From Pseudobdellovibrio sp. (GTDB taxonomy: Bacteria > Bdellovibrionota > Bdellovibrionia > Bdellovibrionales > Bdellovibrionaceae), in the NCBI GenBank assembly GCA_023701385.1, contig JAMPXC010000029.1, positions 1 to 39,668 of the forward strand: a stretch of DNA of 39,668 bases. The letters are read 5' to 3'. The notes beneath the pieces are model-generated. The model searched no databases, was not told the origin of the DNA, and saw only the letters and a list, made by a program, of their open reading frames with translations. A program made the translations under genes and the position numbers. Positions 1-39,668 of this stretch are shown here, piece by piece (the stretch's first letter is position 1; each line of letters begins with the position of its first letter).

Positions 1-153
1 CATTTTAATGACTTAGCTGACCGCAATAATCCTGTGATCACACTTAAACACTTTGAAGTCTTAGGTGATAAAAACAAGAATGGCGTTTTGGCGCGTGACC
101 GCAATGACGGTTGGGCTGCAACCTTTACTTATACGCATGATTTGTTAAAGTAA
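1..153 (+). CDS. C-terminal end of an unknown protein (truncated by window edge)
   Basis: Frame 1 is open from the first base to a TAA at 151-153, giving the last 50 residues of a gene that starts upstream of the window. The tail is hydrophilic, rich in Asn, Asp and Lys, and ends in an alternating aromatic/polar strand (TFTYTHDLLK). I do not recognise a family. It lies only 6 bp before the acyltransferase start, so the two may be co-transcribed. Confidence 0.6.
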   Translation, partial: HFNDLADRNNPVITLKHFEVLGDKNKNGVLARDRNDGWAATFTYTHDLLK

Positions 154-159
154 CCCAAG

Positions 160-849
160 ATGAAAGCTTTTTATGTCATTAAATCTTTGGGAACTTTCGG
201 AATCACAGCTTATTGGCTGACCTTAAGTTATATTCAACCAAAGAAAGTGACTCACTATAAAAAGCGTTGGGCTGAATCCGTTATGAATTACATCGGCTAT
301 AAAGTGGCGCACCAAGGTGATTTTTCGCAACAAGGCCCGCGCATTTATGTCGGCAATCATGTGAGCTACTTAGATATTTTACTTTTGATGGCTGTTAATC
401 CGCACATCGCTTTCTTAGCTAAAAAAGAAGTGAAAAGCTGGCCAATTATCGGAATGGCTGCTGTTCGCGTGGGAACTTTATTTGTTGATCGTGAATCAAA
501 ACATGATCGCGAAAAATTGCGTAAGCAACTGGGCGAACAGTTAATGCAAAACAAGTCTCAATTAGTTATCTTTCCTTCAGGAACAACCACACTTAAAGAA
601 GAAAAGCTGTGGAAAAAAGGCATTTTTGAAATTGCCCAAGCCTACAATATTCCGGTACAACTTTTTAAATTAGATTATGACCCCTATCATGAGTCTTCAT
701 TTATTGACGATGACAGCATGATCGGAAAAATGGTTCACCAATTCAGTCTTCCTAATAAAAAAGCCCATGTGACTTGGCTTGAAAGTATTCAAGTGTCGCA
801 TCCGGAAAACGACGCTGAATCTTTACGACAAAAAGTGGCCCGTCCCTAA
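160..849 (+). CDS. PlsC-like 1-acyl-glycerol-3-phosphate acyltransferase
   Basis: This 229-residue protein carries the signature of membrane lysophospholipid acyltransferases: the catalytic HX4D box (NHVSYLD, His67 and Asp72), a GTLFVDR strand at 105-111 and an FPSGTTT block at 138-144 that stands for the family's FPEGT phosphate-binding motif. A hydrophobic N-terminal segment (about 3-25) probably anchors it in the inner membrane. The family transfers an acyl group from acyl-ACP or acyl-CoA to a lysophospholipid, usually making phosphatidic acid. The Glu-to-Ser change in the FPEGT motif and the modest length leave the acceptor open; a lyso-ornithine-lipid or other O-acyltransferase role is possible. 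It starts 6 bp after the preceding gene and lies 19 bp before a TauE/SafE gene. The Shine-Dalgarno is weak. Confidence 0.85.
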   Translation: MKAFYVIKSLGTFGITAYWLTLSYIQPKKVTHYKKRWAESVMNYIGYKVAHQGDFSQQGPRIYVGNHVSYLDILLLMAVNPHIAFLAKKEVKSWPIIGMAAVRVGTLFVDRESKHDREKLRKQLGEQLMQNKSQLVIFPSGTTTLKEEKLWKKGIFEIAQAYNIPVQLFKLDYDPYHESSFIDDDSMIGKMVHQFSLPNKKAHVTWLESIQVSHPENDAESLRQKVARP

Positions 850-868
850 TTAACAAGGAGAAATTGTA

Positions 869-1249
869 ATGTTACCAACGCAAATCATGTACGCGCTTAT
901 TATTGGATTGGTGGCCGGTGTTTCTTCAGGTTTATTCGGTATTGGCGGTGGGGTTATTATCGTTCCACTATTACTTTATCTTTTTAATTTTACCCAGCAA
1001 ACAGCCACGGCAACGTCACTGGTCGCATTACTTCTTCCGGTGGGTATTTTAGGCGTTTGGAATTATTACCGCTCTGGAGCGATTCAAATCGATAACATCA
1101 AACTTGGTTTTATTATCGCATCCGGTATGTTCGTTGGAACTCTTTTTGGTTCTAAAGTCGCTACAGGTTTACAGTCATTTACATTGACCCGCATGTTTTC
1201 AGTGTTTTTAGTGATCGTTGCTATCAGGCTCTGGTTTACGGCGAAGTAG
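869..1249 (+). CDS. TauE/SafE-family membrane protein, half-length
   Basis: The 126-residue product is almost entirely hydrophobic, with about four transmembrane segments. It starts with the glycine-rich helix typical of TauE/SafE (DUF81) proteins (SSGLFGIGGGVIIVPLLL, about 19-36). Full-length members are about 250 residues with two such repeats that export sulfite, sulfoacetate or other organosulfur anions. This protein has one repeat, like the known single-repeat members, which presumably dimerise. A clear ribosome-binding site (AAGGAG at 856-861) precedes the ATG. It is convergent with the next gene, with only 3 bp between stop codons, so no terminator fits between them. The substrate cannot be told from sequence. 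Confidence 0.85.
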   Translation: MLPTQIMYALIIGLVAGVSSGLFGIGGGVIIVPLLLYLFNFTQQTATATSLVALLLPVGILGVWNYYRSGAIQIDNIKLGFIIASGMFVGTLFGSKVATGLQSFTLTRMFSVFLVIVAIRLWFTAK

Positions 1250-1252
1250 CTT

Positions 1253-2623
1253 TTACTTGGCGATATTTTCTTTTTTTACTGGGCGCGAACCCGACTCACG
1301 GCCAGCGGCGATACTGTCTTGGATTGGACAGTTGTAAGCTTTATCACTACAGCATTTAAAAGCTTCAGAGGCCGCGTATTTCACATTTTGTAACCGACTG
1401 AGAATTTTTTCTGCGGCCTGCAAACTAGCTCCTTTTTGCAAATAGTTACAGCGATTATTTTCGCAAAACTGAGTAACTACCCCATTTGAACCAAAATTAA
1501 GTCGTTCATTTTTATCTTCGTCACGTAAGGTTTTTGCCACTTCGGCGTCAAATTTAAGGCTTAGATTTGTAACGCTTCGATCCTGAACAATCTGAAAGTT
1601 TATAGAATCCCCACAGGATAAGTTTTGCACTTTTTTAATTGCTGATTCAGAAGCAGAATCTTCTGCTTTAATTTTCGTTGCTAATGACAGATAAAAATCA
1701 CAGGCTTTTTTATTCTGTCTTAAGTGTGATAACTGTGTTGCAGGATCTGCAGTTAAGAAATCGATCACGTTTTGACTAACTTCAACAACTGGCTGGCAGT
1801 CGTCATCGTAAGTAACGTATTTTAAGCGAGTATCTGAGCTGCAGGCTGCATTGCTGCTGTAAAAAAACAAAGTCGCGCCAGAAAAAGTTGCCCCGCTTAA
1901 AAATTGATACAAGCGTGAACCTAAAACTTTTTTACTTAATGCAGCTGCGGTTTTTAAAGCTCCACTTTTAGCGGTTGCTGCTGATGACGAACTCGTGGCT
2001 GCCATCAAAGCCTTGCTTTCAATCGTCTTGACCAGCTGATCGACAAGCTTGTGATAATTTTTTGCGCCAGCAGGATTAAACCGTTGAACACTAGCCACAT
2101 TTTTCTCAAGAAGAGCTAATAAATTTTTGTTATTCTCGGATGAAATATTTTTTACAAAATTAGCATTTTTTGAGTAATCATCAAATTGCGTTTGTAGATT
2201 TTTTGTCAGATTTTCAATCTGTTCTTCGATGGCTGTGATTTTCAACTTAATCTTGGCATCACCACTGGAATTTGTAGCTAACGACAAATCACCACTCGCA
2301 GCGATTTGTCGTTGCTGATACTTTAAAGCTTCGATATCCGTCGATTTGCCCGCTAGATCGTTTAATAGCTTTGAGAATTGAACGGCTTGACGCTTTTCAA
2401 CTATTTGCTTAGCTAAAACAGCTGCGGCTCCCGATGTACCAACAATTCCTGCACAGGCAGCTCCGATTGAAAGAGAGGCCTTACAGTTCAATCTATTTTC
2501 TGTATCAGTTAGCAATTCTAAAAGCTTTTCGTCTGACATATCTGTGCACGCAGCGGCTGTGCTTGCGCTGACTTCACCCAGAAACGTGACAAAACCAAGT
2601 ATCAAAACGATAAGCTGCTTCAT
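1253..2623 (-). CDS. Unknown secreted coiled-coil protein
   Basis: This 456-residue protein is not recognised. It begins with a Sec signal peptide (MKQLIVLILGFVTFLGEVSA, cleavage near 20-25). A small hydrophobic Ala/Gly-rich stretch follows at about 54-70, then a long helical, probably coiled-coil region (about 70-190) rich in Gln, Lys and Asn. An Ala/Ser-rich stretch comes next, then a C-terminal part (about 255-456) with at least eight cysteines, including a CCSDKAYNC cluster near 430. The Cys content suggests disulfides in the periplasm or outside the cell. It is a single-gene unit. A TATAAT box lies at 2651-2656 on this strand, about 30 nt upstream of the ATG, with no clear Shine-Dalgarno. 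It may be specific to Bdellovibrio-like bacteria. Confidence 0.7.
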   Translation of the reverse strand: MKQLIVLILGFVTFLGEVSASTAAACTDMSDEKLLELLTDTENRLNCKASLSIGAACAGIVGTSGAAAVLAKQIVEKRQAVQFSKLLNDLAGKSTDIEALKYQQRQIAASGDLSLATNSSGDAKIKLKITAIEEQIENLTKNLQTQFDDYSKNANFVKNISSENNKNLLALLEKNVASVQRFNPAGAKNYHKLVDQLVKTIESKALMAATSSSSAATAKSGALKTAAALSKKVLGSRLYQFLSGATFSGATLFFYSSNAACSSDTRLKYVTYDDDCQPVVEVSQNVIDFLTADPATQLSHLRQNKKACDFYLSLATKIKAEDSASESAIKKVQNLSCGDSINFQIVQDRSVTNLSLKFDAEVAKTLRDEDKNERLNFGSNGVVTQFCENNRCNYLQKGASLQAAEKILSRLQNVKYAASEAFKCCSDKAYNCPIQDSIAAGRESGSRPVKKENIAK

Positions 2624-2825
2624 AGTTTTAGTTTCGGCAAAAAAGACCTAATTATAAACAAGGATAATTTTAATTAAGCCTTTTATCTTGGTCATCGAAC
2701 GTCATTACACTAATCTGATTCTAAAAAACAGCATGAATCGCTCACCTCAGACTGTCTCAAAATAAGAAAATGGCCCATACCCCAATATACTAAAAATGAC
2801 TAGTTTTGTTGTGTTGGAATCGAAT

Positions 2826-3617
2826 TTACGGAGTAGATTTTAAAAACTCGATCGCTTTATCTTCAGCTTCTTGGGCAAAATAATAAGTCGTCAAATGGCC
2901 ACGGTTTTCTACTCGGAAAAACTGGTGAGTTACTTTGTATTGCATTAGTTTTGCGGCCAGCATCTCGGCTTGGTCTATTCCGACGAGGCTATCATCAACG
3001 CCATGGTAAATAAATGTCGGTGGTGTTTCAGAGCCTACAAAATTTAATGGCGAGGCTTCGAGCCAGGTTTTGGGATCGTCGATATATTTGACTCCCATAA
3101 AAGGTGTGATGAGCGGTGAATCAGGATAACTTGGAAAATACGACGGAATACCACCAACCACAATGGCATGAATACCGGTGCCTAAATCTTTTTGGTTACC
3201 CAACAAAAAAGCCAGATGCGCCCCTGCTGAATAGCCCCATATAGAAATATTTTGTGTATTCAAATTATATTTAGGGGCATGTTCTAAAATCCAGGGTATA
3301 GCTGCTTTCACGTCACTCACCTGCACCGGATATCTGTACTCGGGCACAAATCTATAAGTGATATTTAACGCGGCAAAACCTTTTTCAGCCAGGTATTTAC
3401 AAATCCCCTCCATGTCACCACTACGATTACGCCAGCCGCCACCGTGAATCACCACCACTAAAGGAAGAGGCTTTTCTGATTTTTCTTTAGGTAAAAATAA
3501 ATCGGCTTTTAAAGTGTGCTGATCTTTAGTTTTGTATTCAACTTGAATAATATGGCTGGAGCAAGATGTGAAAAAAACAATGACAATTAAAATCCAGAAA
3601 CTATTTTTTAAGTTCAT
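2826..3617 (-). CDS. Lipoprotein alpha/beta-hydrolase (esterase/lipase)
   Basis: With the ATG at 3617 the protein is 263 residues and starts with a lipoprotein signal ending in FFTSC (lipid-modified Cys19). That start has a good GGAG ribosome site; an upstream TTG at 3635 lacks one. The hydrolase domain shows an HGGGW oxyanion-hole motif at 58-62, the GYSAG nucleophile elbow at 128-132 (Ser130), Asp208 or Asp209 in GVDDS and His241 in RGHL, a complete Ser-Asp-His triad. The arrangement resembles BD-FAE/carboxylesterase-type enzymes that cleave short ester bonds. As a lipoprotein it should face the periplasm. It is the last gene of the lipid operon, overlapping the preceding gene by 17 bp, so its substrate may be an envelope lipid. 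That is inference. Confidence 0.85.
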   Translation of the reverse strand: MNLKNSFWILIVIVFFTSCSSHIIQVEYKTKDQHTLKADLFLPKEKSEKPLPLVVVIHGGGWRNRSGDMEGICKYLAEKGFAALNITYRFVPEYRYPVQVSDVKAAIPWILEHAPKYNLNTQNISIWGYSAGAHLAFLLGNQKDLGTGIHAIVVGGIPSYFPSYPDSPLITPFMGVKYIDDPKTWLEASPLNFVGSETPPTFIYHGVDDSLVGIDQAEMLAAKLMQYKVTHQFFRVENRGHLTTYYFAQEAEDKAIEFLKSTP

Positions 3618-4320
3618 AATAGATATCTCCGTCAAAGGGCTCTAATTTTCCTTTTTCTAAAATGCGCACCGGTGTTCGTCCTCGGTATCTGCGCAACATA
3701 GCCGTTTGTGGATCAATTTCCAGCAAAAGTGGATCAACGAAAACCGAAAGCAAACTGCTTAGCTGCATTTTAAGCGGCAGCAATTCAGGCACATCTTTAA
3801 AAATTTTAGCTGTTTGTTTAACTTCAAAAGAAATAGCTTTTTGAAATTCGAAAATTCCAAAATCAAATTTTACTTTCTTCTGCGATTTAAGCTGGTCTAA
3901 ATTTTTTTTTAAAAACACTTCAAGGCTGGGCCCGGTAAAAAACTGGGCTCCGATTTTTTCAGTACTTGATTCCGTAAGCTTCGGTTTTTGTGAATCTTTG
4001 GTTGAATAGGTTTCAAAAGTTACTTGGCCATCCTTAACACTTAACACGTATTTTTCTTCAATCTGAAGCTGCTCCATAACCTGACTAATTACGACTCCGT
4101 CTTTAATGGTGGCCGTTTCACGCATTAACACTTTGCCTTCGGCATCCCAGATGGTTGATTCGGTCTGACGGTTTAAATCGTCAGTCATCTTTACTTTTGT
4201 TTCCTGTTTAAAAAGATATTTTTCAGTTTTTTTTCCGATCTCATAAAAATAACCAACCCGAACCTGGCTTTCAGCCTGGGCAAAAATCGAAAAAGTAAAA
4301 ACTAAAAAAAACAGTTTCAT
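3601..4320 (-). CDS. Unknown secreted protein in the lipid operon
   Basis: This 239-residue protein has a short, clear Sec signal peptide (MKLFFLVFTFSIFAQA, cleavage after about residue 16). The rest is beta-rich with many Lys, Glu and Thr residues and no transmembrane helix, consistent with a soluble periplasmic or lipid-binding barrel-like protein. The overall look recalls DUF6134/DUF3108-type periplasmic proteins, but I cannot assign it. It starts 3 bp after the DUF1295 gene and overlaps the lipoprotein esterase by 17 bp, so the three are probably translated as a unit. A role in handling the lipid products of the operon is only a guess from position. Confidence 0.7.
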   Translation of the reverse strand: MKLFFLVFTFSIFAQAESQVRVGYFYEIGKKTEKYLFKQETKVKMTDDLNRQTESTIWDAEGKVLMRETATIKDGVVISQVMEQLQIEEKYVLSVKDGQVTFETYSTKDSQKPKLTESSTEKIGAQFFTGPSLEVFLKKNLDQLKSQKKVKFDFGIFEFQKAISFEVKQTAKIFKDVPELLPLKMQLSSLLSVFVDPLLLEIDPQTAMLRRYRGRTPVRILEKGKLEPFDGDIYYELKK

Positions 4321-4323
4321 GAG

Positions 4324-5112
4324 CTAGCCCTTTTTAGGAAACCACGGTACGAAAACAGAGGTGCGCTCTTGATAACGGCGGTAGGCCTCGCCCCGGCTTT
4401 TCAATGACTGGGCTTCAGAAGGTGGAACACCAGTCACCTTTAAAAGTAAAATTAAAATTATCAGCGGCGCATACACTGACCAAATGAGCCCTGGTGTGGC
4501 CAGCATAAAAATAAAATATCCCCACCAAATACAGCTTTCAAAAAAGTAATTCGGATGACGTGAATAATTCCATAACCCTACGTCACACACTTTACCTTTA
4601 TTCTCTGGCTTTGAGCGAAATTTATTCATTTGATAATCGGCAACTGATTCTCCGATCACTGAAATGCCCCAGATTAAAACGCCTAACCATTCCAGAGGTG
4701 AAATTTCTGGGTGAGGATTTTGAAAAACAAATATAAACGGCCACGTTAAAATTGAAACACTGACGGCTTGGTAGAAAAAGAAAATTAAAAATCTAAATTT
4801 ATAATTTGCCCCGTAATCAGCACGAAGTTTGATATAGCGGGTGTCTTCTTGCGGGTGATGTGCAGCAATCCGTTTCGCTAAATAAAAACCTAAGCGGCAG
4901 CTCCAGATCCCCACCATGATTAAAAACAATGTTTTTCTTTGCGAAAAACCAACACCAAACACATCAAAAATTAACCCATGGATGACAAAGCACAACGACC
5001 AAACGGCATCAACGATACTAAAATTTTCAATCTTAACCGCATAAGCCCAAGTTAATAACATAATCCCGAGCGTAACAAGTAACCCTATTAAAAACATATG
5101 ACTTGAAGCCAT
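4324..5112 (-). CDS. DUF1295 membrane protein (steroid 5-alpha-reductase-like)
   Basis: The 262-residue protein has about six or seven transmembrane helices and the C-terminal signature of DUF1295: ADYQMNKFR (about 159-167), then a glycine/tryptophan turn leading to GLWNYSRHPNYFFE (about 179-192). That conserved RHPNY block is shared with the 3-oxo-5-alpha-steroid 4-dehydrogenase and isoprenylcysteine methyltransferase fold, where it helps bind NADPH or S-adenosylmethionine. In bacteria DUF1295 genes often sit beside CFA-synthase-like, DUF1365 and FAD oxidoreductase genes, as here, which suggests reduction of a modified fatty-acyl chain in the membrane. A GAGGG/AGGA ribosome site precedes the ATG. 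The gene follows the DUF2062 gene with 4 bp between them. Confidence 0.85.
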   Translation of the reverse strand: MASSHMFLIGLLVTLGIMLLTWAYAVKIENFSIVDAVWSLCFVIHGLIFDVFGVGFSQRKTLFLIMVGIWSCRLGFYLAKRIAAHHPQEDTRYIKLRADYGANYKFRFLIFFFYQAVSVSILTWPFIFVFQNPHPEISPLEWLGVLIWGISVIGESVADYQMNKFRSKPENKGKVCDVGLWNYSRHPNYFFESCIWWGYFIFMLATPGLIWSVYAPLIILILLLKVTGVPPSEAQSLKSRGEAYRRYQERTSVFVPWFPKKG

Positions 5113-5116
5113 GATC

Positions 5117-5569
5117 CTACCCTCTTAATTTACTTAATTTTTGAATAGCCGGTAAAAAAATTTTTTGTAAAAGAAAAAATAAAACGCTGCTGATAACAAA
5201 CCATAAAATCACAGAGTACAGGCCAACCAGAGCATATGCCTTCATAAAAGCAATCCAGTCTTGGCGAAAGGCTTCGATAATAAGATCAGGCCTGATCGGC
5301 ACATGCCCCACATCGACCAAAATACTGATCACCTTAATGTAAATTGGAATTAAAATAATCTGCACTGGATACATAAGATAATTCGCAGTTTGCACAACAA
5401 TATGATTTAAACGAAAGATCATACCGATAACTGCAGCTAAAGCTGTCGTAAACCCGAGAAGCGGAAAACAACCAATCAAAAAACCTGCCGACAAACTTTG
5501 TGCTAGCTTTTCCGGCGAAGCTCCTTGAGTTAACTGCGATTTTAAAGTGTCCTTAACTTTTTTGATCAT
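5117..5569 (-). CDS. DUF2062 membrane protein
   Basis: The 150-residue product matches the DUF2062 pattern: an amphipathic N-terminus (LAQSLSAGFLIGCFPLLGFT, about 22-41), a hydrophobic hairpin, the LMYPVQIILIPIYIK segment (about 87-101) in place of the family's N-P-x-T region, and a final transmembrane helix near 118-137. The family is small, integral to the inner membrane and of unknown biochemistry; some members are fused to glycosyltransferase or polysaccharide genes. Its start codon overlaps the stop of the preceding gene as ATGA, so translation is coupled. Its place within a lipid-modifying operon suggests a membrane-organising or lipid-transfer role, but nothing in the sequence proves it. 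Confidence 0.8.
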   Translation of the reverse strand: MIKKVKDTLKSQLTQGASPEKLAQSLSAGFLIGCFPLLGFTTALAAVIGMIFRLNHIVVQTANYLMYPVQIILIPIYIKVISILVDVGHVPIRPDLIIEAFRQDWIAFMKAYALVGLYSVILWFVISSVLFFLLQKIFLPAIQKLSKLRG

Positions 5570-5904
5570 GCAGTTTTTTTGTCGGTTAAAAATCGTTCAA
5601 CGGTAAAATTACCCTTAAGGCGCCGTACTTCTAATAAGGCGTAAACAGCCATGGTAATATTACCTAAAAGCATAATGGCTATAAACCAAAGTAATTTTTT
5701 AAAGACGCTATTTTCTTTAAATGTCACCCATAAAAAGAATGTTAAAAATCCAAAGTAGGCATCAAAAAGTGTGGCTACCATCCACGGCTCTTCAATAAGA
5801 CGTTGGGTCGCCACAATGATATTTTCGTAAGTACTTGCCCAGGTTGTTACCACCAACATGGCCAGTAAAACCGACGAAAAAAATAAGATAATATTCTTTT
5901 TCAT
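5566..5904 (-). CDS. Small three-helix membrane protein (DUF1475-like)
   Basis: The 112-residue protein has three hydrophobic helices (about 5-24, 42-60 and 69-91). Between the first two lies a PWMVATLFDAYFGFLTFFLW segment that resembles the short bacterial DUF1475 proteins. The C-terminus is short and charged. I know of no biochemical role for the family. It begins 3 bp after the stop of the second CFA-like gene, with an AAGGGG ribosome site, and its stop overlaps the DUF2062 start by 4 bp. The tight packing marks it as a working part of the lipid operon. Confidence 0.7.
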   Translation of the reverse strand: MKKNIILFFSSVLLAMLVVTTWASTYENIIVATQRLIEEPWMVATLFDAYFGFLTFFLWVTFKENSVFKKLLWFIAIMLLGNITMAVYALLEVRRLKGNFTVERFLTDKKTA

Positions 5905-5907
5905 TTT

Positions 5908-6969
5908 TTACCCCTTCGGAGTTAATAGATAATGCGTTACAGCCCACTCTTTACCCTTGTTGAAACCGAAAAGTTCGGCACAAGCCATATAAAAAACACG
6001 CCAACGATTTACCCAGACTTCAACCTGATCATCACCATAGGCTTTTCTGAATAGACTACGGACCTGGTTTTCGTTCTGATCCATCTTTTTTAGCCAAGCT
6101 TCTAAGGTTTTTTGGTAATGAGTTCCGTCCCAGTCCCATTTTTGCTGAACCTTAAGATCCTTGTTGAAGTATTCAAACAAATTTCGCGCTGGCATTTGTC
6201 CGCCCGAGAAAAAGTACTTACCCATCCAGTTATCTTCACCTTCGGTTTCAAAAAAATAAGGTGTCGTTTTATGAGTGAAAATATGCACAAACATTTTAGC
6301 ATCGGGTTTCATAGCCCGTGCGACCAGCGAAAAAAACTTTTCGTAGTTTCTTATATGCTCCATCATTTCAATGCTCATCACGCGGTCAAATTTTTCATTG
6401 CCGAAGTTATAATTTTCTTCGTGAGCAAGATCGCGCGTTAACACTGTTAAATTTTTAAACCCGCGTTTATGCGCTTGCGTTTCGATAAACTGTCTTTGGG
6501 TTGTCGAGTTAGAAACTACGGTGACCGGCGAATTTGGAAAACGGCGGGCCATTTCTAATGATAATGACCCCCAACCGCAGCCCAATTCCAGAATTCTCAT
6601 GCCGTCGCTGATTTCAGCGCGAGCTATCGAAATATCTAAGGCTTTCTGTTCGGCCTGTTCAAGTTCTGACATCTCGTCTTCCCAATAACAAGCACTGTAT
6701 TTTTTATGTTTTCCTAGACATAATTCGTAGAATTCCGTTGGCACTTCATAGTGCTGTTCGTTGGCCTGCTTAGTCATGATCGCCAAAGGTGACTGGCGAA
6801 GTAAATCGGCATGCACTTTAATAAATTCGCCGTTGCTCTTCTTCTCTTGTTCACGCATTTCTTGCAAGCGCTGTTTTAAAAGAGTACGAATGCCAAAGCG
6901 GATCAGCGGATCAGGAACGAATCCTTGCTCAATCCCACGCACAAAAAATTTAACTACCGGTTGCATCAT
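5908..6969 (-). CDS. CFA-synthase-family SAM methyltransferase (copy 2)
   Basis: This 353-residue protein belongs to the cyclopropane-fatty-acyl-phospholipid synthase family but has a short N-terminal part. Visible motifs are QHYEVPTEFYELCLG (about 70-84), KYSACYW (about 90-96), the SAM-binding LELGCGWGSLSLEMA (about 126-140), the SIEMMEH block and a KMFVHIFTH strand. Against E. coli Cfa, the bicarbonate/active-site Glu (MMEH), His (VHIFTH) and Tyr (HYQKTL) are present. The Cys of YSCAYW is shifted one place, as YSAC. Such proteins methylate or cyclopropanate acyl-chain double bonds at the membrane surface. It follows the first CFA-like gene with a 2-bp gap, so the pair may act in sequence or as a complex. 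Confidence 0.85.
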   Translation of the reverse strand: MMQPVVKFFVRGIEQGFVPDPLIRFGIRTLLKQRLQEMREQEKKSNGEFIKVHADLLRQSPLAIMTKQANEQHYEVPTEFYELCLGKHKKYSACYWEDEMSELEQAEQKALDISIARAEISDGMRILELGCGWGSLSLEMARRFPNSPVTVVSNSTTQRQFIETQAHKRGFKNLTVLTRDLAHEENYNFGNEKFDRVMSIEMMEHIRNYEKFFSLVARAMKPDAKMFVHIFTHKTTPYFFETEGEDNWMGKYFFSGGQMPARNLFEYFNKDLKVQQKWDWDGTHYQKTLEAWLKKMDQNENQVRSLFRKAYGDDQVEVWVNRWRVFYMACAELFGFNKGKEWAVTHYLLTPKG

Positions 6970-6971
6970 AT

Positions 6972-8147
6972 TTACACTCTTTCAATTAAATATTGTCCTA
7001 CATTAATACGGCCGGCACGAAAGGCACCTTCACAATAGCACAGATATAAATTCCACATACGCATAAAACGGTCATCAAAGCCCATTTCACGAACCTTAGT
7101 TTGCGCCTCGTTAAAGCGTCGACGCCAAATCTTGAGAGTGTCGGCATACGAAATACCAAATTCAAATTGGTTGGTTAATTTCATGCCGTTTTCTTCGCTT
7201 TTACGGTCAAAAATACTGTTAGCCAGCAACATGCCACCCGGAAAAATATAGTTTTGAATGAAGTCGGTTTTTTGACGGTAGCTGTAAAAAAGATCATCTT
7301 TAATCGTAATACCTTGAATAATTGCAGAACCTTTTCCCTTAATAGACGACGATACTTTTTTAAAGTAATTATCCCAGTACTTTTCACCGACCGCTTCAAT
7401 CATTTCTATCGATACGATTTTATCATAAGTGCCTCTGATATCGCGGTAATCGATTTCTTGTAGACTCACGTGCGAAGATAGACCTTTTGCCTTGATCATC
7501 GCCCGGTTATGCACAGCCTGGCTTGGTGAATTCATCACCGCTGTCACACGACACCCCGTACGTTCAATAGCGCGGCTAAAAAAGCCGCCCCAACCACAGC
7601 CAATTTCAAGAATATGGTCCGACGGCTTGATATTTAACATATCGATCATGCGATCATACTTATTTAGCTGGGCTTGTTCCAAAGATTCGTTTTCAGATTT
7701 AAATAATGCTGATGAGTACGACATAGTCGGGTCTAACCATAAACGGTAAAAATCGTTTCCTAAATCGTAATGAGCCACAATATTTTTTTTCGCTTGTACT
7801 TTCGAGTTGCGGGTTAACAATCTTTTTAATTGATATAATAGTGTCCCCAACAAAGTTCCATGCAATGCCCGCCCTAGAGATTGGTCATTACGGCAGGCCC
7901 ATTCGACAAGTTTAGCAGCATCATCAACTTCTAAATCACCTTCAATGATAGCTTCTGCCAGACCAAGATCGCCCTTGTTCACTAATAGATCGATAGCGGC
8001 CCATTTATTTACAGTGACGTGAGTCACGTATTCACCTTCGCCATATTTTTCTGATTTTCCGTCGGGAAAAGTAATGTGGATCGTACCGTGTCTGGCATTT
8101 TTTAAGATCTGAATAAAAAATTTAGCGGCCCATGAAGCTTGTGCCAT
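6972..8147 (-). CDS. CFA-synthase-family SAM methyltransferase (copy 1)
   Basis: The 391-residue protein has the full CFA layout: an N-terminal lipid-binding domain (about 1-110), the VAHYDLGNDFYRLWLDPTMS motif (about 124-143), SAM motif ILEIGCGWGGF (about 180-190) and the IFPGG segment. Several catalytic positions differ from E. coli Cfa. The Cys of YSCAYW is Ser (YSSALF), and the His of LLHTIG is Gln (IIQGIT); the Glu (MIEAVG) and Tyr (SYADTL) remain. These changes recur in CFA-like enzymes that sit beside DUF1365 and FAD oxidoreductase genes, so it may make a methylated rather than cyclopropane chain. A strong AAGGAG ribosome site lies inside the end of the DUF1365 gene, which it overlaps by 26 bp. 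Confidence 0.88.
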   Translation of the reverse strand: MAQASWAAKFFIQILKNARHGTIHITFPDGKSEKYGEGEYVTHVTVNKWAAIDLLVNKGDLGLAEAIIEGDLEVDDAAKLVEWACRNDQSLGRALHGTLLGTLLYQLKRLLTRNSKVQAKKNIVAHYDLGNDFYRLWLDPTMSYSSALFKSENESLEQAQLNKYDRMIDMLNIKPSDHILEIGCGWGGFFSRAIERTGCRVTAVMNSPSQAVHNRAMIKAKGLSSHVSLQEIDYRDIRGTYDKIVSIEMIEAVGEKYWDNYFKKVSSSIKGKGSAIIQGITIKDDLFYSYRQKTDFIQNYIFPGGMLLANSIFDRKSEENGMKLTNQFEFGISYADTLKIWRRRFNEAQTKVREMGFDDRFMRMWNLYLCYCEGAFRAGRINVGQYLIERV

Positions 8148-8907
8148 GAGTGATCTCCTTAGTTGGGGGACTGGGTTTTTTGAAAAATTTTACTTTTTTA
8201 AAAAATAATTTTAGCGCTTGGTAATGAATGCGAAACACCACAAGTGGAGTCATCCAGCCGTAACGAAGCAAAAGTCCCGTAAAAGAAACTTCTTCCAATG
8301 GCGTAAGTTCGCCCTGCACCCAAGTGTTGAGCTTTAGCGTTCCCTCATCATTTAAGAAATGAATGTCAACATGCAGATGATTTTTCGTTGGGCGAAACCT
8401 GAAACGGTATTCACCTTCAATAGCAAAAAATGGTGATACATGAAATTTCTTTTCTGCCTTAAGCCATTTGTTATCTAAATCTTCACCTTGCTGGTAGAGC
8501 CAATAGTAATGTGTTTCGCCAAAGGTATTATTTACTTCACACAACACTGCTTCTAATTTTTTTTGGCGGTAACAGTACCAAAAATTAACAGGATTAAAGG
8601 CATAACCGAACATACGCGGGATGGTCTGAAGAAAAACATGGTCGGCCTGATAGTTAAAATTTTTGGCTAAAAACTGTTGGCATTTTTCAGATAAAAGGGC
8701 CTGCGGGGTTTCTTTCAAATAATCTTCGTCTCTAAAACTTAATAAAGATTTAAATTTTTTTTGTAAAAGTGCTTGTAAATTTGCCGTCTGCGAAACTGAA
8801 TAATACAGATTGAAAATAGGATATTTAAAACTGTTTTCAGCAGTTTCTGACCTAGAGTGATAAACTTGCCCCCGCATTAGGTAAAAAGCCACTAGGTGAT
8901 TCTCCAT
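8122..8907 (-). CDS. DUF1365 protein
   Basis: The 261-residue protein shows the DUF1365 pattern: an N-terminal GQVYHSRSE with an F-x-Y-P-I-F strand (about 13-33), LQTIPRMFGYAFNPVNFWYC (about 93-112) and VNNTFGETHYYWL (about 124-136), with an RFRPTKNHL segment near 170. The family is almost always encoded between an FAD amine-oxidase-like gene and a CFA-like methyltransferase, as here, and has been tied to singlet-oxygen-induced lipid modification in alphaproteobacteria; its chemistry is not settled. The chosen ATG overlaps the upstream stop by 16 bp and has no clear ribosome site. An alternative ATG at 8877 is possible. Confidence 0.88.
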   Translation of the reverse strand: MENHLVAFYLMRGQVYHSRSETAENSFKYPIFNLYYSVSQTANLQALLQKKFKSLLSFRDEDYLKETPQALLSEKCQQFLAKNFNYQADHVFLQTIPRMFGYAFNPVNFWYCYRQKKLEAVLCEVNNTFGETHYYWLYQQGEDLDNKWLKAEKKFHVSPFFAIEGEYRFRFRPTKNHLHVDIHFLNDEGTLKLNTWVQGELTPLEEVSFTGLLLRYGWMTPLVVFRIHYQALKLFFKKVKFFKKPSPPTKEITHGTSFMGR

Positions 8908-10148
8908 GGTGGGTTGATTTCAAAATGTTTCGCCACATTCACCGCACTTAAAAGGCCGTCTTCGTGAAAGCCATAACGGGTCCACGCTCCTGCAAAGTAG
9001 ACGCCATCATGCCCTTGAATATGTGGAATTTCATTTTGCGCATCGATCGCCTGCTGGTCAAATTTGGGGTGATCATACTGCGTCTCAAAAATTAAATCTT
9101 TCGGTGCACGGCTTGGATTCAGTGTCAGAAGCATTTTATCTTCTGTGTTTAATGGCTGTAAGCGATTTAGTAAATATGTTAGCGATACCTTATCAGAATG
9201 TTCACCGGCTAACTGCGCCTGCACATTCCACGAAGCCCAGCACTTGTTTTTACGCGGTAAAAAGCTTGCATCTTCGTGCAAAAAAGCTTTATTCGGAATC
9301 GTTGAGAAACTGTTTAAAATCTTTTCTTGCTGCGAATTTTTGAATTTATATATTTTAGCTGTCACCGGGGCATGGGTAGCAAAAATGACTTTGTCGAATT
9401 TATAAATTTGTTTTGCGGTCGTAACCTGTAGCTCACGCCCCACATGCTCTACCGCATGCACTGGTTCATTCATATGTATGTGATTTAATTGCTGCGCAAT
9501 TTTTTCCACGTAGTTCTTCGATCCGTTTTTTACTGTTCGCCAGATAGGGCGATCATTCACCTGTAACAACTTATGGTTTATAAAAAAGGTTAAAAATGTT
9601 TCCGCAGGAAAATCTAACATTCCTTTTTCGGGTGTCGACCAAATAGCAGCCACCATCGGGAGAATGTACCATTCCATAAGCTCGCGTGGATATTTTTGAC
9701 TAAATAACAACTCATTTATAGTCCAGCGATTCTGACGCGCCAATTCACGGTTTTTTTCAGCATGCCGATGAAAGGCCAACATGGCTAAAAGTAATCGATG
9801 AAAACGCGGACTAAATAAATTTTTCTTTTGCGCAAAAACTGTACTCAAATTGTCTCCAGCCCATTCCAAGCCTATTTGCGGGACTTGAATCGATAAAGAC
9901 ATGTTCGAACTAACTGTTTCTATGTTTAAATGATTAAAAAGTGCTTTTAAATGAGGATAAGTGAGCTCATTGTAAACTAGAAAACCTGTGTCAATATTAT
10001 TCTGTTTACCATTTTTTTCAACTACAGTAGTATGAGCATGTCCACCTAGACGATTTGACGCCTCAAAAAGGTGAACTTTATACTTTTGATTCAAGATCAA
10101 TGCTGATCCCAACCCACTAATTCCCGACCCGATAACTGCTATGTTCAT
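8892..10148 (-). CDS. FAD-dependent amine-oxidase-like oxidoreductase
   Basis: The protein (418 residues from the ATG at 10148; another in-frame ATG at 10160 adds four) begins with a dinucleotide-binding fold, IAVIGSGISGLGSALIL, followed by the FAD-ribose-binding acidic end (VHLFEAS, about 27-33). It ends with YFAGAWTRYGFHEDGLLSA, the C-terminal FAD site of the amine-oxidase/desaturase superfamily. Proteins of this type head the DUF1365/CFA cluster in many Proteobacteria and are thought to oxidise or isomerise an acyl chain. It is the first gene of the nine-gene operon. Its start region overlaps a 10-bp palindrome that could be the operator for the divergent TetR protein. No Shine-Dalgarno is visible for either start. 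Confidence 0.88.
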   Translation of the reverse strand: MNIAVIGSGISGLGSALILNQKYKVHLFEASNRLGGHAHTTVVEKNGKQNNIDTGFLVYNELTYPHLKALFNHLNIETVSSNMSLSIQVPQIGLEWAGDNLSTVFAQKKNLFSPRFHRLLLAMLAFHRHAEKNRELARQNRWTINELLFSQKYPRELMEWYILPMVAAIWSTPEKGMLDFPAETFLTFFINHKLLQVNDRPIWRTVKNGSKNYVEKIAQQLNHIHMNEPVHAVEHVGRELQVTTAKQIYKFDKVIFATHAPVTAKIYKFKNSQQEKILNSFSTIPNKAFLHEDASFLPRKNKCWASWNVQAQLAGEHSDKVSLTYLLNRLQPLNTEDKMLLTLNPSRAPKDLIFETQYDHPKFDQQAIDAQNEIPHIQGHDGVYFAGAWTRYGFHEDGLLSAVNVAKHFEINPPWRIT

Positions 10149-10161
10149 ATAAATAAACATA

Positions 10162-10171
10162 ACATTAATGT
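10162..10171. promoter_or_regulatory. 10-bp palindrome, candidate TetR operator
   Basis: ACATTAATGT is a perfect inverted repeat in the 76-88-bp gap between the FAD oxidoreductase start and the divergent TetR gene. It lies 13-23 bp upstream of the operon's first ATG, where a repressor would cover a -10 region. The symmetry does not extend beyond the 10 bp, shorter than typical TetR operators, and AT-rich palindromes arise by chance, so this is only a candidate. Confidence 0.3.
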
Positions 10172-10198
10172 CACTAAAACTGCTACTAATATTTTTGT

Positions 10199-10227
10199 TT
10201 GCACACGAAGCGTCTTATTTCTATACT
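10199..10227 (+). promoter_or_regulatory. Sigma-70-like promoter of the TetR gene
   Basis: TTGCAC (10199-10204) and TATACT (10222-10227) are separated by exactly 17 bp. The expected start of transcription, about 7 nt downstream, falls near 10234, only about 3 nt before the ATG at 10237. No Shine-Dalgarno is present, so the regulator is probably translated from a leaderless or nearly leaderless mRNA. Confidence 0.5.
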
Positions 10228-10236
10228 TAAACTTAT

Positions 10237-10857
10237 ATGAAACGCACCAAAGCGGCCAAAATAGCCAAGAAGACGAAAAAGACAAGAAAATACGACAATT
10301 CTTCACGCCTTGAAAAATCAAATGGCAACCGCCAAAAAATTATTGAAAACTATGTCGACTTATTAGTTGAAAAACGCGGCGAAGAAATTTCTTTAGAAGA
10401 ACTCGCTGAACGCGCCGGTCTCTCTACCCGCACACTGTTCCGTTTTTTTGGTGATAAAAAATCTTTAACTACTGAGTTAGAAACTTATCTTGAGACTTAC
10501 GTAACAAGCGTGGCTGGTAATTTACAAATTATGACTGTTGAAGATTTTGCTGAGTTCGCATTTCAAGTTTTTGATAAATACGAAAGTTTGATCTTAGCTT
10601 ATCTCTATACAAATTTCGGCCAGTTATCGCGCGTTGTTTTCAGACGAAAATTTAATTCTTTATTGATGGAAAAAATCAGAGCGCAAATCCCACAAGTGCA
10701 AACTAAAGAAGAACAGCACCGAATTTATTTAATTATTACTTTAATTAATGCAAATTTATGGAGTGATCTTCGCAATGTGTACAACCAAACTGGCGCTGAA
10801 ATGGGTAAATCCATGAAATGGGCCGTGGGCACACTTCTTAAGAATGTAAATAGCTAA
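10237..10857 (+). CDS. TetR-family transcriptional regulator
   Basis: The 206-residue protein starts with a very basic tail (about 1-30, mostly Lys and Arg). A TetR-type DNA-binding domain follows at about 33-80: ISLEELAERAGLSTRTLFRF is the helix-turn-helix and FFGDKKSLTTEL the following helix. The helical C-terminal part (about 90-206) would hold the ligand pocket and dimer interface; its ligand cannot be told. It is transcribed away from the FAD oxidoreductase/DUF1365/CFA operon with an 88-bp gap, the usual arrangement for a local repressor that senses a lipid or small hydrophobic molecule. It is convergent with the propeller gene, separated by only 6 bp. The basic tail is longer than usual for the family. 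Confidence 0.88.
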   Translation: MKRTKAAKIAKKTKKTRKYDNSSRLEKSNGNRQKIIENYVDLLVEKRGEEISLEELAERAGLSTRTLFRFFGDKKSLTTELETYLETYVTSVAGNLQIMTVEDFAEFAFQVFDKYESLILAYLYTNFGQLSRVVFRRKFNSLLMEKIRAQIPQVQTKEEQHRIYLIITLINANLWSDLRNVYNQTGAEMGKSMKWAVGTLLKNVNS

Positions 10858-10863
10858 TATCAA

Positions 10864-13656
10864 CTATGATGTACGGGCGCCGATTGCGCCCCACATTGAA
10901 AAAACACCAAGCCCACTACTCCATGACCAGCTGATGCCGTCTGCAGACAGATAGAAGCTGGATGGATAACCGGAAGTAATCAAACAGTATTTATTTCCGT
11001 TCCAAGCAAGTCCTGACCAATTCCAATTAAGTCCTGTTGATCTGGCTGTCCAGGTAATTCCGTCTAGAGATGTGGCCGCATTTGTTGAGCCACCGGCCAC
11101 CGCTAAAAATTGTGTGCCATTAAACACCAGTAATGACCAACTTGATGACACCGGAAGAGTGCGAGCCGTCCACGTGATTCCATCTGTAGAAGTAGCTGCC
11201 GTCATGGAGTTTCCCGCCACTGCACAAAAGAGCGATCCAGAAACGGCAATATCATTCCAATCACCATTTATCATCGTCACTGTCGGAAGAGTGGCCGAAG
11301 ACCAACTGCTGCCATTCGGTGAGTTCCAGCACTGAAAAGCATCTTCGTAAACCGCACAAAAACTTATTCCGTTCGAAGCAATCCCACGACCACTGTAATT
11401 TCCACCGGTTGATTGTGTCCACGTCACCCCATCAGCTGACGTAACAACGGCCGTGTTACCTGAACTGAGAGCACAGAATAACGAACCATTCCAGGCGACT
11501 CGGTTCCAGTAAGTATCCAGTGGTAAATTATTCGATGATGTCCAAGTCAATCCATCGGTGGATGTGATGGCAGTTAGACCACTGCCCACAGCGCAAAACG
11601 CTGAACCGTTCCAAATAATTTGTTCAAAGCCTCCGGTTGTGACCGGCATTGAGGGCATATATCCTTGAGTCCAAGTCATACCATCTGTTGATCTGGCATT
11701 TTTATTATTTGCTCCCGTGCTTGTCCACGTGTGCGAAATAAACTGTGCTCCGGTCCAATGAATGTACGACCAGTAACCTGATGATGGCATAGAGCGAGCT
11801 GTCCAGGTGATGCCATCAGGTGAAGTGGCAGATACAGATGTGTTCTGCGCGACTGCACAGAACAGTGAACCATTCCACTCCACACAGGTCCACATCTGAA
11901 CAGACGGAAGACTGCGCGCCGTCCAGGTCACTCCATCGGGCGAAGTTAACGCCGTGGAACTGCTGTAAGCGATGGTGCAAAAAACACCGGCTCCCCAAGT
12001 AAGATATTGTCCAGCATTGGATGGAAGAGTTTGTGCGGTCCACGTAATTCCGTCGGGCGAAGTGGCTGCAACAGCCTGACTTCTTCCGACGATACAAAAT
12101 TGAGTTCCGCTCCACGCAATTCCTTGCCAATTTGAAGACGATGGTAAAGTTCGCGCCGTCCAGGTGATTCCGTCAGATGAAGTCGCAGCATTTGTTGAAT
12201 TGGCTGCTACAGCCACGAACAGAGAGCCATTTGTTTCAATGGCCAGCCAATTACCCCATGTCGGTAGCGTTCGCTCTGTCCAAGTGATACCATCGGGTGA
12301 AGTCGCGCATTTGTCACTCGATTCAGCGACCGCGCAAAAAACTGAACCATTCCAAGCGACTGCCATCCAGTCTCTTGCCGCAGGCATAGCCCGCGGAGTC
12401 CAGGTGACTCCGTCTGTTGTAGTCGCACAATAATTATTGTAGTTATCACTGAGCGCCACGGTGACCGAACCATTACTGGCCATCTGTTGCCAATACACAT
12501 AATCTTGCATCATTGAAGGGGGTACGCTGTTAACTGTCCAAGTTAATCCATCGGCCGAATAAACACTTGTTCTAAATTGTGAAGTTATGGCAACAAACTT
12601 TCCACTGCCGTAAGCCATCGATGACCAAGTTCCCGCCACTGGTAAACCACTGCGTGCGGTCCAAGTAACTCCGTCTGGAGATGTCGCATAATCTGCGCTG
12701 GTGGCGGCAAAAGCTACAAAAAGTCCAGCGCCCCAAGCTAAAGCTTTCCATTGCCGTGTGGCCGGCAAAGTTTGCTGTGTCCAAGTAACTCCGTCTGGTG
12801 AAGTCACTGCAATAGTTGAATTATTGGCAATCGCTACAAAGAGAGATCCGTTCCACGTCAAAGCTGACCATTCACCGGCGACCGGTAATGTTCGCCCTGT
12901 CCAACTAACGCCATCCGAAGACGTTGCCGCTGTGGCCGTATTTTTTGCTAAAGCACAGTATTGCGAACCATTCCATATAATACAACTCCAGTCAGCAATT
13001 GCACTGACAACTGATGGCATTGTTCGGCTTGTCCAGGTCACACCATCGGGTGATGTCGCGGAAACATTTGTACCACTGGCGACCGCGCACCAAACAGAAC
13101 CATTCCACGATACCGATTGCCAACTTTGAGTTGCGGGCAGAGTTTGCTGAGTCCATGTGACACCGTCAGTTGATATCACAGCTTTATTTGAAGCTTGCGC
13201 AATCGCACACCACATGGCGCCATTCCACTTCATCGCTGTCCAGTTGGCGGTTGTTGGTAAAGTGGCTGTAGTCCAGGTTATACCATCTGTTGATTTTGCA
13301 ACGGTCGTCGTATTTGAATTTAGCGCGCACCAATAACTTCCATTCCATTCAACCACCGTCCAAAAAGTACTTTCTGGTAAAGTGCGCGATGTCCATGATT
13401 GCCCGGTTCTAGAAGTTATCGCCGTTGCAGAATTGTAAGGAACAACACAAAATTTTTCTATCGATGGTCCGCGCTTACGCCAAAGACCATGAGGAATCAT
13501 CTGCGCCGCAGACTCATCAATCACGCCTAATGTAACTAACAAATGCGACCATAACGATGATCCCAATAAGACCGATGATGTGCCAGTGGCGCCGCGCTTG
13601 AAGAATTCTCGCCGACTCATTGTAGATTTATTTTTTGAATTCTTAACTGCGTTCAC
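10864..13656 (-). CDS. Tat-exported protein of about 21 propeller-blade repeats
   Basis: The 930-residue product (GTG at 13656, AAGGA ribosome site 10 nt upstream; a TTG at 13674 and an ATG at 13620 are alternatives) has a twin-arginine signal, SRREFFKRG with Arg15-Arg16, then a hydrophobic stretch and an AxA-like site near residue 50. The rest consists of about 21 repeats of 40-45 residues, each built as W-x(5)-WNGSxFCAVA, a variable loop, then S-x-DG-x-TWT-x-R-x-LP. This resembles the Asp-box of sialidase/BNR propellers (S-x-D-x-G-x-x-W) with one residue fewer. Twenty-one blades would make three seven-bladed propellers. It lies directly after the third fibre gene and is probably co-expressed with it. 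No enzyme motif is visible; binding of a surface ligand is the likeliest role. Confidence 0.8.
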   Translation of the reverse strand: MNAVKNSKNKSTMSRREFFKRGATGTSSVLLGSSLWSHLLVTLGVIDESAAQMIPHGLWRKRGPSIEKFCVVPYNSATAITSRTGQSWTSRTLPESTFWTVVEWNGSYWCALNSNTTTVAKSTDGITWTTATLPTTANWTAMKWNGAMWCAIAQASNKAVISTDGVTWTQQTLPATQSWQSVSWNGSVWCAVASGTNVSATSPDGVTWTSRTMPSVVSAIADWSCIIWNGSQYCALAKNTATAATSSDGVSWTGRTLPVAGEWSALTWNGSLFVAIANNSTIAVTSPDGVTWTQQTLPATRQWKALAWGAGLFVAFAATSADYATSPDGVTWTARSGLPVAGTWSSMAYGSGKFVAITSQFRTSVYSADGLTWTVNSVPPSMMQDYVYWQQMASNGSVTVALSDNYNNYCATTTDGVTWTPRAMPAARDWMAVAWNGSVFCAVAESSDKCATSPDGITWTERTLPTWGNWLAIETNGSLFVAVAANSTNAATSSDGITWTARTLPSSSNWQGIAWSGTQFCIVGRSQAVAATSPDGITWTAQTLPSNAGQYLTWGAGVFCTIAYSSSTALTSPDGVTWTARSLPSVQMWTCVEWNGSLFCAVAQNTSVSATSPDGITWTARSMPSSGYWSYIHWTGAQFISHTWTSTGANNKNARSTDGMTWTQGYMPSMPVTTGGFEQIIWNGSAFCAVGSGLTAITSTDGLTWTSSNNLPLDTYWNRVAWNGSLFCALSSGNTAVVTSADGVTWTQSTGGNYSGRGIASNGISFCAVYEDAFQCWNSPNGSSWSSATLPTVTMINGDWNDIAVSGSLFCAVAGNSMTAATSTDGITWTARTLPVSSSWSLLVFNGTQFLAVAGGSTNAATSLDGITWTARSTGLNWNWSGLAWNGNKYCLITSGYPSSFYLSADGISWSWSSGLGVFSMWGAIGARTS

Positions 13657-13674
13657 GGTGTTTTTTTCCTTCAA

Positions 13675-16600
13675 TTACATGTCCGGCATCCAAGAAACGT
13701 AAACATCTGAACCCATCACTAAGAAGGTGTAGAGTGTGTGTTTACCTGAAGTTGTCGCGCCATGATCTGCCGGCAAGTGCACCGTTAAACTTGTCGAGCC
13801 CGCATCAGAAAAAGCGGTGAATGAACAGGTCGCGGCTGATGTACCTTTAACGGCGAAAGTATAAGAACCACCGTCTTTCATATTATGAAGCGCAAATAAA
13901 CCACAATCACTTGTAGTGTATTGTAAATTGCCATTTAAAAAATTAATCGGTGACGCCGTGATGCTGACAGCAGGTTTCATTAACATCGTTCCACTGACTT
14001 CCAAGGCTGCACGTGGTGCTGTGGTACCGATACCAATATTACCGGTGTTAGTGATGCGCAGGCGCTCCACTGAGGCGGTTTTTAATATCATGGCACTCGA
14101 GTGCTGATTGTTAATTTCAAAGCCGGTCGTATCTGCAGACATAAGAACGCCGTTGGTCACCAGCGAACCGAGAGTATTATTATTTAACAGAAGAGTTGCC
14201 GCACTGCCCGCGCCGTTAACATGCAATTTTGCAGCGGGTGTTGTTCCTACACCAAAAGAACCGTTCACTGGATCGAAACTGGCCAACATCGAATACGAAC
14301 CACAGCTGGCATTCATACAGGAAGCCAAGGCCATATTTCCGGACCACTCAACAAATTTATAATCTTTCGCTGTCAAATCTAAAACTAATTGATTGGCCAC
14401 CGCTAGTCCATTGCCGGTAAAAGAATTTGCAGGCCCGATGTTAAGGCTACTTTCTGTCGTGTTCCAACGCAAGCTGCTGTTAGCGCCCAATGACCCTGCA
14501 TTATTATATTGAACTTGCCCTGATGAACCCGCGATAGCTGTTGCTGACGCGGCAATGGCATTTAGACTTTTGCGTGTGCTGGTTCCGTCAGTAAAATAAT
14601 AGTTAGAGCCATCGTATTCAACCGTTCCCGGCTGTGGTGAAGCTAACAGAGTACCTGGCGTAAACTTCAAGGGTGCCACTGAAGAAGTTCCAGCTCCCAT
14701 GTGCAGTTTCGCTGTTGGCGCCGCTCCCGCTCCGATACCGACGTTTCCAGTGTTGTAATATGTGCTGCTGCCAGAGACAGTCCAAACAGGCAGAAAAGGC
14801 ACTCCGTTAATAAGAAAGTTATAGGCATTAATAGTGCCATTCACATCAAGATCGTAGTTTGGATTTGTTGTTCCGACACCCACATTACCGTCAGCACCTA
14901 CGATAAGTTGACCCGAACCGACGTTTAAACCACCTGATGGTAAATTTAAATTTCCGCTCATTGATCCACCCGAAGAATTCACTGGCACATAGCCAATCAG
15001 CTCAAGCACTTCAGCTGCTGAAACAAGACTTCCCTCAAAACAAAAATCCGGACTACTGCAATCAAGAATAGCCAGATCCGCAAACTGCGTTCGTCCGTTG
15101 CCTGGATTATCTTGATCGGCCGTTAAATTGACTTTCCACAAGTTCCAAGGAGCTTCATTCATAATTAAATCTTCAAGCGGAATTCCAGATACGTTATTTC
15201 TTCCTTCAAAAATTCGGAAGCGTGATTTATTTAACGAAGGTAAAAAAGAAATTTGGAAAGTTTTCCAGCCACCATTGACCGAATAATTTCCATAATTATC
15301 TGCTATTGTTCCGTAAATGGCCGGGTTTGAGCAATCAAAGCCAAATTCCATCTGCCCCGGAGATGCGCTCCAAGAAAAAGAGGGCGTATTGCCATCCTGG
15401 GTAATCATCACCATCGGATCATTACAATTGCTATTGCTATCATTAAAGTAAACTGAAACGCGAATTTCTTTATCGCCAGAAATCACTTGATTTACCTGGT
15501 AATAGCCAGCTGCGTTTGAATTGGCATCTCCAGCAAACGTAATTAAAGGTCCAAATCCTAAATCTGCAAAGACGGCTGTGGCTGCCGAAGCTACCCCAGG
15601 TATCCAAGTGTAGTTTGGCGAGCCCGCATCAGAAAGATCGATAGCCGTCGAACTTACGGCAACGGCATAAGATAAACCTTTGCCGCTGACGACGTTCCAA
15701 CCGGCTCCATTCGATATAATGGACAGATACTCACCTTCTCTGTTTAAATTCTTGTTATCTGTCGCTCCGATGAGCTGACCTGGCTGAGAAAGGATATTTA
15801 CATTATTGCCGGAAGTGTCGTTTTTTTGGATGTAATATTCACGACCCGCAATTCCTACTGCTGACGGTAATGTTACGTTCACACTTCCTGAAGCGCTGTT
15901 AACAAAAATTAAATTGTCATTCAGACCTAACGTGGTGTTAGTCGTCAATGTAGTTATTTTTTTCGAAATCGAACCTTGAATATCTAATGTCGAATTAGGC
16001 GCACTGGTTCCAATACCAACGTTGCCACTATTATAAAAAATGGCGGAACCTGATGAAGTCCATTGTGCAGTTCCGCTGGCTAAAGCAGAAACTGACGCTG
16101 CCAGAGTTGAATATGAATTCGATAATGCCGTGAATGAAGTTGTTGATGTGTACGATGTTGAAAGCGACACCGGATCTGCCGGAGTATAACCTAATGCTGT
16201 CGTAATATCTGCTGCCGTGATCGTTCCCGAAGAACCCCCACCACCAGCTGTGATACATACAAATCCTGAACCGGTGTATTGCAACGCTTGTGAAGCCACG
16301 CAGGTTGGAATCGCAGAATATTGCACAAAGGCTGTATCGGCTTTGTTGTTAAATAAGACTGAATTATCAGACTTCGTTGCATACATCGCGTAAGGAACAG
16401 CGTTGATATTCATTGCCGGCAATGTTTGCCAACCATTGCCATCGTTAAATTGCATAATAATTTTACGAACATCATTTACTCCAGGATTATAACTTCCTGT
16501 AATCTGACATGCTAAAGATGGTACTGAATTATTGAAGATATCCTGAAATGTAACGGTGCCCGAGGTTGGATAAATTTTTGTTCCGCTCCCTAATGAAAAC

Positions 16601-16839
16601 GAAACTAACCCACTGGTGTCAGTCATATTGATCGCAACGTAATCCTCAATATACAAAATACAGGTTGCTGCCGGGTTTAAAACTGTGAAGCGAAAACTAA
16701 CATTGTTTTCTTCAAGAGTGGTTCCATCGGGCTTAATAATTCTGGCTTGATAGGTTGTTAGCCCAGGTGTAGCCCATGCCGATATGACAAAAAGATAGGC
16801 GAAAACAGTCAAAAAAAGCTTCTGTACGGTTTTATTCAC
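13675..16839 (-). CDS. Surface fibre protein 1, without S74 domain (mosaic adhesin type)
   Basis: The 1054-residue protein has a signal peptide (MNKTVQKLFLTVFAYLFVISA, cleavage near 23) and an N-terminal domain of about 180 residues shared with the two fibres upstream. That domain has a TTYQARIIKPDG start, a QTLPAMNINAVPYAMYA block and four conserved cysteines at 60, 111, 180 and 195. Then come a phage-fibre-like ALGYTPADP linker, five NVGIG-type repeats, a LPSAVGIAGREYYIQKN domain (about 295-390) and a unique beta-rich insert (about 390-615) that looks like a jelly-roll. The C-terminal tip (about 965-1054) is not an S74 chaperone, unlike the paralogues. Such trimeric fibres bind prey surfaces in Bdellovibrio. 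The GTG start lies 7 nt after a FliA-type -10 box. Confidence 0.82.
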   Translation of the reverse strand: MNKTVQKLFLTVFAYLFVISAWATPGLTTYQARIIKPDGTTLEENNVSFRFTVLNPAATCILYIEDYVAINMTDTSGLVSFSLGSGTKIYPTSGTVTFQDIFNNSVPSLACQITGSYNPGVNDVRKIIMQFNDGNGWQTLPAMNINAVPYAMYATKSDNSVLFNNKADTAFVQYSAIPTCVASQALQYTGSGFVCITAGGGGSSGTITAADITTALGYTPADPVSLSTSYTSTTSFTALSNSYSTLAASVSALASGTAQWTSSGSAIFYNSGNVGIGTSAPNSTLDIQGSISKKITTLTTNTTLGLNDNLIFVNSASGSVNVTLPSAVGIAGREYYIQKNDTSGNNVNILSQPGQLIGATDNKNLNREGEYLSIISNGAGWNVVSGKGLSYAVAVSSTAIDLSDAGSPNYTWIPGVASAATAVFADLGFGPLITFAGDANSNAAGYYQVNQVISGDKEIRVSVYFNDSNSNCNDPMVMITQDGNTPSFSWSASPGQMEFGFDCSNPAIYGTIADNYGNYSVNGGWKTFQISFLPSLNKSRFRIFEGRNNVSGIPLEDLIMNEAPWNLWKVNLTADQDNPGNGRTQFADLAILDCSSPDFCFEGSLVSAAEVLELIGYVPVNSSGGSMSGNLNLPSGGLNVGSGQLIVGADGNVGVGTTNPNYDLDVNGTINAYNFLINGVPFLPVWTVSGSSTYYNTGNVGIGAGAAPTAKLHMGAGTSSVAPLKFTPGTLLASPQPGTVEYDGSNYYFTDGTSTRKSLNAIAASATAIAGSSGQVQYNNAGSLGANSSLRWNTTESSLNIGPANSFTGNGLAVANQLVLDLTAKDYKFVEWSGNMALASCMNASCGSYSMLASFDPVNGSFGVGTTPAAKLHVNGAGSAATLLLNNNTLGSLVTNGVLMSADTTGFEINNQHSSAMILKTASVERLRITNTGNIGIGTTAPRAALEVSGTMLMKPAVSITASPINFLNGNLQYTTSDCGLFALHNMKDGGSYTFAVKGTSAATCSFTAFSDAGSTSLTVHLPADHGATTSGKHTLYTFLVMGSDVYVSWMPDM

Positions 16840-16846
16840 AAAAGCT

Positions 16847-16873
16847 TTATCGGTTTACTTTGGTAATCAGTTA
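16847..16873 (-). promoter_or_regulatory. FliA (sigma-28)-type promoter of fibre 1
   Basis: On the minus strand TAAC (16873-16870) is followed after exactly 15 nt by ACCGATAA (16854-16847). The FliA consensus is TAAA-N15-GCCGATAA, so 3 of 4 and 7 of 8 bases match with ideal spacing. The GTG start codon lies 7 nt further on, where transcription should begin. Confidence 0.65.
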
Positions 16874-16954
16874 ATGCTCTATAAAATAATTTTTGTTTAC
16901 TAAAAAGAGATCGGTAACCACTCAATATAACTAAGTATTTTTTTATTTATGATT

Positions 16955-19900
16955 TTATTCGCTTTTAGACTTACAGAAAGGAGCTTCTGGATCCTTCTGA
17001 CATAAGTAAGATTTAAGCGCTTTATTTTCTTCTTCTAAATTTGAGACTTTCTCATGAAGCGCTTGGCTGTCAGAATTCCATTTATGATACAGTTCTTTGA
17101 TCGCATTGAACATCGTCCAAATGATCGAGTCATTGGTTACACGTAAATAGCCATCTTTATCCATGTGCGTAGCTTCAGGAATATTTTTTTGAATCTCTTG
17201 CGCGATAATACCCACGTACTCTTTATCTGAAGGTAATCCCACAGGATTATCTTTTTTATAATTAAAATAAATCGGTTGAATATTTTCAATCGCTGCAAGC
17301 CCACGCGTAAATGGCGCGCGCACATCTTTTAAACGACGATCTGAGGCAATCGTCCAAGTACTTGTTCCTGGTTTCGCCGCAGAGTCTGTAGATAATTGCA
17401 GTTGATAACTTGGATTATTAATACCAATACCAACGTTATTTCCATAAACAACCATACTTGGTGTTGTCGTTCCCCCACCTTGCGGAGAGAAAGAAATTAC
17501 ATCTGGATTTGATTCAGTATAGAAAATACCGTAATTTGGGTCTGCCGTACTAAAGCGCCAGATACCACGTGTTCCACCGTACTTACCACCATAAAGATCA
17601 CCGTCTAATTGCATAGTACCGCTCACATGTAATTGCTGTGTTGGAGCACCCGTATTAATACCGACATAACCGTTTTGATCGATAAGCATTCGCTGAGGTG
17701 AATTAACTGAGTTATCACCTTTCGTATAAAAACTCATCTGACCACCAAAGCCGTTGGCTCCACCGGTGCCCGCTAAAGAAACATTGATAAAACCAGTATA
17801 TAACTGAGTTCCGTTATTTGTATTCACAAAGTGAACAGCACCAACGCGGTCGCCAGCAGCAAGAGGAGTTTTTTGATTCGCTAATGTCAGAGCGGCAGCA
17901 CCTCCTGCTGTTGTCGGATTTGCCGCAACAGCCAGCACGCCCCATTTATTTGTCGTCAGATTCGTATCACCAAATGTCGGTGTGATCGTTCCGAAACCCA
18001 CATTTCCGGTATCTGTTTCAAACATCGCAAGATTACGTGTGGCCGCTGTTTCGCTGGCACCGTGACCACCACGAATTAAAAATTCTCCGCGATTAGCTCC
18101 GAAAGCTCCGGTGTGAATATTTAAATAAGTAATACCATCATCCGTATCGCTTTCTAACGATAGACCATATCCTGTGTTTGCAAAAATATTTCCGCTAGCT
18201 ACAGCCATTCGACCCGAAGTTGAAGCATCGACATGAAACTTTTCCAATGGTGAAACTGTACCGACACCCACATTTCCACTCGCTGTTAACGTCATCAGAT
18301 AATTTAACCCTTGAGTGGCGCGGAAATGAAGATCGTTTGTTCCTAATTGATTAACATTGACACCAATATCCCAGCGCTGTGCTCCTGCGCGGTCAAACGA
18401 AACCAAAGATCGCGCTGTATTTGCGGAACCCGTTGTGTTCACGCCTAATACGGTGGTTGCATTTGATTCAACTTGTAAAATATCAATTGGGCTCGATGTT
18501 CCGATACCCACATTACCTGTCGCTAACGCTGTAAACACAGGCGTATCGTAGACTGAGTCAGTCATGTAATTGCCACCACCGGAAAGAATACGAAATCCGT
18601 CGCTGCTATCGTTATCTCTTAGTGCAACTACAAATTGTCCGTTATCTGGCCCTTCGATGAACGAACCGAAGTCTGATCCACTCAACAGTGAAGTAAACGA
18701 ATTTCCGGCGGAAAAACCATCAAACTTCATCGCTTGGTTGCCCGTATTAAGCTGTAATCTGTGTGTGGCTGACGTTGTACCCACACCGAGATTTCCACTA
18801 AAAGAAGCGTAGTCAGATAAAAATCTAACATCGGCTAAGTTTAAGGAGCCGAAAGCGCGGCTAAATTTTAATTTAGCTGACGTATCTGCCGAGCTTACAC
18901 CAGCCTGGATATAATTATACCCATCCGTGTATTTTGTTAAAAATCTAAAATTACTGTTAACCCCGTCGTTCGCGCCAAAAATAACGGAGTTATTATCTGT
19001 TATACTAACTTGTAATTTAACTGTCGGAGAACTTACGCCAATACCGACATTGCCATTCGGATTTAAAACAAGTTGATCGGTATTCCACGCACCGCCACTA
19101 CTTGTTTTTGTCTGAAGCACTAAATTATTACCCACGTTACCCGCAGTATTTTGCGCTGTTGAAATCGCAGCATTACCAAAACCATCATAGTTAGAAAACA
19201 TTAACGTGTTCAGTGCACCGGCTGTTGTATTTGCATTTTGCAGAACCATCGTTGATGAAACTAATGAAATAGCCGTAGCTGCACTATTGCCAGAAACATG
19301 CAAACGCGCAGTTGGCGATGCCAAACCAATACCCACGTTACCTAAAGAATTAATTATCATTCTGTCAGCGGTTACACCGCTTGCTGTTGTTTGAAAACGT
19401 AAGTCTGCACTTTGAGCGACAGTGTAATCAGTTTCGGCTATAGATCTAACAATTGCGCCGTACCCCAAAGAACTTGCATTTTGCCCTCTAAAGGCCAAAG
19501 CACCCAACGTGTCACCGGCAAGAACAGTCGTACGTGAAGTAGATGTTCCGCGCGATTTAGCTAAATTGATCTGCGCGAAAGTGCCTGCAGAATTATTATT
19601 TGTCGCTTCAATCATAACATCATCGCCGTACGCCGTACCATCACCGATGATCGTTAAACGACGATCCGGGTCTGCTGTTCCGATACCAGTGTAGCCGCCC
19701 CCTTCAACAATGAACTGTGTGCCACTTACATTTTTAAGTTTCAAAAGATCCCAAGCTGTACTACCTCCAAGATCTGCAGTAAAACCACGTTCTCCAGCTG
19801 CGTAGGCATCAGATGCATTACTGTAATCGGCACCTGTGCCATATAAATACATTAAACTTGCCGCTGAAAAATAACTCGAAGTGTGAATTGTACCTGAAAC

Positions 19901-22486
19901 ATTTAAATTTCCACCGATATTCGCGGCTCCGGCTACACCTAAACCACCTTTAACAACAAGAGCACCTGTTTGTGAATTTGTTGAAGCGGTCGTGGCAGAA
20001 ACAATCACACTATTTCCATTTGCAGGCCATAATGATAAATTTCCTGAACTTGAAACAGTTGAAACGTCACTTAAACTTCCCGGTGTCGACGTTGTCGCGA
20101 TCGCGCGGCGAACACCACCTCCATCTGTGACGTAATAATTAGAACCATCATATTCAATCGTTCCTGACTGTGGCGACGACAGTAAAGTACCAGAAGTAAA
20201 TTTTAACGGCGCTGTAGAGGCTGTTCCTGAAACCAAATGAAGTTTTGCTGTCGGTGCTGTTACACCAAGACCGATATTTCCAGTAGCATCAATACGTAAG
20301 CGCTCAGTATTAGCTGTCATAAAACGTAAATAACCTGATTCGCGCAAATTAAGTTCAGCGTTACTAAATACCAAAGATAAATCTAATCCATTCGTTGCTT
20401 GGCCCTGTCCTACCATGGAATGCAACAACGTCAAACTTCCACGAGCTGAAGCTCCATTAACCACAACGGGCTCACCGCTCCACCCGCTAGGTGCATTTCC
20501 GACAAATAAACCTTTAGAGATACGTGTAATACCACTCACCTCAAGAGCCTGTGTTGGCGCAGCTGTTCCGATACCGACGTTACCAGTACCCGTTACGCGT
20601 AAACGCTCACCTGAACCAGCTACAGAATCCTGAGTTGCAATAACAAAATGACCTGTATTTGCAGTAGGATATTGCGCACCGATTTGAACACCTTGCGCTG
20701 TTAAACCCGAAGATAGACGAATCATATTCACAGAGTTGGCTGTTGTGTTTGCATTATGAAGTTGTAAGTTCGGCGAGTGCCCAAATGCAGGATTGGTCCC
20801 AGGCTGATTGTGATCAATCCGTAATGCCGTATTGCTGTCACTTTTTGAAATGTACGCGCCGTAAGCTCCTGCTGCATCCAAAATATGTAATCGATAACTT
20901 GGTGAGGTGGTTCCGATACCGACATTACCTGCGGCATAATGGATTGCTGAACCTGAAGCTGTCCACTGTGATGAAGTCACTGCAGCCATCGAAGCTGATA
21001 AATCATTTACAGTGCTTGTCACTGCAGTCATTGAGTTCGTTAAATTCGTTAAATTTGAACTTACAGTTGTGAATGATGTTGTCACTGTGGAAAATGACGT
21101 AGCCAAACTTGTTGGATCAACCGGAGTATAGCCTAAAGCCGAAATCACTGAGCTTGATGTCACTGTGGCAACAATATCAACGCCATTAATTTTTAAACTT
21201 TTGGCATTCACTGTACCACTCACATCTAAAGTATAAGCTGGCGCGGTTGTTCCAATGCCGACAAAACCATTTTGATCAATGCGCATTCTTTCTAAACGCG
21301 TTGTTGAACTATTCGCTGTTGTTTCAAAAGTCATTGCGGCACCTTGAGCTGTATCTGTCCAGCTTTCGCTGGCTTTGATACCGATCATTCCGCGTGTCGT
21401 TGTTGAAAATCCTGTTGCGCCATAACCTCTGGCACCAAAAGTTCCCAAATAATCATTCGCTAATACAGCTGTCGGCGAAGCCGCTGTTCCACGGGCCTTG
21501 CGTGCCGCAAGTCCTGGAGCTGATGTTCCATTAAAATATCCGTCTAATAGAATATTTGTCGCAATATTATCTGAAATATGTAATTTACCAATCGGCGTAT
21601 CTGTGCCAATACCTACATTACCATTCGTGTAATTAATTGTTGTACCACTTGTAGTCCACTGTGATGAAGTAATGGCTGACACCGCTGCCGTTAAATTTGT
21701 TAACGAGGCTGATAACCCACCGACTGTTGTTGTAACAGCTGTCACCGAACTTCCTAATGAGTCAACTGCTGCCGTCACTGTTGAAAAAGAAGCCGTTGTT
21801 GTAAACGAAGAGGAAAGTGTCGCTGGATTTGCCGGGGTATAACCTAGTGCTGATGTCACATCACTTGATGTCACCGTGTAAGAAGTTCCGCCGCCTGCTG
21901 TAATACAAGAAAAAGTAGCACCATTAAAATGTAAAGCTTGTGAAGCTGCACATGTTGGCATTGTTGAATACTGCACAAACGCAGAATCAGCTTTACCGTT
22001 AAATAAAATACTGTCTTCAGATTTTCCGGCATACATCGCATACGGAACAGCATTGATACTCATCGCAGGTAGTGTTTGCCAACCGGTACCATCATTAAAC
22101 TGCATCACAATTTTTCTGATATCAGATGAAACCGGATTATATATCCCCGGTGATTGGCAGCTGTACGATACTGTCGAGTTATCAAACATTGAAGAAATCG
22201 CTGTCGAACTGGCTGGAAAAGTTTTTGTGCCCGCACCTAAAGCGAAAGAAATTAACCCACCGCTGTTGGCCATATTCACGGCTGCATACGATTCAACATA
22301 CAGCACACAAGTTCCGGTTGGATCTAAAATTGAAAACTGAAATGAAACATTGTTCGCTTCAAGTGGATAACCATCGGGCTTAATAATTTTAGCTTGATAT
22401 GTGGTTCGGCCCGGTGCCGCAAATACATTTGCTGCAACTATCAGAAAAAACATTAAAAAAGTGATAAGATTCTTCACACGTACCAC
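16955..22486 (-). CDS. Surface fibre protein 2 with C-terminal S74 chaperone
   Basis: At 1843 residues this is the largest fibre. It has a signal peptide (cleavage near residue 23), the shared N-terminal domain with four cysteines, two ALGYTP linkers with helical heptad-like Thr/Ser/Val stretches, and about 14 NVGIG-type repeats (GNVGIGT-x-P then L-x-V-SG) spaced roughly 60-150 residues apart. The C-terminus is an S74 intramolecular chaperone. SDRRLK (Ser1715, Lys1720) is the predicted self-cleavage dyad, followed by PFTRG, SDKEYVGIIAQE and a final coiled coil (about 1795-1825). In phage endosialidase tailspikes this domain assembles the trimer and then cuts itself off before the Ser. The first GTG lies 7 nt after a FliA-type box; a second GTG three codons on is possible. 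Confidence 0.85.
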   Translation of the reverse strand: MVRVKNLITFLMFFLIVAANVFAAPGRTTYQAKIIKPDGYPLEANNVSFQFSILDPTGTCVLYVESYAAVNMANSGGLISFALGAGTKTFPASSTAISSMFDNSTVSYSCQSPGIYNPVSSDIRKIVMQFNDGTGWQTLPAMSINAVPYAMYAGKSEDSILFNGKADSAFVQYSTMPTCAASQALHFNGATFSCITAGGGTSYTVTSSDVTSALGYTPANPATLSSSFTTTASFSTVTAAVDSLGSSVTAVTTTVGGLSASLTNLTAAVSAITSSQWTTSGTTINYTNGNVGIGTDTPIGKLHISDNIATNILLDGYFNGTSAPGLAARKARGTAASPTAVLANDYLGTFGARGYGATGFSTTTRGMIGIKASESWTDTAQGAAMTFETTANSSTTRLERMRIDQNGFVGIGTTAPAYTLDVSGTVNAKSLKINGVDIVATVTSSSVISALGYTPVDPTSLATSFSTVTTSFTTVSSNLTNLTNSMTAVTSTVNDLSASMAAVTSSQWTASGSAIHYAAGNVGIGTTSPSYRLHILDAAGAYGAYISKSDSNTALRIDHNQPGTNPAFGHSPNLQLHNANTTANSVNMIRLSSGLTAQGVQIGAQYPTANTGHFVIATQDSVAGSGERLRVTGTGNVGIGTAAPTQALEVSGITRISKGLFVGNAPSGWSGEPVVVNGASARGSLTLLHSMVGQGQATNGLDLSLVFSNAELNLRESGYLRFMTANTERLRIDATGNIGLGVTAPTAKLHLVSGTASTAPLKFTSGTLLSSPQSGTIEYDGSNYYVTDGGGVRRAIATTSTPGSLSDVSTVSSSGNLSLWPANGNSVIVSATTASTNSQTGALVVKGGLGVAGAANIGGNLNVSGTIHTSSYFSAASLMYLYGTGADYSNASDAYAAGERGFTADLGGSTAWDLLKLKNVSGTQFIVEGGGYTGIGTADPDRRLTIIGDGTAYGDDVMIEATNNNSAGTFAQINLAKSRGTSTSRTTVLAGDTLGALAFRGQNASSLGYGAIVRSIAETDYTVAQSADLRFQTTASGVTADRMIINSLGNVGIGLASPTARLHVSGNSAATAISLVSSTMVLQNANTTAGALNTLMFSNYDGFGNAAISTAQNTAGNVGNNLVLQTKTSSGGAWNTDQLVLNPNGNVGIGVSSPTVKLQVSITDNNSVIFGANDGVNSNFRFLTKYTDGYNYIQAGVSSADTSAKLKFSRAFGSLNLADVRFLSDYASFSGNLGVGTTSATHRLQLNTGNQAMKFDGFSAGNSFTSLLSGSDFGSFIEGPDNGQFVVALRDNDSSDGFRILSGGGNYMTDSVYDTPVFTALATGNVGIGTSSPIDILQVESNATTVLGVNTTGSANTARSLVSFDRAGAQRWDIGVNVNQLGTNDLHFRATQGLNYLMTLTASGNVGVGTVSPLEKFHVDASTSGRMAVASGNIFANTGYGLSLESDTDDGITYLNIHTGAFGANRGEFLIRGGHGASETAATRNLAMFETDTGNVGFGTITPTFGDTNLTTNKWGVLAVAANPTTAGGAAALTLANQKTPLAAGDRVGAVHFVNTNNGTQLYTGFINVSLAGTGGANGFGGQMSFYTKGDNSVNSPQRMLIDQNGYVGINTGAPTQQLHVSGTMQLDGDLYGGKYGGTRGIWRFSTADPNYGIFYTESNPDVISFSPQGGGTTTPSMVVYGNNVGIGINNPSYQLQLSTDSAAKPGTSTWTIASDRRLKDVRAPFTRGLAAIENIQPIYFNYKKDNPVGLPSDKEYVGIIAQEIQKNIPEATHMDKDGYLRVTNDSIIWTMFNAIKELYHKWNSDSQALHEKVSNLEEENKALKSYLCQKDPEAPFCKSKSE

Positions 22487-22493
22487 AGTTAAC

Positions 22494-22520
22494 TTATCGG
22501 AATTTCACAAAAAATTTAAA
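22494..22520 (-). promoter_or_regulatory. FliA (sigma-28)-type promoter of fibre 2
   Basis: TCCGATAA (22501-22494 on the minus strand) matches 7 of 8 bases of the FliA -10 element and lies exactly 7 nt before the GTG, as in the other two fibre genes. The -35 is poorer: TTTA sits at the ideal 15-nt spacing, and a full TAAA (22518-22515) is present at 13 nt. Confidence 0.5.
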
Positions 22521-22604
22521 GTTCTTTATCATGACTTCATTTTTTATAAGCGAACATATTTGATTACAGTGCTTTTTCTTTAAAGCAAAAGCTCGACTTC
22601 AGTC

Positions 22605-22622
22605 AAAAATCTCAGACTGAGA
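22605..22622 (-). terminator. Weak terminator-like hairpin after fibre 3
   Basis: Reading on the minus strand, TCTCA-GTC-TGAGA (22622-22610) forms a 5-bp stem followed at once by five T. It lies about 25 bp after the fibre 3 stop and upstream of the fibre 2 promoter, as expected if each fibre gene has its own transcript. The stem is short. Confidence 0.35.
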
Positions 22623-22645
22623 CAGCACATAAAATTCCATCTTAT

Positions 22646-25600
22646 TTATTTTTTCTGCTCTACTGCTTGTTCAATTTTCTGGAGACGCTCTTCAAGTTCT
22701 CTGATTTTTTGATCTTTCACTGCGCTTTCAGCTTTCACTGATGCAATTTCGCGCTCATGTTTTTCTAACAGAGCATCGTGACCAATAATCTTGTGATAGA
22801 TTTGCTTAATCGCATTTACCGCTGTCCAAAAAACCGCATCACTTGTGAAATGTAAAAAACCTTTTTCATCAACTGAAACAGATTCAGGAACAACTTTCTG
22901 CGCATCTTGCGCACTGATACCAACGTACTCTTTATCAGAAGGCAATCCCAATGGATTATTCTTTTTGTAGGTAAAATAAATCGTATGCAAACCAAGAAGC
23001 TCATCAATACCGCGGGTAAATGGCGCCCGCGAATCTTTTAAACGCATATCTGAAGTAATGGTCCAACCTGTTGTACCTGGCTTACCGGCAGAATCAGATC
23101 CTAACTGTAAAAGATAAGTTGGATTTGCCACACCTATACCAACATTGCCGCCCGGAGTAATATTCATAATCGAAGAATTGACAACACTACGAAATCTTAA
23201 AACTTGATTCGCTCCCGATAAATAGTTATCAATAACAAAAACGTCATCACCAGATGTTCCCGCTGCAAATTGCAGTTCACCACCTTCAACTCCGCTCAGA
23301 TTTTGTCGATTTAATTTCATCGTACCGCCGCCCACAGCAGAACTACCAACCTCAAAATTTACCGTAGGCGATGACGTTCCAATACCGACGTAACCTAAAG
23401 ATGAAATTCTAAAACGCTCAGCACCTGATGTGTACAGCGACATGCTATTTTCTGAATTTTCATAAATAATACGACCTGCAAAATCATTCGATGGATAACC
23501 AAAATCAATAAAGCCACCGCCGGTACTTGATGCAGATCCCTTTAACTCTAAAGATGAATAAGCCCCACTTAAACCTAAGCTTGCACCTTGTACAGTAGCC
23601 ACACCATTATTGCTTCCCGTAATATGCAAGGCTCCTTGCGGATTAGTTGTACCGATTCCCACATCGCCGTTCTCATCAATCGCCATGCGCATCGCGACTG
23701 CATTAGAATCGAAGATATAAAATTTTCCTGGCACACCATAGGTCGTCTCAGAAGCGCCACCCACGCCCATACGCCATTCGCGCGCATCGGTTTTAAATTG
23801 TGCTTCAGCAAAAATGCTGTTTGCGTTTGTTTGTGTAGCTTCAATACGTAAACCACGCGAAGTGCCTGTGCCGCTGCTCACGATATTTAGCGTTGTCGAT
23901 GGAGCACTTGTACCGATACCTGTTGCCCCGGTGTAAGTAACGACAAACTTATCAATGCTGTTATGTTTTGCTTCAAAAAGATTATTGGTGTTACTTGATT
24001 TACCATTTAAGACAAGTAAACGGCCACCAAAGTTTCCATTTCCCACGGTTAACATCGGAACTGTCGAATTGACATTTGTATCCATCGTAATACGCCCTGC
24101 CCAGTCGATACTCATAATACTTGTGCCATCAGATTTATCGACTCTGAACGGTGATTCAGATGCTACTTGACGGACTTGTAATTTAGATGATTGTGCCGTT
24201 GTTCCGATACCCACATAACCTGATGAATTAATCGCTAAATTACTTGTGCCAGAAACAGCTAAAAATAAGTTTCCGGCTTTATTATTTTTAAGCGATAAAT
24301 CAAAATTTGTTCCGCTTTCGTAACCAATATAACCCGATGGTGTATTTAAATCTGTGCGGTCGGCATAGAACTCCATTGAAACTTCGTTTTTCGTTCCGCC
24401 ATCAGCTGAAGCTTGCGTTTTTAATCCCAGCACACCGGATTTATCTGTGGCATTGACCGCCTGACCATAGATTTCAACATTACCTTCATTCGTTACACCC
24501 ATTAAACGATTCGCATTTGCTGGAGCTGTAGTCGCTGCGCTTCCTTTGGCTAACCAGAAATAGCCAGTAGCATCCATATCATTGATCATGTTAAAAGTAT
24601 CAATAGCGGCGGCGGCCGTTTTTTTAATTTGAATTCCGGTGGCCCCAGAACTCTCAACACTTAAATGTCCGACGGGAGCCGATGTACCGATTCCGACTTT
24701 TCCGCCATTTGGTGCCAGCAAAATATTTCCTTTAGTCGCGTGTGTTGTTGAATCAAGCGTTAAATTTCCAGCTGAATTTACAGAGCCTGCAATATACGGT
24801 GAAATCATTCCACTTGTGGCTGTGACCGATACCCCCTGGATATTAGATGATGTCACGATATTACCTGAAGAATAAATATTTCCCGCAATACCTAAGCCCC
24901 CGTTAACAACTAAGGCTCCCGTATTTGATGAAGTCGATGCTACTGTTGATGATACAATCACACTGTTTGCACCGCCGTTTGGATTCATCACGATGTTTCC
25001 CGTTGAGTTAATATTGGAGGCATTATCAACCGTGCCACTTGATGAACCTGTACTAATAGCACGGCGTTGCCCGCTGCCATCAGTTACGTAAAAATTGGCA
25101 CCGTCATACTCCATCGTGCCTGATTGTGGTGATGTTAATAATGTTCCACTGGTGAATTTAAAAGGTGCTGTCGATGGTGTGCCGGCGGCTAAATGTAATT
25201 TTGCCGCCGGAGTTGTCGTACCGATACCGACATTACCTGTTGAAAGCGCTGTACCACTGGCGTTTAAGCCTGTTGCAAAAATTAAATTTCCGATAGTTAG
25301 AAAATTACTGCTTGCCGCGGTGGGAGTATCAATATCGTGACCAATCACAATGTTATTAGCTCCCGTTGAAATTTGATCACCCGCTTTATAGCCCAGCAAA
25401 ATATTATTAGAACCCGCAGTTCTTAAGGCATTACCGGCCATATAGCCGACCACTGTAGAATTTTGATAATTTGACAAACCTGAGACACCACGTCCGGCGC
25501 TACGACCAAGTAAAACGTTACCTGAACCTGTTTGATTAAAAACACCCACGTGTGTCCCCACACCGACGTTTTCACTTCCGCTTGAATTACTTAAAAGAGC

Positions 25601-27580
25601 CTGCTCACCGAGTGCCACATTGTAGTCACCCGTAGAATTACTATCTAAGGCAAATACACCAACTGCAGTGTTGTAACTACCGGTAACATTTCCTTCCATA
25701 GCGTATGTTCCCACAGCGACGTTGTTGGTTGAACCTTGATCGTAGCGCATGGCGTACGATCCTAAAGCTGTGTTCTGCATTCCCGAAGGAGATTCTTCCA
25801 TCGCATATTCACCGATCGCTACATTTTGCCAACCTGAAGAATTTAAACGTAAGGCATCGCGACCAAAAGCGGTGTTTGAAATATCATTACCTGCACCACG
25901 GCCAAGCGTTAAACCATTTACTTTCACATCACCGCTCACATCTAACAGAGCTACCGGAGCACTTGTGCCGATACCGACATAACCACTTACATAGTTAATA
26001 GTGGTGCCTGACGTCGCCCATTGTGAAGAAACAGCACCACTGGCTTGCGGCGTATAGCCTAAAGCTGTTGCGACATCACTGGCTGACAATTGCGAGCCTG
26101 ATGTTACACGGCCTTTTCCATCAACTGTGACTTTCGTGTATTGCGTACCACTTGCGATACCAACAAAACTTGGAAGACGTGCTTCATTTAAAATACCGGT
26201 TGCACTTGCTGAACCTAAATCAACACTATTTGCCGTAGCAAATGTACCTAAACTGCTTTGCAATGCTGACACTGTCGCACTGTTGGCTGGAGTATACCCT
26301 AACACTTGCGCAAGACTTGCGGCACTTGATGTAATTTTATTACTGAAATTAACATAATCAGCATTTGAAATTAAACCCGCTGTTACAGATCCTGTTGCCG
26401 ACGCAAGTGGAATATTTAATGTATGTACCCCACCCGCAGTACTAAACGCGGGGGCATTGCCCGAAGTTCCATTCGCTAAAATTTGTGTCGCCGAAGTTGA
26501 TCCATTAAATGAAGTAATTCCGGCACCGGCCACGCCAAACGCTGACCACGTTGTGCCGTTACAAAATTCCACATTACTACCGTTATAACGTAATGTTCCG
26601 GCAAGACCGGCAGCACAAGCCGATGAGTCCATACCAATTTTTACAGCACCGCTCACCTCTAATTTTGCAACCGGTGTTGTAATACCAATACCCACACTAC
26701 CGCTGTTGTAGCTGATCACCGCTCCTGAAGTTGACCATTGCGAACTGGTAATTCCAGAAACCGCCGCAGCCAAAGCACTGTATGAGGCCGACAAATCATT
26801 CACCGTTGAAGTTATCGTCGTGACCGAACTGCCCAGTGAATTCACTGTCGTAGTCACTGTTGAAAACGAAGCTATTGATGTGTACGACGTTGAAAGTGTG
26901 GCAGGATTTACCGGGGTATAACCTAGTGCTGATGTCACATCACCTGAAGTGACGGTGTACGATGCACCACCACCACCACCGGCAGCGATACACACAAAGC
27001 CTGCACCCGTGTATTGCAAGGCTTGGGATGCCGCGCATGTCGGAATAGCAGAATACTGCACAAAAGCGGTGTCAGTTTTGTTATTAAATAACGTTGAATT
27101 ATCAGAACTAGTTGCATACATCGCGTAAGGAACTGCATTGATATTCATTGCAGGCAAAGTTTGCCAACCACTTCCATCGTTAAATTGCATTACGATTTTA
27201 CGGGTGTCGTTAACCGCTGCAGTGAAAGAAGCTCCTCCACCACTTTGGCAAGCTATTGCCGGAGTCGCGTTATTAAAAACATCAGCAAATGTCGGAGTGC
27301 CCGAGGCTGGATAAATTTTTGTTCCTGTTCCTAAAGAGAATGAAACTAAACCCGCTGTGCTCGACATATTCACGGCCGAATAATCTTCGATATACAGAAC
27401 GCAATCTGCCGTGGGATTTAAAATTGTAAAACGAAAATTTACGCTTGCACTTTCTAGCGCAAGCCCATCAGGTTTAATAATTTTCGCTTGGTATGTTGTT
27501 AACCCAGGTACCGCAAACACTTTTAGCGTAAGCAAAAAAATAGGAAGTAGAACATACCATAACTTTTGGACGGTTTTCAC
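22646..27580 (-). CDS. Surface fibre protein 3 with YadA-like head and S74 chaperone
   Basis: The 1644-residue protein has a signal peptide (MKTVQKLWYVLLPIFLLTLK, cleavage near 23), the shared N-terminal domain with four cysteines, three or four ALGYTP-type linkers and about nine NVGIG repeats. A distinct block at about 565-745 holds seven or more repeats of 20-25 residues of the form G-x-x-N-x-A-x-G-x-x-A, like YadA/Hep_Hag trimeric head repeats (for example NVAIGEYAM, NTALGSYAM, NVAVGTYAM). The end is an S74 chaperone with SDMRLK (Ser1510, Lys1515), SDKEYVGISAQD and a long terminal coiled coil (about 1600-1644) expected to be released on self-cleavage. It is the first gene of the fibre locus, with a GTG start 7 nt after a FliA-type box. 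Confidence 0.85.
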   Translation of the reverse strand: MKTVQKLWYVLLPIFLLTLKVFAVPGLTTYQAKIIKPDGLALESASVNFRFTILNPTADCVLYIEDYSAVNMSSTAGLVSFSLGTGTKIYPASGTPTFADVFNNATPAIACQSGGGASFTAAVNDTRKIVMQFNDGSGWQTLPAMNINAVPYAMYATSSDNSTLFNNKTDTAFVQYSAIPTCAASQALQYTGAGFVCIAAGGGGGASYTVTSGDVTSALGYTPVNPATLSTSYTSIASFSTVTTTVNSLGSSVTTITSTVNDLSASYSALAAAVSGITSSQWSTSGAVISYNSGSVGIGITTPVAKLEVSGAVKIGMDSSACAAGLAGTLRYNGSNVEFCNGTTWSAFGVAGAGITSFNGSTSATQILANGTSGNAPAFSTAGGVHTLNIPLASATGSVTAGLISNADYVNFSNKITSSAASLAQVLGYTPANSATVSALQSSLGTFATANSVDLGSASATGILNEARLPSFVGIASGTQYTKVTVDGKGRVTSGSQLSASDVATALGYTPQASGAVSSQWATSGTTINYVSGYVGIGTSAPVALLDVSGDVKVNGLTLGRGAGNDISNTAFGRDALRLNSSGWQNVAIGEYAMEESPSGMQNTALGSYAMRYDQGSTNNVAVGTYAMEGNVTGSYNTAVGVFALDSNSTGDYNVALGEQALLSNSSGSENVGVGTHVGVFNQTGSGNVLLGRSAGRGVSGLSNYQNSTVVGYMAGNALRTAGSNNILLGYKAGDQISTGANNIVIGHDIDTPTAASSNFLTIGNLIFATGLNASGTALSTGNVGIGTTTPAAKLHLAAGTPSTAPFKFTSGTLLTSPQSGTMEYDGANFYVTDGSGQRRAISTGSSSGTVDNASNINSTGNIVMNPNGGANSVIVSSTVASTSSNTGALVVNGGLGIAGNIYSSGNIVTSSNIQGVSVTATSGMISPYIAGSVNSAGNLTLDSTTHATKGNILLAPNGGKVGIGTSAPVGHLSVESSGATGIQIKKTAAAAIDTFNMINDMDATGYFWLAKGSAATTAPANANRLMGVTNEGNVEIYGQAVNATDKSGVLGLKTQASADGGTKNEVSMEFYADRTDLNTPSGYIGYESGTNFDLSLKNNKAGNLFLAVSGTSNLAINSSGYVGIGTTAQSSKLQVRQVASESPFRVDKSDGTSIMSIDWAGRITMDTNVNSTVPMLTVGNGNFGGRLLVLNGKSSNTNNLFEAKHNSIDKFVVTYTGATGIGTSAPSTTLNIVSSGTGTSRGLRIEATQTNANSIFAEAQFKTDAREWRMGVGGASETTYGVPGKFYIFDSNAVAMRMAIDENGDVGIGTTNPQGALHITGSNNGVATVQGASLGLSGAYSSLELKGSASSTGGGFIDFGYPSNDFAGRIIYENSENSMSLYTSGAERFRISSLGYVGIGTSSPTVNFEVGSSAVGGGTMKLNRQNLSGVEGGELQFAAGTSGDDVFVIDNYLSGANQVLRFRSVVNSSIMNITPGGNVGIGVANPTYLLQLGSDSAGKPGTTGWTITSDMRLKDSRAPFTRGIDELLGLHTIYFTYKKNNPLGLPSDKEYVGISAQDAQKVVPESVSVDEKGFLHFTSDAVFWTAVNAIKQIYHKIIGHDALLEKHEREIASVKAESAVKDQKIRELEERLQKIEQAVEQKK

Positions 27581-27587
27581 TTGTATC

Positions 27588-27614
27588 TTATCGGAAAAAT
27601 TGATGATTTAGTTA
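27588..27614 (-). promoter_or_regulatory. FliA (sigma-28)-type promoter of fibre 3
   Basis: TAAC (27614-27611 on the minus strand), 15 nt, then TCCGATAA (27595-27588): the same arrangement as fibre 1, with the FliA consensus spacing. The GTG begins 7 nt after the box and there is no Shine-Dalgarno. Confidence 0.65.
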
Positions 27615-27619
27615 AATTA

Positions 27620-27629
27620 AGACATGTCT
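27620..27629. promoter_or_regulatory. 10-bp palindrome just upstream of the fibre 3 promoter
   Basis: AGACATGTCT is a perfect inverted repeat centred about 45 bp upstream of the predicted fibre 3 transcription start and 5 bp before its -35. That position suits an activator or repressor site. No equivalent was noticed at the other two fibre promoters. Chance remains possible. Confidence 0.3.
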
Positions 27630-27982
27630 AAGCAAGTGTTCACTGAAGAAAACAAAAGGTCAGCTTGAATTTACCATACAAAAGTTAAGCATATCTTTCT
27701 CATTTTAAGGCGATAATGCAGGCACCACTCCCCAGTTTAGGGGAGTTGAAAGCTAAATGAAAACAAAAAAAACTTTTCTACATCATGTGTTTTCCTCTTA
27801 GCCTTAAGACTAAAGTAAGAAAAAAGCAGCAACTTCGAGTCAAGGCACAGTCTTATGTAACTAAATTGCTTTTAAGGTTTATGGCTACTGTTCGAACGAT
27901 TAGAAAACATTATTTTTCATAATGATTTAATAACGTAAGTTTACCGATGTTAACAATAAACAAACCCCTCTGTTTCCCAATA

Positions 27983-28010
27983 TTGACAAGGGTTTGCGAG
28001 ATTATATTAT
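27983..28010 (+). promoter_or_regulatory. Sigma-70-like promoter of the TIGR02147 gene
   Basis: A perfect TTGACA (27983-27988) is followed after 16 bp by TATTAT (28005-28010). The ATG lies 9 nt after the -10, so the predicted transcription start (about 28017) is within 3 nt of the start codon. No Shine-Dalgarno is present, which points to a leaderless mRNA. Confidence 0.6.
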
Positions 28011-28019
28011 GCCTCAACT

Positions 28020-28838
28020 ATGACAAATATTTTTCATTATGACGATTACCGTATGTATGTTCGAGACGCGATTGCCAAAAAGCAAACCGATAGCGTTCGC
28101 AAACTATCGCTTAGATCTATCGCATATAAAATGGATTTATCACCGGCGTACCTGTCGACAGTGATGAATAAGAAAAAACATTTATCTGTAGACACAGCTC
28201 TTAAGGTTGCTGAATGGCTTGATCTGACAGCCACAGAGACCGAGTACCTGACAGGAATGATTCAAGTCACCCATGAAACTGACAATTTAAAAATCGGTAA
28301 GATTCAAAAAAGACTAGATGGCTTAGCCCATTCTCATCGCCGTAAAAAAGTTGACGCACCAAACTTCGACAAAATTTTAGATTTAAACCACATTTCAACC
28401 TTAGTGTTGATGTCTGGTGCTCATTCAAATGTGAATGCATCTGACTTAACTAAAATTTTAGATTTACCTTTAACTGAGGCCGAAAAAATTCTTTCAAGCT
28501 TAGCCCAACATGGTCTTATTAAACTGGTTGATCACAAATATGTTCGTAGCGAAAACTGCTCTCACCTTTTACAATCAGCAGCTCCCAGTGCCGCGATTCG
28601 CACGTTCTACAAACAAATGTTGGACCGTTCAAAATGGGCGATCGACAATCTTCCAATGCAGGACCGCATTGTTGGAACTGAAACCATTATTCTAGATGCC
28701 TCACAAGTGACGGAAGCTGAAAGCATTATCGAAGAATGTTTCAACCGCATCACGGCGTTATCGCAGGAAGCAAAATTTAAAAATAATGTTTATGTTTTAG
28801 GAATCCAACTTTGCAAATTAACTTCAGGAAACTTATGA
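28020..28838 (+). CDS. TIGR02147/DUF4423-family regulator
   Basis: The 272-residue protein begins with FHYDDYRMYVRDAIAKKQ, the opening typical of TIGR02147 proteins, which fixes the start. A helix-turn-helix follows at about 28-65 (SLRSIAYKMDLSPAYLSTVM, then VDTALKVAEWLDL). The C-terminal half holds a winged-helix-like segment (about 130-180) and the DUF4423 region. The family is strongly expanded in Bdellovibrio-like bacteria and Fibrobacteres; members are thought to be transcription regulators, but few have been studied. It is divergent from the fibre locus and its stop overlaps the start of the following secreted-protein gene as ATGA. It may regulate that partner, the fibres or both; this is inference. 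Confidence 0.88.
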   Translation: MTNIFHYDDYRMYVRDAIAKKQTDSVRKLSLRSIAYKMDLSPAYLSTVMNKKKHLSVDTALKVAEWLDLTATETEYLTGMIQVTHETDNLKIGKIQKRLDGLAHSHRRKKVDAPNFDKILDLNHISTLVLMSGAHSNVNASDLTKILDLPLTEAEKILSSLAQHGLIKLVDHKYVRSENCSHLLQSAAPSAAIRTFYKQMLDRSKWAIDNLPMQDRIVGTETIILDASQVTEAESIIEECFNRITALSQEAKFKNNVYVLGIQLCKLTSGNL

Positions 28839-29635
28839 AAAAGTTAGCTTTTTTATTTATCGCTTTATTAACAACTCAGGTTTTTGCTTCAGGATCGTTC
28901 GGCGTCCGTGGTGGTGGTAATACTTGTGTTGAACACTTTATTAATTACGGCAAAGTTATTTACGGCAACGTGAATAACTTAGATTACGACAAAGAAAAGT
29001 TTTTAGATAAAGTCAGAACCGCTGAAATCGTTGAAGTGCAAACTGAAATGGTTTTATGGGAAGGTAACCAATACATCGCGATGAACGAACCATCAGCGAA
29101 CCGTATTTATTTATCACAAAAATGGTGTCGTGAATCACGCCTTCCATTTCAAAATAACAAAACAGCCCTTATCGCTTTTCATGAAATTTTAGGATTAAGT
29201 GAACCAGGCCGTGATAAAAATTATGAAATCAGCGGCAAGCTTTATCAAAGCAGCGATCTTTCAGAAGAAGAGTTTTACAACTTAGCTATGACTGATGGTC
29301 TTGACCGTAAAATTATCCAAAGTGACACTTACACTTACGCCCGTGCGAATGAAAATTACCCACACCGTGCGGTTTTACAATTAAGCGAAGACAATTACAT
29401 GCTAGCTGCCTCGATTGATTGTTCAACGAGTTTTGCCAAGGGGGCTGATGACAGCTATATGATGGTTCCACCTCTTATGGTGATTCTAGGCCACAAGGCT
29501 GAATATAAATTTGCGTACACGAAAACCTGCGAAGATCTTTTAGATTTTTTAAAATTTCGTAACTTTCAAAATGTGAAAGTGGCGTTTCTTGTAGGAACCA
29601 CGAGCTCAACGATTTACGAAGTAATCACAAAATAG
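28835..29635 (+). CDS. Unknown secreted protein coupled to the TIGR02147 gene
   Basis: The ATG at 28835 overlaps the regulator's stop and has an AGGA ribosome site 5 nt upstream, giving 266 residues; a TTG 24 nt earlier is less likely. A Sec signal peptide (MKKLAFLFIALLTTQVFASG, cleavage near 18) leads into FGVRGGGNTC, an opening seen in other secreted proteins of this group. An ALIAFHEILGLSEPGRD segment (about 120-136) contains His-Glu in a helix, which recalls a metal-binding HE motif but lacks the second His of HExxH. The C-terminal half is beta-rich with cysteines near 200 and 235. The pairing of a TIGR02147 regulator with a secreted protein suggests a functional module. I do not recognise the function. 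Confidence 0.75.
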   Translation: MKKLAFLFIALLTTQVFASGSFGVRGGGNTCVEHFINYGKVIYGNVNNLDYDKEKFLDKVRTAEIVEVQTEMVLWEGNQYIAMNEPSANRIYLSQKWCRESRLPFQNNKTALIAFHEILGLSEPGRDKNYEISGKLYQSSDLSEEEFYNLAMTDGLDRKIIQSDTYTYARANENYPHRAVLQLSEDNYMLAASIDCSTSFAKGADDSYMMVPPLMVILGHKAEYKFAYTKTCEDLLDFLKFRNFQNVKVAFLVGTTSSTIYEVITK

Positions 29636-29750
29636 TTTTTTTGTTTACACAAAGAAACACTTTCTTTGCATGAATGGTTAAGTTTATTTTTAAACTGCCG
29701 AAATATTAATTACATTCGAGAAAAACGTGCTTACACACGGTTCACAACCT

Positions 29751-29783
29751 AAGGCCGGTTATTAAAAATAATCGGCCTTTTTT
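29751..29783 (+). terminator. Rho-independent terminator after the secreted-protein gene
   Basis: A 13-bp stem with one G-U pair (29751-29763 with 29767-29779, loop AAA) is followed by six T on the plus strand. It lies between two convergent genes. On the minus strand the following bases are not T-rich, so it mainly serves the plus-strand pair. Confidence 0.85.
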
Positions 29784-29786
29784 ATT

Positions 29787-30794
29787 TTAACACTTATTAT
29801 CTAAAGCGCAGGATGCATCAGCGGAATCGCCGATCTCAATCTGAATTGTAACGTGGCTGATATCAAATTTTGTACACAACATTTGATTTAGATTCTTTAA
29901 AAACAGATCGCCTGGATGTTTCTGCTCTTTCATTTTAATATGCGCCGTTAAAGCCACTTCTGACGAACTGATCGACCAGATATGCAGATCATGAATCTCA
30001 GACACCTCAGGGCAAGAAAGAATTTCTTTACGCACTTTTTGTGAATCAATCGCTAAAGGAACACCACCTACTAACAATACAAAAGATTCGCGTAACAATG
30101 AAACAGCACCTTTAGTGATAAACACGACGATCAAACAGGCTACAATAGGGTCGATAATTGTCCAGCCGGTAAATTTAATACCCACACCGGCAACTACTAC
30201 ACCTAAAGAAATAAAGGCATCCATCATCAAATGAAGGTAAGCACCTTTAACATTCACATCGCTTTGATTTTTTCTAAACAGGTACGCTGAAAAGAAATTC
30301 ACGGCGATACCAAGCCCTGCCACAAGAATCATTTGATTTTCTGCAATCGGTTGTGGATTTACAAAACGTTCGTACGCTTCATATAAAATATAAAACAAAC
30401 TTAAGATCAAAGTGATCGAGTTAAAAAACGTAATCACCAACGACATTTTTTTAAAGCCGTACGTGTACTGGCCCGATGGTTTTGACTGGTTTAAACGAAA
30501 CCCCACCCAAGACAAAAGCAAAGTCACTACGTCCGAAAAATTATGAACTGCATCGGCAACTAATGATACTGACCCGGTAATAATACCCACGGTTAATTCA
30601 AAAATAACGAAGATAAAATTAAGAAGGCCACCAAAAATAAACGCTTTTGAAATATCAGATTCACTTTTGATTTCAACATGATGGTGATGGCCGTGACCGT
30701 GGTCGTGACCATGATGATCGTGTTTGTGGTCATGGCTGCACCCATGCCCATCGTGAGAATGATCATATTTTTTATCTTTTAGAAGCTTTAGCAT
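29787..30794 (-). CDS. Cation diffusion facilitator with His-rich N-terminus
   Basis: This 335-residue CDF-family exporter uses proton exchange to move Zn2+ or similar divalent metals out of the cytoplasm. Residues 12-39 contain 15 histidines. About six transmembrane helices follow. The metal site shows HxxxD in helix 2 (His84 and Asp88 in DAVHNFSD) and again in helix 5 (His188 and Asp192 in HLMMD), a pattern typical of Zn/Cd/Co CzcD-ZitB exporters. The cytoplasmic C-terminal domain has VSEIHDLHIWSISS (about 261-274), and the extreme C-terminus has two Cys. It overlaps the preceding gene by 23 bp and is the last gene of a block that includes a His-rich ABC permease, so both probably belong to metal homeostasis. 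Confidence 0.92.
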   Translation of the reverse strand: MLKLLKDKKYDHSHDGHGCSHDHKHDHHGHDHGHGHHHHVEIKSESDISKAFIFGGLLNFIFVIFELTVGIITGSVSLVADAVHNFSDVVTLLLSWVGFRLNQSKPSGQYTYGFKKMSLVITFFNSITLILSLFYILYEAYERFVNPQPIAENQMILVAGLGIAVNFFSAYLFRKNQSDVNVKGAYLHLMMDAFISLGVVVAGVGIKFTGWTIIDPIVACLIVVFITKGAVSLLRESFVLLVGGVPLAIDSQKVRKEILSCPEVSEIHDLHIWSISSSEVALTAHIKMKEQKHPGDLFLKNLNQMLCTKFDISHVTIQIEIGDSADASCALDNKC

Positions 30795-31428
30795 CGGCAG
30801 ATTCCATTTGAACAGCTAAATTTTGGTCACTTAAATAAGCCAGACCACGATCCGCACGGTCGTACAAAAAGGCATGCTTAGTGCGAATTTTCAAATTTTC
30901 TAAATTTTTTCGTACAAGTTTTTTATCTGCAAATAACGTTAAGCCTTCAATGGCCTGCGCACGCAATGCAATTTCAAATTCAACATTTGAGTGAGCCGCA
31001 AAATATTCGTCCTGCGCGAATATGTTTAACAAATTGTGGCTGGTAAAATCCTGATTCATCACCATTAACTCTAAAGCTAAAGTGCGTTCAGTGTTTTTCA
31101 TTTTCGTATTTTTTAAAATTTCGCCTAAAGCGATGATATCTGATGATTGAATCGTTTGTGAAAACTCACGCAAAAACTCTTCACTTTCTTCAGGTTCGTC
31201 AGAAATTGCACGCATACGAGTAGCAAAATTTTGAAAACGATTTAAAAAACGAGTGCGTAACTCCAAATCCGAAACTTCAGGCTGTGCACCTTCAACAGTT
31301 GCTTCGTCTGTCAGATATGGTTGATTGTTTTTAACGATATAATCTTTACGAAGTAAGTAATCGAACATGAGAAAGCCAAGTAAAGCAAAAATAAACCCGG
31401 CAAAATATAAAACTGAACGATTACGCAT
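30772..31428 (-). CDS. Membrane-anchored unknown protein
   Basis: The 218-residue protein has one N-terminal transmembrane helix (about 6-26, YFAGFIFALLGFLMFDYLL) after a short basic start, then a Glu-rich, mainly helical periplasmic or cytoplasmic part. Repeated helical segments at about 95-200 look like HEAT-type alpha-solenoid units (for example MELMVMN-type helix pairs), but I cannot assign a family. It overlaps the CDF exporter start by 23 bp, so the two are translationally linked. The start lacks a clear Shine-Dalgarno. A chaperone or assembly role for the exporter is a guess from position only. Confidence 0.6.
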   Translation of the reverse strand: MRNRSVLYFAGFIFALLGFLMFDYLLRKDYIVKNNQPYLTDEATVEGAQPEVSDLELRTRFLNRFQNFATRMRAISDEPEESEEFLREFSQTIQSSDIIALGEILKNTKMKNTERTLALELMVMNQDFTSHNLLNIFAQDEYFAAHSNVEFEIALRAQAIEGLTLFADKKLVRKNLENLKIRTKHAFLYDRADRGLAYLSDQNLAVQMESADAKASKR

Positions 31429-31467
31429 ATATTAATGCTAACGCGTAATCAGCGGGACTCAATGAAA

Positions 31468-31484
31468 TAGCGGGTTTGCCGCTA
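31468..31484 (-). terminator. Possible weak terminator after greB
   Basis: TAGCGG-CAAAC-CCGCTA on the minus strand is a perfect 6-bp GC-rich stem just past the greB stop. Only three T follow, so termination may be partial and the downstream CDF pair may still be read from the same transcript. Confidence 0.35.
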
Positions 31485-31491
31485 ATCGTTA

Positions 31492-31968
31492 TTACTCAAA
31501 CACGATATCTGTAATAACGACCATTTCGTCGCCAGCGGGCTTTTGAATCTTTACTTCATCATCAAGCTTTTTGCCGAGTAGCGCACGGGCCACTGGAGAC
31601 TTCCAAGAAATTTTGTTTTGTTTAATATCTAGTTCGTCTTCACCGACGATTTGATAGGTGTAAGTATCCCCGTCTTCGTTTTCGATAGTGACCGTCGCTC
31701 CAAAAATAACCTTATCTGACTTTAAACTTTTAGGATCAATCACTTCAGCAGCTTCAATACGCTTTTGTAAGAAGTGAAGCCTGCCGTCGATTTGGCGCAA
31801 ACGGCGCTTGCCATACTGATAATCAGCATTTTCAGAACGATCGCCGTTACTGGCGGCCCAGGCTACAACTTCAACCACCTTCGGGCGTTCAACATTTAAA
31901 AGCTCGTGATATTCAGCTTTTAATTTTTCAATACCTTTAGGCGTAATGTAATTCTTCGAATGGTCCAC
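31492..31968 (-). CDS. greB: Transcription elongation factor GreB
   Basis: The 158-residue protein is a Gre factor, which enters the RNA polymerase secondary channel and stimulates cleavage of backtracked RNA. The N-terminal coiled coil carries the acidic tip NGDRSENADYQYGKRRLRQI (about 41-60) with the catalytic Asp43 and Glu46. The KRRLRQIDGRLHFLQKRI continuation is of GreB rather than GreA type. The C-terminal FKBP-like domain (about 80-158) is complete. The GTG start shares one base with the stop of the ABC permease (TAGTG), so it is translationally coupled to a transporter, an unusual setting for greB. Confidence 0.93.
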   Translation of the reverse strand: MDHSKNYITPKGIEKLKAEYHELLNVERPKVVEVVAWAASNGDRSENADYQYGKRRLRQIDGRLHFLQKRIEAAEVIDPKSLKSDKVIFGATVTIENEDGDTYTYQIVGEDELDIKQNKISWKSPVARALLGKKLDDEVKIQKPAGDEMVVITDIVFE

Positions 31969-33263
31969 TACTTCACCGCGAGGCCGTCTTTTAACGATTT
32001 ATTTTTGAAAACTAAAACCGGAAATAACGCAAACACCAGACCCACAACCACAGTGGCTACCATCATCGTGATATCAGTTGCTGAAAACCAAGGACCCGAA
32101 AAGTATAAACCGAATTTTTTCGCCACAAATTGTGTCAGCACCATTTCTAATAAAACTTTCAGCACAGCACTTGTGATCACTGATAGACCTAAAATTAAAA
32201 ACACTTCTAAGAAAACTAATTTGGCTAAGTGGGAAAATCCAGCACCTAATGATCTTAAAATCGCCATCTCACGACGACGCTCGTTTAAGCTAGTCATCAA
32301 GGCGATAATCATACCCACAAGGCCTACCACCATAACCAGTGCTGAAATTACTTTTAACACCAGCTCAATAGATGAAAGACTTTTCCAAAGATCGCTTAAC
32401 ACAGAACCAGGAATTACCGCTAACAACGCTTCATCTTTATTTTCCGTGATCTCACGCTGCATTGATAAAATCTTAGTTTTGCTTTTTAATTTAACAAAAA
32501 ACGATGTGATCGCTTCAGGATGATGTTCATGATCGTGAGCTTCGTGATCATGTTCTTTACCCTCGTGTTCATCATGGTGCTTTTCATGATCATGGCCTTT
32601 GTGATCATCATCAGCATGCTTAGCATCTTCATGCATATGATCCATCGCGCTCAAAGTCACATAAAGCGAACGATCGACCGCCGTACCAGTTGCATCTAAA
32701 ATTCCCACTACTGTTAACGGATTATCAGCGTGCTCTTCAAAAGATTCACCCGAAGTGCTTCCGTGAGCGACGATAATTTTATCACCCAATTTATATTTTA
32801 GTGCTTCCGCAACTTCAGCGCCTAACACCACTTCATTGGGTTCGGTAAAAAGTGCACCATTAATAATTTTTAAATGTTCGTTTGAACGAACTTGGTAATG
32901 TTCAAAGAACTCTGTCGTCGTTCCGACAACACGGTACCCCTTATGGCCATCACCTAAACTAATTGGAATTGTCCATTCAACGTCTGGGTGATGATGGATT
33001 TTATCATAACTGTCATAAGACACGTTATTCGTCACTTGCCCGATATTAAATACCGAGAACAGCACTAACTGTAACGAACCCGTTCTAGCACCCACTAAAA
33101 GATCAACACCAGACACAGTTTGCGTAAAGCTATCTTCAACCGAACGGCGAACGCGCTCGACAGAAAATAATAACAACAAACTTAACACCACAGAAAAAAC
33201 CGTGGCTGTTGTAGCAAATGAACGATGACGAATAGACTTAAAAGCTAAGCTTGCTAAATTCAT
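31968..33263 (-). CDS. MacB/FtsX-type ABC permease with a His-rich loop
   Basis: The 431-residue protein has the layout of a MacB/LolC permease: one N-terminal transmembrane helix (about 15-34), a large periplasmic domain (about 40-295) and three C-terminal helices beginning with the GLVGMIIALMTSLNERRREM coupling segment (about 315-334). The periplasmic domain contains a stretch at 209-248 with 15 histidines among 40 residues, plus Asp and Glu, which should bind zinc or a similar metal. Together with the ATPase and DUF3299 genes it resembles the zinc-regulated ZrgB/C/D set of Vibrio cholerae. An AAGGTG ribosome site precedes the ATG. LolCDE lipoprotein sorting or MacB efflux are less likely given the His loop and neighbours. 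Confidence 0.85.
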   Translation of the reverse strand: MNLASLAFKSIRHRSFATTATVFSVVLSLLLLFSVERVRRSVEDSFTQTVSGVDLLVGARTGSLQLVLFSVFNIGQVTNNVSYDSYDKIHHHPDVEWTIPISLGDGHKGYRVVGTTTEFFEHYQVRSNEHLKIINGALFTEPNEVVLGAEVAEALKYKLGDKIIVAHGSTSGESFEEHADNPLTVVGILDATGTAVDRSLYVTLSAMDHMHEDAKHADDDHKGHDHEKHHDEHEGKEHDHEAHDHEHHPEAITSFFVKLKSKTKILSMQREITENKDEALLAVIPGSVLSDLWKSLSSIELVLKVISALVMVVGLVGMIIALMTSLNERRREMAILRSLGAGFSHLAKLVFLEVFLILGLSVITSAVLKVLLEMVLTQFVAKKFGLYFSGPWFSATDITMMVATVVVGLVFALFPVLVFKNKSLKDGLAVK

Positions 33264-33265
33264 AA

Positions 33266-33928
33266 CTACACCTTCACCGCATTCACGTCAGCTAAGTTTA
33301 AATGGCGCTCGAATAAATTTTGAATCGAACGGTCATGGCTGACAAAAATTAAAGTGCTTCCTTGAGCTTTAACTAAAGAAAATAAAATCTTTAAGAAGTT
33401 TTCGCGATGATCGTAATCAAGCGCTGAGGTTGGCTCATCGGCTAAAATAATTTCTGGCTTTGCGACAAGCGCACGCGCTGCCGCCACACGCTGCTGCTGC
33501 CCCACTGATAACTGTGTTGCCAGCTTTTCAATATGTTCAGATAAACCAAGTTCAGTCACAACTTTGTCATACAAAGCTTGATCCATTTTTTTACCGCTAA
33601 AAGTAAACGGTAAAAGAATATTTTCTCTCAAAGTTAAATACGGAATTAAATTAAACTGCTGAAAGATATACCCAATATGCTCAGAACGAAATTGATCACG
33701 CTGTGATAAACTCATGTTCTGAGTTTTTTGGCCTAACATTTCAACATCACCTTGACCCGTGATCACACCCGCTAGAATTTCTAACAGTGTGGTCTTACCA
33801 CTTCCGCTGGGGCCAAATAGAAACACAGTTTCATTTTTATTAATCGTTAAATGCGGAATCTGTATAACAGGTTTTCCGTTTGCACCATACGAAAACGACA
33901 GATCTTTAATTTGGATAACTGCTGACAT
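33266..33928 (-). CDS. ABC transporter ATP-binding protein (LolD/MacB type)
   Basis: The 220-residue ATPase is complete: Walker A GPSGSGKTT (about 39-47), Q-loop FQQFNL, signature LSVGQQQRV (about 140-148), Walker B IILADEPTSALD (about 160-171) and the switch His in VSHD. It belongs to the LolD/MacB/FtsE group that powers permeases with large periplasmic domains, working as a mechanotransmitter rather than a classical pump. It is encoded 2 bp before the permease and 12 bp after the DUF3299 gene, so the three form one operon. The ribosome site is modest (AGG, 8 nt). Confidence 0.93.
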   Translation of the reverse strand: MSAVIQIKDLSFSYGANGKPVIQIPHLTINKNETVFLFGPSGSGKTTLLEILAGVITGQGDVEMLGQKTQNMSLSQRDQFRSEHIGYIFQQFNLIPYLTLRENILLPFTFSGKKMDQALYDKVVTELGLSEHIEKLATQLSVGQQQRVAAARALVAKPEIILADEPTSALDYDHRENFLKILFSLVKAQGSTLIFVSHDRSIQNLFERHLNLADVNAVKV

Positions 33929-33940
33929 GATATAACCTAT

Positions 33941-34384
33941 CTATTGGTAAGGTTCGACATAATCGCCAGTAAGCTCAAACGAAGCTTCACCATACTGCGA
34001 TTGTTTCAAAGTAATTTCAAAATCTCCATAAACCCAGATCGGCCCATCGGCGGCGGGTACACCTTTTTTCATTTTCACATACACCATTTGATTCGGTGGC
34101 GGCGCCGGTACGTGGATACACGCTTGCGGGCTTGGCACTAATAAAAACTCAGTCACCTTACGTTGATTATCTTCAAGCGGAACCATAAAGCCCGGGATTT
34201 TTACGCGCGTTTTATTTAACTTCTCAAGCTCTGGCGGAGCTTTCTTATTCACATAATCCATTTGATCAAGAGCACGCCAGTCCACTTCGGTAGCATTACC
34301 GCCGGTTGATTTACCCATAAAGTACAACGCACCACCGACAGCTAAAGAAAACGCAAAAATTCCTGCTAAAATCCATTTCATCAT
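33941..34384 (-). CDS. DUF3299 periplasmic protein of the ABC operon
   Basis: Started at the ATG-ATG at 34384/34381 the protein is 146-147 residues, with an N-terminal signal or anchor helix ([20 protein letters not shown]). The DUF3299 core has [11 protein letters not shown] (about 60-70), [20 protein letters not shown] (about 80-99) with its Cys-x-His, and a final [11 protein letters not shown]3299 proteins are usually next to a LolD/MacB-type ATPase and permease; the V. cholerae relative ZrgD belongs to a zinc-responsive system, and the Cys-x-His pair could bind metal. A longer frame back to 34486 would overlap hisS and lacks support. The gap to the divergent hisS is only about 31 bp, so promoters must overlap coding sequence. 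Confidence 0.82.
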
Positions 34385-34415
34385 AATGGCAATTAAGATA
34401 TGCTTGAACGCATCT

Positions 34416-35657
34416 ATGAGCAAATACCAAAGCGTGCGCGGCACGAGAGATTTATTACCTGCCCTAAAGAAGACTTTCAGAAGCATTGAAGCAAAAGCCT
34501 ACAATGCTGCTCAAAATTATGGCTTTAAAGAAATTGAAACACCTATTTTCGAGTTTTCTGACGTTTTTCACCGCTCTTTAGGCGAAACTTCAGACGCTGT
34601 TAGTAAAGAAACATACACTTTTGCTGACCGTGGTGGTGATTCAATCACTTTACGCCCCGAAGGCACTGCCGGAGTTGTACGCGCTTACGTTTCAGAAGGT
34701 TTAGCTCAACATAATCCAAACAAACTTTACTACTATGGCCCGATGTTTAGATACGAACGTCCACAAAAAGGCCGCTATCGCCAATTTTACCAATTCGGCG
34801 TTGAAGTTTTAGGTTTAGAAAATCCACAAGCTGACGTTGAAGTTTTAGATTTAGCGTGGAGAATTTTAAACGAAATTGGTCTTGGCGGAAAAGTTACTTT
34901 GGAGATTAACACGTTAGGCGATCAAGTGGATCGTAAAGCTTACCGTGATGCACTCGTTGCGTACTTAACTCCACTTAAAGATCAATTATCAGAAGATTCA
35001 CAAGTGCGCTTAGAAAAAAATCCGATGCGTATTTTAGATTCTAAAGACGAAGGCGATAAAAAATTAGTCGCAGGTGCGCCGAAGATGGATGCTTTTTTAA
35101 GTGAAACTTCAAAAGCTTTTTTCAAAGCTGTGACTGATGGTTTAGGCGAATTGAAAATTCCATTTCAAGTAAATCCAAAACTTGTGCGTGGTCTTGATTA
35201 CTACTGCCACACAGTTTTTGAATTCGTCACAACTGAGCTTGGCGCCCAAGGCACTGTGTTAGCTGGCGGAAGATATGACGGTTTAGTTGAAACTCTAGGT
35301 GGACAAAAAACCCCAGGCGTTGGCTGGGCTTCAGGTGTTGATCGTTTAGCTGATCTTTGTGAATTAAACCAAGCTTTACAAACTCCGACGAAGACTCCGA
35401 TTGCGATTATTTCTTTAGGTGATAAAGCTTTAGTTTCAGGATTAAAAATTGCGAGCGCTTTACGCGCACAGAATAAATACTGCGAAGTATTTATGACTGG
35501 TAATTTTAAAAAGAAATTAGAAAAAGCAAATAAACTGAATACTGAAAAAGCGGTTTTATTATTCGAACAAGAAAACGGCGAAATCGAATACAAGATCAAA
35601 GACTTCAAAACTGGTGAAGAAAAACCAGCTAGCTTTGAAGAGTGTATTAAAATCTAA
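34416..35657 (+). CDS. hisS: Histidyl-tRNA synthetase
   Basis: This 413-residue class II aminoacyl-tRNA synthetase charges tRNA-His with histidine. The start at [14 protein letters not shown] matches the family N-terminus; a frame 30 nt longer is unlikely. Motif 2 lies in [20 protein letters not shown] (about 106-125), the histidine-specific [13 protein letters not shown] near 260, GGRYDGLVE near 290 and motif 3 in [11 protein letters not shown] near 308. The C-terminal anticodon-binding domain (about 325-413) is present. There is no clear Shine-Dalgarno. A strong terminator follows the stop. Confidence 0.95.
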
Positions 35658-35680
35658 AAATTTTATTGGTGTAAAAAATG

Positions 35681-35715
35681 AAAAAGCTGTTAGGTGGTAG
35701 CCTAGCAGCTTTTTT
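35681..35715 (+). terminator. Rho-independent terminator of hisS
   Basis: A 14-bp stem with one G-U pair (35681-35694 with 35701-35714, loop TGGTAG) ends in a run of T. It starts 24 bp after the hisS stop. A frame starting inside this hairpin is therefore not a real gene start. Confidence 0.88.
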
Positions 35716-35773
35716 GTTTTGTTTGACATCCAGCTTTCGGATTTCACAGATCCGGAAAGGAGGTCGCCACCAT

Positions 35774-35884
35774 ATGAATAAGTCTTCGTACCTAAAATAT
35801 CGGCGTCTACTTAGTATTTCTAAAGAAGTCCTAAGACTGGTTATGATGATTCTAGTAATTATCGTAGCCATTCGAAGTATTTAG
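35774..35884 (+). CDS. 36-residue basic single-pass membrane peptide
   Basis: The ATG at 35774 is preceded at 9 nt by AGGAGGT (35758-35764), the best ribosome site in the window. The peptide starts with a basic half (MNKSSYLKYRRLLSISKEVL) and ends in a hydrophobic helix (LVMMILVIIVAI) and two or three residues. It is isolated between two hairpins, the hisS terminator and a 9-bp stem at 35914-35936. A TTGACA box at 35723-35728 could start its promoter, but no good -10 is present. It resembles small membrane regulators or type I toxin-like peptides; the function is unknown. Confidence 0.5.
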   Translation: MNKSSYLKYRRLLSISKEVLRLVMMILVIIVAIRSI

Positions 35885-35913
35885 CGATCTAGCTTGTTGC
35901 ACGTTCGTTCCTA

Positions 35914-35936
35914 GATCTTGATTTACAATCAAGATC
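35914..35936. terminator. Perfect 9-bp hairpin between convergent genes
   Basis: GATCTTGAT-TTACA-ATCAAGATC forms a perfect stem. A CCTTTTT stretch follows 5 nt later on the plus strand. It lies between the small membrane-peptide gene and the convergent substrate-binding-protein gene and could stop transcripts from either side, more likely the plus strand. Confidence 0.55.
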
Positions 35937-35946
35937 ATCGTCCTTT

Positions 35947-37536
35947 TTATAACTTCCAGTTTTCAGGCTTAGCCATTCCTGTGCCCGTGGCACTCTGTTC
36001 AACGCCTGATAAAGCTTTTGGTAAAACTAAAGCTTCTCGACGGTGGTAAATCGGAATCACTGCTTTTTGTGACATTAAAATTTCGTCGATTTTCTTAAGC
36101 ATCGCCGCGCGTTTAGATTGCGACCATTCTTTGTCGTATTTTTCTAACAACTGATCCATCTCTTTAGATTTAAAACGTAAAACATTTCCGCCCGCCCAAG
36201 CGTTTTTATCCGAAGGAATATCATCTGAATGATATAACCCTTTAAGCGAAGTGTCTGGATAAGTTGTATTACCGAATAAAGCGATCTGGAAATTTCCTTT
36301 AGGCACTGAATCACCTAATAAAATACGTGGTGGCTCGTTTTTAATTTTACACAACACACCTACACGCTTGAAGTAATCACAAATTGAAACTTGTAAGGTT
36401 TCATAAAGTTTAATGCCAGCAGACGTTTTAAATTCAATTTCTAAAGGCTTACCGTCTTTTTTTCTAACGCCAGAAGCGTCTTTCACCCAACCATTTTTTT
36501 CTAAAAGCTCTTCAGCTTTTTTCGGATTGTAACTTGCAGGCTTTGCGCTGAAAGCCAAATCATTTTCAGAAATAATTGTTTCGGCTGGATTTAATTTTCC
36601 GCCTAAGAAAGCTTTTGTTAATTCTTTTTTATTAATCGCTAAAGCTAAAGCTTCACGAAGGTATAAGTTTTTCAACAGTGCATCTTCATTATTAATAAAT
36701 AACCCTTGAAAGATCGGGCCATTATTAAAATGCACCGTAAAATCTTTCAATGAAGCATCAGCTGCAAAATCCAAAGCTAAATCCGGCGGGAACCCTACGG
36801 CAGAAATACCGCTGATCTCTTTACTCATTAAATAACTTTTCAACGTGCTTGTTGAAGCCACGTGTTTAAGAATAATTCTTTTAATCGCCGGCTTTTTACC
36901 AAAGAAGTAAGGGTTTTCTTCAAAAATAATATGACTTCCGATTTTGTATTCAACCACTTGATATGGGCCAGAATAAAGACCTTTAAGCGTCGGATTTTTC
37001 ACATAATTAGAACTTTGTTCGTACGTTCCTACTTTCGTGTTTGTCGTATCAAAAATTTTCTTTTCTAAATGACTTGGCAACACTGGTGGAAGATCACGAT
37101 CAAAAGTCCACTCGTCTGTGGCATAAGTCACCGTACATTTTTTTGGAGTTTTTGCATCCCACTCAATTTTTGTGATTTTAGAATAAATATTTTTTTCAGT
37201 CTTACTTACGAAATCCGAAGACCCTATTTGCCAACTAAGTTGCCAGTCAGCGCAAGTGATCGGTGTGCCATCAGACCATTTCGCCTGGTCATTGAAAGTC
37301 CACACCGCTTGTTTGTTTTTTAGCTTTGGAATGTTCACAGCCAAGTTAGGTAAAATCTTACCACTGGCATCGCGGTAAACCACATCACGAAACATGAACT
37401 GTAAAATCGACTCTGTCGCCGCCGTTTGATAACTGACCGGATGAATATTATCCCACTCTTGAACAATACCAATTTGTAGAGCGGGATTTGCCGCAAACGC
37501 ACTTACCGAAAAAAACAACAGTGAGAACAATTTCAT
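35947..37536 (-). CDS. Peptide/nickel-type ABC substrate-binding protein (SBP_bac_5)
   Basis: The ATG at 37536 has a GAGGGA ribosome site and gives 529 residues; an upstream TTG lacks one. A signal peptide (MKLFSLLFFSVSAFA, cleavage after about 15) precedes a complete family-5 binding domain, with VVYRDASGKILPNLAVNIP near 50-68 and AKWSDGTPITCADWQLSWQI near 83-102. The LYLREALALAINKKELTKAF segment lies near 290-309 and an IPIYHRREALVLPKALSGVE-like end near 495-515. Such proteins capture peptides, or sometimes nickel or sugars, in the periplasm for an OppBCDF/DppBCDF importer. No permease or ATPase is beside it. The absence of a lipobox marks it as soluble. Confidence 0.9.
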   Translation of the reverse strand: MKLFSLLFFSVSAFAANPALQIGIVQEWDNIHPVSYQTAATESILQFMFRDVVYRDASGKILPNLAVNIPKLKNKQAVWTFNDQAKWSDGTPITCADWQLSWQIGSSDFVSKTEKNIYSKITKIEWDAKTPKKCTVTYATDEWTFDRDLPPVLPSHLEKKIFDTTNTKVGTYEQSSNYVKNPTLKGLYSGPYQVVEYKIGSHIIFEENPYFFGKKPAIKRIILKHVASTSTLKSYLMSKEISGISAVGFPPDLALDFAADASLKDFTVHFNNGPIFQGLFINNEDALLKNLYLREALALAINKKELTKAFLGGKLNPAETIISENDLAFSAKPASYNPKKAEELLEKNGWVKDASGVRKKDGKPLEIEFKTSAGIKLYETLQVSICDYFKRVGVLCKIKNEPPRILLGDSVPKGNFQIALFGNTTYPDTSLKGLYHSDDIPSDKNAWAGGNVLRFKSKEMDQLLEKYDKEWSQSKRAAMLKKIDEILMSQKAVIPIYHRREALVLPKALSGVEQSATGTGMAKPENWKL

Positions 37537-37566
37537 AATTTCCCTCAAATCGAATTTAAACGTAGC

Positions 37567-37587
37567 AAAAAAGGCCTGGCACCTTTT
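37567..37587 (-). terminator. Rho-independent terminator of lgt
   Basis: On the minus strand AAAAGG-TGCCAGG-CCTTTT overlaps the lgt stop codon and runs into six T. It separates lgt from the substrate-binding-protein gene, which must then have its own promoter in the roughly 30 bp that remain, or rely on read-through. Confidence 0.65.
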
Positions 37588-38647
37588 ATTTTCTTGATCC
37601 TAACTTAACGTTTTCTCCGCGCATCCATCCGTGCACAGTTTGCGTTTGTGTTCTATTCCAGTAGAAAAGCATAAACACACCAAAAATAAACATGGCCACA
37701 CTTAGCCATTGGCCGCGTGTTAAACCTAAAGCTTGGTAACCGATTTGAATATCTGGTTCACGGAACATTTCATTCACAATACGAACGATCGCATAACAAA
37801 TGATAAAGCTTCCGGCGATCACACCAGGACGACGTGATTTACGCGCTAAGAAAAATAAAACTAAGAATGTGAATAAACCTTCACTTAACCCTGCAAATAA
37901 TTGCGAAGGGTAACGGTAATCAAGTAATGGCCCGATTAAATCACGAAGACCATGATCGCCGTTTTGAATTTTATTAATGATTGAATAAAGCGTGTTGTAT
38001 AACTCATCTTTCGCCGTCGAAGAGCCTTGCGAATCTCTCACGATCTCTAACCAACGTGTTGGATTAATTCCTAACTTCTCAACTACCGGAGATAATGTCG
38101 GTAAACGATCATACTCGTACTGTGGCCAGTTTAAAATATCAGAAGGAAAACGCACGCCTAACGGAAATTCTTTTGGCGCAACTCTTCCCACTAATTCACC
38201 GTTGATAAAGTTCGCGATACGTCCGAAAAAAACACCGATCGGTCCAACGATAGAAACGATATCTAAAAGATACACCGGATTTAAATGATGTTTTCTTGCG
38301 TATAAAAAACACGCCACTACGATACCGATAATACCACCATGCGAAGCCATACCACCTTCGTTCACAGCTAACACGCCCCAGAACGGAAGCGATGATCTAA
38401 AGCTCCAAAGTAAAGATTGGTCGTAGAAAAGACAGTACCCTAAACGTCCCCCGATTAATGTTCCGAAAGCCGCGTATGTCACGAAGTCAGAAACCATTTC
38501 TCCTTGAAGGTCAGAGTTTTGTCTTTCAACAAGCCATCTGATAACCAAATAAGCACATAAAAAACCGAGTAAGTAGGCAAAGCCGTACCAACGTGGTCCG
38601 AAGGTGTCAGTGATGCGAAATATAAATGGATTTAAATCATGAACCAT
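37586..38647 (-). CDS. lgt: Prolipoprotein diacylglyceryl transferase Lgt
   Basis: Lgt transfers diacylglycerol from phosphatidylglycerol to the lipobox Cys of prolipoproteins in the inner membrane, the first step of lipoprotein maturation. The 353-residue protein has about seven transmembrane helices, the ASHGGIIG segment with His103 (about 101-108) and the Lgt signature GRIANFINGELVGR at 142-155. It ends with RYPSQLFAGLSEG and a helix with FREPD. It is longer than the E. coli enzyme (291). About 40 extra residues lie between FPSD (about 170) and RYPSQLF (about 245), in the periplasmic head region. A GAGG ribosome site precedes the ATG. The divergent menB lies 86 bp away. Confidence 0.95.
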   Translation of the reverse strand: MVHDLNPFIFRITDTFGPRWYGFAYLLGFLCAYLVIRWLVERQNSDLQGEMVSDFVTYAAFGTLIGGRLGYCLFYDQSLLWSFRSSLPFWGVLAVNEGGMASHGGIIGIVVACFLYARKHHLNPVYLLDIVSIVGPIGVFFGRIANFINGELVGRVAPKEFPLGVRFPSDILNWPQYEYDRLPTLSPVVEKLGINPTRWLEIVRDSQGSSTAKDELYNTLYSIINKIQNGDHGLRDLIGPLLDYRYPSQLFAGLSEGLFTFLVLFFLARKSRRPGVIAGSFIICYAIVRIVNEMFREPDIQIGYQALGLTRGQWLSVAMFIFGVFMLFYWNRTQTQTVHGWMRGENVKLGSRK

Positions 38648-38733
38648 AGTTTTAACCTCGAATAAGGCTATCTTCCATTAGACTCAATGGTTGGTCAATG
38701 CTATCGTCGCTCGCAGTTGAACGAGAGGTAACT

Positions 38734-39660
38734 ATGTCTACAAAAAAAGTTTCTGATATTTTTGATCCAACTCAATGGGATGAAGTTCAAGGTTTTGACT
38801 TCACCGACATTACTTACCACAGAGCTAAAAATCACGGCACTGTTCGTATCGCCTTTAATAGACCTGAAGTGCGCAATGCTTTCCGCCCCCGCACAGTAGA
38901 TGAGCTTTACACAGCCCTTGAGCACGCACGTATTTCAGCTGACGTCGGAGTTGTCTTAATCACAGGCAATGGCCCGTCTCCAAAAGATGCCGGTTGGGCT
39001 TTCTGCTCTGGCGGCGACCAACGTATCCGCGGAAAAGATGGTTACAAATACGAAGGCGCAGACAATAACGGCACAGGCGAAATGAATAAAGTCGACCTCG
39101 CAAAACTGGGCCGTTTACATATTTTAGAAGTTCAACGCATGATTCGCTTTATGCCAAAGGTTGTCATTGCTGTGGTTCCTGGTTGGGCCGTAGGTGGTGG
39201 TCACTCGTTACATGTTGTGTGTGATATGACGATCGCTTCAAAAGAACATGCCATCTTTAAACAAACTGATGCTGATGTCGCAAGTTTCGATTCAGGTTAT
39301 GGTTCAGCTTATCTAGCTCGCCAAGTGGGTCAGAAAAAAGCCCGCGAAATTTTCTTTATCGGTCGCAACTACAATGCCGAAGCCGCTTTCAATATGGGAA
39401 TGGTGAACGAAGTTGTACCGCACGCTGATTTAGAAAAAGTAGCGTTAGAGTGGGCCCAAGAAATCAATACGAAATCACCAACCGCGATTCGCATGCTTAA
39501 ATACGGCTTTAACTTGATTGATGATGGTCTTGTCGGTCAGCAATTATTTGCTGGCGAGGCTACACGTCTTGCTTACGGCACTGATGAAGCACGCGAAGGC
39601 AGAGACGCTTTCTTACAAAAACGCGACCGCGATTTTGATAAGTTTCCTTGGCACTACTAG
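38734..39660 (+). CDS. menB: 1,4-dihydroxy-2-naphthoyl-CoA synthase MenB
   Basis: MenB, a crotonase-fold enzyme, closes the second ring of the naphthoquinone nucleus, turning o-succinylbenzoyl-CoA into 1,4-dihydroxy-2-naphthoyl-CoA in menaquinone synthesis. The 308-residue protein (ATG at 38734 with a GAGAGG ribosome site) shows FNRPEVRNAFRPRTVDEL near 40-57, AFCSGGDQRIRGKDGY near 90-105 and PGWAVGGGHSLHVVCDMTIA near 149-168. The MenB-specific QTDADVASFDSGYGSAYLAR follows near 180-199 and FPWHY ends the protein. The gene ends 8 bp before the window edge. No other men gene is in view. Confidence 0.95.
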   Translation: MSTKKVSDIFDPTQWDEVQGFDFTDITYHRAKNHGTVRIAFNRPEVRNAFRPRTVDELYTALEHARISADVGVVLITGNGPSPKDAGWAFCSGGDQRIRGKDGYKYEGADNNGTGEMNKVDLAKLGRLHILEVQRMIRFMPKVVIAVVPGWAVGGGHSLHVVCDMTIASKEHAIFKQTDADVASFDSGYGSAYLARQVGQKKAREIFFIGRNYNAEAAFNMGMVNEVVPHADLEKVALEWAQEINTKSPTAIRMLKYGFNLIDDGLVGQQLFAGEATRLAYGTDEAREGRDAFLQKRDRDFDKFPWHY

Positions 39661-39668
39661 GTAGGCCG

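What the first reader, a model, noticed from the sequence alone, without database searches (positions are those of the whole stretch)
16837..27614. Three fibre genes start with GTG at a fixed 7 nt from a FliA-type -10 box, implying leaderless attack-phase mRNAs
Seen: on the minus strand each fibre gene has (A/T)CCGATAA followed by exactly 7 nt and a GTG start (27595-27578, 22501-22484 and 16854-16837). Fibres 1 and 3 also have TAAC exactly 15 nt upstream of the box; fibre 2 has TTTA at that spacing or TAAA at 13 nt. None has a Shine-Dalgarno, and there is no other plausible start for the signal peptides of fibres 1 and 3. Known: the sigma-28/FliA consensus is TAAA-N15-GCCGATAA, and FliA-type motifs have been linked to attack-phase genes in Bdellovibrio. 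Inference: +1 falls on or beside the GTG, so the mRNAs are leaderless GUG messages controlled by the flagellar sigma factor, tying fibre synthesis to motility and prey search. The invariant 7-nt spacing would follow naturally if the start codon must be at +1.
Basis: partly seen in the sequence, partly recalled or inferred. Interest (0 to 1): 0.88.

Follow-up and report, generated by a model that had tools for sequence, protein, structure and literature searches.

The report
Leaderless flagellar-sigma mRNAs for prey-recognition fibres
In this predatory Bdellovibrio relative, genes for the fibres that recognise prey, and many unrelated genes, begin exactly where the flagellar sigma factor should start transcription, so their messages probably carry no ribosome-binding leader; the same layout recurs across the whole phylum and seems not to have been described.

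Summary
It is also not confined to these genes. In the window's own genome CCGATAA-N7-RTG occurs 35 times, and 21 of these look like real gene starts, against 0, 0, 4, 3, 5 and 3 at spacings 4, 5, 6, 8, 9 and 10. Thirteen of the 21 are unrelated to fibres (FliL, lytic transglycosylase, subtilase, PilZ, HD domain and others). B. bacteriovorus HD100 repeats the peak (22 against 2, 5, 4, 6). Fibres found by protein similarity alone keep N7 in 8-9 of 10 genes in B. qaytius and 12 of 15 typical ones in HD100, where the start codon is ATG, so spacing is conserved but GTG is not. Published 5' ends of two of three FliA-marked HD100 sRNAs lie exactly 7 nt after the box. A matched sigma-70 box shows no such peak. 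Best reading: sigma-28 promoters whose +1 is the start codon, or within 2 nt of it. FliA control of the attack phase is already published; I found no report of leaderless architecture. Direct 5' ends for these fibres are still missing.

The parts
27611..27614 (-). -35 element TAAC of fibre 1
   Evidence: TAA-N17-CCGATAA match
27588..27595 (-). FliA-type -10 box TCCGATAA of fibre 1
27578..27580 (-). GTG start codon of fibre 1, 7 nt after the box; predicted +1 at 27580
22646..27580 (-). fibre 1 coding sequence (1644 aa; signal peptide, MAT-type N-terminal domain, C-terminal Peptidase_S74)
22517..22520 (-). weak -35 candidate TTTA of fibre 2
22494..22501 (-). FliA-type -10 box TCCGATAA of fibre 2
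22484..22486 (-). GTG start codon of fibre 2, predicted +1 at 22486 (an alternative in-frame GTG lies 9 nt downstream)
16955..22486 (-). fibre 2 coding sequence (1843 aa; signal peptide, MAT-type N-terminal domain, Peptidase_S74)
16870..16873 (-). -35 element TAAC of fibre 3
16847..16854 (-). FliA-type -10 box ACCGATAA of fibre 3
16837..16839 (-). GTG start codon of fibre 3, predicted +1 at 16839
13675..16839 (-). fibre 3 coding sequence (1054 aa; signal peptide, MAT-type N-terminal domain, no S74; phage tail-fibre profile match)

Best explanation
Each fibre gene has its own sigma-28 (FliA) promoter placed so that transcription starts on the first base of the start codon (or at most about 2 nt before it). 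The mRNA is therefore leaderless, and the ribosome must begin at a 5'-terminal GUG without a Shine-Dalgarno. This is one case of a layout used by dozens of genes: a phylum-wide subset of sigma-28 promoters in Bdellovibrionota carries the start codon exactly 7 nt after CCGATAA. Other sigma-28 genes have ordinary leaders with a Shine-Dalgarno. Because FliA drives the attack-phase programme in Bdellovibrio, the fibres are expected to be made with the flagellum, before prey contact. Shown here: the box, the spacing and its conservation, the -35 signal and the presence of fliA. Inferred: FliA use, +1 at the start codon, leaderless translation and attack-phase timing.
For: Own genome: CCGATAA-N7-RTG 35 times against 4 for the reversed pattern; 21 start-like genes at N7 against 0,0,4,3,5,3 at N4,5,6,8,9,10. 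A -35 signal emerges unselected: T at -21 in 17/21, A at -19 and at -18 in 16/21 each; YAA in 11/21 against 5/99 non-start sites. Position -1 is a pyrimidine in 15/21, and in 18/22 in HD100. HD100 replicate: 22 start-like at N7 against 2,5,4,6 at N5,6,8,9. Fibres found by homology: B. qaytius 8/10 at N7 (9/10 with TCGATAG), HD100 12/15 at N7 with ATG. A ninth own-genome fibre, found by accident beside fliA, has CCGACAA-N7-GTG. Full promoter with N7: 192 hits against 52 at N10 (same reading frame) in 144 class genomes; family f12: 237 against 17 controls. Published 5' ends of HD100 APsRNA6 and 7 lie 7 nt after their boxes. No sigma-70 box peak at start codons. FliA at 274 bits. FliA motif in 92/140 attack-phase promoters (PMC3627812); flp1 and flagellin promoters respond to Bdellovibrio FliA (PMC5430801).
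Against: No 5' end is mapped for any of these fibre mRNAs. The third FliA-marked sRNA, APsRNA3, starts 11 nt after its box, and in E. coli aer the start is 6 bp after the octamer (PMC2859248), which would give a 2-nt leader here. The -35 is weak at fibre 2, L004 and L005, and HD100 N7 genes mostly lack TAA at -35 (0/22 YAA), so another sigma factor sharing the CCGATAA box is not ruled out. In HD100, three FliA-motif promoters gave more reporter with an added ribosome-binding site than with the native region (PMC12622784), though it is not known whether those three are leaderless.
Confidence: 0.83

Rival explanations
1. Near-leaderless rather than leaderless: FliA starts transcription 1-3 nt upstream of the start codon, leaving a stub too short for a Shine-Dalgarno. 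The spacing reflects selection for a minimal leader, not for +1 on the codon.
For: E. coli aer starts 6 bp after the octamer. A minority of start-like genes have N6, N8, N9 or N10 (4,3,5,3; 5,4,6 at N6,8,9).
Against: Two HD100 5' ends fit N7 exactly. The base before the start codon is a pyrimidine, as expected at -1, while N5 and N6 show no preference. A merely short leader would spread over several spacings.
Confidence: 0.2
2. The shared layout is only inheritance among recent fibre paralogues, with no functional constraint on spacing.
For: The fibres are paralogous (58-70% identity to fibre 1 over the N-terminal domain), and all own-genome fibres seen use GTG.
Against: 13 of 21 N7 genes in the own genome and 15 of 22 in HD100 are not fibres. 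HD100 fibres keep N7 with ATG, a different spacer and a different -35.
Confidence: 0.03
3. The promoters belong to another sigma factor with a CCGATAA-like -10 and a relaxed -35, so the leaderless class is not FliA-controlled.
For: HD100 N7 genes have a weak -35. The own genome has several other sigma-70-family matches below the FliA cut-off.
Against: In the own genome the -35 T-N-AA signal is clear and matches the HD100 attack-phase motif TTAAG-N16-CCGATA. fliL is in the set. CGA of the -10 is the core of sigma-28 recognition.
Confidence: 0.1
4. Translation starts at a downstream codon, so the mRNAs do have a leader.
For: Fibre 2 has an in-frame GTG 9 nt downstream.
Against: Fibres 1 and 3 have no later start that leaves a charged signal-peptide N-region, and the gene-start peak at N7 over many unrelated genes would not exist if these starts were wrong.
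Confidence: 0.04

Closest known systems
FliA (sigma-28) attack-phase regulon of Bdellovibrio bacteriovorus HD100 (PMC3627812)
   Same: Same -10 box (CCGATA) and similar -35; cell-surface and secreted products beyond the flagellum.
   Different: That paper does not mention leaderless mRNAs; its calling rule required a start site to lie upstream of a gene. No spacing to the start codon is reported in the text.
MAT (mosaic adhesive trimer) fibres of HD100 (PMC10769870)
   Same: Same N-terminal domain after the signal peptide: a profile built from the window's fibres finds exactly 21 places in HD100, the published number. Two of the three window fibres have Peptidase_S74.
   Different: Promoters and translation starts are not treated in that paper. 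Window fibres start with GTG, HD100 fibres with ATG.
-10-adjacent leaderless genes of Deinococcus-Thermus (PMC12340547) and leaderless ATG/GTG mRNAs of mycobacteria (PMC4633059)
   Same: A promoter -10 placed directly before the ORF so that +1 is the start codon; in mycobacteria GTG works as well as ATG at the 5' end.
   Different: Those are genome-wide habits not tied to a flagellar sigma factor (for the sigma factor: my own knowledge). Here the signal is tied to a sigma-28 box, and a sigma-70-like box shows no peak.
Leptospira interrogans leaderless transcripts (PMC5243855)
   Same: Many mRNAs with leaders of 0-10 nt in a motile Gram-negative.
   Different: Not linked there to sigma-28 in the passages read; motility genes were under-represented among leaderless ones at 37 C.

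Membership tests
sigma-28 (FliA) promoter | -10 box GCCGATAA-like | tested here: met
   CCGATAA at all three fibres
sigma-28 (FliA) promoter | -35 TAAA-like element 15-16 nt upstream of the -10 | tested here: inconclusive
   TAAC-N15 at fibres 1 and 3, only TTTA at fibre 2; across 21 genes AA at -19/-18 in 13 and YAA in 11
sigma-28 (FliA) promoter | FliA encoded in the genome | tested here: met
   TIGR02479, 274 bits, over the cut-off
sigma-28 (FliA) promoter | transcription depends on FliA | not testable with these tools
   needs depletion or in vitro transcription
leaderless mRNA | 5' end at the first base of the start codon | not testable with these tools
   indirect only: N7 in two published HD100 5' ends and pyrimidine at -1
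leaderless mRNA | no Shine-Dalgarno; ATG or GTG start | tested here: met
   none at the three fibres; SD-like in about 4% of boxed genes against 32% of others
MAT fibre | conserved N-terminal domain of about 130 aa after a signal peptide | tested here: met
   alignment, and the profile finds 21 HD100 places, the published number of MATs
MAT fibre | trimeric beta-prism with variable tip | not tested
   no fold prediction run; S74 found in fibres 1 and 2 only

The most novel reading that the evidence does not exclude
Leaderless initiation is a dedicated attack-phase channel: sigma-28 makes leaderless messages that non-growing attack-phase ribosomes (for example stored 70S particles) translate preferentially, so the flagellar sigma factor switches both which genes are transcribed and how they are translated in predatory bacteria.
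Probability: 0.15. Interest if true: 0.88.

Novelty: new variant of a known kind. Interest (0 to 1): 0.66.

Why it matters
If true, a global developmental sigma factor is hard-wired to leaderless translation across a bacterial phylum, and prey-recognition fibres are in that set. It corrects start-codon annotation for many predation genes and explains missing ribosome-binding sites. It warns that grafting a Shine-Dalgarno or moving the start codon in Bdellovibrio constructs changes the native mechanism. It also gives a simple genomic signature, CCGATAA-N7-RTG, for finding candidate attack-phase genes in uncultured Bdellovibrionota.

Tried and rejected
Chance: rejected by spacing controls, the reversed-pattern control and replication in HD100. 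Coding-frame artefact (GAT-AAx, Asp-Lys, puts RTG in frame at N4, N7 and N10): addressed by the gene-start filter (N4 gave 0, N10 gave 3) and by the class-wide N10 control (52 against 192). A genome-wide leaderless habit with sigma-70: no TATAAT peak near start codons. GTG as an essential element: rejected, HD100 uses ATG. The eight own-genome fibres listed first were found by the box itself, so the homology-selected B. qaytius and HD100 sets, and the ninth own-genome fibre, are the unbiased tests. Supplementary tables of PMC3627812 could not be read.
Full report
WHAT WAS CHECKED. All three stretches were read. Each fibre gene has NCCGATAA, seven bases, GTG on the minus strand at the stated coordinates. 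TAAC sits 15 nt upstream of the octamer at fibres 1 and 3; fibre 2 has only TTTA. The GTGs are the first start codons of the longest ORFs. CCGATAA occurs nine times in the window on both strands; three of these are the fibre sites, and none of the others precedes a gene start in this way.

IS IT MORE THAN CHANCE? The window is contig C69 of a 3.18-Mb draft genome (G000). CCGATAA-N7-RTG occurs there 35 times, against 4 for the reversed pattern. Neighbouring spacings average about 17 each (52 for N4-6, 48 for N8-10). I then asked which RTGs look like gene starts: ORF of at least 50 codons, close upstream stop, no longer overlapping frame. Counts for N4 to N10 are 0, 0, 4, 21, 3, 5, 3; under equal expectation over seven spacings 21 of 36 has probability about 1e-9. 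Eight of the 21 are fibres. Thirteen are not, and those identified with Pfam include FliL, an SLT transglycosylase, a subtilase, a PilZ protein, a C92 amidase, an ABC ATPase and an HD-domain protein.

IS IT A SIGMA-28 PROMOTER? The 21 were chosen only by the -10 box, N7 and gene start. Their upstream bases nevertheless show T at -21 (17/21), A at -19 (16/21) and A at -18 (16/21) relative to CCGATAA. YAA at -20 to -18 occurs in 11/21, against 0/14 and 5/85 in non-start sites. This matches the HD100 attack-phase motif TTAAG-N16-CCGATA, found in 92 of 140 mapped attack-phase promoters (PMC3627812). The genome encodes FliA (274 bits). HD100 N7 genes have a weaker -35, so FliA use is inferred, not shown. 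Some sigma-28-type sites in the own genome have ordinary leaders with a Shine-Dalgarno (L049, 64 nt, GGAGG; L051, 73 nt, AGGAG), so two classes coexist.

WHERE IS +1? Genome G023 was recognised as HD100 by its contig length of 3,782,950 bases (the length is from my own knowledge). Of the three HD100 sRNAs that PMC3627812 marks as FliA-driven, APsRNA6 (CCGAAAA-gttatac-[G]) and APsRNA7 (CCGTAAA-agaaagg-[G]) start exactly 7 nt after the box; APsRNA3 starts 11 nt after it. In E. coli aer the start is 6 bp after the octamer (PMC2859248). The base just before the start codon is a pyrimidine in 15/21 own-genome and 18/22 HD100 genes, as usual at -1 before a purine +1. So +1 on the first base of RTG is most likely; one or two bases upstream is possible.

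CONSERVATION. HD100 repeats the spacing peak: 22 start-like genes at N7 against 2, 5, 4 and 6 at N5, N6, N8 and N9, 7 of them MAT fibres. Fibres chosen by protein similarity only, blind to the box, give N7 in 8 of 10 in Bdellovibrio sp. qaytius (9 if TCGATAG is counted) and in 12 of 15 typical HD100 fibres, which start with ATG there. The profile finds 21 HD100 places, the published number of MAT proteins; the six most divergent lack the arrangement, some with a Shine-Dalgarno instead. A ninth own-genome fibre, met by accident beside fliA, has CCGACAA-N7-GTG. Start codon, spacer and -35 differ between lineages while the spacing stays, which points to selection on spacing. Across 144 genomes of the class the full promoter with N7 occurs 192 times (reversed control 30), and with N10, which shares the reading frame, 52 times (control 24). 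In 116 genomes of family f12, in the same phylum but another class, the N7 count is 237 against 17.

IS IT SPECIFIC? In a sample of 183 own-genome and 138 HD100 genes without a CCGA box, TATAAT-like boxes show no peak at 5-8 nt from the start codon, whereas CCGATAA peaks at 7. SD-like sequences occur in about 32% and 30% of these genes but in 4-7% of boxed ones. The sample was gathered around CCGATAA sites and is not random.

MECHANISM. Shown: box, fixed spacing, -35 signal, absence of a Shine-Dalgarno, conservation, fliA. Inferred: FliA-RNA polymerase starts on the first base of the start codon; a ribosome takes the 5'-terminal AUG or GUG without a Shine-Dalgarno, as in mycobacteria, where 5' ATG or GTG is necessary and sufficient (PMC4633059). 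[quoted passage not shown]

AGAINST KNOWN WORK. FliA control of the attack phase, MAT fibres and leaderless mRNAs are each known. Searches of open-access full text for leaderless mRNAs in Bdellovibrio or linked to sigma-28 found no report of the combination; most subscription papers are not in that library. The 2013 start-site calling rule required a position upstream of a gene, which could have hidden leaderless starts. In HD100, adding a ribosome-binding site raised reporter output from three FliA-motif promoters (PMC12622784), a point against strong native initiation there if those genes are leaderless, which I did not check.

LIMITS. No RNA data exist for this organism here. The first eight own-genome fibres were found through the box.

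Noticed in passing
L266 (G000:C44, around the fliA match at 2944-3615, minus strand): A further MAT-type fibre gene lies two genes from fliA (order: flhG/MinD-like, fliA, small secreted ORF, fibre) and has CCGACAA-N7-GTG; fliA itself has a leader with GAGGGG.
   Followed up: partly
window 10864-13674, minus strand: The ORF directly after fibre 3 (mechanical TTG start abutting the fibre stop) has a twin-arginine-like signal (SRREFFKRG) and many repeats of the type TSPDGxTWTxRTLP, suggesting a secreted beta-propeller; its true start is unclear.
   Followed up: partly
window 13675-16839: Fibre 3 lacks the S74 chaperone domain that ends fibres 1 and 2 and instead matches phage tail-fibre families near its C-terminus.
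   Followed up: partly
G000 N7 genes (L004-L006, L014, L017-L019, L151) against HD100 loci L245-L258: All nine own-genome fibres seen start with GTG while the HD100 N7 fibres start with ATG at the same spacing; among own-genome N7 genes GTG is 8/8 in fibres and 3/13 in others.
   Followed up: partly
HD100 605,617-605,647, minus strand (L239, L283): APsRNA5, not marked as FliA-driven in the paper, has a perfect GCCGATAA about 23 nt upstream of its listed start.
   Followed up: no
HD100 N7 genes: At -21 every one of 22 genes has a pyrimidine, but YAA at -20 to -18 is absent, unlike the window's genome; the -35 preference of this class may differ between genera.
   Followed up: no
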